DNA from: Argopecten irradians | Taxonomy: Eukaryota; Mollusca; Bivalvia; Pectinida; Pectinidae | Length of the DNA: 64,000 nucleotides | Assembly (NCBI RefSeq): GCF_041381155.1 | Contig: NC_091145.1 | Coordinates: 40,129,882 to 40,193,881, forward strand | Direction of reading: 5' to 3' | Shown here: in pieces, positions 1 to 64,000 of the stretch | Numbering within the stretch: position 1 is the stretch's first letter | How the letters are laid out: the number at the start of each line of letters is the position of its first letter | Position numbers and translations under genes: made by a program | The notes under the pieces: generated by a model | Databases searched by the model: none | Told to the model about the DNA's origin: nothing | Seen by the model: the letters and a program-made list of their open reading frames with translations, nothing else

Positions 1-139
1 TCTTGTTTAAATACATAAATGTACAAGCGTGCTTTATAAGAATGGCAATTTAAAAAATCATTGTATACTTCTTTCTCGGTTAAATCATTTGAATGATTGT
101 GTTTTCATCAATGTAATGAAGAAAAGTTCTTTCCCACAG

Positions 140-836
140 GTACACATGGTTCTAGAGAATACCCTTGTTATGTTATCTAACGCTACACATAAGTCTGGGA
201 TCAGGAACCTCGTCACCCAAGTACTGGACAGAATCCTCTTCAGTGTCGATCGTCTCGACCAGGTGGGCACATAAACAGATATTTTTGTGTTGATTAGTCT
301 GAAAAATGCTGGTATTTGTTTGGGCTAACGTCCTGTTATAAGTCAAGGTCATTTAAGGACTTCTTTTTATTTAGGATTCTAACTCAAACCCAGAAGGGCT
401 AGTGATGATGTATCGGATCATCTTCACCACTCGGCCGCTGAGGTCACTCCTACAAATACACTTTAAATCTTAAGCACTTCTCTTTACACTATGCCAGATA
501 TCTTGTTTTAAGCTTTCAGCATGCAGGAATATTGATAATTCAGAATTCCATGAAATGTTATATATTGATTACAAAGTTCTGTACTATTGAAAACTAAATA
601 CAAAGTCTGAGCTAGGTGTTATACAGTTCTATGAAGAATGTTTTATAATCCTACAGATTTTTGACAACAGTCGCCTGACAGAGAATCATTTGAGGAGGAT
701 TTCACGACTTGAAACATCCATCAGACGTAACTTGAAAACAATGGCCGCGTATGTTCCCTGGATACAACAACAGATCTCTAAGTCAAAACAGGCTATCCTG
801 GATCAACCCATCGATACGTCTTCAAACTTTTCTTGA
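140..836 (+). CDS. 3' terminal two coding exons of an unrecognised protein (partial)
   Basis: Two exons can be read. Exon 140-262 follows a CAG acceptor and ends CAG|GTGGGC. Exon 657-836 follows a CTACAG acceptor and ends in TGA at 834-836. Both junctions are phase 0, and the joined frame is open for 100 codons. The peptide is hydrophilic and probably alpha-helical, with heptad-like Leu/Ile/Val spacing (for example ILFSVDRLDQ joined to IFDNSRLTEN, then RISRLETSIRRNL) and a conserved-looking AAYVPWIQQQISKSK stretch near the end. The C-terminus is SSNFS. No signal peptide, membrane segment or catalytic motif is visible in this portion. The earlier exons lie left of the window. I do not recognise the family, and a coiled-coil or helical-repeat protein is as much as can be said. 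The splice signals and the open joined frame make the exon calls fairly secure; the function is unknown. Confidence 0.7.
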
Positions 837-992
837 ATCAATAGGGAGTGGCGAGGGTTCTAAAAGTGCTGGTCGGTAAAAGTTTCAGTGGAGGAATTCG
901 AGTAGGATACAAAAATATTATAACCATTGTTAGTCTTGTTATTATGAGCGTGAATAATGTGCAATATCAAAGTAGAGTGTTACCGTTAAACA

Positions 993-1121
993 TGTAGCGG
1001 GATTGGACTGGGTCGATCATCGGTGACCAGATAGCTCAGTTTGTAGAGCACTCGGCTAGTGTTCTGAGGGTCCCTGGTTCGAATCCTGGTCTTGCCGCTA
1101 CATTTTCTCCTCTCCTGTTAC
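993..1121 (+). mobile_element. tRNA-Thr-like element with short terminal inverted repeats (copy 1)
   Basis: A tRNA-like body lies at about 1025-1097. It has an A box (TAGCTCAGTTTGTAGAGCA), an AGT-type anticodon loop and a B box (GGTTCGAATCC). It is embedded in conserved non-tRNA flanks: a TGTAGCGGGATTGGACTGGG leader on the left and CCGCTACATTTTCTCCTCTC on the right. TGTAGCGG and CCGCTACA form an 8-bp inverted pair. Three more copies with the same flanks are at 10039, 17140 and 17348. This marks it as a dispersed repeat (tRNA-derived SINE or similar) rather than a single functional tRNA gene. Confidence 0.7.
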
Positions 1122-1569
1122 AAACATCTCAATAAACTGCCATGTTATATCTCATTGATGGTGCCTCAATGATGTGGAAGACTACCGAAAAATGTAGGAT
1201 GGATGGATGGATTATTAAAACTAGAGATTGACTAAATGATTATATAACTTTAAAACATTTATTTTAGATGATTATTTACAAGTGTATACATTTCATATTT
1301 CTTTTATTTGTGATGTCAAGATTAAAAGAATTTGTGATATTTTACACACTTTTCCTATTTGTTAATTTTCTTTCTTTTATTTAATGTCTTTTTATATTTT
1401 ACATGAAAACCTGTGATAAATATTTATTGATAAATGTTAGTTGTTAAATAAATATTTATTTTACCTGAAAATTATGTTTTTGTAATCAATTGTCGGGATA
1501 CGTTGTAGTACTTTGATCATATATCACATTATGTCAACATGACAGATTTCTCATAAATATTCCTCATAT
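1122..1569. other. AT-rich intergenic stretch
   Basis: This stretch has no convincing ORF or exon. It contains a short GGATGGATGGAT run near 1198 and several AATAAA-like hexamers (for example near 1447) that could serve the upstream gene as polyadenylation signals, but none is singled out by the sequence. Confidence 0.4.
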
Positions 1570-4500
1570 AGGGGGTCGCGGTTGGTGAGTGGTTGAGATG
1601 TCCTAACATAGTACATGTACTACAAGCCCACTACCACCTCTGGGGCCGCCGTTGGTGAGTGGTTGAGATGTCCTGACATATTACATGTACTTCAAGCCCA
1701 CTACCACCTCTGGGGCTGCGTTTGATGAGTGGTTGAGATGTCCTGACATATTACATGTACTACAAGCCCACTACCACCTCTGGGGCCGCCGTTGGTGAGT
1801 GGTTAAGATGTCCTGACATATTACATGTACTATAAGCCCACTACCACCTCTAGGGCCGCGGTTGGTGAGTGGTTAAGATGTCCTATGACATATTACATGT
1901 ACCACAAGCCTACTTCCACCTCTTGGGTCGCGGTTGGTGAGTGGTTAAGATGTCCTATGACATATTACATGTACTACAAGCCTACTTCCACCTCTTGGGT
2001 CGCGGTTGGTGAGTGGTTAAGATGTCCTATGACATATTACATGTACCAATTACATGTACCACAAGCCTACTACCACCTCTAGGGCCGCGGTTGGTGAGTG
2101 GTTAAGATGTCCTGACATATTACATGTACTACAAGCCCACTACCACCTCTGGGGCCGCAGTTGGTGAACGGTTGTATTACATGTACTACAAGCCCACTAC
2201 AACCTCTGGGGCCACGGTTGGTGAGTGGTTAAGATATCCTAACATATTACATGTACTACAAGCCCACTACCACCTCTGGGGCCGCGGTTGGTGAGTGGTT
2301 AAGATGTCCTGACATATTACATGTACTACAAGCCCACTACCACCTCTGGGGCCGCGGTTGGTGAGTGGTTAAGATGTCCTGACATATTACATGTACTACA
2401 AGCCCACTACCACCTCTGGGGCCGCGGTTGGTGAACGGTTGTATTACATGTACTACAAGCCCACTACCACCTCTGGGGCCGCGGTTGGTGAGTGGTTAAG
2501 ATGTCCTGACATATTACATGTACTACAAGCCCACTACCACCTCTGGGGCCGCGGTTGGTGAGTGGTTAAGATGTCCTGATATATTACATGTACTACAAGC
2601 CCACTACCACCTCATGGGCCGCGGTTGGTGAACGGTTGTATTACATGTACTACAAGCCCACTACCACCTCTGGGGCCACGGTTGGTGAGTAGTTAAGATG
2701 TCCTAACATATTACATGTACTACAAGCCCACTACCACCTCTAGGGCCGCGGTTGGTGAGTGGTTCAGATGTCCTGACATATTACATGTACTACAAGCCCA
2801 CTACCACCTCTGGGGCCACGGTTGGTGAGTAGTTAAGATGTCCTAACATATTACATGTACTACAAGCCCACTACCACCTCTAGGGCCGCGGTTGGTGAGT
2901 GGTTCAGATGTCCTGACATATTACATGTACTACAAGCTCACTACCACCTCTGGGGACGCGGTTGGTGAACGGTTGTATTACATGTACTACAAGCCCACTA
3001 CCACCTCTGGGGCCGCGGTTGGTGAGTGGTTAAGATGTCCTGACATATTACATGTATTACAAGCCCACTACCACCTCTGGGGCCGCGGTTGGTGAGTGGT
3101 TAAGATGTCCTGACATATTACATGTACTACAAGCCCACTACCACCTCTTGGGCCGCGGTTGGTGAACGGTTGTAGATTCCTAGACATAGTACTACAAGCC
3201 CACTACCACCTCTGGGGCCACGGTTGGTGAGTGGTTAAGATGTCCTAACATATTACATGTACTACAAGCCCACTACCACCTCTAGGGCCGCGGTTGGTGA
3301 GTGGTTAAGATGTCCTGACATATTACATGTACTACAAGCCCACTACCACCTCTAGGGCCGCGGTTGGTGAGTGGTTAAGATGTCCTGACATATTACATGT
3401 ACTACAAGCCCACTACCACCTCTAGGGCCGCGGTTGGTGAGTGGTTAAGATGTCCTGACATATTACATGTACTACAAGCCCACTACCACCTCTGGGGCCG
3501 CGGTTGGTGAGTTGTTAAGATGTCCTAACATATTACATGTACTACAAGCCCACTACCACCTCTAGGGCCGCGGTTGGTGAGTGGTTAAGATGTCCTGACA
3601 TATTACATGTACTACAAGCCCACTACCACCTCTAGGGCCGCGGTTGGTGAGTGGTTAAGATGTCCTAACATATTACATGTACTACAAGCCCACTACCACC
3701 TCTAGGGCCGCGGTTGGTGAGTGGTTAAGATGTCCTATAACATATTACATGTACCACAAGCCTACTACCACCTCTGGGGTCGCGGTTGGTGAGTGGTTAA
3801 GATGTCCTAACATATTACATGTACTACAAGCCCACTACCACCTCTAGGGCCGCGGTTGGTGAGTGGTTAAGATGTCCTGACATATTACATGTACTACAAG
3901 CCCACTACCACCTCTAGGGTCGCGGTTGGTGAGTGGTTAAGATGTCCTGACATATTACATGTACACAAGCCCACTACCACCTCTAGGGCCGTGGTTGGTG
4001 AGTGGTTAAGATGTCCTATAACAAATTACATGTACCACAAGCCTACTACCACCTCTTGGGCCGCGGTTGGTGAGTGGTTAAGATGTCCTATAACATATTA
4101 CATGTACCACAAGCCTACTACCACCTCTGGGGTGGCCGTTGATGAGTGGTTGAGATGTCCTGACACATTACATGTACTACAAGCCCACTACCACCTCTAG
4201 GGCCGCGGTTGGGGAGTGGTTAAGATGTCCTATGACATATTACATGTACCACAAGCCTACTACCACCGCTAGGGCCGCGGTTGGTGAGTGGTTCAGATGT
4301 CCTGACATATTACAATTACTACAAGCTCACTACCACCTCTGGGGCTGCGGTTGTTGAACGGTTGTATTACATGTACTACAAGCCCACTACCATCTCTGGG
4401 GCCACGGTTGGTTAGTGGTTAAGATGTCCTAACATATTACATGTACTACAAGCCCACTACCACCTCTGGGGCCGGGGTCGGTGAGTGGTTAAAATGTCCT

Positions 4501-7500
4501 TACATATAACATGTACTACAAGCCCACTACCACCTCTAGGGCCGCGGTTGGTGAGTGGTTAAGATGTCCTATGACATATTACATGTACCACAAGCCTACT
4601 ACCACCTCTTGGGCCGCGGTTGGTGAGTGGTTCAGATGTCCTGACATATTACATGTACTACAAGCTCACTACCACCTCTTGGGCCGCGGTTGGTGAACGG
4701 TTGTATTACATGTTCTACAAGACCACTACAACCTCTGGGGCCACGGTTGGTGAGTGGTTAAGATGTCCTAACATATTACATGTACTACAAGCCCACTACC
4801 ACCTCTGGGGCCGCGGTTGGTGAGTGGTTAAGATGTCCTGACATATTACATGTACTACAAGCCCACTACCACCTCTGGGGCCGCGGTTGGTGAGTGGTTA
4901 AGATGTCCTGACATATTACATGTACTACAAGCTCACTACCACCTCTGGGGACGCGGTTGGTGAGTGGTTAAGTGAACGGTTAACATATTACATGTACTAC
5001 AAGCCCACTACCACCTCTGGGGCCACGGTTGGTGAGTGGTTAAGATGTCCTGACATATTACATGTACTACAAGCCCACTACCACCTCTGGGGCCGCGGTT
5101 GGTGAACGGTTGTATTACATGTACTACAAGCCCACTACCACCTCTGGGGCCACAGTTGGTGAGTAGTTAAGATGTCCTAACATATTACATGTACTACAAG
5201 CCCACTACCACCTCTAGGGGCCGCGGTTGGTGAGTGGTTAAGTTAAGATGTCCTGACATATTACATGTACAACAAGCCCACTACCACCTCTAGGGCCGCG
5301 GTTGGTGAGTGGTTAAGATGTCCTGACATATTACATGTACTACAAGCCCACTACCACCTCTAGGGCCGCGGTTGGTGAGTGGTTAAGATGTCCTGACATA
5401 TTACATGTACAACAAGCCTACTACCACCTCTAGGGTCGCGGTTTGTGAGTGGTTAAGATGTCCTGACATATTACATGTACTACAAGCCCACTACCACCTC
5501 TAGGGCCGCGGTTGGTGAGTGGTTAAGATGTCCTATAACATATTACATGTACCACAAGCCCACTACCACCTCTAGGGCCGCGGTTGGTGAGTGGTTAAGA
5601 TGTCCTGACATATTACATGTACTACAAGCCCACTACCACCTCTGGGGCCGCGGTTGGTGAGTGGTTAAGATGTCCTAACATATTACATGTACAACAAGCC
5701 CACTACCACCTCTAGGGTCGCGGTTGGTGAGTGGTTAAGATGTCCTGACATATTACATGTACTACAAGCCCACTACCACCTCTAGGGCCGCGGTTGGTGA
5801 GTGGTTAAGATGTCCTATAACCAATTACATGTACCACAAGCCTACTACCACCTCTTGGGCCGCGGTTGGTGAGTGGTTAAGATGTCCTATAACATATTAC
5901 ATGTACCACAAGCCTACTACCACCTCTGGGGGGCCGTTGATGAGTGGTTGAGATGTCCTGACACATTACATGTACTACAAGCCCACTACCACCTCTAAGG
6001 CTGCGGTTGGGGAGTGGTTAAGATGTCCTATGACATATTACATGTACCACAAGCCTACTACCACCGCTAGGGCCGCGGTTGGTGAGTGGTTCAGATGTCC
6101 TGACATATTACAATTACTACAAGCTCACTACCACCTCTAGGGCCGCGGTTGGTGAGTGGTTAAGATGTCCTATAACCAATTACATGTACCACAAGCCTAC
6201 TACCACCTCTAGGGTCGCGGTTTGTGAGTGGTTAAGATGTCCTGACATATTACATGTACTACAAGCCCACTACCACCTCTAGGGTCGCGGTTGGTGAGTG
6301 GTTAAGATGTCCTATAACCAATTACATGTACCACAAGCCTACTACCACCTCTAGGGTCGCGGTTGGTGAGTGGTTAAGATGTCCTGACATATTACATGTA
6401 CTACAAGCCCACTACCACCTCTAGGGCCGCGGTTGGTGAGTGGTTAAGATGTCCTAACATATTACATGTACAACAAGCCCACTACCACCTCTAGGGTCGC
6501 GGTTGGTGAGTGGTTAAGATGTCCTGACATATTACATGTACTACAAGCCCACTACCACCTCTAGGGCCGCGGTTGGTGAGTGGTTAAGATGTCCTATAAC
6601 CAATTACATGTACCACAAGCCTACTACCACCTCTTGGGCCGCGGTTGGTGAGTGGTTAAGATGTCCTATAACATATTACATGTACCACAAGCCTACTACC
6701 ACCTCTGGGGTGGCCGTTGATGAGTGGTTGAGATGTCCTGACACATTACATGTACTACAAGCCCACTACCACCTCTAAGGCTGCGGTTGGGGAGTGGTTA
6801 AGATGTCCTATGACATATTACATGTACCACAAGCCTACTACCACCGCTAGGGCCGCGGTTGGTGAGTGGTTCAGATGTCCTGACATATTACAATTACTAC
6901 AAGCTCACTACCACCTCTGGGGCCGCGGTTGGTGAACGGTTGTATTACATGTACTACAAGCCCACTACCATCTCTGGGGCCACGGTTGGTTAGTGGTTAA
7001 GATGTCCTAACATATTACATGTACTACAAGCCCACTACCACCTCTGGGGCCGGGGTTGGTGAGTGGTTAAAATGTCCTGACATATTACATGTACAACAAG
7101 CCCACTTCCACCTCTAGGGTCGCGGTTGGTGAGTGGTTAAGATGTCCTGACATATTACATGTACTACAAGCCCACTACCACCTCTAGGGCCGCGGTTGGT
7201 GAGTGGTTAAGATGTCCTATGACAAATTACATGTACCACAAGCCTACTACCACCTCTTGGGCCGCGGTTGGTGAGTGGTTAAGATGTCCTATAACATATT
7301 ACATGTACCACAAGGCTACTTCCACCTCTAGGGCCGCGGTTGGTGAGTGGTTAAGATGTCCTATGACATGTTACATGTACCACAAGCCTACTACCACCTC
7401 TGGGGCTGCGGTTGGTGAGTGGTTAAGATGTCCTATGACATATTACATGTACTACAAGCCCACTACCACCTCTGGGGTGGCCGTTGGTGAGTGGATAAGA

Positions 7501-7975
7501 TGTCATATGACATATTACATGTACCACAAGCCTACTACCACCTCTGGGGCCGCGGTTGATGAGTGGTTGAGATGTCCTGACATATTACATGTACTACAAG
7601 CCCACTACCACCTCTAGGGCTGCGGTTGGTGAGTTGTTAAGATGTCCTGACATATTACATGTACTACAAGCCCACTACCACCTCTGGGGCCGCGGTTGGT
7701 GAGTGGTTAAGATGTCCTATGACATATTACATGTACTACAAGCCCACTACCACCTCTGGGGTGGCCGTTGGTGAGTGGTTAAGATGTCCTGACATATTAC
7801 ATGTACTACAAGCCCACTACCACCTCTAGGGCCGCGGTTGGTGAGTGGTTAAGATGTCCTATGACATATTACATGTACCACAAGCCTACTACCACCTCTT
7901 GGGCCGCGGTTAGTGAGTGGATAAGATGTCATATGACATATTATATGTACCACAAACCTACTACCACCTTGGGTG
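1570..7975 (+). repeat. Satellite array, 70-bp unit (about 90 copies), derived from a SINE tRNA-like head
   Basis: The unit runs from GGTTGGTGAGTGGTTAAGAT through GTCCTGACATATTACATGTA and CTACAAGCCCACTACCACCT to CTAGGGCCGC. The basic period is 70 bp, as measured at 3301 to 3371. Variants include a TCCTATGACAT or TCCTATAACAT form (+2 bp) and a deleted form with GGTTGGTGAACGGTTGTATT. Longer blocks recur almost unchanged at about 4120-4350, 5920-6130 and 6700-6930, so there is higher-order structure. The unit matches the 5' head (A-box region, GTGGTTAAGATGTCCTGACA and onward) of the SINE copies at 7976-8190 and 51046-51262. Short ORFs with the recurrent peptide YYKPTTTSRAAVGEWLRCP are by-products of the repeat, not genes. 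Confidence 0.93.
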
Positions 7976-8190
7976 TTTGAGTGGTTAAAAAATCCTTACA
8001 TATCACCACAAGCCCTTCACTTCTGGGGCAATGGACAGTGGCTAAGCGGTTAAGATGTCCTGACATATTACCAAAAGTCCTTCACTCCTGGGCCTCGAGT
8101 TTGAATCCAATGTTGGGCAGTTCCCAGGCACTGACTGCTGGTTGGTGGTTTGGCCCTTGCTTTTAATAGGATATTCAATCAAACAAACCA
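7976..8190 (+). mobile_element. tRNA(Leu/Ser-like)-derived SINE at the satellite edge
   Basis: After one degenerate satellite unit, the sequence continues as a SINE. It has an A-box-like GTGGCTAAGCGGTTAAGATG (8039 onward) and GTCCTGACATATTACC. A B-box-like CGAGTTTGAATCC follows at about 8096, and then the non-tRNA body GGGCAGTTCCCAGGCACTGA. The tail TTAATAGGATATTCAATCAA leads into AAACAAACC. Part of the body is deleted relative to the copy at 51046. It shares its head with the array on its left, which identifies the likely source of the satellite unit. Confidence 0.75.
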
Positions 8191-8261
8191 GACTGTTACT
8201 GGAGACTTCATACAGAATCTGACGTCTATTTGTACCAGACTTGTTTACAGTCACAATAACT

Positions 8262-8400
8262 GGGCCGTGAGTTTGAATCACATGTGGGCCAGTTGCTAGG
8301 TACAGACCACTGGTCTGTGGTTTTTCTCTAGATGCTCGGGTTTTCCTCCGCCTTCAAACCTGGCATGACCTTACATGACCCTGACTGTTACTGAGATAAA
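8262..8400 (+). mobile_element. SINE fragment, same family (B box to tail)
   Basis: GGGCCGTGAGTTTGAATCAC, GGGCCAGTTGCTAGGTACAG, TTTTTCTCTAGATGCTCGGG and CATGACCCTGACTGTTACTG align in order with the body and tail of the SINE at 51046-51262. The tRNA-like head is missing. Confidence 0.65.
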
Positions 8401-10038
8401 AAAACGTACTGTATACAACTTATATAGTACAACCGACCTGTATATAAAGACAACCCTCCTTGCCAGCCGATAAATTACTGTTAAATTCTGTGCGACTGTG
8501 AGACTTAAAAAAAAAACAGTATTCAATTTTCAATTAAGAATATGAGACATTACAAGTATGATATAAAATAAGGACCAAGGAACTGTAAATAGACATGCGG
8601 GGATTTGTGTAAATAGAAAAGAGGATCCCGCCAAACCACAACCAAACATAAGGATCTTAAGGATTAAGATAAAGTAACATTAAGGAAAAGGCGCAACTGA
8701 ACATCAATGATTACGAACTATTCAAGGTGGTCAAGAGACGAAATCGTCTAACTAACAGACCGAAGCCAGGTAGAGCAGGTAGTAGAGTACATGAATTGGA
8801 TCGTGAGTTATTGATTACAACTGTACATACAAATGATAATATGAGTATTCAAATGAAAGTATGATCATATACATAGTAAATTAGGATGTATAAATGAAGC
8901 CAGAAAATATGAATATCGTACCTATTTAGTCAAGGGAAAGCAATACCTCAGTAAAAGATATCAATCTAATTAAAGTATATGATTTTAAATGAGTGTTCAT
9001 TTCCTATGAGATTTTATGAAATGATTCCTAGAAGTTTTAATATTTGCGAGCCATGACAAGCAAAAATAAAAAATTCTATACAAGTTTCATAAAATTTCAT
9101 ATGAATTAAACACAAATTTAAGATAATTTTTATCACAGAAGTACAACAACGTACGAAGAATCCAGAGGAGGCAGCTGTTTTGTCACAACATCCTGAAATC
9201 CTGACATCAAATCATGACGTCATCAGGTGGATTATGTGATGAAATGATATATCATCAATAGAAATTGATACCCATTCAATGAGAAATCTCTGGAGTACCC
9301 AAACACAAACCATTGTCCTTTGGTCATTTACCTTGTAACTGTCCCTCATTGTTTTGGAACTCACAACTATATTTCACTAAAAGAAATCAATATTTTATCA
9401 ATCAAACATCACCAAGAGAAATCAATAATCAGTCATCAAAAAAAATCAATATCTCATCAAGAAAAATAAACATTTAATAATGGAAAACAATATCTCATCA
9501 AAAGAAAGCAATATTCAATCAATCAAAAACAATATCTTACCAAGAGAAATCAACAATCAATCATCGAAAAATCAATATCTCTCCATGAAATCAATATTCA
9601 ATTAATCGAAACAATATCTCACCAAGATATGCTGTTTATACTGTTATATGTTATAAACAACACTCTATATCTTATGTATTTTGCTATATTACATAGGAAG
9701 AAAACTCATATAGGCTGTGCCTGTTGTTTAATCCCTTTTCAAATATATTTGAAATAAAATTTGTTGAAATTAACGCAAAAAATCTAACCAAGAGAAATAA
9801 ATATTCAATCAATAGAAACCAATATTTCATCAAGGACGTATTTATAAATTCTTGATTTCATCAAGAGAAACTCGTATAAGATAAAAAGGAAACATTTGTT
9901 TAAGGGTTACCTCCCCTTGTTTAAAAAATCTTTATCTCTGACTAAACGTAGTAGTCTGGCCTTCCTTCCTTCCTTTGGTATCTTGGTAAATGTCTGTTAA
10001 AAGTGTCAGTCTCTTCTCTTCAGTGGTTTGATTGCTAA
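8401..10038. other. AT-rich intergenic DNA
   Basis: No gene is seen on either strand. The region is rich in A/T runs. Its only structure is the degenerate repeat block at 9370-9640, listed separately. Confidence 0.5.
9370..9640. repeat. Degenerate AT-rich short tandem repeat
   Basis: Loose repetition of AATCAATATCTCATCAAGAGA-like units of about 20-27 bp, with many substitutions (for example near 9410, 9450, 9500, 9540 and 9600). The same motif recurs once or twice to 9870. It appears to be an old decayed minisatellite. Confidence 0.5.
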
Positions 10039-10155
10039 TGTAGTGAAATTGGACTGGGTAAGACATTGGTGACCAGGTAGCACAGTCGGTAGAGCATTCG
10101 CTAGTATTTGGAGGTCTGGTTCGAATCCTGGTATGGCTGTATTTTCTCCTCTACA
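10039..10155 (+). mobile_element. tRNA-Thr-like element (copy 2, diverged)
   Basis: Reads TGTAGTGAAATTGGACTGGG, then GACCAGGTAGCACAGTCGGT, GGTTCGAATCCTGGTATGGC and TGTATTTTCTCCTCT. The order of leader, A box, B box and TTTTCTCCTCT flank is the same as at 993-1121, with substitutions in the terminal repeats and the A box. Confidence 0.65.
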
Positions 10156-10214
10156 CTATATTGAAAATGTATTTCGATTTTTTTTTCACTTGTGCTAGTA
10201 TCATTGAGTTGATT

Positions 10215-10695
10215 CAGAAACAGAAATACATAGAGATTGGAAACTCCTTCTTTGTCTATGTTGACAGGCAGATGGACCTCCAGTTTATAGCCATTTCCTC
10301 TTGGCTAACTACTTTTAAGTGTATTCTTTTAAACATGATGTTTTTGCATCAACACAAAGTTTAAACATTATATCATGGTTTGATGTGATCAGTTTTCCCA
10401 ATTGATGTTATTTAATATGACTTTTGAAAGTATGAAAATGAGTAATTTTACCTGGTTTTTCGAAAATCTGGCATCCAAAACCGGAAGTGCATTTTGTTTT
10501 ATTAACATATAAGTTAAAATATTATTTTTTCTTTCCAAAATCATACTTAAACCATCTGAAAATTATTAAACTTTTATAACATATCAAAGTTATTCTGCTG
10601 TATTTAACTATTTAAGAGTTAGAGGGACATACAGAGGTACATCTGCCTATCGTAAAAATGGCGAAGTTGCCAATCTCTATATATATATGTTTCTG
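10215..10695. mobile_element. Non-autonomous TIR element with 7-bp target duplication
   Basis: The left end CAGAAACAG...ATAGAGATTGG and the right end CCAATCTCTATA...TGTTTCTG are inverted copies. The similarity continues inward through GGCAGATGGACCTCC (left) and the complement of GAGGTACATCTGCC (right), giving imperfect TIRs of about 75 bp. The 481-bp element is bracketed by GTTGATT on both sides (10208-10214 and 10696-10702). There is no transposase ORF. The superfamily is uncertain; hAT-like elements usually duplicate 8 bp, so a 7-bp match is not diagnostic. Confidence 0.75.
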
Positions 10696-10828
10696 GTTGA
10701 TTAGAATGTCAAGGATTTCGACCTCAAAACAAAACTTTGAGAAGGTACACAAAATGTAGTCACCACCGACCATTTAAACATCCTTGGACCTATTGCTTAA
10801 TTTTTAATTTCCATGATAAGGGTCGCTT

Positions 10829-10885
10829 CAACTTCGCTAGCCAAGGGTATTAGTCCATTCTCTTACCACTTGGCTAGCGAAGTTG
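10829..10885. repeat. Perfect 17-bp inverted repeat
   Basis: CAACTTCGCTAGCCAAG at 10829-10845 is matched exactly by its complement CTTGGCTAGCGAAGTTG at 10869-10885, across a 23-bp loop. It may be a relic of a larger TIR element. No other feature is tied to it. Confidence 0.7.
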
Positions 10886-11643
10886 GGGTCACTTTTGCAC
10901 TCTTCTCCATAGTTTCAGAGTTATGTCCCTTGTCATAGCATAATTTAGAACCGTGTTTGATGTTCAAAATGGTTGACTTTGGCCTATTTTCAATATTACT
11001 TGAACTGGACAAAGTGTTTGTAGCTTATTCAAATGTAGAACTGATACTTAAATTCTAGTTCAGACTCTAAAGCTTTGAAAAAGGAAAATAAAAATGTGTC
11101 TTCTGAATGAGCAAGACGATAGTGCTCATAAAATATAATTTAACCTCATCGGAATACAATGTATGTACCTTAAATTACTAACAATGATATCCCAGTCTTC
11201 CATGAATATGATTCATGTATAATTTGGTATTTAGTCGCCAATAAGTGAATAAGTGTGGACTAGGTAACATTTTTGAGAATTCAGCTCCTGGTTTGACCTT
11301 GAAAGGACCTGTTCTACTATTTTATAACCTATAATCTTCTTGCTCTTTCCTAAGACACCCTTTTGAATTTCTACCCATTGCTTGGTGTCCTTGTATATTA
11401 CCCAAAAGGATATGCTCCTGTGTCATGTTTATATAGTTAATTATTGGTTATCAGTGTACGTTAGTTTTAATGGTTGTCGTCAATGCCTCGGGTCAGTATG
11501 ATTATTTTGTAGACAATCCATCGTATACATCAAGAACTTGAAATCAATGTGTTTACAACTGGTGAGTTCTCTGATGAGCATTTAGAAAAAAAAACTCAGT
11601 TATAATTTTAATATCGATCTGTGGTCAGTACCTGTTCTGTAGT

Positions 11644-11771
11644 CACTGTCTAATCCGCTAAACCTGCATATATTATTAGGCTTTTTATATATATATTTAA
11701 AAAAAACTAATAATCTAGGCAGGTTAAGCCAGAAACACACATATATACATGGTTTAACGGACTAGACACTG
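11644..11771. repeat. Imperfect inverted repeat (MITE-like, about 128 bp)
   Basis: CACTGTCTAATCCGCTAAACC and, inverted, GGTTTAACGGACTAGACACTG form arms with few mismatches. A second inner pair is CCTGCATATATTATTAG against CTAATAATCTAGGCAGG. The surroundings (10696-12769) are otherwise AT-rich intergenic DNA with no supported gene. Confidence 0.6.
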
Positions 11772-12769
11772 TCTTGCTGAGTTTTTTAAAAAGTTTTTCA
11801 CATGTTTAACCCGGCGCAACATATTCATTTTATATTAGTTTGTATTTGTAATTTAGTTTGTAGAAGCTCATGACATTAGGAGCATAGTATTTTTTTTGTT
11901 ACCGTATATCGTAGTTACATATACATTTTGCGTATGTGAGGTGGATCTACATGTACTTGAGAAAAAGAACAATGTTACAAATATTTATCTTATTTATTTA
12001 TTTATTTACATAAAATTACAGCCGAAGCATGTTTAGAAACAATAGATATAAAAAATGTAGGTTTAGAATGGTATGGTACAGGGAGGTCCATCGTAACATT
12101 CCCGGTTCACAGCTTTTTGGAACTCTCCTCTGGATTTTTTTTTTTTTTTCGGGTTTTGACACGTGCGCGGGAAACATGCGCAGAGCAGATACTGATGGTG
12201 GTTCAAGGTTTGAGTGAGTGCAGTACGCTTGTGAGGGTTTTGTGGTGAGTGGGACGTTATTCGTTTTGAAAACACTATGTAACTAATGACATCAAGGTTT
12301 CATTTAACGTTGGCATATTTATTATATAATCTTGCTGGCATAAATCACGATTTCTCGCCAGACGGAACTTTACGATTTGGAATCGAGCCAACTTTATTCA
12401 AAATGAAACTGGGTGTTCAACTCGGGATGACATGCACACATATTGCATTAGTTCATGGATGTTGCATGCATGTGCAACTTAAAATCGTCACAGTGAAAAT
12501 GTATATGCATGAAGTGTTTCCAGAATAGAACTTGCTTGTACAAATTTTCGCACTAAGAATTTCGGCAATGTTGAGGCTTTTTAGCATTCATTATAAAGTT
12601 AGTTTATTCTATAGTATTTAGTTTTAATTAATTGTTTGATAATGAAGTTAACTTACATTTATATCAACAATAATACTTATATATAATTAAGCTATTAATG
12701 TCTTTATTAAAAATCTGCCTATTAATTATCTTTATTAAAAAACTGCCTATGTCCGGTTGTTCAAAGGAT

Positions 12770-13214
12770 GATTAGCTCAAGGATTTATAAGTGAGAAGGA
12801 TTCGTGACAGTCTCTTTATACTACTTAACACCACGCGAGACGCCTATGAACCGGGAATAAAAACCGTTTTTCTCAACAAGCACTTGTCTTATCAAGTCAA
12901 ACGAAACACCAATGTAAAGTTTATTAAATTTCACAACGTTTATTACTTGCTTTAAGGGCGGAAGATTTAGAAGATATGTCTTAAATTTTCGTTAAAAAAT
13001 ACGACTGCTCATAAAATGACGGCCCCGCTTCAGAAAGTAAGACGGTAACCCTCGCACCCGCAAGCTACATCAAAGGCTGCGTCGGCGGATATCAAAGGGA
13101 AAAGGTCGTCGCCCAACGTCACGGTCAGTGAACAAACACAAAAGCTCCTGTCTTGTACTCCCCCAAAACCCAGTGTGACTTATCCTTCTCATATACGTCC
13201 TTGATTAGCTTAAT
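12770..13214. mobile_element. Possible MITE with imperfect inverted ends
   Basis: The left GATTAGCTCAAGGATTTATA...GAGAAGGAT (12770-12801) and the right ATCCTTCTCATATACGTCCT...GCTTAATC (13182-13214) are inverted copies with small gaps. The interior of about 380 bp has higher GC than its surroundings and no ORF of note. No target duplication was identified, so the limits are approximate. Confidence 0.45.
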
Positions 13215-14566
13215 CACATGGTTAGATCTAGCTGCGATGACGTAGCTCTGAAAATTGCTGCAAAATTTGTGATTAGTATCTTCACTGGAATCAGCTAGTA
13301 AGTAAAAAATGGAGTTTCTAACAATCTAATAAAATTTTGTAAAATTTGTATCAACAGAAATTATTTTATATTGATTTGAAAATTGCTATTGAACAACTGG
13401 AACTTGATAGCTAGAAAATGGCGAAATATTGGCCACAGTGAAATATGGACACCCGCTAGTCCTACTTGGAATGCTTTTCATTGGCTATTCATTCATTGTG
13501 ACATCATTACTTGATGCCGTAATTGCAACCAGAGTCTGCAAAAGTAAAAATTTCTTGGACTCAAACTTTAGACTTGCTTCATATGAGCTCTTAAATTCTT
13601 AAAATAGAAAGATTACTGAATTAGCTGTTTGAACTAAATATTGTTAATAGTAAACTGAATGTAGATGTATCTTGATGTTTTAAAATATATATTTTTTGAT
13701 TATATGTATACACATTATATGATGTGCAGATTTGTACATCAGTAATTTTTCAGGGTATTTTGGGAAAAAGTTTTGAACAAGAGTTGGGAATTTTTAATCG
13801 CCAAAAGAGGGGTTTTAGGGAAAAGTTACCCTATACTGAACATGGTGTTACAGGTAAATAAATATTGTAAAGTTGTTTCACAAAACAATCTTTTATTAGG
13901 ACAGCATTTTTTTTCTCAGCATTTTGATTTGGGAGTTTTTATTTGTAATTAGGAAAAATAAAGGGGATTTGGCATTGGGAATGGGGTCGTTTACCAACCC
14001 CAATTATATAAGGAGAAAAATCACCGTACATGTATATATATTTCTATTTCTGAAACCCGTCTAATTTCAAATCCATTCAATAATGCACATGTATAATAAT
14101 GTACCCTGACTTCCTAGGTGATATTAAAATGGTCATTTGACATAGCTTAAGGTCAAGAATTATGTTGCTTTACATATTCTTAAATGTCATCATGACTTAT
14201 TTTTACGAGCAGGTGCTGAAGGAAAAGCCTCGACTTGCTAGTCTGTCAAAGTGAAGAAAACTTATGGCCTGTAAGTATAATATTGCTATAGACTTGTCGT
14301 TTTTATGGTCAATCATAGGGCTGTAACGACCAAGTCATGGTAGGATATATATGTATTACGATATTTGTCTACGATACATTACATTTTAATATGATGAAAT
14401 ATATGATTTCAACATGACAAAAAACCTTAGATAAGTAAGTAAAATTACATAACATTTTTTATATAATTATAAATTTTGAAATTTCAACAGGAAAATAAGA
14501 TTGAAATTGAAACAAAAATGTTGCCAAACAAGCAAAAAATAACTAGCTATTAGTGTTGGGAATCGG
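13215..14566. other. Intergenic DNA, nothing recognised
   Basis: AT-rich sequence. Isolated splice-like signals exist (for example CAG before 14213 and GTAAGT at 14271), but no frame of useful length connects them. Confidence 0.4.
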
Positions 14567-14881
14567 TTGAAATCGGTGAGCTTATATCATGGCGCGGCGT
14601 CCGTCGTCCGTCCGTCCGTCAACATTTCCTTTAAATCGCTACTAGTCATAGAGTTCTGCATGGATTGAAACCAAATTTGGCCACAAACATCCTTGGTAGA
14701 GGGGGAACAGAACTTGTATAAATTTTGGCTCTGGTCCCCCGGGGGCAGGAGGGGCGGGGCCCAATAGGGGTAATAGAGGTAAATCCTTTAAATCGCTACT
14801 AGTCATAGAGTTCTGAATGGAATGTAACCAAATTTAGCCACAAACATCCTTGGGGGAAGGGGAACAGAACTTGTATTAATT
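14567..14881 (+). mobile_element. Hairpin-ended (pearl/HINE-type) element, left part
   Basis: The left-end sequence GGTGAGCTTATATCATGGCG and its CGGCGTCCGTCGTCCGTCC leader are followed by about two 150-bp modules (AAATCGCTACTAGTCATAGA, then CCACAAACATCCTTGG). The element stops at ...AACAGAACTTGTATTAATT. The module would continue with TTTTGGCTCTGGTCCCC, which resumes at 19409. The two parts therefore look like one element split by an insertion. Confidence 0.65.
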
Positions 14882-17139
14882 GGCGAGGGTCACCTCGCCA
14901 TTGTGATCGTGGTTGCAAAATTCTCTTACAGTCAATTTCCTCAATATGATTGGCTTAGAAATTGCTCGCAGATACTAGCGCTCCTAGCGGCAGTGTATTC
15001 AACAACTTTGATTTTACCGGGAATTTTAAATAGCAAATTTTGAATATGAAAGTTACTGAAATAAGCGTATCTGTAACGTTGAAATAGGAATAGTATATTA
15101 CGGCTTTCATATCCTTACTATATACACTATCCAAAAGATCTTCTGTTCGAAAATGTTCACATGAATTGTTTACAAAGTATCTAGACTTTTCGTCCCCAAA
15201 ATGGTGTTTACAATGAATGACGACGTTTCGTCCCAAAAATGCTTCGCTCCAAAGCTGGTTCCCCCCAGACGTTTACTCCCTATTAGTGACAGTTATCCCG
15301 CAACGGAAACAAATGATATCGATACTTCACCTCGAACATCAAAATTGATACCATAACGAATTTTGTAATTTGAATCAAATTTGTCTCGGAGCAAATACAT
15401 TTCATGGCGTAATGGAGATGCATTTATCACGGCTGTGTTCAGGATGACATGGACGTAAAACTACAATTGAAGAAAGACAACTCTAACAAAATTTTGGACA
15501 AACTTGGTCTACTGATGAAATAGCACGTGACAGACGGTGAACATTTTGTAAGTATCCAAGGTGGCGTTATCTTAAAACTAACAGCAGTTAATAAGGTATG
15601 AATATTTATCACATCCATAATTATCGATAATTTCATAAGCACATGTATAAATATTGGATTATATCTATATATATACTAAAGCACATTCAGAGATTACCAC
15701 TAAACCATACTTTTAAAACATTTTAGTTATTTTCACCACAGGAGCTTGCCGTTCTGATCATATACATACAGCTTATTCATTAAACTAGGTAATACGAAGT
15801 AAATTTTTGGCCGAATGACATAAATCATATATGGAATGTTCATATAACTCGAAGTGATATTTTTGGACTACTAGATCGACGAAAATGCTGATTCCTTTTT
15901 CATAATTCTTCTGTAAAACGGCACTTAAAAAGCTGTTTCAATCTGTAACAAATGTAGAGAAAACTGTTAATTGTTTAGCAATTATCCTGAGTTATATTTT
16001 ACCAAAAAGCATCAGAGATTAGCAATTAAAACTTACATAAACATATTCCCGACTCTCACTTGCATTGTGTGATCACTCGAGCGGAACTAATCTCTACCAC
16101 CTGGCACAGTCTTACAAATGCAATCGCACAAAAGCCCACATGATCACTGTTTTTACTGCAATTACATCTTATGTAAGTTTTTTTTTAACTTTTTACTCAA
16201 CAAAATAGACTTTACGCTTTTCATGATCAGCACCATCATTTTCTGTATAACTTATTAATTGACCGCTGTACCCATGCATACGTGTGTAAATTTATACTTC
16301 TTTGTGCACATTATATAACAAATGCTATATTACAATCAATTTATGAAGGACGAAACTCTTACATGTAAGAACAGGAGGACTGAAGAACAGCGGTAATTAA
16401 ACTTCAATAATATTTCCTCTATGCTGGTATTGCTATTTATGATTAAAATGTTTAATTATATGATATTATCCTTTTCAGTAATTACTCTGTTAATACATTT
16501 ATTGTTTCCTTATGTTTTATAGAATGTCAGCATGCATGTATCATTTCAACTGGAAACAGTCTAGGAGAAGAATTGTGTGAACAAAAAGAAATAATTTTCA
16601 AATGTGGAAGCTTAATATTGTAATCATTTTCAATCCGAAAATAATTACTATAATCATCTTCAAATTCCTTATTGTGAATTTAACTGTAATATGATTTAAG
16701 CATATACCTGATATTTGTTTATATTCTATGACATGTACATGCTTGAAATGAAATGAATAAATAAATAAAAGATTATTTTAATTTAAAACACAATAGTACT
16801 TTAGCTGTTTATATTTTTTGTCAAAAACATATTAAGCTTATCGTTAATAACACACTAATCATCACCTTCGAGACAATTTAATGAAAATCAATTAAACATT
16901 AATTTGTATCTCACAGGTCCTCTTATGTTTTCCCTGCCTTGACTATCAATGTTCCCTGATCACTCTGAAAGTAATGATTTTACCTTTTTTTCGGTCACCA
17001 CATGAACTGCCTTTAAATCAATCACACCAATGAGACATACATTTACTGCATTCATTATAACACTGCAAGGCAATTCGGCAAGATCAGCGAACATCGTTGT
17101 TTGATTTACCTTGAATATCTACATGCACAGTATGGTACC
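14882..17139. other. Unassigned DNA inside a split element
   Basis: Begins with a small hairpin GGCGAGGGTCACCTCGCC. The rest is AT-rich with no supported exon; the short ORFs seen are of random length. It is part of the block of about 4.5 kb that separates the two halves of the hairpin-ended element at 14567 and 19409. Confidence 0.4.
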
Positions 17140-17268
17140 GTAACAGGAGAGGAGAAAATGTAGCGGCCAGACCGGGATTCGATCCCGGGACTCTCCGAAC
17201 ACTAGCCGAGTGCTCTACCGACTGAACTACCTGGTCATCGATAATCGACCCAGTCCAGTCCCGCTACA
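17140..17268 (-). mobile_element. tRNA-Thr-like element (copy 3, best preserved)
   Basis: The reverse complement reads GACCAGGTAGTTCAGTCGGT, then AGAGCACTCGGCTAGTGTTC, a T arm CCGGGATCGAATCCCGG, and TCTGGCCGCTACA. A tRNA cloverleaf can be drawn. The acceptor stem GACCAGG against TCTGGCC has one mismatch and a G-T pair. The T stem is perfect, and the anticodon position reads AGT (Thr). It is bounded by the same TGTAGCGG/CCGCTACA pair and TTTTCTCCTCTCCTGTTAC flank as copy 1. A transcribed tRNA gene cannot be excluded, but the shared flanks favour a dispersed element. Confidence 0.7.
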
Positions 17269-17347
17269 CTCCTCCCTCCTTTTTTGAAGACATACAAGAT
17301 CCTTTCAAACGCCACAACCGTTGGTTATTTAGTTGGGTGCCAATTCT

Positions 17348-17428
17348 GTAACAGGAGAGAAGAAAATGTAGTTCTTCCGACTGAGCTACCTAATCACCGA
17401 TAATCAACCCAGTCTTGATCCCGCTACA
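17348..17428 (-). mobile_element. tRNA-Thr-like element (copy 4, internally deleted)
   Basis: The flanks GTAACAGGAGAGAAGAAAATGTAG and TCCCGCTACA and the 5' half of the tRNA-like body are present. The B-box half is deleted. It lies 80 bp from copy 3 in the same orientation. Confidence 0.65.
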
Positions 17429-17479
17429 AATATTTATCTGGTTATTTTATCTCCCTTCCTATTTTCTATAAAAGTGGTA

Positions 17480-17722
17480 GTTTCTGCTCCTGCTTAGCGC
17501 TCAGCATAACGGGTGTGGGACGACTGGTTTGCTCGTTGTCAGTATAATGTGACCGGGTGGGATGTGTTGCCTGGTGCCTTCGGCGGCATGCTTCAGTGAT
17601 ACCGCAGTCTTCCAAAACACGCACCTCGCACGACATACACGCAACACACCGCATACATGGGAGGCCGTCCTTACATGACCATAGCTGTTAATAGGACATC
17701 AATTAATCAAACAAACAATCCT
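17480..17722 (+). mobile_element. SINE-like repeat with shared LINE-type tail
   Basis: Contains GTTGTCAGTATAATGTGACC, GGTGCCTTCGGCGGCATGCTTCAGTGATACCGC split across the body, and the tail TTACATGACCATAGCTGTTAATAGGACATCAATTAATCAAACAAAC. An inverted copy is at 54898-55145. The final part (ATGACC.TGGCTGTTAATAGGA) is also the tail of the tRNA-derived SINEs at 8262 and 51046. The two families therefore probably use the same LINE machinery. Confidence 0.65.
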
Positions 17723-18319
17723 ATTTTCAATCTACCTTTATGACTTAGAATCTTACGTGGTGGAAAAGAATATTTTGTCTTACAAATCTTGACAAATTAT
17801 GCACACTGTGATTGTTGCAAGCTAAACTACGTATCTGCTAGCTGATTGCTGTTGATTGTTAATGATCTCAAACACACTAATTACTTATTGTGCCAATTTA
17901 AGTAAATATATTCTACTCTTTTCAAATATTCTTGATTACTATTCATGTGTAATATCTCAAAACATTGACATGTGCACGGAGTACGGCGAACCAGACCGCC
18001 CATGTTTTGGACATCTGCTAGATATTTCAGTTTCAGGTTACGGTCGCCAATAAAAGAAAACAAACACAATGCGGTTTTCATATGTTATTTCTTCTAGATA
18101 CAAAACTTTTTGTGCAAGTTGTCAAGCATTTATGGGGAATATTTTGCATTGAAATTGTCGCCTTCATACATCGGTTTTTGGGACTCCCTGGACATTGTTT
18201 TTCCCCATTTTTTTGATGCGCAAAATATATTGATTGTAGATTTTTTAAGCATTTTCAGCCCTAAAAAAGTACCTGCGCAAATTATACCAGTTTTTACGGT
18301 ATATGATATTGGAATGTAT

Positions 18320-19130
18320 CCCAAACTTTTTATCATATTATTTGCCAAAAACACTGTTATGATATCAGAAATATCTGATGGTCTACAACAAATGTTACAT
18401 GAATTTTAACAATATTGCATAACATGGAAATTAGAACTTAATATCAGAAAGATAAAAATTGTGATATTCTCAAGATGTAAATCGGTACAACAACACCAGT
18501 TGATGTTATGGAATACAGAATTAGATTTATAAAAATTGTTTACATATCTAGGTACAGAAAATAATGTTAATGGTAGCATTTTTAAAGAAAGGGAAAAAAC
18601 CTGCCGAACAAACAACTAAATCGGTGTTTGCTATTTATAAGAAATAAAGGATTGTATCTCTTCCTGTTCATCTTAAACTGAAAATATTTGATTCACTTGT
18701 AATGACAGTTTTATTATACTCATCAGAGGTATGGGGATTTGAAAATAAAAAATGTAGAAAAATTCATTTGTAATTTTGTAAAACGTTCCTGAAGTTAAGA
18801 AAGTGTACAAACAATTTCATGGTCTATGGTGAGCTAACAAGTTATCCGGTTTGAATTGAAGTTCGGATACAATGTATATCAATCAACTTGCTGTTTTACA
18901 AAAGAATAATTACAAAACTTGTTAAAAGTAGACCAATTGACCAATTTATTAAAAAATCACATGATGATATTGATAAGTCTTCTAGAGGACAGACATATTC
19001 TATATTTAAGACATTTTGGCATAGAAAAGTATGCCTCTTGTCTTTCTCTGCTGCAAAACAATACTTGTTAACTGATACTGTGGTCCCAGGAACTTGATGG
19101 CAATAGCTATATATAGTCATTAAGAATGGA
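18320..19130 (+). pseudogene. Degenerate LINE reverse transcriptase (C-terminal part)
   Basis: Translated across frameshifts and stops, this resembles APE-type LINE reverse transcriptases. It contains LFAKNTVMISEISDGLQQML, where the family has the catalytic FADD motif followed by TV-MIS, then WKLELNI, KIVIFSRCKS and LFTYLGTENNVNGSIFK. Further on it has a VYGEL-like YSWSMVS segment and RHFGIEKYASCL-type remnants. The catalytic Asp-Asp pair is replaced by Lys-Asn (codons near 18344), and several stops interrupt the frame, so it is dead. The 3' end may reach about 19405, where TACTTTCAGTACTTTGAT abuts the hairpin-ended element. The clade assignment is inference. Confidence 0.55.
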
Positions 19131-19408
19131 TATTTTCATTAACATCAAATTAACAAGGAAAATGCTAAAGGTGTTATAAAATCATTTGACATATAACATC
19201 ATAGGAAATATTAGAATGGGCTTCAAAGATTTTAGTATGTGTCTCTTATTTTACACCTTGGTGTCCAAGGAATCCTCAAAAGTCCAAACTGGAAGGAACA
19301 CCAGCCAAATTTATTTCTTATTGTACAAAACTACAGTAGTATTGACCTTAGAAATATATTCCTCCTATCATCAAGACCGAGCCATTTAGTACTTTCAGTA
19401 CTTTGATT

Positions 19409-19882
19409 TTGGCTCTGGTCCCCTGGGGGCATGAGGGGCAGGGCCCAATAGGGGAAATAGAGGTAAATCCTTTAAATCGCTACTAGTCATAGAATTCTGA
19501 ATGGAATGTAACCAAATTTGGCCACAAACATCCTTGGGGGAAGGTGAACAGAACTTGTATAAATTTTGGCTCTGGTCCCCCTGGGGCAGGAGGGGCGGGG
19601 CCCAATAGGGGTAATAGAGGTAAATCCTTTAAATCGCTACTAGTCATAGAGTTCTGAATGGAATGTAACCAAATTTGGCCACAAACATCCTTGGGGGAAG
19701 GGGAACAGAACTTGTATAGATTTTGGCTCTGACCCCCCGGGGGCAGGAAGGGCGGGGCCCAATAGGGGATTTAGAGGTTAATATTAAAATTCCTTCAGAA
19801 AAGAAACAATGAACCTGTATTCAGAACATTACTTGGCATTACAAACCAGGTGAGCGATACAGGCCCTCTGGGCCTCTTGTTT
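19409..19882 (+). mobile_element. Hairpin-ended element, right part
   Basis: There are about three modules (TTTTGGCTCTGGTCCCC, GGGGCAGGAGGGGCGGGGCC, AATCGCTACTAGTCATAG). The right terminus is AGGTGAGCGATACAGGCCCT then CTGGGCCTCTTGTTTT. GGCCC-TCT-GGGCC (19862-19874) is the terminal hairpin. It resumes exactly where the fragment ending at 14881 stops. Confidence 0.75.
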
Positions 19883-20058
19883 TCCTTGATGTATAAATAA
19901 GTCTCATAAAAATTTGCTTCAAAGGCTTCAGATTGTGACAAATCATGCTCATCTGAACGCTCTTCAATTTGTCTAGACCCTTAAAATTTGAAATGATATG
20001 AGTGACAACCACATACAAGGGAATGATTTTAACAAGTTGCATATAATTAGCTATGATT

Positions 20059-21460
20059 TTTAGGTCATCTGACCCGAAGGGTCAGGATGACCTATAGTCA
20101 TCATGATTCGTCCGTCGTCGTCCGCCGTGCGCCGTGCACCGCCGTCGTGCGTAAACTTTTTCCTTTAAAACGCTACTCCTCCTTAACCGCTAAGCGGATT
20201 TCAACCAAATTTTGTTCGAAACATCATTGGCCAAGGACAGTCATATTTTACATAAATGAGCCTGGTCGGACCCCTAGGGGCTGAGGGGTGGGGCCCCAAA
20301 AGGGCAAATTTTCTTAATTTTAGCTTTAAAATCCTACTCCTCCTTGATCCATGGATGGATTTCATCCATATTTTGTGTGAAACATCATTGGCCAAGGACA
20401 ATCATATTTTATATAAATGAGCCTGGTCGGACCCCTAGGGGCTGAGGGTTGGGGCCCCCAAAGGGCAAATTTTCTTAATTTTAGCTTTGAAAACCTACTC
20501 ATCCTTGGATGGATTTCATCCATATTTGGTGTGAAACATCATTGGGGACGGACAATCATATTTCATATAAATGAGCCTGGTCCGACCCCTAGGTGCTGAG
20601 GGGTGGGGCCCCAAATGGGGAAATTTTCTTAATTTTAGCTTTAAAATTCTACTCCTCCTTCATCCTTGGATGAATTTTATCCATATTTGGTGTGAAACAT
20701 CATTGGGGAAACACAATTATATTTATATAAATGAGTCTGGTCTGCCCCCTAGCGGCTGAGGGGTGGGGCCCCAAAAGGGCAAATTTTCTTAATTTTAGCT
20801 GGCCCACTTCCTGTTTTCAGGTTTCGGTCTCCGATCTCTATGAAAATTGGTCTATAGGGGTTTTAATTGATGCCGAACAACATGCAAACATTTTTTCGTA
20901 AAGATTTTGGTATTCCAAGATGGCCGCTGGCCCACTTCCTGTTTTAAGGTTTCAGTCTCCGATTTCAATGAAAATTGGTCTATAGGGGTTTTAATTGATG
21001 CCGAACAACATGCAAACATTTTCGTAAAGATTTTGGTATTCCAAGATGGCCGTTGGCCAACTTCCTGTTTTCAGTCTCCGATCTCAATGAAAATTGGTCT
21101 ATAGGGGTTTTAATTGATTCAGAAGGGGGAACTTTAGGTAAGGACAATCACATTTTATAAAGGACCTAGGTAAGACCCATGGGAATAGTACGACGTAGGT
21201 CCAAAATGGGAGCTTTGCTGAAATTTGGCTTTAAAATCTGACTCCTCCTTAAACTTATATTAATCCTTGAATTGGTTACAACCATATAGGGCTACCAAGT
21301 TTGTTCAACAAATGACATTTACCTATTTCAGAAACTTACATATTCAACTAAGGAGTTCCTTGTATTGTTTATATTAATCGTTAACCAATACTTTATACTG
21401 TGACTTTGTTTTTTGTGCCATGAGTCAGATGACCGTTAAGGCCCATGGGCCTCTTGTTTT
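20059..21460 (+). mobile_element. Hairpin-ended element, GGTCATCTGA family, complete
   Basis: The left end TTTTTAGGTCATCTGACCC GAA GGGTCAGGATGACC folds into a hairpin and is followed by a CCGTCGTCGTCCGCC leader. The core has two module types: four copies of about 160 bp (CTACTCCTCCTTGATCC..., 20160-20800) and three of about 130 bp (TGGCCCACTTCCTGTTTT..., 20803-21115). The right end TCAGATGACCGTTAAGGCCC then ATGGGCCTCTTGTTTT carries TCAGATGACC, an exact inverse of the left GGTCATCTGA, and the terminal hairpin GGCCCATGGGCC. It has no coding capacity. Such ends resemble non-autonomous Helentron-type (HINE/pearl) elements. Confidence 0.8.
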
Positions 21461-21619
21461 GGATGTTTTACTGATCAGCGAACTTTATACTTTGGTTAAT
21501 CATGGTGTCGTAAACTTCCGATGAAACTCGATTTCAAATTTTTACTCGAAAAATTGATCATACACCTCGAACCAGTGATACTCGACGAACTGGATTAACT
21601 GGAACACCACTACTTGGCA

Positions 21620-23570
21620 CTAGTGGGAATAACATCCGGAAAAATTAATCTCTTGTTGAGATCTACCTCCAGCCTCCAGTCCCCTGCCTGGCTGATAATA
21701 GCGGTTGATTCCTCAGATCTGGATGTCCTTGTTTCACCTTACATTACAAACCTAATCTGCGTATATTTGGACCTTGGTTGACTGGACCTGACACTCTTCC
21801 GTTCTTTCTCCAAAAGATCAGCCAGCTCCCTAAGGACTTGGTTGTGGCGCCACCTATATCTCCTCTGTGACAAGGCCACATGGCAGGTGGTGAGTATGTG
21901 TTGGAAAGATTTCTGTCCAGGATAGAACCCGTGGTTCTGTGTCCCACTTTGTCCAGGCCCCCTGAACATCCAGTTCTACTACTGTGGTCTGTCTTATTCC
22001 TCTTCTTCCCTACTTCTTATATCCTTCTGTACCAATGAAAGCCTGTGATATCAGCTTTCTTCCAGAGGGTGTGTTTTGATGTCCCTAGGCCCTGTCTTCC
22101 TACTGAAGTTGTTCGCACAATATCTTTGTGACGCAACCGTCTCTCCGCTTCGACTGTCTTGTATGCTGACCATTTTCTGCCAGTGGGTACTTTTACACCT
22201 GCTAGCTGCACCTTGTCATCCTTTGACTCTTTTAAGGTCATGATGAGTCTTCCCTTGCCTGTTTTGAATTCTTCAACTAATAAAGAGAGAGGAAGTTGGA
22301 GTTTTGCCTTTCTGCTGTATAGACTACCAACCACTTCCTCAGGTGCCGATTGATGATTCGCTCCATTCTCTCCCCCGTTGAAGTTGAGATCTCATAGAGC
22401 ATCAGAGGCCAGGCTATGTGTGGCAAGAGACCATTCTGATACATCCAGGCTTTGAACTTTCCTGGTAGACCTATTTTGTCTATACGTCTCATTCCTTCTT
22501 GGACCTGTTCAATTCTTCTGATGTAGCCTTTGTCTCCTAGTGATTCATTAAACCACTTGGAATTGCCTGGTGTTTCTTCTCTTCTTTATTATGAGAGATC
22601 TTTACTTCCTGGGTTTGAAGGTCATTCTTTCCCAAGATGCTGTTTCTTCTAGGGCTGTCAGTATCCATCTTGCCTGAACATGGGTGTCTAGTGATGGTCA
22701 GATCATCCATAAAGCCTCTGTTTGGAGGCTGCCTGATGTTACTGGATGTCTTTGGGCCTCTTGTCTTCCTTTCTCCAGCTCGGATGATCATGTTCATACC
22801 CATTACGAAGAGGATAAATGAAATGGTACACCCACTTCCTTTTGCAGCTTGTAGAAGTTGTAAATGTCTTGGTTGTAAAGCGAAGATGTATTCTGCTGAA
22901 GTAGCTTTAGATCAGTCTTCTGAAGTGCTCTGGAATATGGTAGTGTTCCAAGGCCTCCTGTATTAGCATATGTGGGATGGTTCCATATGTGTTTGTAAGA
23001 TCCAATCATACACAGAGTGGTCTTTCTTGTTGACCTTGGCTTCCCTGATTAGTTGCGTTATGATGCTGGTATATGGTCTATGCACACTGAGAGTCCAGGA
23101 ATTCATCCCTTCTGTACCGGTGCATCAATATACTGGTTCTCTGTCATGTATGTTGTAGGCCTCCTTGCTAGAACAGAGAAGAATATCTTCCCTTCTACGT
23201 TCAGTAATGAGATGGTGCGAAACTGATTGATGCACTCATTATTGATTTCCTTTGGTACGAAGCAGTCCTCAGCCTTTTGCCAGCAAGATGGTATCTTTCC
23301 TTCCCTTGATAATTATGATGCGACTTTCAGTAGCATCCATATATGCCTCAAAATCTTCAGACAGTTCTTGAAGACCTTGTAAGGGATTCCACTGGGCCCG
23401 GGTGCTGATCTTGATCTAGCTTTCTTGACAATCTCTTGGACCTCCTTCCTTGATCAGTGCTCCAGATAACTTTTTTGACCTGGGAGTTTTGTAACCCTCT
23501 GACAAAGGGCAAGGAGTTTTCAAGTCCTTCCTCTCCTCTTTTTCCTTTGCCGTCGCCTGATTGCTTTGGT
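21620..23570 (-). pseudogene. R2-like non-LTR retrotransposon, RT to partial endonuclease (broken)
   Basis: Reading the minus strand, it begins with an RT segment carrying SAPGPSGIPYKVFKNC (near 23400-23360). RT palm pieces follow, including GFMDDLTIT (22694-22720), which is the catalytic x-Asp-Asp motif. A thumb region KAWMYQNGLLPHIAWPLMLYE (about 22450-22390) and a KTGKGRLIMTLKESKDDKV linker come next. The zinc motif is reduced to FQHILTTCHV, because a deletion removed the Cys-Pro-Leu-Cys half. The sequence then stops inside the restriction-like endonuclease domain at about 21620 (IFPD). Several frameshifts and stops are present. The copy at 51263-52685 supplies the missing end and confirms the reading. 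Confidence 0.75.
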
Positions 23571-23611
23571 ACAAGAAAAAAAGGACACAGTGGGGCCCAG
23601 CAACATGTCTA

Positions 23612-25565
23612 GTTTTTAGCCCACCATCATCAGATGGTGGGCTATTCAAATCGCCCTTCGTCTGTGCTCCGTCGTCCGTCCGTAAACAATGCTTGTTATC
23701 ACTATTTCTTAAAAACTACTGCAGGGATTTTGTTCAAACTTCACATGGAGGTTACCCTTGGTCCCTAGTTGTGCCATACAGGTTTTGTGGCTGATCGAAA
23801 AAACAAGATGGCCGCCAGGCAGCCATCTTTGATTTTGGCAGTTGAAGTGTGTTATCGATATTTCTTGAGAACTACTGAAGGGATTTTGTTCAAACTTCAC
23901 ATGGAGGGTACCCTTGGTCCCTAGTTGTGCCATACAGGTTTTGTGGCTGATCGAAAAAACAAGATGGCCGCCAGGCAGCCATCTTTGATTTTGGCAGTTG
24001 AAGTGTGTTATCGATATTTCTTGAGAACTACTGAAGGGATTTTGTTCAAACTTCACATGGAGGGTACCCTTGGTCCCTAGTTGTGCCATACAGGTTTTGA
24101 GGCTGATCGGAAAAACAAGATGGCCGCCAGGCAGCCATCTTTGATTTTGGCAGTTGAAGTTTGTTATCAATATTTCTTGAGAACTACTGAAGGAATTTTG
24201 TTCAAACTTCACATTGAGGTTACCCTTGGTCCCTAGTTGTGCCATACAGGTTTTGAGGCTGATCGGAAAAACAAGATGGCCGCCAGGCAGCCATCTTTGA
24301 TTTTGGCAGTTGAAGTTTGTTATCAATATTTCTTGAGAACTACTGAAGGGATTTTGTTCAAACTTCACATGGAGGGTACCCTTGGTCCCTAGTTGTGCCA
24401 TACAGGTTTTGAGGCTGATCGGAAAAACAAGATGGCCGCCAGGCAGCCATCTTTGATTTTGGCAGTTGAAGTTTGTTATCAATATTTCTTGAGAACTACT
24501 GAAGGAATTTCGTTCAAACTTCACATTGAGGTTACCCTTGGTCCCTAGTTGTGCCATACAGGTTTTGAGGCTGATCGGAAAAACAAGATGGCCGCCAGGC
24601 AGCCATCTTTGATTTTGGCAGTTGAAGTTTGTTATCAATATTTCTTGAGAACTACTGAAGGAATTTTGTTCAAACTTCACATTGAGGTTACCCTTGTTCC
24701 CTAGTTGTGCTATACAGAATTTGAGGCTGATAGGAAAAACAAGATGGCCGCCAGGCGGCCATCTTGGATTTTGATAGTTAAGGTTTGATATCCCTATTTC
24801 TCAAAAAGTACTGAAGGGATCTTTCTCAAATTTAATATGTAGGTTCCCCTAGGGCCCTAGTTGTGCATATTGCATTTGTGGACCGATCCGTCAACAAGAT
24901 GGCCGCCAGGCCGCCATCTTGGATTTTGATAGTTAAAGTTTGTTATCGCTTTTTCTCAGATAGTACTGAAGTGATCTGTCTCAAATTTCAAATGTAGGTT
25001 CCCCTAGGGCCCTAGTTGTGCATATTGCATTTTGGGACCGATCGGTCAACAAGATGGCCGCCAGGCAGCCATCTTGGATTTTGTTATTCAAAGTTTGTTA
25101 TCGCTATTTCTCAGAAAGTACTGAAGGGATCTGTCTCAAAATTCATATGAAGGTTTCCCTAGGGCCCTAGTTGTGCATATTGGGATTTGGGACCGATCCG
25201 TCAACAAGATGGCCGCCAGGCAGCCATCTTGGATTTTGTTATTCAAAGTTTGTTATCGCTATTTCTCAGAAAGTACTGAAGGGATCTGTCTCAAATTTCA
25301 AATGTAGGTTCCCCTAGGGCCCTAGTTGTGCATATTGTGATTTGGGACCGATTGATCAACAAGATGGCCGCCAAGGAGTCATCTTGGATTTTGATAGTTG
25401 AAGTTTGTTACCGCTATTTCTCAAAAGATACTGAAGCGATCTGTCTCAAATTTTATATGTAGTATGTTTGAAAAAATTTAAAAAGTAGAGAAAAGATCCA
25501 TCTTTCCTTTGACAGATATAGATAATTCTTTGGTGGGCGCCAAGATCCCTCTGGGATCTCTTGTT
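23612..25565 (+). mobile_element. Hairpin-ended element, AGCCCACCAT family, with about eleven ~156-bp modules
   Basis: The left hairpin is AGCCCACCAT CATCAG ATGGTGGGCT after a T run, and the leader is CGTCGTCCGTCCGT. The core consists of about 155-bp modules, each containing AAGATGGCCGCCAGGCAGCC. The modules are almost identical for the first seven (period 156 bp, as from 23807 to 23963) and more diverged after 24700. The right end is TGGTGGGCGCCAAGATCCCT then CTGGGATCTCTTGTTT, with hairpin AGATCCC-TCT-GGGATCT. Because 156 is divisible by three, the minus strand keeps a 323-codon open frame at 23709-24680. That frame is a repeat by-product, not a gene. Confidence 0.85.
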
Positions 25566-25690
25566 TCTCCTTTAAAGAACATCTGTACCTGTTTTTCAAA
25601 CGATTCTGTGTGCTGAAGCACCTCTCACATTCTACACTGGTCAAACACACCGTTGTTGGATTGACTTTAACATGCTGTCTTTTAGATAAT
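25566..25690 (-). pseudogene. hAT transposase C-terminal scrap
   Basis: The minus strand reads DIVAKLSKRQHVKVNPTTVC then LTSVECERCFSTQNRLKNRY. The SVECERCFSTQNRLKN block is typical of the C-terminal dimerisation region of hAT-type transposases and their domesticated relatives. Only about 40 residues survive before the hairpin-ended element interrupts at 25565. Confidence 0.55.
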
Positions 25691-26129
25691 TTAGCAACAA
25701 TGTCGTCTAATATCCCCTGAAGGATTGAATGACTTTCGCCGTCGGTTTACTTTGTCTATCTCGCTAGTTCTGTCATTACAGACGACAGATCACGTCTCGC
25801 ATCACGATCTGATCACAGTCACTGAAATGTCTTGCAGTAGTACTAAAAGCGGAAAGGATTGACAAATATCGTCCGGAACCTAGCTGTAAATAGTCATTGA
25901 CTAATGCCGGGTGCTGTATGTCGGTACATTTGGTAAAGTGCTGTAATTAATAGGACATGTCACGGAAATGTAGTCAGGTAGCAGTGACTCCAGCGAGCTC
26001 CCCTACAAATGTACGAGTTGTACACCCTGTGTCAAAGTCGTTAGCGTATTTCAATTTCCGTGGGAGTTTTGTGTACGCTCAATATTTTTTCAAGGGAGTA
26101 AAACGCTAATTTTAGGGCGCCAATTATGC
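25691..26129. other. Unassigned spacer
   Basis: No gene or clear repeat. It lies between the hAT scrap and the 5' half of the R2-like element. Confidence 0.35.
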
Positions 26130-27187
26130 TTGTACGCTGCTTATCTAGAGCACTGCTTGATGGTTCCTTGCTGTCCAATGGTATCCCTGGTTCTGGCATT
26201 GCTTCTATTCTTTCACATGGGCCTAGTGGTCTCCCTTGTTCTGCATCACCATGTGTTTCTGATAGGTGTCTCTCTACCTCCTCTCTAGAACTCTTCAGCA
26301 ACCCTCACTTAGACCCTTTCAGTACTAGTGTTGCTATGAACCTAGCCCTCTTTTACCCCTCTCTATTTCCTGGTTTTTTGTATTCTCTCTGCTGTTTCTC
26401 TGTGGAGGTTGTTTCTATTCTCTCTCAGAATAGCACTTAACTTTAAAAAAACCAATCTTCTCCTTGTTTGCTGTCTTAAATTGTTTGGTGGTGATAGTCC
26501 TGATTTCCGTTCGAAGGCTAAATATCTCTTTTTGGCGCCTGTTGTGTGTTACATGTTCATCCTTCCTGCTACCACCTTGCTTTGTTCGAAAGCACTCTAC
26601 TCCCACTGTGTACACTTATGTTGGCAGTGATGTTATCTTCCTGTGTACCTTTCCTACCAATGTCCTCTGCAAGTTCTTATCGAGGTCATTGTCAAATGCT
26701 TCCCACCGTTCTGAAGATTGCCACTGTACTGCCTCCATTGTGGTGTTTATATCTTCCTCCTGGTAAGCACCAATTGGGTTCTGATTACCTGTCTCGGCCT
26801 CAATATAGTCCTGATCCACTTCAATGGGTAAGAGGTCCTCAGCACTGTGGTGTTCTTCCTGGCTGGAGTCCTCCTCCTTCTCATCAGTGTTAACTGTGGG
26901 TTCCTCTTTCCGCTTCACATATCTAAATTTGGTTTTCGCTTCGTGAACCTTTAACCGCTTGATGTTCTTACACACTTTCCCACAGTGAAACTTTATGCCA
27001 TTATTCCTGTCAATGTCCGTTGTAAGAGCCGAGTTGTTGCCGTTGTATCTTTCATCCCCCCCCCCTTCACACCCAAATTTCCAGTCTTTCCTGGATGCCA
27101 TATGTCTTTTCAAATGTCATTAAACTGTTCTTGGTTGTCAGCCAGTCTTCCCTCGCCGCCACTGGTTGCCTAGATAAAATTACCTAA
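26130..27187 (-). pseudogene. R2-like non-LTR retrotransposon, 5' half (broken)
   Basis: The minus strand starts with an untranslated-type leader (about 27187-27115) and then encodes KFHCGKVCKNIKRLKVHEAK, a remnant N-terminal C2H2-type zinc finger with altered residues. An acidic linker (EKEEDSSQEEHH) and a basic helical stretch (about 26615-26415) follow. The pre-RT segment REEVERHLSETHGDAEQGRP then PLGPCERIEAMPEPGIPLDS ends near 26150. This is the expected order upstream of the RT found at 23570-21620 on the same strand. It may be the same copy, split by the DNA at 23571-26129. Stops and frameshifts break the reading frame. Confidence 0.65.
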
Positions 27188-27575
27188 ATACAGCAGTGAT
27201 GGTTTGCTGCATCACCACCGACGACTTCAGCCAAGGCCATCCCTCATTGCGTGTTTCAACCCCTTACTCGGTAAACTCTCAGGATGGGGGGTTCACAGTG
27301 ATGATCAGTCATTGTGCGTCTGTGGTGGGTTTCCAGCTACTGGTGTCCTTCTTCATCCACACCCAGCATGAAGATCGTTCTGCTGCCTTAGCCATTCTCT
27401 GCACTGCTGTCCTTTTGGTCCTGCCCGACAACCCTAATGCAGAAAGCATTCTCCACTCAGACTGTGGGGTGAAGCCTCTGCATCCAACCTCATCAGGGTA
27501 GTTGCATGTATGCCAGCCCTGCTCCCTGCATTCTGTCAGCAATGCCTCATACTTTGTCCTCTTCAAGAGAATCTT
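27188..27575 (-). pseudogene. R2-like non-LTR retrotransposon, 3' end of endonuclease domain
   Basis: The minus strand reads KRTKYEALLTECREQGWHTC through EVGCRGFTPQSEWRMLSALG to the terminal SSWKPTTDAQ stop, then a 3' UTR ending TGTATTTAGGTA. This is nearly identical in protein to the end of the copy at 51961-52575. It abuts, head to tail, the 5' leader of the fragment at 26130-27187. Confidence 0.7.
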
Positions 27576-27599
27576 TAAGACATCTTTAGAAGAAATATA

Positions 27600-29039
27600 A
27601 TATACATTTTCACTGTACATGTATTACATTGTGGATTGTTTAAACCTTTTAGTCAATTCTGTGATTACCTCTGTTTAAGGACCACCTGCTTAATAAGACT
27701 ACTTTCTCAGTGTTCCATGGTCATTCTCAACACAATTTGACCTGTGTATATAGACCACTTGGCTATAAAGACCATTGTTTGGGCCCTTTGGTGGTCTTTA
27801 TAGACAGGTTTGACTATAGCTCAAATTTTATGGAAATTAATCATTTATTAACCAAAAGGTCCGGATCCTCCATACAGTGTACCCGATCACGCAGAAATGT
27901 GGGTGAATCACATACAATATGTGTTACTGCACGCATAAATTTGACAACTTGTACGTGCATGCACGCTTAAATAGTTTCCATTATTTGGGGATAATTGTTT
28001 CTATTATCTCTTATTTTGATTGAAGAAATCATAAATGTGTCAAAACGTGATTTGCGATACCAGAAGTATTCCTTTCAGTAAACATTTACTGCAGCACACC
28101 GAGCGGCAGATAAGTTAAATACCTATCTGCGTTGTCCTATGATAAAATCCTAGACCATACCCATGACCATCGGTAGTCTCGGGATTGATCCTTATATCGC
28201 TCAAAGAGCATGTGTTTCGGGAAGCAATTTTAATCGTGCAATAACATCTAGAGTTGTGTATGTCCAGCACTATCATAGAGTATGAAAACTAACTTCAAAT
28301 CCACATGGTTCTTTGAGCAAGACAATTGTTTGTGTTACCCATATTACAGAAATCGGCTATAACACAGTGATACATTTTACAGACTTTTTAGGATCGGGAC
28401 AATCACGGATAAGGAGGGTGAAAACTAGGTAGATCTATACAACATATTTTAAAAATTGCTTTTCAAAATGAATTTGCAAATTGATTGCAATGTAAAATGG
28501 ACTTAATGCATATTTTTAAGTGAAGAAATTGAAACAACACAGCAGACATGTACCGTACGTCTGTTTATATTTTAATTTTGATCGAATAACTTTCAGACAA
28601 ATTTAAGAAGCAGCAATGTTGTTTAAAATAAATCAAACAAAGAGATACATATCTAAAAATGTTTTTAATTGGTTTTTTTTTTTTCTTTTGGCGGAATATA
28701 CATTACACTGTTTTTATTTTTTACCAAAGAATACACACGGGGAAAATATGCAAATATAGTGTACCCCTTAAATATGGCACTGTACCCCCATTTTGCAAGC
28801 TATGGGGGTACAAAAAAACCTGTTTGAAAAAATGACTGGGAACACTGTCCATAGCATCAATATGATTTCAGTACAACTATATATATTCTTCATATGAATA
28901 AGCTTGTAATGCTGGGTTATCATGTGGCTGTCAATGCCTTTAGGCTTGATGAGTAGTTTTCCCGAAATTTGGGTTGTTATGGATTAATGTTACCATGAAA
29001 ATATAAGGAAACTTTTGATTTGTCAAGTTTTGATTTACA
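27600..29039. other. Intergenic DNA
   Basis: No supported gene. The stretch 27640-27830 (GACCACTTGGCTATAAAGACC, GGTGGTCTTTATAGACAGGT) has a weak inverted character and may be an old MITE. The rest is AT-rich, with a T run near 28675. Confidence 0.35.
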
Positions 29040-29862
29040 TGTCTTATATTTTTGACCCTAGCAAGTATGACGGTGAGCTGTTCCAATTGTCTTTTGTCCG
29101 AGGTCTGTCGTCTGTCCTTCAGTGTGCCTGTCTGTCTGTATACAATTCTTGTTACCACTATTTCTCAAAATTACTGACTGGATCTTTTGAAAAAATCATT
29201 ATTCCCTTGCATACTTTTTGTGCATATTGCATTTTAAGATTGATTGAAGAACACAATTAGATGGAGACGGACAGCAAACCATCTTGGTGTTTAGCATAAT
29301 CTGATCATGATCGCTCTTAGTTTGCATTGTCCTAATTAATTTCTTCCTTTTGTTGGTAAACAATTCTTGTTAACACTACTACACAGAAAGCTCAGAAGGG
29401 ATCTTTCTCAAATTTCATTGGTAAATTCATCTTAGGCCTTTCAAAGTTGTTCATATTGCAAAATAATAAGTGAGCGGTATTACAAATCAGTCTTTGGCTG
29501 TCGTCTTTGTATAATTTTGTTTTGGAAAACAAAAATATTTATTCATTCAGAACTTATTCAGCACAAGAAAACTATTGTCAGATGTTATGGTGAATATCTG
29601 GCCACGATAATTGAAGTGTTAATTTACATGAAAGACCCGGAGTGTCTTAGCATATTTTTATATATGTGGCTTCTACTCAGATCTAAAATTAACTTTGTTA
29701 TTCCCACACAAGATAAACAGGCCATTGTTGAGACTTTGCTTTGTTTTGAAGAATATAATATTATATTGTCATCGATGATTAAAAAAATCTGAATTTTTGC
29801 AACGTGACATTTTTCCAGACCTTTTCCTGCCATCATCATCCTTTAGGTAGGTAAATTATGTT

Positions 29863-30650
29863 TTTAGGTCACCTGACTGTAGGTCATGGTGACCTATTGC
29901 GATAGTCTTTTGTCCGTCGTTGTGTCTTCTGTCATTCCTTGTATGTAGTCTAAACATTAGAAATATCCCGAACGAATTTGAAAATCAACTTGATCCGACG
30001 ATAATATACGGAGTTATTGCCCTTTGCTCTAATACTTATTATTGGACCTTGTGAATACAATAACTTGATTAGAACTGCACTCAGCTTCATTAAACTTTTT
30101 ATTTAGACTGAAACTGGCAAGATCTCGGGACAAGTTCGAAAATCGACCAGATCAGATTGTAACTTATGGAGTTGCCTTTGTAATCATTGAATATTGTAAA
30201 CATGATAACTTGAGTAAATTTTAGATCAATATATCGATATACCGATATGTATCGGTTTTCAGCAGTGTATCGAATATCCTTCACAAAGTTATGCTCCATA
30301 GTGATGACCACCATTGGAAAGTTTGAGCTTCTAATTTCACTTCAAGATAAAAATATTAAATATAGAATGAAGATCTGACTGTGCATGTACCAAGAGCAAA
30401 ATAGATAATTTTATATTATTTTTTGTGTTAATTAGACATACATATATATACATGATTAAACACCAATTGTTGTTCAAATGATGAGTATCATTTATAGTCT
30501 GTTGGCGGTGGAACATCTTTAATGAAACTTTGTATGTAGACATATTAGATGTATGTTCCTATTTCATGAACAAAAGACATTGGTAAATTACATAACTAAT
30601 TTGTATCAAATATCAGGTGACCGGTAAGGCCCATGGGCCTCTTGTTTTTA
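29863..30650 (+). mobile_element. Hairpin-ended element, GGTCACCTGA family
   Basis: Left end TTTTTAGGTCACCTGACTGTAGGTCATGGTGACC; right end TCAGGTGACCGGTAAGGCCC then ATGGGCCTCTTGTTTTT. TCAGGTGACC (30613-30622) is the exact inverse of GGTCACCTGA (29867-29876), and GGCCCATGGGCC is the terminal hairpin. The right end matches that of 20059-21460 almost base for base, but the core is unrelated to it. Part of the core (30295-30520) recurs at 47065-47360. Confidence 0.75.
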
Positions 30651-31374
30651 ATACTCTCTCCACAGAGGTCCTAAAAGTTAAAGATACTATCATCAAAGTA
30701 TTAAAGCATTGCATGCTTAATCTGCAATATCTTAAAGTAAAATTTAAAACTTAAAAGAAATCAGTATTGTCAAAATTGTCTTTGTCCTTGATCTGACCTT
30801 GAAATGTTGGTGGTATATGCTGTATTTTAGGGATGGTTAAAACATTTAACCCATCACCTCCAGAGTGTGGACTAAATCAACTAAATCACCTTTGATCTCT
30901 CCACTTCTATTATCACTATCTCTCAAAAACTTCTGATGGATCTTCCTCGATTTCCTATTTAGGCTCTGTACCCAGCAAGTGACTTATTTAACTACCAGCT
31001 ACTTTTGCTGGGAGCTGTGACAGATTCTCTTGATATCGGAAAAAGCTCTCTATAGACTTTTCCTGCACTATTATATCAAATACATAATTAAGTTTTATCT
31101 TTTAATTGTCAATGATCTAATAAATTGGTAAATATGACAAAAATGTCTCAGAATGTGCTGAATGGGTCTTTTTCAAATATTCTAGTAATAGTTATACAAA
31201 ATTTTGATGAGGACTGGGATTTTTTGACAATCAAAATGTGCTATCACTCATTTCTTAGAAACATTTAAAATATTTAAAGAGATCTTTCTAAAAGTGTATG
31301 TCAATGTTCTGCTATATTGTCCCCAGTTGTTCTTGATAAGTCTTGAGATTGGTTTGAAAAACAGAATAATGCTT

Positions 31375-31615
31375 TCTACACCCGAATGCATATACAATAA
31401 TTAATGATAGAGAAAATGAAATGAATTATATAAGGTTAGTATTTCCTTTTACAAATAATGCTTTCTACACGCGAAGACATATACAATATTCAATGATAGA
31501 GAAAATGAGATCAATTAAAATGGTCAATATTTCCTTTAACAAATAATGTTTTCTACACGCGAAGACATATACAATATTTAATGATATAGAAAATGAAATG
31601 AATTATAAGAGGTCA
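31375..31615. repeat. Tandem repeat, about 90 bp x 2.8
   Basis: AATAATGCTTTCTACAC...ATACAATA...TGATAGAGAAAATGA is repeated at 31375, 31458 and 31544 with few changes. Confidence 0.75.
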
Positions 31616-31618
31616 GTA

Positions 31619-32271
31619 CAGTAAAACTCCTTGGTTAAATGATTTTATCCCCGGGAAATCCCGCCCGTTAACGAAGAAAACAACTTCTGAACAAGCACAG
31701 TGCGGTCATGACCTCACTTCCGCGCACATGTCTGCAAATATCAAAACTGATACTCCGGTAACAAACGGCACTCAGACGACGATTTGATCTTACTAGTAAA
31801 CGGCGTATTCTTCTGCACGTACATAATATTTAGATTGCTTTTAAAATTGCTAGTTGCATTTTATGTTCCAATATAAACAAACGGCGATATCAAGAAGCAG
31901 ACTTGTGGGTTCCTTTTTGTCAATAAACAACTAGCGTTGATAATATGTAAAACACATGTACAGAAGTGAGTTTTATTCACCACAACTTGTAAAACAATAA
32001 CAAAGGTGTACCCATATTATTAATTGATTACCTGTCAGTCGGCAGTTGAGCACCTTACGAAAACATGTGTCCCTATAACAGAATTTGGCAATATTAACGA
32101 GGTCATTATAGTGTTATTTTAATCATTTGTTCCGCGAATGTGATGGCTGATGGCGTTAGACGGGTTTGGCGGTATAACAGGTGTATTGGTATGGAAATCC
32201 ATTCTGAACAAATTCATGGCGATAAGCGGGTTTGGCGGTAAAACTGATGGCAATATAACGGGGTTTTACTG
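31619..32271. mobile_element. Tigger/pogo-like MITE with TA target duplication
   Basis: CAGTAAAACTCC at 31619-31630 and GGGGTTTTACTG at 32260-32271 are inverted ends. TA flanks both sides (31617-31618 and 32272-32273). The inner sequence contains repeated GGCGGTATAAC/GGCGGTAAAAC near the right end and has no transposase ORF. The CAGTAAAAC terminus and TA duplication fit Tc1/mariner superfamily pogo/Tigger elements; the family assignment is inference. Confidence 0.75.
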
Positions 32272-32551
32272 TACATGTATATCCTTTGACATATATTCAT
32301 ATACATAATGCAGTGGTGAGCGCCAAGATCCCTTTGGGAAACTCAAACTCAAGTTTCCTTGACATCTTTAAGCTTCATTAGAGAAAGGAGGAGTCAAGGG
32401 TGTTGCAATTGAATATAGAAACTTTACACTTCCCTTGATATTGTAGATTGAAATAAGATAAAAATTACAATGAAGGAAAGATAAAATTGTTGTTAGTATG
32501 TATTGTTGTTAAAAAGGCATATCTTTAATATCGATCATGATTTGTTGAAAC

Positions 32552-33257
32552 TGTTATGTATGACACTAAATACATGTAGTTATGAGATGGGGGAGGTGAC
32601 TCCTATAGCTTTATTATCAATACATCCTATAAAGGTCATATCATTAATCTAGGTTATAGAACTTTCTAGAATATTGTCATGTATAAACAAATATGTTTGT
32701 AAACATGTTGATTATAAGTAGAGGTCTAGAATGATCTATTTCCAGAAAGTTCTGTGTGTTTATTTGTTTACTGTTTTTAGTTAGATATTTCTAGAAGTAG
32801 AAGGTTCTCCAATATTCTTGAATTAGGGTTTAGCTATATATACTCCAACTGTCCAAAGCTAATCAGAACTGTAATGAGACCTGTAATGAGACATATCAAG
32901 AATTGTACAGTGCCATATTAGATTCTATTGGGAGAGCTATTGTGACTTTATCCGTGGATTATTACAACACTTTGTATGGATTTATTCATATTGCCTGGAA
33001 CTTTACAAATCATCTGTGGACATTCATTTTCCTCCTGGATTTGTGATTATTGTTAATTTGAAACCTGGAAGGATCAAGGATTATTCCAGGACATTCGCAT
33101 ACAGATAAGTAACACTTTAAATCATCGTATTACTCTTGTACCACCACCAATTACTTTAGATATTGTAAACCATCTCTGTATAATATTGTATATATAATTA
33201 AATTGTGTTTTGAATTTAGCTGCTGGTTTCTCATTTCTGTTATTCGTTCATGTAACA
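32552..33257 (+). mobile_element. Solo LTR (Ty3/Gypsy-like), 706 bp
   Basis: It begins TGTTATGTATG and ends CATGTAACA. The TGTTA/TAACA ends are a perfect 5-bp inversion of the TG...CA type. The sequence is flanked by AAAC on both sides (32548-32551 and 33258-33261). Internal order fits an LTR: an upstream region with repeated GAA/TTC boxes, a TATA box TATATATA (32835-32842), and a polyadenylation hexamer ATTAAA (33197-33202) followed by GT-rich sequence. No gag or pol remnant and no second LTR are visible, so it reads as a solo LTR left by recombination. The Ty3/Gypsy assignment is inference from size and the 4-bp duplication. Its right end lies 70 bp before the first coding exon of the TATDN2-like gene, in the same orientation. 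Confidence 0.7.
32659..32842 (+). promoter_or_regulatory. Candidate heat-shock-element cluster plus TATA box in the LTR
   Basis: Heat shock factor sites are alternating GAA and TTC boxes spaced by 2 bp. Three-box perfect sites are seen at 32659-32671 (GAACTTTCTAGAA) and 32740-32752 (TTCCAGAAAGTTC). Two-box sites are at 32789-32796 (TTCTAGAA), 32800-32807 (GAAGGTTC) and 32815-32822 (TTCTTGAA). The TATATATA box at 32835-32842 lies directly downstream. The arrangement resembles a heat-inducible promoter. Function is inferred from motif spacing only. Confidence 0.55.
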
Positions 33258-33326
33258 AAACAGTCTCTTGTGATTAGTTTAAAATGCAAATACAAGAAAA
33301 TAATAAAGTTTTCTTTTTATTCTTAG

Positions 33327-36300
33327 GTCAAAATGAGCTTTACGGTGCCCAAAAGAGCCAAGCGAGAGCCAGGAAGGAGAGTTGGTGGATTAGCAAGGAT
33401 ATTTATAAGGTCTATGAAAGAGCTCAAGGACAATGAACTGGCTAGAGTGTTGAAAAAGGAATCTGAATCCACAAACAAGACAGTCACAGATTGTGTAGGA
33501 GGTACCAAGGTAAACAATGACTCCAAGGCTCTCTCACACCAAAACCACAGAAAGCTACCGGAACACGCAAGTCTGCACAAGTCCAAAACAGAGGATAATA
33601 TATGGTCATCAACCAATGATTTAACCTCAACTAATGGCAAAAAAGAGGAGGGAACAGGAAGAAAGACTTCTGAAGATAACAAGTCGCTTCCTAAGGACCA
33701 CAACGGTAAAGGGGATGGGAGTGCAGCTGCAGAATCTAAACAAGTGGGAAATGATTTTGGCATGAAAAGGAACTATTCTAAAGAGGACGATATCTCAGCC
33801 GCACATCATGAGGAAAATTCATTAACTACAGAAAGGTCAGTCAGTCCTTTGTCAAAAGCTTCCAAAGTGGCAAACAAAGAAAGTTATTCTGAAGGCAATA
33901 AATCTACAATAGCTGACATTAAAAGTAAGAGAGGGGGTGCTTCCACATCAAGTAAATTGTTTACAGAAAGTATAAAGATCAACTGCCAAGATGGACATTC
34001 TTGTTTACCAAAGCATAGGCATAGACCTTACAGCCAAAGAAGACACTCCAACAGTTCCAGGGAGAGAGATGTAGAGAAGCTGGAATCTGAAGACTGGAGC
34101 TCTGATCTTCTCGAGGTTGAGGGTAGGGGAGGGAATTTACACCACGCAGATACAACTGAACAGAATATTGTACATCTGTGTATGGAACAGAAATGTAATG
34201 ATGGAAATGTCAAAACCATAGAAAAAACCGCTAACAGTGGAAACAACTGTAATAAAGCAGACGAGAGAGCATCAAAAGATGTCAGTGAAGTTATAGGAGG
34301 TGATGGTACTGAAGAGAATACAAGTCAGAAGTGTAGAAGTAGTTCAGATCAACAAACATGTAAAGAGGATGTGAGTCCTGAAAGGAAGCAAATCAGGAAT
34401 CAACCAAATGACAGTAGTCATGTTCTCACAAAATCATTGAGCTCCGATGTGTCGGCAGAGAAAACTGATGACAATGAAATGAACTCTGGTCAAGGTTTGG
34501 AAAAGGGTCATGTTGTTACTGAGAACTTTGATCAAAGGCTAAAAGACAATTTAGATCGTCATCTTGATGACAAGGTTTCAGCAATGCTGCATAATTTCGG
34601 TGAGGTTGACAGTGAGCAGACTCATGTCAAAATTACATATACTGACATTCAAGTGTTCCCTGAATCAACAGGTTCCAATGATAGTGAAGGTTTAGAAAAA
34701 GGTGATTATAGGGAAGATAAGCTGAAAAATGTGGCAATGAAGGCTGATGAGGGTCATGAAAAACGCAAATTTGAAAAGCAAGAAAATACAGAGATAAAGA
34801 AAGAGGAGAGATATAAATCATGTGTACTTGAAAAGAAAGAAACTGTAGAGATGAAGATTGATGAGAGTTGTGAAACACAAACATTTGAAAAGCCAGAAAC
34901 TACAGAGATAAAGAAAGAGAGGTATAAAATAAAAACATTTGAAAAAAAAGAAACTGAAGATTCCTTACTTGTTCGCTCAGAGAAAAATTCATTGCAACAG
35001 TTGGAGGAAGTTTGTGAGGAGGAGAAAAACAACCATAATTCAATCGGACCAAAATGTGTAGCGGAAAACGCAGAAATATCCAAACCTGGAGAGAAACCAG
35101 AAATACAAGACTATTGTAAGGACAATCAACATTCTACACAAACTGTTACATACTGTGATAGTACATGTACAGGAGACAGGGATGAGGATAAAAAACAGAC
35201 TGACAGGAACGGAGCGCTTCCCCTCTGTGGGGACAATCAACATTCTACACAAACTGTTACATGCTGTGATAGTACAGGAGACATTGATGAGGATAAAAAA
35301 CAGAATGACAGGAAAGGCGCGCTTCCTCTCCATGTCCCTGTCTGTGATGTTCCATTTGTTTATAACAGACTAAAGAACACTGGCACAATGTCTGGTTCAG
35401 ACAACTCTTCAAATTTTTCTTCAAAGAAAAATTTTGACAAATCGGATTTGATCCCGAAAGTAGAATGGAGGAAACCTTCACCTTGGAGAGAGAATTCATC
35501 TGCTAGTTCAGACAGTTCTTACACTGCGAGGAGCTCAAGGCCAAGGCCAAAGAAACCAAAGAGAAAGTTTAAACATACAAAGAGCATGGCCAGAGGGCAC
35601 ACCTTAACAGTATCTCCTATATCAACACCACTAGCTGGATCACCGTCCATCTCTCAGAACGTCCGGGGGGAGAAACAGCCAAATACAAAATCTACCTACA
35701 ATAGCATGATTCACTCTAAGGTTGAGGCTATGGCGAAGGAGATGAAGGCCAAGGTTCTCACACCACCAGACAGTAAAGCTAGACAAATGGTGTCTAAGCC
35801 TACTATGTACAGAGACAGTCTTAGAGCCATGAAGCAGGTCAGGGAGGAAAATGATCCTTGTCATCAAATTCCCCTTGAGCAGGAGAAAAAAGATACTTCA
35901 AGAACGAAACTCAACATGCTTTCACAGGTCAGCTCAGATCGAGAAAGTTCAGAATCCACTGGATGTGAATATGTAGATTGTATTTCTGATTCAGCCCAGG
36001 AGGATAGTACAGAGTTTGGAAGTTTCATTGAATCAGTTCAAAAGGAAGGTACAGAGCGTAGCAGAAGTTTTACTGAATTATTACAAAAGGAGGTTACGGA
36101 GCAAAGTAGAAGTATTTCTGTATCAACACAAAAGGAAAAAAAGGAGTACAGTAGACGTATTTCTGTATCATCAGAAAAGGAAATAACTGGTTGCGGTAAT
36201 ACTAAATTGACAGAAAGTTTGGGTTCAAAGAGCAAATCTAATGTCATCCTTGTTCAACCTAAAAGCTCTGATCAAAGAAAGGAGAAAGCTTATGTCCATG

Positions 36301-39300
36301 TAATTAAAGCACAAGTGAGCTCTGAGCCACAACTTTCAGATAACCAAAGATACGCCTGTCGTCATAGACATAATGAACATTCTCAAAAAGAGGAAAGTAT
36401 ATCAGGGAAGTGTTTTAGAAATTCAAAATTCAAGGAGCAGCATAGAGGTGAAATAAGACATCAGGAAATATCAGGAAACAAGGCACATCTAGGATCTAAA
36501 CATGGAGAAAAGTTGCAGTCAAAGAATGTTGAATCACAGAACATTGTTAATGCTAGGCATGACACGACTATTCAGTCTACAGATAAATGTGATCCTAGCC
36601 ATCAAAGAGATTCTACAGAGTTACAGGATCACATCAAAGGGAATCATCGAAATACTGGCAAACCCTTGGAACAACAAAATTTTGAGGGGAGGCATACTCA
36701 AATTTTAGAATCTACTGGTGATAGTAATATTTTACATCTTGGAAACTCTGGTGACTTGTCAAAATCTGAAGGACATTCTACTAGAAAAAAGGAGCAAGTA
36801 TCTGAACGTGAAAATGATTCGGATAACATAAGGCATGTGAACTTGTCCAGTAATTCAGAGAGTGAAGGACAAAGCAGTCCTAGAGGTCAGGACAATTTAT
36901 GTTGTACAAGGACAAAAACCTCGGTCAGCAATGGTAGCAATATTTCCGGGAATATACAGCGAGGACACATCTCCCGATGGAGCAATAGCTTCAACAATAG
37001 ACAGGGCAGTCATATAAATAGTTCGGAAAATGGAATCAAGGTCACAGAACATCCAAGTCATACTGCATTACACCTCAACAACCAGGACACCATCAGAGGT
37101 CAAAATAGGTCAGAAAATTTACAATCAACAAACATCAGGGAGGACAATGTAAATCAAGACTATAAAAAGACAAGGTCTTTTATACTGGACAACTCCTCTC
37201 AAGGTCATAATAGGAATGGGCTTAATAGACAGAAGGATTCTTCCCAAGGTCAAAATAGGTCAGAGTCTGTAAGACAGGACAACTTACCTCAAGGTCACAG
37301 TAAGTCAGAGCGTTTTAATCAGGACAACCGATCTCAAGGTCACAGCTGTTATAGGCCCACAAGGCAGGAAGATTCATCTCAAAGTCACAATAGGACAGAG
37401 TCTGTAAGACAGGACAACTTACCTCAAGGTCACAATAAGTCAGAGCGTTTTAATCAGGACAACTTACCTCAAGGTCACAATAAGTCAGAGCGTTTTAATC
37501 AGGACAACAGATCTCAAGGTCACAGCTGTTATAGGCCCACAAGGCAGGAAGATTCATCTCAAGGTCACAATAGGACAGAGTCTTTAAGACAAGACAACTT
37601 ATCTCATGGTTGCAATAGGACAGAGGTACATAAGCATGGCAGTTACTTCCAAACTGATAAAAGTTCAGAATCAGGACGGCTAGAAAGCTCATTACAACAT
37701 AGCCATGTGGAAACTTCAATTAAAAAAAGTTCTATGATCGATAATGGGAAGGACATCGTACGCTGTCAAAGTACTACTGAAAATAGACCTAATAGAATTT
37801 CTGAATCTGGAGCTCAATATGATTTGCAAGATGGTCAACAAAATTGTTCACAGTTTAGGCCTAATCTCCATCCTCATTCTGGGTCAAGGTTTGGTAATGA
37901 AAGATTAGCTGTAGCTGATGGTCTGATACCAGCAGACACCAACTATAACCATGCGAAAACTGTTGATTCTCAGAGGAGACCAGTTAGGTCAGACACCCAT
38001 AACAAAATGGATTCAAAATGCAAGTTACAGAAGCAAGCCGGTTCAATCACTGGACAAAATATACTGAAAGATAAAGCCATTATTTGTGTAGGACTGGAGG
38101 GATCGGATGAGAACTGGGATATAGACCTATTATCTGTGGCTCCATCCATAGATAGTAAAGGTGTAGGTGACAGAGAGAGAAACAGGATAAACGATGTGTC
38201 GGAAACTAGTGTGCTTAAACCATCCACAGATAGTAATGACATCAATGACAAGGGGAAAAACGATGTGTCGGAAACTAGTGTAGTGGAGGGCAAACTAGAT
38301 TCATCCAAGGTATTTGTGAATGGAATGTCACACTGTGTACAACATGGATCCAAGTTCAGAATGGACAATGTTTGCCACAAACATGTAGAGAACTCTGATA
38401 AAGGTATAGGAGAAATAAGTGGCATTTGTTCCTACGACAAAGCTGATACCCAAAAGAAGTGTGAAGTTCAGACAACATCTGATACCTCTGATAGATTTAG
38501 CGGGACATCCTGTAATCGTACAGGACGTGTGGCAATGGATGGTGATAATGGGCATACTGTATATAAGTCTTCTACTGATCAACATCCTAAGCTTACTAAC
38601 CTGCACGAACGGGCAAAGACATCTGATGATTGGAGAGATTCCAGGAAGCTTGATGAAAGATCAAGAAAGTATCAACCATGGGATAGGAAAGACAAGTATG
38701 GGTTAATAGATAATGGATTGTCATCCAAAGACTCCCATACCGGTAATCTGGACAGGGGTAAAACTCCAGCTGTTTATCCCAAACATAGCTCTGTTGAGAG
38801 GAAAGGGACAGACTACCAGAGGAAGTGTCCCTGGTCTGAGGCCCTCAAACAGCCGGACCATGTAATGGAGGAGATAGAAGAAAATTGGGATGCAAATCTA
38901 TTGGATATTGAGGGCATACTTAAAACCCACAGACAGGAGGCTAAAACTGTGGAACAAGTCGTACCAGGTGGACAAGAGTTGTCTAAAACAATGACTAATG
39001 ATCATCAATCAGGGAAATTTACAGGATCTGATCTGAGAACTGGCCATCATCAGCTGGAGGAATGGGAGTCAACTGTGCTTGACTTAAACCTCATTAGTGG
39101 TGTGGACAGGATCAATAGTGATAATGAAGGACTGACTAACAAAGAAAGACATGTGCTTCGTACAGGACAAGTGGGTGAGGCTGATGGGTTGTCAGATTGT
39201 AGTCAACCTGTTTGTAATGTACAGAACGACCAACCCATACATACTGTCCAGGAAAACGAAGGATCTGTCATTCCCCAGTCAGATTGTAGTTTGAGTGAAT

Positions 39301-42300
39301 CTCGAGGAATGGCAGAGTTTGAGGACAACTATACAAGTGATGATGTAATGGACTCCTATGTATTCCTGAGTCAGGAGGAATGTGACACCCGGACATCAAC
39401 TGACCAAGAAATGGACAAATTGTACAACAGACATCCAAACTCTCCTGTGACATTTAGACCCCATGTATCTTCTGACAAGTCAAAGCAAACAAACAATTCA
39501 AGGAATCAGAAGTATTTAAGTAGTGAGATGAGAAATGATTTGCAACCTCCACCAATATATAGAAGGAAGAATAGGCCTCCAGGGTATGGGCCTGAGGAGT
39601 GTGTATGTCCACCTGGCTGTGTCCAGTACTGGACCTGGAGATGCTGCTACTGTCGCTGGGGATGGGAACCCCGTATCTGTGATATTAGGTCAGCACTTGA
39701 CATATCCGACTACTTCTCTCCTCCCACCACCGACGACAAAGGTAACGGTCATCTTCCTTTAATTGTTGACTATGATATTAACTCAAAATTGTCTGCACAG
39801 TTAATTAACTCCAAAGTGGTCGATATACACAGCAGAATGTATATATTATCATTCTACTTCACATTCATTAACTGTAATTCCATGGTGTTGAAATACTTAA
39901 AATAAATCATGTAAAAAGACGCATCATATTTGTAAATTTTATGATATCAATTTTCTATCAGGTAGTGCCTTCTCGGCTGACCTGATGCATACTGAACTCT
40001 TAATGACTGTTCATTTTAGATAGGAAATACTTTAATGTTGGGGGTGGGGCGGGGTAAGTGCTTAGTCATTATACCGTCATGATAAAACAGCATACTTATA
40101 AATGACACACTTACTACTTTGTAGTTCATGTATCATTTGGTTGTTGTCATAATTAGGAAACAAATACTACCATGACAGTATGACTGTTTTCAGTGTTGTA
40201 CTCTTTAAGCGAGTAATATTGATCATGATTATACAGTGTATTGTATTTTACACTTCTATGTATTTTCAGACACGACTGACTTGGGATTACGTATGCGGTA
40301 CAGGCCCCGCGGGATATTGGCCATGGGTCCAAACAGAATTCCTCCTCCACCCAGTAGGGAGCTGTGGAACCAGATGCAGCAGGGAGCTGCCCCAGTATAC
40401 CCCCTTCCTCCTAGGGGCACAGCTAATCCTTACAACAGGGCACCACATCCTCAGCTACCCAGGTCATATCCCTCTGACTCTCGAAAAGTTGTGTGTGACA
40501 TGGGTCGCAGTAATCCATATGGATTATCATCAGTGCAGCATTCTTCAAAAACTGGGGAGCAAAGTGTTTCTAAAGGAAAAACAATCTACAGCTACAATCC
40601 ATCTGAGTATGTGGCCAAAGATCGAATGATGAACAATGGAAATTTAGCAGGGAAACAACAAACTTTTAGTTGTGGAGAACTAATGTGTGAAACAAATGGG
40701 TTGAGCTCAGACGATCTGCAAGATCTACAACTCAACAGTCCTAAGCTGGTAGACTATGGCTTCAGTGAAACGGATGATTCTGAGGAGGAGAAGAAAGAAT
40801 CAAAGTCCAGAGTTGTTTTGTTTGGTAAAGATGACCAGGACAGTGATTGCTCTAGTGAGAACAAGAGGAAACTAGATCAGGAGGATCAAGACGAGAATAA
40901 CAAGGAGGATGTCACTTCAAAGAGGAGGCATGTATTGCCTCCCAGCAACATTTATCATTTTATAAGGCACTCAGTAAAAACTGAACAAAGTACAACAAAA
41001 GAGCCGGAGAAAAAAACGACTGCCTATGTTCCTCCCCATAGACGTCAAACAGTAGAACTTCCGGACTCTTCCCATAGGGACAGTCCAAGCAAACCAGAAA
41101 GGAAGAAACAGGCCACACCCAAAGACTATGATTTAAATGTTTCGTCTCCGACTAGTAAACCAAGTCCTAGTCCAGGATCGTACCCTTGGACACCATTCTG
41201 GGCGAGCCCTCCTCATCCAATGACTGTACCTGTATCGCCCTTGTACGGTTACCACCAACCCCCCTGTCCTTACCCACCTGGCTACTATTACCACCCAACA
41301 GACTGGTACCATGGTAACTCGGCTGGCGAGTCGTATGGTGGAGCTTACCCACAGACGACTCGCACCCATTCCAACAACAGTACAGCTGTGAAAACATCAA
41401 CTTCATCTCCAACTGCAACCAAGGAAAATCTTCAGACAGATGTCAAAAGTCCTGAACGGCTAGTGTTACCACCAAGGATCAAGTTCTTGGAGAGGACTCG
41501 ACTTTTAGGCCATAGTACGGATTCAGAAAGTAGCTCATCATTTCCATTGGTTGACTGGAAGGCAAATTTCAAGGAGAAATGTAAACGTTACTGTGGAACT
41601 TTCATTGACTCCCATTGCCATCTGGATTTCCTGTTTAACCGTCAATCGTACAGAGGTACCTGGTCTAAGTACAAGATTTTACATGAGGCTACCATGCCTC
41701 ACAGTTTTGAGGGATGTGTGGCTGTTTTCTGTCACCCTAGCAGCTTCAGATCAGAAGGTAAGCACTGTGTCAATCAAAATAGGGCAGTTATCAGAAGCAG
41801 CTGTATAGGTTGTTAAAATGGGATTTATTAATGATACTTTTACACAACCTTTGAATATTTGACATTTGGTTGACTAGTACAATTTGTCTGATGAAGGTTT
41901 TAGGACATATTTTAAAACTCAGTGAGACATTACACAATTAATTAAATGTTTACTATAAATTCAACCCAAAGAAACAAAGCCATTTGTATTTCTCTGATAA
42001 GTTCCAGTGTAATTCAGTTCCTTTGAAACTGTTTCTGCTTATAACTAAGTGATACAAATACCATTGATTTTAAAGATTATATTTATATTTCAATTAAATG
42101 TCATGTTGAATGTTCATGGAAAATGACTGTAAAACATGTGTTACAGATGATGTATAGAAAAGTATCAGTTTTCTTTTGTAATTTTTTATGAAAAAAAAAT
42201 CCAACATTTACATAAAGATTAAAGTAGTAGGATAATGCTTTTCTTTCTGCGAACTTCCACCCTATAACGGAGTTGTTTTTCAGGACTGTGGAGAGATATT

Positions 42301-45176
42301 GCCCTAGAAGAGGATGTCTGGTTAGCGTTCGGCTGCCACCCTAAAAATGCTACCGAGTTCTCGCCCCGCGCTGAAGAGGGACTGCTCCGCTGTCTGCAGC
42401 ACAAGAGAGTTGTGGCTTTGGGAGAGATTGGTCTTGACTACTCAGGCATGTATGTGTACTTATTACTACTATGTCTCTAACTAATACATAGAATGTTTGA
42501 TTAATGTGACCAAAGTTACAGCACCAGTACTGTATGGTTGTATACTTATTACTACTATGTCTCTAACTAATACATAGAATGTTTGATTAATGTGACCAAA
42601 GTTACAGCACCAGTACTGTATGGTTGTATACTTATTACTACTATGTCTCTAACTAATACATAGAATGTTTGATTAATGTGACCAAAGTTACAGCACCAGT
42701 ACTGTATGGTTGTATACTAATTACTACTATGTCTCTAACTAATACATAGAATGTTTGATTAATGTGACCAAAGTTACAGCACCAGTACTGTATGGTTGTA
42801 TACTTATTACTACTATGTCTCTAACTAATACATAGAATGTTTGATTAATGTGACCAAAGTTACAGCACCAGTACTGTATGGTTGTATACTAATTACTACT
42901 ATGTCTCTAACTAATACATAGAATGTTTGATTAATGTGACCAAAGTTACAGCACCAGTACTGTATGGTTGTATACTAATTACTACTATGTCTCTAACTAA
43001 TACATAGAATGTTTGATTAATGTGACCAAAGTTACAGCACCAGTACTGTATGGTTGTATACTTATTACTACTATGTCTCTAACTAATACATAGAATGTTT
43101 GATTAATGTGACCAAAATTACAGCACCAGTACTGTATGGTTGCTAATATTTGTTTGGCTTTAAATTTCACTAAATTTGCGTACTCTACCTATTCTGTAAA
43201 ATTAATACCTTGCAAAATTTTTCAAAAGTCATGGATTTACACAACATCTGCTGCTATATAAATTTCATTTTAAAATGCTGTACAAGCGGATTATTCACTA
43301 ATGTAAAGCCCTGTGATTAAGTTCTGAACAGTAAATCAGAAAATTTTGAACCTGCGAATTTAACAAATATAGAGTGTTTAATTGTGTAGAGACAGTCAAA
43401 TGTAGGTTGAGTGTCACCTACAGGCAACAACAAATTTCCATAAATGAAACAATAGCTTTCAGATACACAGGTACACATTGATAGACATGACAAAATACAA
43501 GCTCTAACAATAGATATTGTAACCTATCAGATATATGAATTACATTTAATAAATGTTTTTGAACTATTGCATGTTCAAAGACCGATAGTTTATCATTCAG
43601 TTTTTTTCTAGATTTAAACAACATCAAGCTATACAGAAGAGTGTGTTTATCAAACAAATCCAACTGGCCCTGGAGATTAACAAACCACTTGTGATACACT
43701 GCCGGGACGCAGAGGAGGATTGCCTTCAGATCTTAGAAAAGGTTGGTTAATTTATAGATGATTTATGTATTTATCTGAATTGTTTTATGTGTAAATGTTC
43801 AATTAATGTACTTGACAACATGAAGAAACAATGGAAAATGTATCACATTCTCTTTTGATTGTTCAGAAACCACACTGAATTACAGAAAGATATGTTAACT
43901 CTATTTACAGACTGTGCCCCGAAACTACAGAATCCATTGTCACTGCTTCACCGGAAACTACGAGTCGGCCAAGAAATGGTTGGACCTGTTCCCTAATCTC
44001 TACATCGGTCTGACCCCATTGGTGACCTATCGTACAGCTACCCCCACTCATGAAGTGGCTCGCTTCATACCCCTAGATAGACTCCTGCTGGAGACAGATG
44101 CTCCTTACTTCATACCAAGGAAGGTAGGATTTACTGGCAAATTAACCCTTTTGTACTGCTCAATTTTGTAATAAATGTTGAGGTCACATGAAAGAAAAAA
44201 TATTCTATCGATTTAAATGAAAATTGCTATTGCCAGAGAAGCAAAAAAAAAAAAAAAAAAAAAAAGAGCGTTTTGGCTTATTTTCATTAATCAGAAGTCC
44301 TAATGTCATGATATTAGCCAGTGACAACAAAACAGTGCCAAAGTGACAGAAACAACTACTTCTCAATATCCAAAAAGCCAAGAAAATTAGGCCAGTTCTT
44401 CAAAAGATGATCGTTAATTCCTTTTCAATGACAGATTTTGATAAAAAAAAAATCTTTGCAAGCTTGACAAAGTTAATGAGTTTATGCCTTGGAGTGTCAT
44501 TCACATAACAGTATTTCCCCTTACTCTCTCTCTACTAGTTATACCTCACTCAATGGACTAAATTTGTCATAGACATCCTGGGGTGAAAGGGATAATTATA
44601 AACTTTGATCCTCGGTCACTGTAACCAGGAAGGACAGGGTCTTATAACAGAGCAAAGGTCTTCTGCTGAAGGGAGGAAATCTATTGGTTCATATTGGTCT
44701 GTGACATCATGGGGTAAAGGAAGCCAATTTTACATAAATTACAGTCATATACACATGAATCTTCGTCACTATACAACAGGATATTGATGTTTTAAGCATC
44801 AAAAAGTTGTCAAACATTATTTCATTGGCACCAGCAATAACAGAGGTCAGTCAAAGCTAATGTGCAATTTGTATGAAATGGGTTGAAAATTGTTGGCAAA
44901 AACATGAGGGTACCGTTATTGGGGGAGGCCCCCCTAAATAGGGAAAATATGGTACATAAAAATGTAGTATTTAGGCATGCCTTGATTGTAATTTAATAGT
45001 TGGTAAAGCACTGACTTTTACATTTCAAATTGCAGTTTCCAAAGGAAGATGTTCAGTTTTCACACCCGGGGATGGCGATTACCGTGGCAGAACATGTGGC
45101 GTTTCTGAAGAGATGTTCAGTGACAGAAGTATTGCATGCCTGTCGACAGAACACACGGACGATGTACGGGGTATAA
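33327..45176 (+). CDS. TATDN2: TATDN2-like TatD nuclease with giant disordered N-terminal region
   Basis: Coding exons are 33333-39741, 40270-41757, 42284-42449, 43612-43741, 43911-44123 and 45036-45176, with the first exon starting at 33327. All introns have GT/AG borders and the phases join to one frame of 2849 codons including the stop. ATG lies 6 nt after a TTCTTAG acceptor, so 5' UTR exon(s) lie upstream. Residues 1 to about 2540 are low-complexity Ser/Lys/Glu/Asn-rich, with a basic patch RPRPKKPKRKFKH (about residue 736, NLS-like). They also contain 15-residue tandem repeats (about 1287-1431) and a Cys/Trp cluster near 2090. A Pro/Tyr-rich segment lies in exon 2. The C-terminal ~300 residues are a TatD metal-dependent hydrolase: FIDSHCHLDF, LGEIGLDYS, VIHCRDAEED, HCHCFTG and LLETDAPYF supply the expected His, Glu and Asp ligands, so activity is likely. 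Human TATDN2 (about 760 aa) has the same layout but a far shorter N-terminus; it acts on nucleic acids in the nucleus and has been linked to R-loop processing. Confidence 0.9.
37195..37625 (+). repeat. Coding 45-bp (15-residue) tandem repeats in TATDN2 exon 1
   Basis: There are about ten in-frame units of the QDNLPQGHNKSERFN / QDNRSQGHSCYRPTR / QEDSSQGHNRTESVR type, arranged partly as a three-unit super-repeat that is duplicated (37320-37375 and 37500-37555). Smaller internal duplications elsewhere in the exon are at 34730-34960 (EKxETxEIKKE type), 35121-35330 (DNQHSTQTVT type) and 36010-36180 (QKExTExSRSxS type). Confidence 0.85.
42455..43143 (+). repeat. 86-bp minisatellite, 8 copies, in TATDN2 intron 3
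   Basis: The unit TATACTTATTACTACTATGT...TACAGCACCAGTACTGTATGGTTG repeats with almost no change. Units differ mainly at TACTTATT versus TACTAATT. The array starts about 5 nt inside the intron, directly after the GTATGT donor at 42450, so donor-proximal sequence is part of the first unit. Confidence 0.93.
44243..44265 (+). repeat. A23 homopolymer in TATDN2 intron 5
   Basis: A run of 23 adenines between GC and GAGCG. It could be the tail of a degenerate retroposed insertion, but no target duplication is evident. Confidence 0.8.
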
Positions 45177-45687
45177 GTAACCTCGTAGTGTGTTAGATGT
45201 GTCCGAGGAAGCATCATTCACTGTGTATGTGGTGTTACCAGGAGATCAAATATTCACTATGCTGTTTGAAAAGTCTAGTTGTTTATGCAGGTTTATATTT
45301 TCGCAATTTTTTCATACTGAAACTAGAAAAATAATTTTCAGTTTTTATCTGCCCTTGTGGGATAGATATTGATTGTGACGTCATATGTTCTGAAGCGTAA
45401 CATCATATTTTTCAGAGAAAACAATGAGGATTTCGCTCACAAAATAATGACATCACAATTGATATCTACCTTCAAGGGAGATAACTCTGTAATATGCAAA
45501 GATGGAATGTATGATTCAATTATATATCAATACCTTATTTATCAAAATTTCACAATCATATCAATGTTCTGAGAAAATGCGAAAATATGATCCCGTGAGA
45601 TTAACTGGCTATCCAGTATTCTGCTGTTATCATTTGTGCTTTGGCTGTCTCGGGACTCATATGTTGATAAATACAAGTTGAGTATTT
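45177..45687 (+). other. Probable TATDN2 3' UTR
   Basis: Sequence following the stop codon. It is AT-rich, has no further frame of interest and shows no clear AATAAA before the minisatellite at 45688. The mature 3' end is therefore not fixed by the sequence. Confidence 0.4.
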
Positions 45688-46598
45688 CGTAGGCTGTGAA
45701 CTGGCAGTTTGTTTAGATTCCTTCGTCGTAGGCTGTGAACTGGCAGTTTGTTTAGATTCCTTCGTCGTAGGCTGTGAACTGGCAGTTTGTTTAGATTCCT
45801 TCGTCGTAGGCTGTGAACTAGCAGTTTGTTTAGATTCCTTCGTCTTAGGCTGTGAACTGGCAGTTTGTTTAGATTCCTTCGTCGTAGGCTGTGAACTGGC
45901 AGTTTGTTTATATTCCTTCGTCGTAGGCTGTGAACTGGCAGTTTGTTTAGATTCCTTCTTCGTAGGCTGTGAACTGGCAGTTTGTTTAGATTCCTTCGTC
46001 GTAGGCTGTGAACTGGCAGTTTGTTTAGATTCCTTCGTCGAAGGCTGTGAACTTGCAGTTTGTTTAGATTCCTTCGTCGTAGGCTGTGAACTGGCAGTTT
46101 GTTTATATTCCTTCGTCGTAGGCTGTGAACTGGCAGTTTGTTTAGATTCCTTCGTCGTAGGCTGTGAACTGGCAGTTTGTTTAGATTCCTTCGTTGTAGG
46201 CTGTGAACTGGCAGTTTGTTTATATTCCTTCGTCGTAGGCTGTGAACTGGCAGTTTGTTTATATTCCTTCGTCGTAGGCTGTGAACTGGCAGTTTGTTTA
46301 TATTCCTTCGTCGTAGGCTGTGAACTGGCAGTTTGTTTAGATTCCTTCGTCGTAGGCTGTGAACTGGCAGTTTGTTTATATTCCTTCGTGGTAGGCTGTG
46401 AACTGGCAGTTTGTTTATATTCCTTCGTGGTAGGCTGTGAACTGGCAGTTTGTTTAGATTCCTTCGTCGTAGGCTGTGAACTGGCAGTTTGTTTAGATTC
46501 CTTCGTCGTAGGCTGTGAACTGGCAGTTTGTTTATATTCCTTCGTCGTAGGCTGTGAACTGGCAGTTTGTTTATATTCCTTCGTCGTTGGCTGTGAAC
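45688..46598. repeat. 39-bp minisatellite, about 23 copies
   Basis: The unit is AGGCTGTGAACTGGCAGTTT then GTTTAGATTCCTTCGTCGT (period 39), with GATTCC/TATTCC and minor variants. Since 39 is a multiple of three, the minus strand is open for 335 codons (45657-46664, 13-residue unit HSLRRRNLNKLPV) and the plus strand is open as VGCELAVCLDSFV repeats. No splice sites or flanking conserved coding sequence support a gene. The open frames are best explained by the repeat period. Confidence 0.92.
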
Positions 46599-46664
46599 CA
46601 TATCATAACTAGGAGTCTCTATGTATATTGTGCTATAAACTTTTGTGTTTCCTTTTAGTGCCAT

Positions 46665-48029
46665 GTTTAGTGTCTGGGTAGTAAGTATAATGTTTACCTT
46701 TTATCATTTATTCTCAGAAAAGCGTTCACATGTGTACTTGATTTCCTGAGAAATTTATAATACTCACTTCAGATATTTGTGCAATTTGATCACTTATTTT
46801 TGGGGTAAGGGAAAAGAGTATGTTATGTGCAATGGTTTTATGTACTAGCTTTGTTTCAAGTTAATAAGGATATAATACATGTATATATACCCTACCATTA
46901 TACAGATTAGTACTAGAATTTGAACTGAGATTGAGTTAGTTACATACTGAAATTGCTTACTCTAGAATTAAAGTTGCTTCACTGGTGATAAATAGTTATT
47001 TTTCAAAATAAGGAGCTGACAAATTAGTATTATTCTTCGGTTACAAAAGTTGATTACTTTGCCCCATTACTCTCATTGGAAAGTTTTAGCTTCCTATCTT
47101 ACTTAAAGATAAAAATATTTTTTAAAATTACTTGTGTCCTGAAAAATTTCTGTGGTGTTTTGTCCTATATGGAATGAGTTGCTGATTGCGCATACACCAA
47201 AAGCAAAATAAATTCTTTCATATTATTTTTGTGTTTATCATTAAACATTAAACGGTTGAAATTACTTCCTTGTCCCATAATTAAACATGTGTATACATGA
47301 TTAAACACCAATTATTGTTCACATGATGAGTATCATTTATGCTCTGTCGGTGGTGGAGTAAGATTTTATCTGAGATTTTCTGCTACCATTGAATACACTA
47401 ATGTTAACACTCCGATTCTTAAACTGTGGAACGGAAGTGGAACTCTTCAAACGAGCAGTTGCAAGAAGCAATTTGATTGGTCAGTTGATTTAATTAACCT
47501 ATCAGATTGTTTCTTGCAAAACTGCTTGCTTGAAAGATCAACTTCTGTTCCATAGTTGATGCATAATACGCTACTTGGATACTTGGTGTCCTGTTTCATA
47601 TTAAAAACCCGTAACTTCGCGTCAAAAATCTGGCATACATTGCAAAAAGAGGATTATCAATTAAGGTACGTTTATTAAGCGAGCGGACACTCAATATTTT
47701 CGTCAGATTTGGTCTAATTTCAAAGTGAATTGGAGCGTACCCTCAACTTCCGGTTCATGGAGTGTCTTACCTTGTTCATATAGTAGGGGTAGGTTATTAT
47801 ATTTTTCCAAAACCAGATGCAGACGCCTATTGTTTAGAGCTGAAATTTAAAGTTTAACACCACCTTTGTCTTCAGTCAGATTCACATCACTTGCTTCATT
47901 TTTACTTACCTTAAACAATCATTCTTTTTAGATACATATATGTGTTAAGTAATACTATTTGAACATGTCCTTTTGATTTACTTTGGGTTTAAACATTTTG
48001 TATAGCCTTAATTAGACTGTATTATGATA
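46665..48029. other. Intergenic DNA with dispersed-repeat pieces
   Basis: No gene seen. It holds a diverged copy (47065-47360) of part of the element at 29863-30650: GGAAAGTTTTAGCTTC, AAAGATAAAAATATT and ATGATTAAACACCAATTATT match 30315-30512. It also holds an inverted repeat at 47427-47552, listed separately. Confidence 0.5.
47427..47552. repeat. Foldback repeat, arms of about 54 bp
   Basis: TGGAACGGAAGTGGAACTCT...TTTGATTGG (47427-47480) pairs with the inverted CCTATCAGATTGTTTCTTGC...CTTCTGTTCCA (47498-47552), with about 80% match and a 17-bp loop. It looks like a MITE. Confidence 0.65.
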
Positions 48030-48250
48030 ATTTGTATGTCCTTTGACTATTCCAAATATTGCCCTTTGACTATTCCAAATATTGATTTGTATTTCAAATG
48101 ATATTTTGTATGCTCTTTGACTATTCCAAATATTGATTTGTATTTCAAATGATATTTTGTATGCTCTTTGACTATTCCAAATATTGATTTGTATTTCAAA
48201 TGATATTTTGTATGCTCTTTGACTATTCCAAATATTGATTTGTATGCCCT
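48030..48250. repeat. 51-bp tandem repeat x 4
   Basis: TTTGACTATTCCAAATATTG, ATTTGTATTTCAAATGATAT and TTTGTATGCTC repeat at 51-bp spacing. The related block at 49755-49935 lies on the other side of the element at 48271, so that element seems to have inserted into one array. Confidence 0.85.
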
Positions 48251-48270
48251 TGACTATTTCAAATGATAAT

Positions 48271-49754
48271 TATCCCCCGCCCCACGAAGTTGGCGGGGGA
48301 TATACAAATGGGTTCCGTCCGTCCGTCCGTACGAATGGTTTCCGGAGCATAACTCTAAAACCAGGAGAGATATTTCCACGAAACTTCATACATACATTGG
48401 TCTTATGGTCTAGTAGTGCCTTTTGCTATTTTTAGGTTTTCATTTTTTGCATTTTTTCTGTAACCATGGAAACATTGCTGAAAATATCATATTTTTGTAC
48501 CAGGTTCGTTTCCGGAGCATAACTCTAAAACCAGAAGAGATATTTCCACAAAACTTCATAGACACATTGGTCTTATGGTCTAGTAGTGCCTTTTGCTATT
48601 TTAAGGTTTTCACTTTTTGTACTTTTTTCTGTAACCATGGAAACATTGCTGAAAATGGCAGATTTTTGTGTAAGAATCTTTTCTGGAGCACAACTCTAAA
48701 ACCAGCAGAGATATTTTCATGAAACTTCATAGACACATTGTTCTTATGGTCTAGTAGTGCCTTTTGCTATTTTTAGGTTTTCATTTTTGCACTTTTTCCG
48801 TAACCATGGAAATATTGCTGAAAATATCATATTTTTGAACCAGGTTCGTTTCCGCAGCATAACTGGAAAACCGGTTGAGATATATGCACGGAACTCCATA
48901 GGCACATTATACTTATGGTCTAGTAGTGCCTTTTGCTATTTTTAGGTTTTCATTTTTTGCATTTTTTCTGTAACCATGGAAACATTGCTGAAAATATCAT
49001 ATTTTTGTACCAGGTTCGTTTCCGGAGCATAACTCTAAAACCAGAAGAGATATTTCCACAAAACTTCATACATACATTGGTCTTATGGTCTAGTAGTGCC
49101 TTTTGCTATTTTTAGGTTTTCATTTTTTGCATTTTTTCTGTAACCATGGAAACATTGCTGAAAATATCATATTTTTGAACCAGGTTCGTTTCCGCAGCAT
49201 AACTGGAAAACCGGTTGAGATATATGCACGGAACTCCATAGGCACATTAGTCTTATGGTCTAGTAGTGCCTTTTGCTATTTTAAGGTTTTCACTTTTTGT
49301 ACTTTTTTCTGTAACCATGGAAACATTGCTGAAAATATCATATTTTTGTAGCAGGTTCATTTCTGGAGCATAACTCTTAAACCAGCAGAGATATTTCCAC
49401 GAAACTTCATAGACACATTCTTTTTATGGTCTAGTAGTACCTTTTGCTATTTTTAGGTTTTCATTTTTTGCACTTTTTCCGTTACCATGGAAACATTGCT
49501 GAAAATATCATGGTAAATGGTAAATGTTACTTTGCAAAACTCCACCCATCTTTGTGTATATAGTCTAATATAAATGTCAAGGCTGTATACCTGATTCAAC
49601 AATTGCAGCCCCGCTCTACTTGAATTATACTCCATCTTTCTTTAGCTCAACTTCCTTTTTCCTGGGTTTTTTTCATACACATAAGTCTCCACAATTAAAC
49701 TTACTTCAGCTTTGATATCTCCATTGGCGGGGGATCTGAATGACTATGTCCTTG
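48271..49754 (+). mobile_element. Hairpin-ended element, CCCCGCC family, about seven 170-bp modules
   Basis: The left hairpin is ATCCCCCGCCCC ACGAAGT TGGCGGGGGAT, followed by CCGTCCGTCCGTCCGT. The modules of 170-171 bp each contain GGAGCATAACTCTAAAACCA and ACCATGGAAACATTGCTGAA (starts at 48341, 48511, 48682 and onward). The right end is CCATTGGCGGGGGATCTGAA then TGACTATGTCCTTG. The same TGGCGGGGGAT occurs at both ends. Plus-strand ORFs with repeated RSITLKPEEIF are repeat by-products. Confidence 0.8.
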
Positions 49755-49935
49755 TTTGTATGTCCTTTGACTATTCCAAATGATAATTTGTGATAATTTG
49801 TATGCCCTTTGACTATTTCAATTGATAATTTGTATGCCCTTTGACTATTCCAAATGATAATTTGTATGCGCTTTGACTATTCTAAATGATAATTTGTATG
49901 CCTTTTGACTACTCCAAATATTCATTTGTATGATC
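49755..49935. repeat. About 33-bp tandem repeat x 5
   Basis: TTTGTATGCCCTTTGACTAT then TCCAAATGATAA is repeated with small changes. It is the right-hand continuation of the array at 48030-48250. Confidence 0.8.
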
Positions 49936-50969
49936 GCTGACATTTTTGATGCTAATTTTATGGATTTAGATTACCCCCAACGTTAATTTGAATAATTTAC
50001 AACTCTCCCAAATTTTATATGATTCATAGAATGTTCCTTGTTAATTATGTGTTCTTTGATTTACTTGACCCGAGGCAAACCATCCAGGTTTCATTTACCA
50101 GGTAGAGTTGTAATTATATGTTTGTTACCTGGCCAGTACTAGTGATGTGGATTTCAAGTTTACCGTTTTTGACTTGTAAAAATTTATAAGTCTTCGACCT
50201 GATAAGAACTGTCCAGTATCCAATATAGTGTGGTAGTCACAGTCCATATTTAATATTTATGACCCGAGACTGCCTTCTTCTTTTTATTTGTATGAAATCA
50301 AACTGAAAGTTGTGTGGGTATTTAGATGTTGTCTCTGCAAAGTCAAAGTATTCCTTCATCTTCAGCCTCCTTGTAGTTTTCATACAGGTACAGATGTGCA
50401 AATCATAACTCGTCTCTCAAAATTTCAGTACAACTACTGGTTTGCTGAAAGGTTTGTATGATTTTATTTACCAAGGTGGGAAAGCCTTAAATTTTATCAA
50501 GCTTCTTCATTTACTAGTCAACTCCATCCAATATGTATAGGAAAAATGAAATCAAAACTTAAATGACTCCATGTGTATTATGTTTAGTGTCAAGTGTTTT
50601 TGATTTATAGTTCATTGTTGAAAATCACATTCCAAAAAGTTAGAAAGTCAATAACAAAAACTTGTGTGATTTAATGATAGACCTAGTGCTGTAAATTTTC
50701 TAATGTTAAACTTTGTTGAATAAAAAGATGTTCTGATATTGTTTAATGACTTCAGGTTTTATTTTGACAGAGTAAAGGTTTTCATCTTCAGACATTATGT
50801 GTCTACTCTTAAGTAATACTGAATTTCAATGAAATGTTAGTCATACTGAGCGACCTTATGTCTTATTCTGACTGATGTTTCATGCATGGCATTCTTAAAT
50901 ATTCCAACTGATTTTACATTTTTCTAAAAATGTATGGGCAATTTTCATTGGCAAAACAAATACTGTTAA
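49936..50969. other. Intergenic DNA, nothing recognised
   Basis: AT-rich with no supported exon, repeat or RNA gene. Confidence 0.4.
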
Positions 50970-51045
50970 TTATACCCCCAACAATGAAGTTAAGATGGGG
51001 TATACTTGAATTAGGTTGTCCGTGTCCATCTGTGTGTGTCAGGGC

Positions 51046-51262
51046 CACGGTGACCGAGGGGTTAAGATGTCCTGATATATTACCGCAACACCTCCACCTC
51101 TAGGATTGGGGTTGGAATCCCATGTAGGGCAGTTGCCAGGTACTGATTGCTGGTTAGTGATTTTTCTCCAGGTATTGTGGCTTTGCTCCACCAACAAAAC
51201 TGGCACGTCCTTATATGACCCTGGCTGTTAATAGAATGTTGAAAAAAACTAATAAACACCTA
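51046..51262 (+). mobile_element. tRNA(Leu/Ser-like)-derived SINE, full-length copy
   Basis: The head CACGGTGACCGAGGGGTTAA then GATGTCCTGATATATTACCG has an A-box-like region, and GGTTGGAATCCC serves as B box. The body is GGGCAGTTGCCAGGTACTGA, TTTTTCTCCAGGTATTGTGG. The tail is CACGTCCTTATATGACCCTG, GCTGTTAATAGAATGTTG, AAAAAAACTAATAAAC. Its first 70 bp match the satellite unit of 1570-7975. Confidence 0.8.
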
Positions 51263-52685
51263 GCCTGGCCCCTGATGCTCTATATGAGATCTCAACTTCA
51301 ACGGTGGAGAGAATGGAGCGAATCGCCATTAGGAACCTAAGGAAGTGGTTGGGAGTCCCTCCAAGCTTTACTGCAGTAGGCTTATACAGCGGAACGGCAA
51401 AACTCCAAACTTCCTCTCTCTTAATTAATTGAAGAATTAAAGACAGGCAAGGCAAGACTCATCATGACTTTAAAAGAGTCAAAGGATGACAAGGTGCGGC
51501 TAGCAGGTGTAAAAGTACCCACTGGCAGAAAATGGTCAGCATCCAAGGCAGTCGATGAAGCGAAGAGCAGGTTGCAACACATAGATATTGTGGTAACAAC
51601 TGCAGTAGGAAGGCAGGGCCTAGGGACATCAAAACACACTCTCTTGAAGAAAGCTGATATCACAGAAAGGCGGTCATTTGTACAGAAGGATATAAGAAGT
51701 AGGGAAGAAGAAGAAGACAGACCAAAGCAGTGGAACTAGGTGTTCAGGGGGCCTGGACAAGGTGGGACACAGAACCACGGGTTCTATCCTGGACAGAAGT
51801 CTGGAAGTACCCGCAATTCCAACTGCATTTTCTCCTCCGATCTGTGTATGATGTGCTACCAACACCAGCAAATCTTCATAGATGGGACCTTGTGGAAACA
51901 CCAGACTGCCCTCTGTGTGGACAGAGAGGAACTCTCCAACACATACTCACCTAATGTCATGTGGCCTTATCACAGGGGAGATATACATGGCGCCACAACC
52001 AAGTCCTTAGGGAGATGGCTGATGTTTTCGAGAAAGAACGGAAGAGCATCAGGTCCAGTCAACCAAGGTCCAAGCATACGCAGATTAGGTTTGTGAAGGA
52101 AGGTGAAACAAGGACATCCAGATCTGAGAAATCAATCGGAATTATCGGCCAGGCAGGGGACTGGAGGCTGGAGGTAGATATCAACCAGAGATTAAATTTC
52201 CCGGATATTGTTCCCACTAACCTCAGACCGGATATGGTTCTATGGTCACCAGGAATAAAGAAAGTCATTATCGAACTAACAGTCCCATGGGAGGAAAGGT
52301 GCAGTGAAGCACATGAAAGGAAGAGGGCGAAGTACGAGGCACTGCTGACGGAATGCAGGGAGCAGGGCTGGCATACATGGAACTACCCTGTTGAGGTTGG
52401 ATGCAGAGGCTTCCCCGCACAGTCTGTATGGAGAATGCTTTCTGCATTAGGGTTGTCGGGCAGGACCAAAAGGACAGCAGTGCAGAGAATGGCTAAGGCA
52501 GCAGAACGATCTTCATGCTGGGTGTGGATGAAGAAGGACACCAGTAGCTGGAAACCCACCACCGACGCGCAGTGACTGATCATCACTGTGGACCCCCCAA
52601 AGTCGAAACACCCAATGAGGGATGGCCTCGGCTGAGGACGCCGGCGGTGCTGCAGCATACCATCACAGCTGTATTTAGGTAAAAC
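51263..52685 (+). pseudogene. R2-like non-LTR retrotransposon, 5'-truncated, with intact endonuclease-domain frame
   Basis: It starts within the RT thumb (AWPLMLYEISTSTVERMERI-like, frame-shifted) and has a KTGKARLIMTLKESKDDKV linker. A zinc motif CPLCGQRGTLQHILT follows, with a TAA at 51953-51955 just before the last Cys, so the C-x2-C-x7-H-x4-C pattern is kept apart from the stop. After a frameshift, an open frame (51961-52575, 204 codons) carries the restriction-like endonuclease domain, with RPDMVLWS and KKVIIELTVPWEE as the likely PD...E core. It ends SSWKPTTDAQ. RT plus CCHC plus restriction-like endonuclease in this order is the layout of the R2 clade and relatives. The copy is not autonomous: it has a 5' truncation, two frameshifts and a stop. 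The 3' UTR ends TGTATTTAGGTAAAAC. Confidence 0.8.
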
Positions 52686-52875
52686 CAAAATGTCCTTCTG
52701 TTTGTAGACACAACTTCTGTCCAGCAAACACCTCCTTAACTACTAGACAGATTTTGATAAAATTTGGTAAACAGAACCCTGACATAAAGGGGAGTTGAGT
52801 AAACTATATAGGGTTCTGCAATGTCGCCTATTAATTGAGTTACTACTAAATTTGTGCGTGGGGGGTGTATTAGTC

Positions 52876-53561
52876 GTCCACTCTTTAGACTATTCTAGTT
52901 ATTTAACTGTTCACTTGCGTTAACATCCTATTGTCATTTAACACCTCACCTGTTTGTGTGTGTGTGTTTCCGGGAGGCTGTAGTATATTTTGCTCGTGAA
53001 CCTTCCAATGCTAAATAATTCCAGGTAAATATCAGAGCTGTACTAAAGGTGTCAACCCCATGTGATATTTAAGTGGAGCATGTATCGTAACCTACGTTTA
53101 ATGATGTCAGAAAGATATATAGTCTGCTTTGCTGATCTTAAACCCAAAATACATATCGAACCGACAGATCAGTTGTGTCCTGATCCACTCAGCAGATAAG
53201 GAGGTGATAAAACTATAAAATATCGGAGCATCAGTAAAATGTCCTTCCTGGTGTGCTTGTACGTGTATTCTGTATGCACTTCACCGATGACCAGGCTGTG
53301 TGATTATCCTCTTTCTATATAGGTGATGTTTACAAAAAATCTCTATTGTACTTTGTGATGTTAGGGTGTATATTCTATGTATGGTCTTCACCCGGTTTTA
53401 TAGTTACCCTCTTTCTATATAGGTTCTGTCATCCATTCGATAACGACAGACATTAGTGATGACATTGCAATAACACAGGTGATTTCTGGGATCAGAAATA
53501 AAGAATTGGCCTAGCAATAAAGTCCCAGACTGTTAGACCATTAAGACACGTAATGGTCCCA
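52876..53561. other. Intergenic DNA
   Basis: No gene. CTCTTTCTATATAGGT occurs twice (near 53309 and 53408), which suggests a degenerate local duplication. Confidence 0.4.
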
Positions 53562-53705
53562 CAACCTGTATATACTGACCATACAGCTAATCTCAACGAG
53601 ATGAGGAGGACCTGTATATACTGACCATACAGCTAATCTCAACGAGATGAGGAGGACCTGTATATACTGACCATACAGCTAATCTCAACGAGATGAGGAG
53701 GACCA
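53562..53705. repeat. 46-bp tandem repeat x 3.1
   Basis: ACCTGTATATACTGACCATA, CAGCTAATCTCAACGAGATG and AGGAGG repeat three times without change. Confidence 0.92.
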
Positions 53706-54084
53706 TACAACTGCCTTTTGGTCTGTATCCTACAAATGTGAGGTTCATGGCAGCACAACATTTAGTCCTGAGATTTTTTCTGCTAAGAAAAACTGAATAT
53801 GACTCGTAGGAACATATTGTCTTTTACACATGATTTAACTTTCGGCCTCAAATTATTGTAGCTGATACCATCACTACATTTCATACTTTAATTGACATAT
53901 TTTAGAGAATGACCAACTCTCAAACTAAAGGTATTCCTCTACACCCGACACCATTTCACCTTTTTAATTGACTACATCTGACGATTTCTGTTGGCGTTCG
54001 TATAAATCTTTTGGCGTCTTGTCATTACCATGATATTGTACTTCTTCAATACAAATTAGTTCTATCTTGTATCTTCTAAGTGTT

Positions 54085-54270
54085 ACTTCCATTGTGTTCC
54101 GTAGTTATCCGTATTGTGCTTTGTGATTTCTACAAAACGTTTTCCATATTGTACCAAGTAATTGTTGTCCGTTTTGTGCTTTGTGATTTCCACAAAACGT
54201 TTTCCATATTGTACCAAGTAATTCTTGTCCGTTTTGTGCTTTGTGATGTTTGCAAAACGTTACCTACATC
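54085..54270. repeat. 60-bp tandem repeat x 3, interrupted on the right
   Basis: CCGTTTTGTGCTTTGTGATT then TCCACAAAACGTTTTCCATA and TTGTACCAAGTAATTCTTGT. Related units (CATATTGTACTTTTTGATTT, CGCAAAGC) resume at about 54705-54840, after the element at 54277. Confidence 0.75.
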
Positions 54271-54276
54271 TTTCTT

Positions 54277-54698
54277 TTTAGCTCAATGTGAGCTTATGCG
54301 ATACCCTGGCGTCCGGTGTCCTTCGTCCGTCCGTCAAAATCGACTTCTCCATAACTGCTGGTCAGAATTTAACAAAATTTGACTTGTAGCATCCTTATGG
54401 GGTACTGACTGAAAATTGTACAAAAGGGGTCAGTTTGGCTATTTTCATATCAACTACTTCTTCTCTTAAACTATGCATGGGATAGCAACCATAATGCAAT
54501 GGTAGTGTCCTTATAGGGTGGGGTTTCAAAATTGTACAAATGATGAGGCTGACCCCGCAGGGGCATGAAGGGTGGGGTCAAAAGGGGTCAATTTGGTTAT
54601 TTCAAAATAGACGACTTCTCTGAAACTAAGCATGGGATAGCAATCATAATGCAATGGTAGCACCCTTATAGGGTGGGGATTTAAAATTGTACAAATGT
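54277..54698 (+). mobile_element. Hairpin-ended element, AGCTCA family, 3'-truncated
   Basis: Left end TTTTTAGCTCAATGTGAGCT then TATGCGATACCCTGGCGTCC, with a CGTCCGTCCGTC leader. Two modules contain GCATGGGATAGCAACCATAA and ATAGGGTGGGG. No right terminal hairpin was found before the interrupted minisatellite resumes. Confidence 0.65.
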
Positions 54699-54897
54699 GA
54701 TGTTCGAAAACGTGATCCATATTGTACTTTTTGATTTTCGCAAAGCTTTGTCCGTGATTTCCGCAAAGCGTTATCTGTATTTTCTGTGAGTCACGAAACA
54801 TCCTTATTGTACTTTATGACGGTTGCGAAGTGTTCTCCTTCTTTTGTTTTGCGATGTTTTGTTCGCTATGTTTTCTTTGTTCATTAAATGTATTATG

Positions 54898-55145
54898 CTT
54901 TGTTTGATTGATTAAAGTCCTATTAACAGCTATGGTCATGTAAGGACGGCCTCTCATGTATGCGGTGTGTTTCATGTATGTTGTGTGAGGTGTGTGTTAT
55001 GGGAGACTGCGGTATATTCATGTTGTGTCTTCTTGTATAGTGGAGCTGTTGCCCTTTTTATAGTGCTATATCACTGAAGCATGCCGCCGAAGACACCAAG
55101 CAACACACCCCTCCCGGTCACATTATACTGACAACGGGCATTATG
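54898..55145 (-). mobile_element. SINE-like repeat, inverted copy of 17480-17722
   Basis: The plus strand starts TTTGATTGATTAAAGTCCTA then TTAACAGCTATGGTCATGTA, and contains CACTGAAGCATGCCGCCGAA and CCCGGTCACATTATACTGAC, each the complement of segments in 17480-17722, in reverse order. Confidence 0.7.
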
Positions 55146-56112
55146 CTTTGTGACATAAGTCCATGGAGTGATATCTTCCTTGACTTGTGGTGTTAACTTT
55201 CTGATGACGTGCTTACTACCTGTTTTGGGGTCTTAATCGGTTCATTATGTTTCCTTATATTAGCAATGGTATGTTGTTTAAAAATGATTTAGTGAATAAT
55301 TGCTTCCCCATTCTGCTTTAATGACTTTCTGTTATTGCTAATGGCCTCGCTTACATCTTTACATTGCTTTGTTTTATAATTACAATATTTCAGGGGAAGT
55401 GACATCGGTGTCTGTTTAATATCATCAACTTATTTACACTAACAATCGCTTGTTTTTTAAATGTTCGTATATATCATCCATACATATTAAACTGCCATTC
55501 AAAGGTTCATTGTGTCGTTTTGGCAGCTCTACAATGTGACTTTATTTACTGTGACATTGTGACGAATAACGGAAATTTGAATCACGAAGGACAGGACATG
55601 TATATAAATATCACGTCATTTCGCAGGTATAGGTTGTTTAACGGTTCAAGTGTTGACATTGTAAATATACCCAGGTAGCGTTCCTCGTCTTTGAGAGCGA
55701 CTACAAAGTTCGTATCCCGGGAACACATGCCAGGCGACCATCTAGTTTGTGTAGTTACTTCAGCATGTGTAAGTTCTGGACACTACCTGTTTATCTTATT
55801 TGACAATCAGAATGACAATTGTAAACATCTCTCTTACACTATCGGCTTTATATGTGAAATCGATAATCGATATTCCTACATTAAAGACATGATATAGGTA
55901 AACTGTACATAAATCTAGGTTCAGATAACGCAAGACATCGGAGCACTCTCGGTGTATTTCAGGAACATCGACGAACCATTGAACTTCTAGCAACCACTTT
56001 ACTAAAACTGCAACTTGGTTGCCTGTCATGGAATTTCTGCGTGTGTTGTCAGTGGTGTTGATTCGTACGGAAATTAGGTAAACTTTGTTTGTAATAAAGA
56101 ATCAAAATAGTT
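55146..56112 (+). other. Upstream region of the CARD gene
   Basis: No repeat or coding exon is secure. A possible 5' UTR exon end (CATGT|GTAAGT at 55768) is seen, but no acceptor is assigned to it. No clear TATA box is recognised near the ATG. Confidence 0.35.
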
Positions 56113-59100
56113 ATGAATAGAGAACAGAAAAAGAGGATAACACAGAATATCACGTGTTTGAAGGAGAGACTAATCGACCTTGACCCAATCCTCGACCTTC
56201 TGATCGAGAGGGATGTTCTGACCATTGACCACAGGAGTAGGATCGAGCAGATCACTAGCCCGACCCCCCAGAGGAAGTTTAACGAGTTTATATCGGTGCT
56301 GCTGGCCTCCCCCGAGCCCTCGGCCTACCATGTGTTTATAGAGGCCTTACAGGATGAGAGACATTACTTTATTGTGGATAAACTACAGAACACCGTCGTC
56401 AAGGAGGGTGAGTACCACTTTCTGTACATGGTGTCCACATTCAGTGTAATAGTTGAATGTCATTGACTACATTCAGATGTAGGTAATGCTTATAGCATAA
56501 TAAACCTCAATGCTGCTGTTTTTGCCTGAGGAGACACGATATGATACCCGGGCCCACTTTCATGAACATTTCTGAAATTTAGGGAATTCTTTACGTCAAA
56601 ATTTCTTAGAGGAAAGGATTACAGAAGTTAAGGAACCTTCCTAAAATATGTAATGCTTTCCTATGGAAAATTTTAAGTTAAGGAATTCCTTAAATTTAAG
56701 GAATGTTCGTGAAGCTGGGTCTTGATCGAGGCAAATAATTAATGCATTACCTCGGACACCATGCGGCAATGTCAGTATCCTTTATTCTGGATAAGAGCAA
56801 TGTTTATAATTAAGTTACTATTGACTAAGGTCTGCTGCTGTTTACTATTATGTTATTGTATTAAGTCTAGAAATTGCATGTCTCCAGTTGATGGATGAGA
56901 AGTGGTGTGTTCTAATGCTTATGTAGCATTTGTAAAGCCCTAAATATACTATAATAAACTATTGTATGGCGAACTTTAGTATTGTACACAGGTGTTAACA
57001 CCACACAGGTGAGCTGTTACCGTTATTATCATTTCAGAGGTTTATAGAGTGTAATCAAATATCAGACAGGTGAAAGCCCCCTATATAAATCTGCTCTACT
57101 AGGGTTATGGTTTGCGATTATATATGCGAAATGCATGCAGATTTTCTGAAAAGTACGTATGCATACATGCATGTAGGTTAGAGGTGACGTATTTTGGTGC
57201 GCCCTAGAATTTTTGCGTTGTAGCATGGCTAAGCTCGTTACTTTTATCTGTATTTAGCAGAATATTAATAAGAACATGCAATCTCAAAAATGTGTTTGCT
57301 TTGAAATAATTACAAAATATACTGTAAGGTATAGAATTTATACCTGTAAGTACAAAATATACTGTAAGGTATAGTATTTATACCTGTAAGTACAAAATAT
57401 ACTGTAAGGTGTAGTATTTATACCTTTGACGTCGACTGAATGACAATTGTAACTCGCAATCCAGAAACCGGACGCTTCCTTCGTGATTTTAGTTTCTTTT
57501 GTCCCCTTTCAGCTTAGACCAAACACATCTGATAATCATGTCAATGTGGTGTTCTTAAGGTCCTGTAAGTAAAGGTTATAGAATGGCCTTTGAGAGGTTG
57601 GAAGTACGGTATATGCAATAAATACCATTATCTCACTTTCTATTGTTTGTTGTTATGAAGACAGAATTCCTTTATTGTTATTAATTTACCGTCCTCTGAT
57701 TCCTATTAAGATCATTCAACTCTCTCATTTTTTATACAACGTGTGGCACTTGTATATAGCTATCTGCTTCCTTCTTTAAATGCATAATCATCCCATTTAA
57801 AGTAGTTTTAAAAAAGTATATTTTTGAAAGTCACTGCACGTACTTGTCAAGACGGCAACTGTCATCTGATGCTACAAAATCGTGGAATTTAACTGTATTC
57901 ACAATTATTTCTGTAAGAATTTTCCTACTTTGTATCTAGAGTTTCGGTGACACACTCCTGCCCCGATATCGTTTGACATCTAGCACCACTACAGTGGCAC
58001 TACTCCCTTATTTAAGCATAGCACAAGTCATGTCCTCTGGTTTAACCATATTCTGACTGGAACTTCCCAGTTCTAAAAGGGCTAACGCATTGTGTTGATA
58101 CTACGACAGAATCGTAGATAACAACCACTCAACTTACTGGTAATGGCAGTGATTTATTTTCTCATAAACATAACAGTTGTGTAGAGAATGTAAAAATTTC
58201 ATTCATTTCACAGGTCACAAAATCTTATTTCTCTAGTCTAGTTAAATTATTCCATAGGCATCTGCTAAATACAACTGACAATTTCACAATGTAGATTCTT
58301 AGTTTAAAGTATTAAAACATACCGTTGTCCTTTCAGCTCTGATGTAGCCGTTACTTCAATAACCTAAAGTTTTAAGCGTTTTCAACATTTTACTGATATA
58401 CCCCAGATACAAAATACGTACAAAGGCACTATGGATACCAATGTACAGATATAATATAGCCATTATATTTTGCCATTCCACTAAATATATCGCTGATCAG
58501 ATACTAGTTGTCAGAACCTTAGGACCCTACACAGCACCGACTTGGACAGTTCAATTAAAGCTCTCATGTTACAATTACTTCGCGTAACTGTGGAAGTTCA
58601 AAGATACATTTCACACTGTATATATTTATGTATTATTGAATGAATGTACAAAACCAATGAAAATATGTTAACCCCCTTTCCTAATATACAACTTATAAAG
58701 AATTACGCAATTTATAAAACAGTGAAATGACCACAGTTCTAAACTTGGCATACAGTATTTCGACATAAATAGAAATCCTCGTAAAACTGATTGGCTGTGA
58801 AGTCAAAAGTGATAAAGAATTGGAATGTGTATGCTCATGGTGCCGGGCAGTGACGGAATACTTGAATAGAGTTTCATAACACTGTCGCAGTTTATAGTTG
58901 GTTACGCTGGGCTATGTACTAGAACCGTAATACTGTAGATTTATGCTACATGACACACCACCGGGTCTAAGGTAGACTTAATAAGTAAATCGTTAAAGTT
59001 AACAAAAGGTATATACAAATGAAAAGTGGCGTCTTTCGTTACCTGTACACAACTTGTTACAAAATTGGATGTAAGTTGTACATGATTATTATATGATTGA

Positions 59101-60551
59101 TGTAAGGTATGATATAATGATATAGTGTGTGGTTTAGAAGTGACCTTAATTAACACGTCGTATATTGCTATGACGTTTTTATATGACAGTTACCATGATG
59201 ATGTTGTAGGTCCGTACATGAACTCCAGACCTTCCTCCTACATACCCGGAAGTCGCGAGCCGAGACCTCCTAGTCGTCAGCTAAGCAACAGTATCCAGGT
59301 AAAATTAATTGTCTGTTCCTTGTAGTAAACAGCTCAACGTCCCTTTCATCCAAGTATGATTATAATAAGCCAGAGAATGATACTGTTGGCGAAGTAAATG
59401 AATATTTCATAAACTGTGTTTTGAAATCAACTTTGGACAGTTATTACACATATCAGGAGATATCAACGAGACACTACACATTATTCCATAACACGTTCAC
59501 AACAACAAACATACAAATAGAGCAAACTTTACCAGAGCGGATGAAGAACTCATCACACACGCCATATAGTTTGCTAATGATAAGCCTAAATGACTGAAGC
59601 CAAGAATAGTTACGAAGATAACAGACAATTCGTGAGCTACAGAATTATTAAATTGATTTCTGACTGATATATATTTGCTTCATTGGTTTGTTCCAGACGA
59701 GAGTCGTGAATGATGGCGGCGCTGCAGCTTCCGGTCCACACCGCACCAATACAGTTGTCCATCACGATCTGGCCTCTCAAATGAATAACGTCTTGTCGGA
59801 ATTCTGTCAAAAAATGACGGAAAACTTCGCCGTCCAGTTAGAAAAGGAGCGACGCCATACCCAGGAAGACATGGATAGACGAATGGAGGAGAGGTTTTCT
59901 GTGTTTCAGAAAGAGTGGAGTGATCAGAAAGAGGAACTACTTCAGAGGAATGAGGACGCGATCAACCATCTCCAGGAGTGTGTGGACAAGTTACACGAGT
60001 CTAATCAGGAGTACCAGCGTCTCCGGGAGAAGTATGAACAGCTGAAGGACATGCAGCGTGATATACGTGACAAGGAGAACGAGAGATGGCAGAAACTCAC
60101 TCAGTCCAACATGGACAATGTGCTTCTACGGAAGGAAAACGACGAACTGCGTCGCAGAATCACCGGACTCCAGGACCAGGTTCTAGATCTAAATGGGGAA
60201 GTGCGAGTTGCCAAGGACAACGAGCATCAAGATAGAGTGGAGATAGAACGACTGACCGCAGAAAACGCGAGACTGGAACGAGAATTGGAAGAAAAGGGAA
60301 GAGAAGCAGAAAAAATCCAACGAGAAGCTGAGGAGATGTATTGTAGACTTCAGACAGATATGTTGACACAGAGGAAGGCTTACACTCCGGACGGAGACGA
60401 GTACAAACAGGCACTGGAGAGACAAAACACAAAACTAGACGCAATATTCGCCGCCATGGATGACCTCAAATCCCAGGAAAAGAAGGTCATGGTTCCACGT
60501 ACAGTGACAATAGGCGGAAACGTACGAGGTTCGAAGGCAACCAAAAAATAA
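56113..60551 (+). CDS. CARD and coiled-coil protein (about 412 aa)
   Basis: Coding exons are 56113-56407, 59210-59298 and 59697-60551 (stop TAA). The borders are G|GTGAGT, TGTAG|GTCCG, CAG|GTAAAA and TTCCAG|ACG, and the phases join to 413 codons. ATG at 56113 is the first in the frame and starts the domain, MNREQKKRITQNITCLKERL. Residues 1 to about 95 look like a CARD: six amphipathic helices with ILDLLIERDVLT, then PQRKFNEFISVLLASPEPSA and YHVFIEALQ. A short Pro/Ser linker in exon 2 (NSRPSSYIPGSREPRPPSRQ) follows. From about residue 150 to 380 there is a long, highly charged Glu/Lys/Arg/Gln coiled coil. The tail is basic (GGNVRGSKATKK). The layout suggests an oligomerising adaptor that recruits CARD partners such as caspases or innate-immune signalling proteins. 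No MAGUK or NOD domain follows, so it is not a full CARD9/11-type or NLR protein. Orthology is not assigned. Confidence 0.85.
56550..56722. mobile_element. Palindromic MITE in intron 1 of the CARD gene
   Basis: GGCCCACTTTCATGAACATT then TCTGAAATTTAGGGAATTC is inverted at the other end as GGAATTCCTTAAATTTAAGG then AATGTTCGTGAAGCTGGGTC. It is about 173 bp long, folds back almost completely and has no coding capacity. Confidence 0.75.
57311..57426. repeat. 40-bp tandem repeat x 3
   Basis: TACAAAATATACTGTAAGGT then ATAGTATTTATACCTGTAAG occurs three times, in intron 1 of the CARD gene. The rest of this intron (57427-59209) shows no further feature. Confidence 0.85.
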
Positions 60552-61813
60552 TAGTTAAATCAAAACAGTGTGTTATCGATAAAACAAATGGACTTCTTAG
60601 ATGTGTTCCTGTGTGCTTGTGGGTTTTAATCAGAAAAATCTCCGCTTTAATTGACAGATTCCCCTTCTTTAAATTTTAAGGGAAGTTTTTAACCAGATTG
60701 TCTACCATGCCAGATAAATCATTTGCCCCCGAGTCAATGATTGGAGACACTATGGAGTTTTCCTTATTAATGTAAACGATTTACTTACGGTTTTAGAGTT
60801 AATAATGAATCATTTTTCTCAGTACGTCCAACTATGAACTAGTTATATTTCGGGATATCAACCGATACACTGGCTGCGTCGCATATTTGATCAGTTATTG
60901 AGATTCTTCCTGTAGTTGTACGCATACAAAAATGTTGTTCAATACGGCGGCGCCGTGAAATCTAGCTAAATATCGCTAACGCTAAACCAAAAGGGTGTCG
61001 GCAAAACTATGTTACATTTAGTTTCTTTGTTATCTTCTGAATAGAGGCAACGGACAGAAATTAAATATTTTAAATATTGAAAATACCATAATTAAATTTA
61101 AAGCTTTATTAAAATCTACTTATTCACAGATTCAGGAAGAGCTATTGAAAAAAGGCGCGTTACACTAGTAAGGTTAGCTTTAGCGACTCAGTTATGTCAC
61201 ATAACTGTATATGAAGTTAACACTGTGAGGCGATTCTTGGAGTAATATATGGAATGCATTTATGAACTACAAACCCATATTCCACACTTTAAACTTTTAA
61301 AACAAATCGATTCCAGTGATGTGATCCACGTGTTCCTGAAGAGCATACTTTCTGTATCCATTGTCTGAGCCGCTAAATATCGACTTCCCTAAACACACAT
61401 TAAGTCAGATTGTCAGAACCATTCGAACCAAATATTGAAAATGTCTCGTAATGCAAAGAAGAGCACATTATTTCTAAATGAACAGGTATGTACGTACGCG
61501 ATGGGGATCAAGAAATGTTCAAGGTGTCTTCATCAGCTTTAATCTGTCTAACCTATACTTGGAGCCTTTAGCCCTTCGTTCTTGTTTCGTCCCTCCGACG
61601 TGCTCCGTATTCATTTTCGTTACTATATCTACAGGAGTCATCCTCCATTTTCACTTGTAGGTTTTCTTCAACAGTCAAAACTCAATCTGACCGCCTGTCG
61701 ACCATTATTTATGTTGGGGGTTCTATTCCAAGATATTTTAACCCTAATACTTTCGACAAATGGAACCTAACTTAGATTTGAAACTGACTTCTTTATTGGA
61801 ATAGCGATATTAA
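60552..61813. other. Downstream of the CARD gene, nothing firm
   Basis: 3' UTR and intergenic DNA. There is an ATG-led stretch at 61441-61485 ending CAG|GTATGT, but no following exon is found in the window, so no gene is called. Confidence 0.35.
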
Positions 61814-62207
61814 AGGCCCACTACCTTCCCGAAACGGCGTTTAATTTTTAAAATTGGAAAGTAAATCGATATCGATAATTTTGTAGAGTCGCAAAAGTTA
61901 TCAACTTACCGTAATACTATATCATCACCTCTTGAACAGTTTAATTAAAATAAATAAAATGTTAATTTCCATAACACGGGTCGTATTATGTTTCCCGCCG
62001 TCGTCCTAAATACCGCGCGGTATTTGACTATCACTGCGCCAGACGGCAAAACAGCAAATTGGCTTTCCACTATTTTCATATATTACGCAGGAAATCTTGC
62101 ATATGTTTAGTGTTGTAACCTCATCTTAGGCCATCGGTATATATTTTCTGATGTTATTAATGTTTTTAAGACACCTTTAAATTTTGCTCCGGAAAGGTAG
62201 TGGGCCT
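61814..62207. mobile_element. MITE with TTAA flanks (piggyBac-like)
   Basis: AGGCCCACTACCTTCCCG at the left and CGGAAAGGTAGTGGGCCT at the right are inverted copies with one mismatch. TTAA lies on each side (61810-61813 and 62208-62211). The element is 394 bp with no ORF. TTAA duplication is the hallmark of piggyBac-type insertion; the family is inferred from that alone. Confidence 0.75.
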
Positions 62208-62211
62208 TTAA

Positions 62212-62743
62212 ACAAATAAAATATTTACTGAGTAACAGATCGAAGACGAATGTTTATTCAAATGATCCGCACGTTCAACTGCAAAGAAACACAACTTAGA
62301 TCTAAAACATGACGAACAAGTCGGGTAGGTGGCATTTTTGGTCGGGTAATGGCGGATGCCAACATAATTGCGTTAGCGTCGTTTTCATTTGTATATTTAG
62401 ACCGAATATCACACACAAGAGTCCAATCTCAAAACTTACTATTCCCAAATTTGGTTCGTTAAAAAGAAAAACAAATAGCGAGGATAATGTGCAACATATG
62501 TTGTTGTCATTCTTTATCTTTGGGAATATTTCTCAATCTTCCATATTGGTTCCAGCTTGGAGCTGTTCCAACTTGGGAATACGTACGTTTGCACATATTT
62601 TATATTTATGAAACTCGCCTCGAAGTTTTTATTTTGCTCGCCAAGACTTATTTAGACAGATGTGCGAAATGTACTACATAGTCGTATCTTTTGGTAATGT
62701 AATTCCGCGCATCTGTCTAACTTTCTTGTTTTTGATTATCACT
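62212..62743. other. Intergenic DNA, nothing recognised
   Basis: Short ORFs only. No repeat or splice-supported exon. Confidence 0.35.
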
Positions 62744-64000
62744 CGGATTCCAACAGCACTATCCATTGTACATTGTCTTATTTACGGATTCCAACAGTAC
62801 TATCCATTGTACATTGTCTTATTTACGGATTCCAACAGCACTATCCATTGTACATTGTCTTATTTACGGATTCCAACAGCACTATCCATTGTACATTGTC
62901 TTATTTACGGATTCCAGCAGTACTATCCATTGTACATTGTCTTATTTACGGATTCCAACAGCACTATCCATTGTACATTGTCTTATTTACGGATTCCAAC
63001 AGCACTATCCATTGTACATTGTCTTATTTACGGATTCCAACAGCACTATCCATTGTACATTGTCTTATTTACGGATTCCAACAGCATTATACATTGTCTT
63101 ATTTACGGATTCCAACAGCACTATCCATTGTACATTGTCTATTTACGGATTCCAGCAGCACTATCCATTGTACATTGTCTTATTTACGGATTCCAACAGC
63201 ACTATCCATTGTACATTGTCTTATTTACGGATCACAGCACTTACATTGTCTTATTTACGGATTCCAACAGCGCTATCCATTGTACATTGTCTTATTTACG
63301 GATTCCAGCAGCACTATCCATTGTACATTGTCTTATTTACGGATTCCAACAGCACTATCCATTGTACATTGTCTTATTTACGGATTCCAACAGCACTATC
63401 CATTGTACATTGTCTTATTTACGGATTCCAACACAGCACTATCCATTGTACATTGTCTTATTTACGGATTCCAACAGCACTATCCATTGTCATTGTCTTA
63501 TTTACGGATTCCAACAGCACTATCCATTGTACATTGTCTTATTTACGGATTCCAACAGCACTATCCATTGTACATTGTCTTATTTACGGATTCCAACAGC
63601 ACTATCCATTGTACATTGTCTTATTTACGGATTCCAACAGCACTATCCATTGTACATTGTCTTATTTACGGATTCCAGCAGCACTATCCATTGTACATTG
63701 TCTTATTTACGGATTCCAACAGCACTATCCATTGTACATTGTCTTATTTACGGATTCCAACAGCACTATCCATTGTACATTGTCTTATTTACGGATTCCA
63801 ACAGCACTATCCATTGTACATTGTCTTATTTACGGATTCCAACAGCACTATCCATTGTACATTGTCTTATTTACGGATTCCAACAGCACTATCCATTGTA
63901 CATTGTCTTATTTACGGATTCCAACAGCACTATCCATTGTACATTGTCTTATTTACGGATTCCAACAGCACTATCCATTTACATTGTCTTATTTACGGAT
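62744..64000. repeat. 41-bp minisatellite, about 30 copies, running off the window
   Basis: The unit is ACGGATTCCAACAGCACTAT then CCATTGTACATTGTCTTATTT (41 bp). Variants are CCAGCAG for CCAACAG, CAGTAC for CAGCAC, and a few shortened units (near 63085, 63235 and 63490). The right edge is not reached. Confidence 0.95.

Follow-up and report, generated by a model that had tools for sequence, protein, structure and literature searches.

Why does a long terminal repeat (LTR) with the outward look of a heat-shock promoter stand directly in front of a nuclease gene, and would such a promoter work for this gene or for the retrotransposon from which it came? The question is raised by a stretch of 64,000 nucleotides from the Argopecten irradians genome, called the window hereafter, in which the first-pass annotation had noticed a solo LTR upstream of a TATDN2 gene and had suggested that it could drive a stress-inducible transcript of that gene. 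We consider it probable that the LTR was left behind by recombination, that its U3 carries an hsp70-type promoter serving the retrotransposon itself, and that any effect on TATDN2 is incidental. The features of the LTR are listed below. The counts refer to a set of 53 family copies with identities of 90.7-98.2%, obtained from 59 searched loci by removing three with matches spanning less than 600 bp and three duplicates.

32548..32551, forward strand: left target site duplication AAAC, flanking the LTR
32552..33257, forward strand: solo LTR of 706 bp, assigned to a Gmr1-like Ty3/gypsy family; 39 further scored places match it at 96-98%; it is neither followed by a primer site nor preceded by a purine tract
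32659..32671, forward strand: heat-shock element 1 (HSE1), perfect three-box site GAA-TTC-GAA, intact in 48 of 53 copies
32740..32752, forward strand: HSE2, perfect three-box site TTC-GAA-TTC; three boxes in 31 of 53 copies, the third box, variable within the family, in 32
32789..32796, forward strand: two-box HSE, in 52 of 53 copies
32800..32807, forward strand: two-box HSE, in 49 of 53 copies
32815..32822, forward strand: two-box HSE, 20 bp before the TATA box (start to start), in 52 of 53 copies
32835..32842, forward strand: TATA box TATATATA, intact in 51 of 53 copies; transcription would be expected to start about 25-30 bp downstream
33197..33202, forward strand: ATTAAA, the LTR's own poly(A) signal, kept in 51 of 53 copies
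33258..33261, forward strand: right target site duplication AAAC, flanking the LTR

The coordinates first given for the LTR are exact: its perfect ends, TGTTA at 32552 and TAACA ending at 33257, lie between the AAAC flanks. Its boundaries were confirmed by searching the animal's own assembly (846 Mb in 1508 contigs, the window lying on contig 12) for further copies; among 1444 candidates, 40 were scored including the window LTR itself, and the 39 other places are 96-98% identical to it (rounded), all of them spanning at least positions 1-694 of the 706. LTRs labelled as 5' are followed by GGAATTGG, which marks the primer-site side and presumably fits tRNA-Pro, and those labelled as 3' are preceded by a purine tract of the ...GGGGTG type. 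At 30 fetched loci, the window copy included, the primer-site side follows the LTR in 10 cases, the purine tract precedes it in 13, and neither is found in 7; one locus, L025, has both and was counted among the 10. Exact junctions between LTR and primer site number 80 genome-wide and none in the control. Since the window copy has neither neighbour and is flanked by a 4-bp duplication, it is a solo LTR, as the annotation had it. The six other unlabelled copies include four with 4-bp duplications (L006, L014, L015, L030) and two without a target duplication (L009, L017).

To what kind of retrotransposon does this LTR belong? A gag piece at locus L020 contains a SCAN domain (PF02023, E 3.6e-13), and SCAN-like capsids in gag are linked to the Gmr1 clade. 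The middle piece at locus L031 has, after a DTGAS protease-like motif recognized by eye, a single open frame with Integrase_H2C2 and rve, and locus L023 has RVT_1 and RNase H, in different frames, just before the 3' LTR. Taken together, these pieces, which come from different copies and are not joined, place the integrase upstream of the reverse transcriptase. Because this order occurs in a Ty3/gypsy element, and together with the SCAN gag, the family can be assigned as Gmr1-like by domain order; integrase before reverse transcriptase is described as a mark of the Gmr1 clade within Ty3/gypsy in two papers (PMC6238403, PMC8220671), one of which reports Gmr1-like elements from cod, a tunicate and an annelid (PMC8220671). 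The window LTR would thus be what recombination left of such an element.

A SCAN search of the same genome gave 515 candidates, and all the 150 that were scored lay above the cut-off, while the same search of 14 control genomes gave no match. Five of the 150 places were inspected for divergent families: at four of them the LTR is the same one (94-96%) and has its HSEs, and the fifth is a copy lacking the 5' part. Outside the genome, no relative of the LTR was found in phage records, and viral contigs had no match for a TATDN2 exon, two LTR patterns or a reverse transcriptase piece. Six neighbouring LTR pairs on the same strand are 98.3-99.6% identical, and the family must therefore have been active recently; target duplications at these pairs, with flanks read by eye, are 4 bp in three, 5 bp in one and absent in two.

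The cluster of two perfect three-box and three two-box HSEs that had been noticed between 32659 and 32822 is present, and it exceeds chance. Dinucleotide shuffling of the LTR, repeated 5000 times, never yielded two three-box sites and yielded one in 26 cases; five sites of at least two boxes were likewise never obtained, and four such sites were obtained in 6 cases. Over the whole window, three-box sites number four, half of which lie in the LTR, whereas 50 shuffles of the window average 0.74. It is to be noted that the pairing of an HSE with a TATA box is less peculiar by itself, for three more such pairs, spaced 15-30 bp, occur elsewhere in the window when both strands are counted, and two further places have three two-box sites within 200 bp; the unusual part is the set of five sites including two of three boxes.

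The HSEs belong to the family rather than to this copy. An exact pattern of HSE1 and the HSE2 core occurs 884 times (445 and 439) in the 846 Mb and its reversed control not at all; the last 21 bases of the LTR, with up to three mismatches, occur 921 times against 50 for a control; and the exact HSE pair lies upstream of 35 of the 44 exact LTR 3' ends that were picked regardless of HSEs in C1 and part of C2. The HSEs are thus spread across about 900 LTRs. Had the GAA/TTC boxes proved to be poorly conserved among relatives, this would have spoken against the annotation, and the counts listed above reveal good conservation for HSE1 and the two-box sites. Such conservation is largely the youth of the family. 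Among the 29 near copies, the variability of the HSE cores is matched or undercut by 107 of 543 slid controls. Once the third box of HSE2, which varies, is set aside, 45, 114 and 146 of 543 slides over the 53 copies are as low by three measures, and random U3 sites give p 0.008 when minor letters are counted and 0.12 when sites with at least three minor letters are counted. Selection on the boxes is suggestive at most.

Could the HSEs then be inert, that is, chance GAA/TTC palindromes of an AT-rich U3 which only the youth of the family has kept? These weak conservation tests, and the pairs and small clusters found elsewhere in the window, are what such an explanation would predict, but it leaves the five-site cluster, absent from all the 5000 shuffles, and a promoter layout resembling that of the host hsp70 genes to coincidence, and we hold it to be improbable.

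That resemblance comes from 75 HSP70 matches. Five of them span the full profile without a break in the frame, and the roughly 1.2 kb in front of each was read. Four of the five have a TATA box preceded by a two-box HSE, the distances from the HSE start being 23, 23, 23 and 29 bp, and two of these four are an inverted neighbouring pair; the distance in the LTR is 20 bp. The fifth gene has no two-box HSE in its 1.2 kb or so. The final 400 bp of these upstream regions contain 2, 4, 4, 1 and 0 two-box sites, against seven in the LTR if its three-box sites are counted twice. The TATATATA at 32835 and the ATTAAA at 33197 are present where the annotation had put them, and the genome has three matches to the HSF DNA-binding domain. 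Because the HSE cluster is beyond chance, is shared by the family and has a spacing to the TATA box close to that of host hsp70 genes, the LTR looks like a promoter with which HSF would drive the retrotransposon itself. The earlier description of a heat-shock-type promoter thus holds for its anatomy, in the cluster, the hsp70-like distance and the family-wide presence, while activity is the part that is not supported. HSF1 trimers would bind the array near the TATA box as they would in an hsp70-type promoter, and the array would mainly drive transcription of the retrotransposon when the host responds to heat or proteotoxic stress.

Some further observations concern the same U3. At 32752, within the third box of HSE2, 32 of the 53 copies have C and 21 have A, a difference that makes or breaks the box and splits the family; the loci suggest, uncounted, that the split partly tracks the GGAAT and GAAAT types of primer site. 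Forkhead-type sites, GTAAACA at 32699 and TGTTTAC at 32765, lie between and beside the HSEs and may be a second stress input.

That heat-responsive LTRs are known from other organisms, as had been remarked, is borne out by published passages on a plant, a retrovirus and a fungus. The LTR of ONSEN, a Ty1/copia element of Arabidopsis, contains nTTCnnGAAn, a heat response element to which a heat shock factor binds, and it is similarly low in GC and poor in CpG (28% GC and no CG, vs 31% GC and 4 CpG in 706 bp here); ONSEN is, however, a plant copia element with binding and induction demonstrated, whereas the present one is an animal Ty3/gypsy element whose five-site array near a TATA box is predicted from sequence (PMC3907296). 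The LTR of bovine leukemia virus has an HSE in U3 through which HSF1 activates it in reporter assays; it is an animal LTR too, but of a retrovirus with one two-box HSE, whereas the present LTR belongs to retrotransposons and has five sites in some 900 copies (PMC10236774). The LTR retrotransposons TCN3 and TCN12 of Cryptococcus, whose mobility is linked to heat, also have putative HSEs inside their LTRs, but they are fungal and the putative sites are two in TCN3 and one in TCN12 (PMC12810828). Helitrons of Caenorhabditis carry and spread HSEs in an animal genome as well, although they are DNA transposons and the present LTR has its own TATA box and poly(A) signal (PMC6927752). With the Gmr1-like elements, the family shares the integrase upstream of the reverse transcriptase (PMC6238403, PMC8220671); the word 'heat' is absent from the main text of the former paper and 'heat shock' from that of the latter. 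A search of open-licence papers found no report of an HSE-bearing LTR of the Gmr1 clade. Thus, while HSE-bearing LTRs as such have already been described in plant, retrovirus and fungus (PMC3907296, PMC10236774, PMC12810828), this genome would, if the arrays work, offer some 900 HSF-type promoters, nearly identical and of known location, in one animal, a natural test of the interplay among stress, mobile elements and gene regulation. It is this family-level reading, over that on TATDN2, which is the valuable one.

What, then, of the neighbouring gene? Its features are as follows.

33325..33326, forward strand: predicted splice acceptor AG before the first TATDN2 coding exon; pyrimidine fraction 0.74, a value that 4.3% of the AGs in the window reach or surpass
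33327..45176, forward strand: TATDN2-like gene with six modelled coding exons (33327-39741, 40270-41757, 42284-42449, 43612-43741, 43911-44123, 45036-45176)

The end of modelled exon 3 is either 42446 or 42449. The six exons give one open frame of 2848 amino acids, the last part of which is TatD_DNase (PF01026, E 1.7e-62), so that the gene is TATDN2-like as named at first. In medaka, loss of tatdn2 is described to result in more R-loops and DNA damage in germ cells (PMC12709183). Directly after modelled exon 3, at 42448-43263 in a TATDN2 intron, there is an array of 86-bp tandem repeats with copies up to 99% alike.

The LTR does lie directly upstream of the first coding exon in the same direction, as claimed, but at a distance of 69 bp (33258-33326) from the acceptor rather than 70. 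The good acceptor at 33326, with its pyrimidine fraction, suggests that an upstream exon exists. A native first exon was sought upstream, and the best donor-like sites yielded none that is convincing: 30624 lies in a many-copy repeat, 32316 comes just after an element bounded by inverted repeats, and 29073 is no more convincing. As no first exon was found, it is the acceptor from which we place the LTR, as one of about 900 that was inserted ahead of the first coding exon, probably in an intron of the 5' UTR. No empty site in another haplotype was found in the assembly, in which 33258-35300 matches its own place only. As for the repeats touched on here, the many-copy dispersed one spans 29939-30650, has a GGCCCATGGGCC palindrome at 30628, contains the best upstream donor-like site and is, we assume, Helitron-like. 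The element at 31617-32273, 278 bp upstream of the LTR, is bounded by inverted TACAGTAAAAC ends and is likely a TIR transposon or MITE; from 31900 on, it matches many places in the genome at 74-93% among 40 scored of 158 candidates.

If the LTR lies in an intron, it may act on TATDN2 as a weak stress-responsive enhancer, or its poly(A) site may shorten some of the pre-mRNA. Could such a disturbance be the main thing, the ATTAAA of the sense LTR terminating a share of the pre-mRNAs within intron 1, to an extent that stress would raise or lower? The signal is kept in nearly all copies and has T/G-rich sequence behind it. ATTAAA is, however, a weaker poly(A) signal than AATAAA, and the place of the LTR inside the transcribed unit is itself putative. 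A main role of this kind seems unlikely to us, and a major effect of the LTR on TATDN2 is probably absent.

The promoter might also have been co-opted, so that on heat HSF1 would bind the LTR and a TATDN2 transcript would start there, spliced or as unspliced read-through. The orientation, the near acceptor and the intact HSEs and TATA box would suit this, as would the pattern of private changes: there are 8 positions at which the window copy stands apart from every one of the 29 near copies, four of them within 32589-32598, and none of the 8 hits an HSE box, the TATA box or the ATTAAA. Splicing is, however, poorly provided for. The donor that had been suggested near 33109 exists (TAA|GTAACA) but is poor, with a score of -2.65 that 28% of the GTs in the window equal or surpass, and no good donor was found between the predicted start and the acceptor: the best there scores -0.57, the five modelled donors of TATDN2 1.76-6.82 (all scored with a donor matrix). 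Nor is there a clean read-through from the LTR into TATDN2, for an unspliced RNA would contain five upstream ATGs, the last of which opens a frame of 50 codons overlapping the TATDN2 start, and would have to cross the LTR's own ATTAAA. Moreover, the chance that any one gene has a sense copy in the 1 kb in front of it is about 0.0005 (884 matches in 846 Mb), from which about 16 genes, if 30,000 are assumed, should have such a neighbour by chance; where the LTR lies is thus in itself no evidence of co-option. Only position and orientation fit the proposed stress-inducible transcript. An LTR-driven TATDN2 is possible but unsupported, and we give it little credence; if it were true, a nuclease linked to R-loop resolution would become stress-inducible just when the elements become active. 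The widest version, in which HSF1 switches on the whole hsp70-type family of about 900 Gmr1-like LTRs by heat, with heat-responsive promoters sown over the genome and TATDN2 thereby made stress-inducible as the elements activate, is very improbable. Unless transcripts tell otherwise, the copy at TATDN2 is best taken as an ordinary insertion, and the promoter as one that would serve the retrotransposon.

Other repeats are scattered over the window. Pieces at 51280-52682 and in inverted copies at 21621-22399 and 27180-27564 are 88-95% alike, and an open frame at 51961-52575 in the first of them has no Pfam match. Two tRNA-like sequences at 1025-1098 and 17163-17236 (one undetermined, one Thr) lie in inverted copies of 129 bp, perhaps a tRNA-derived SINE.
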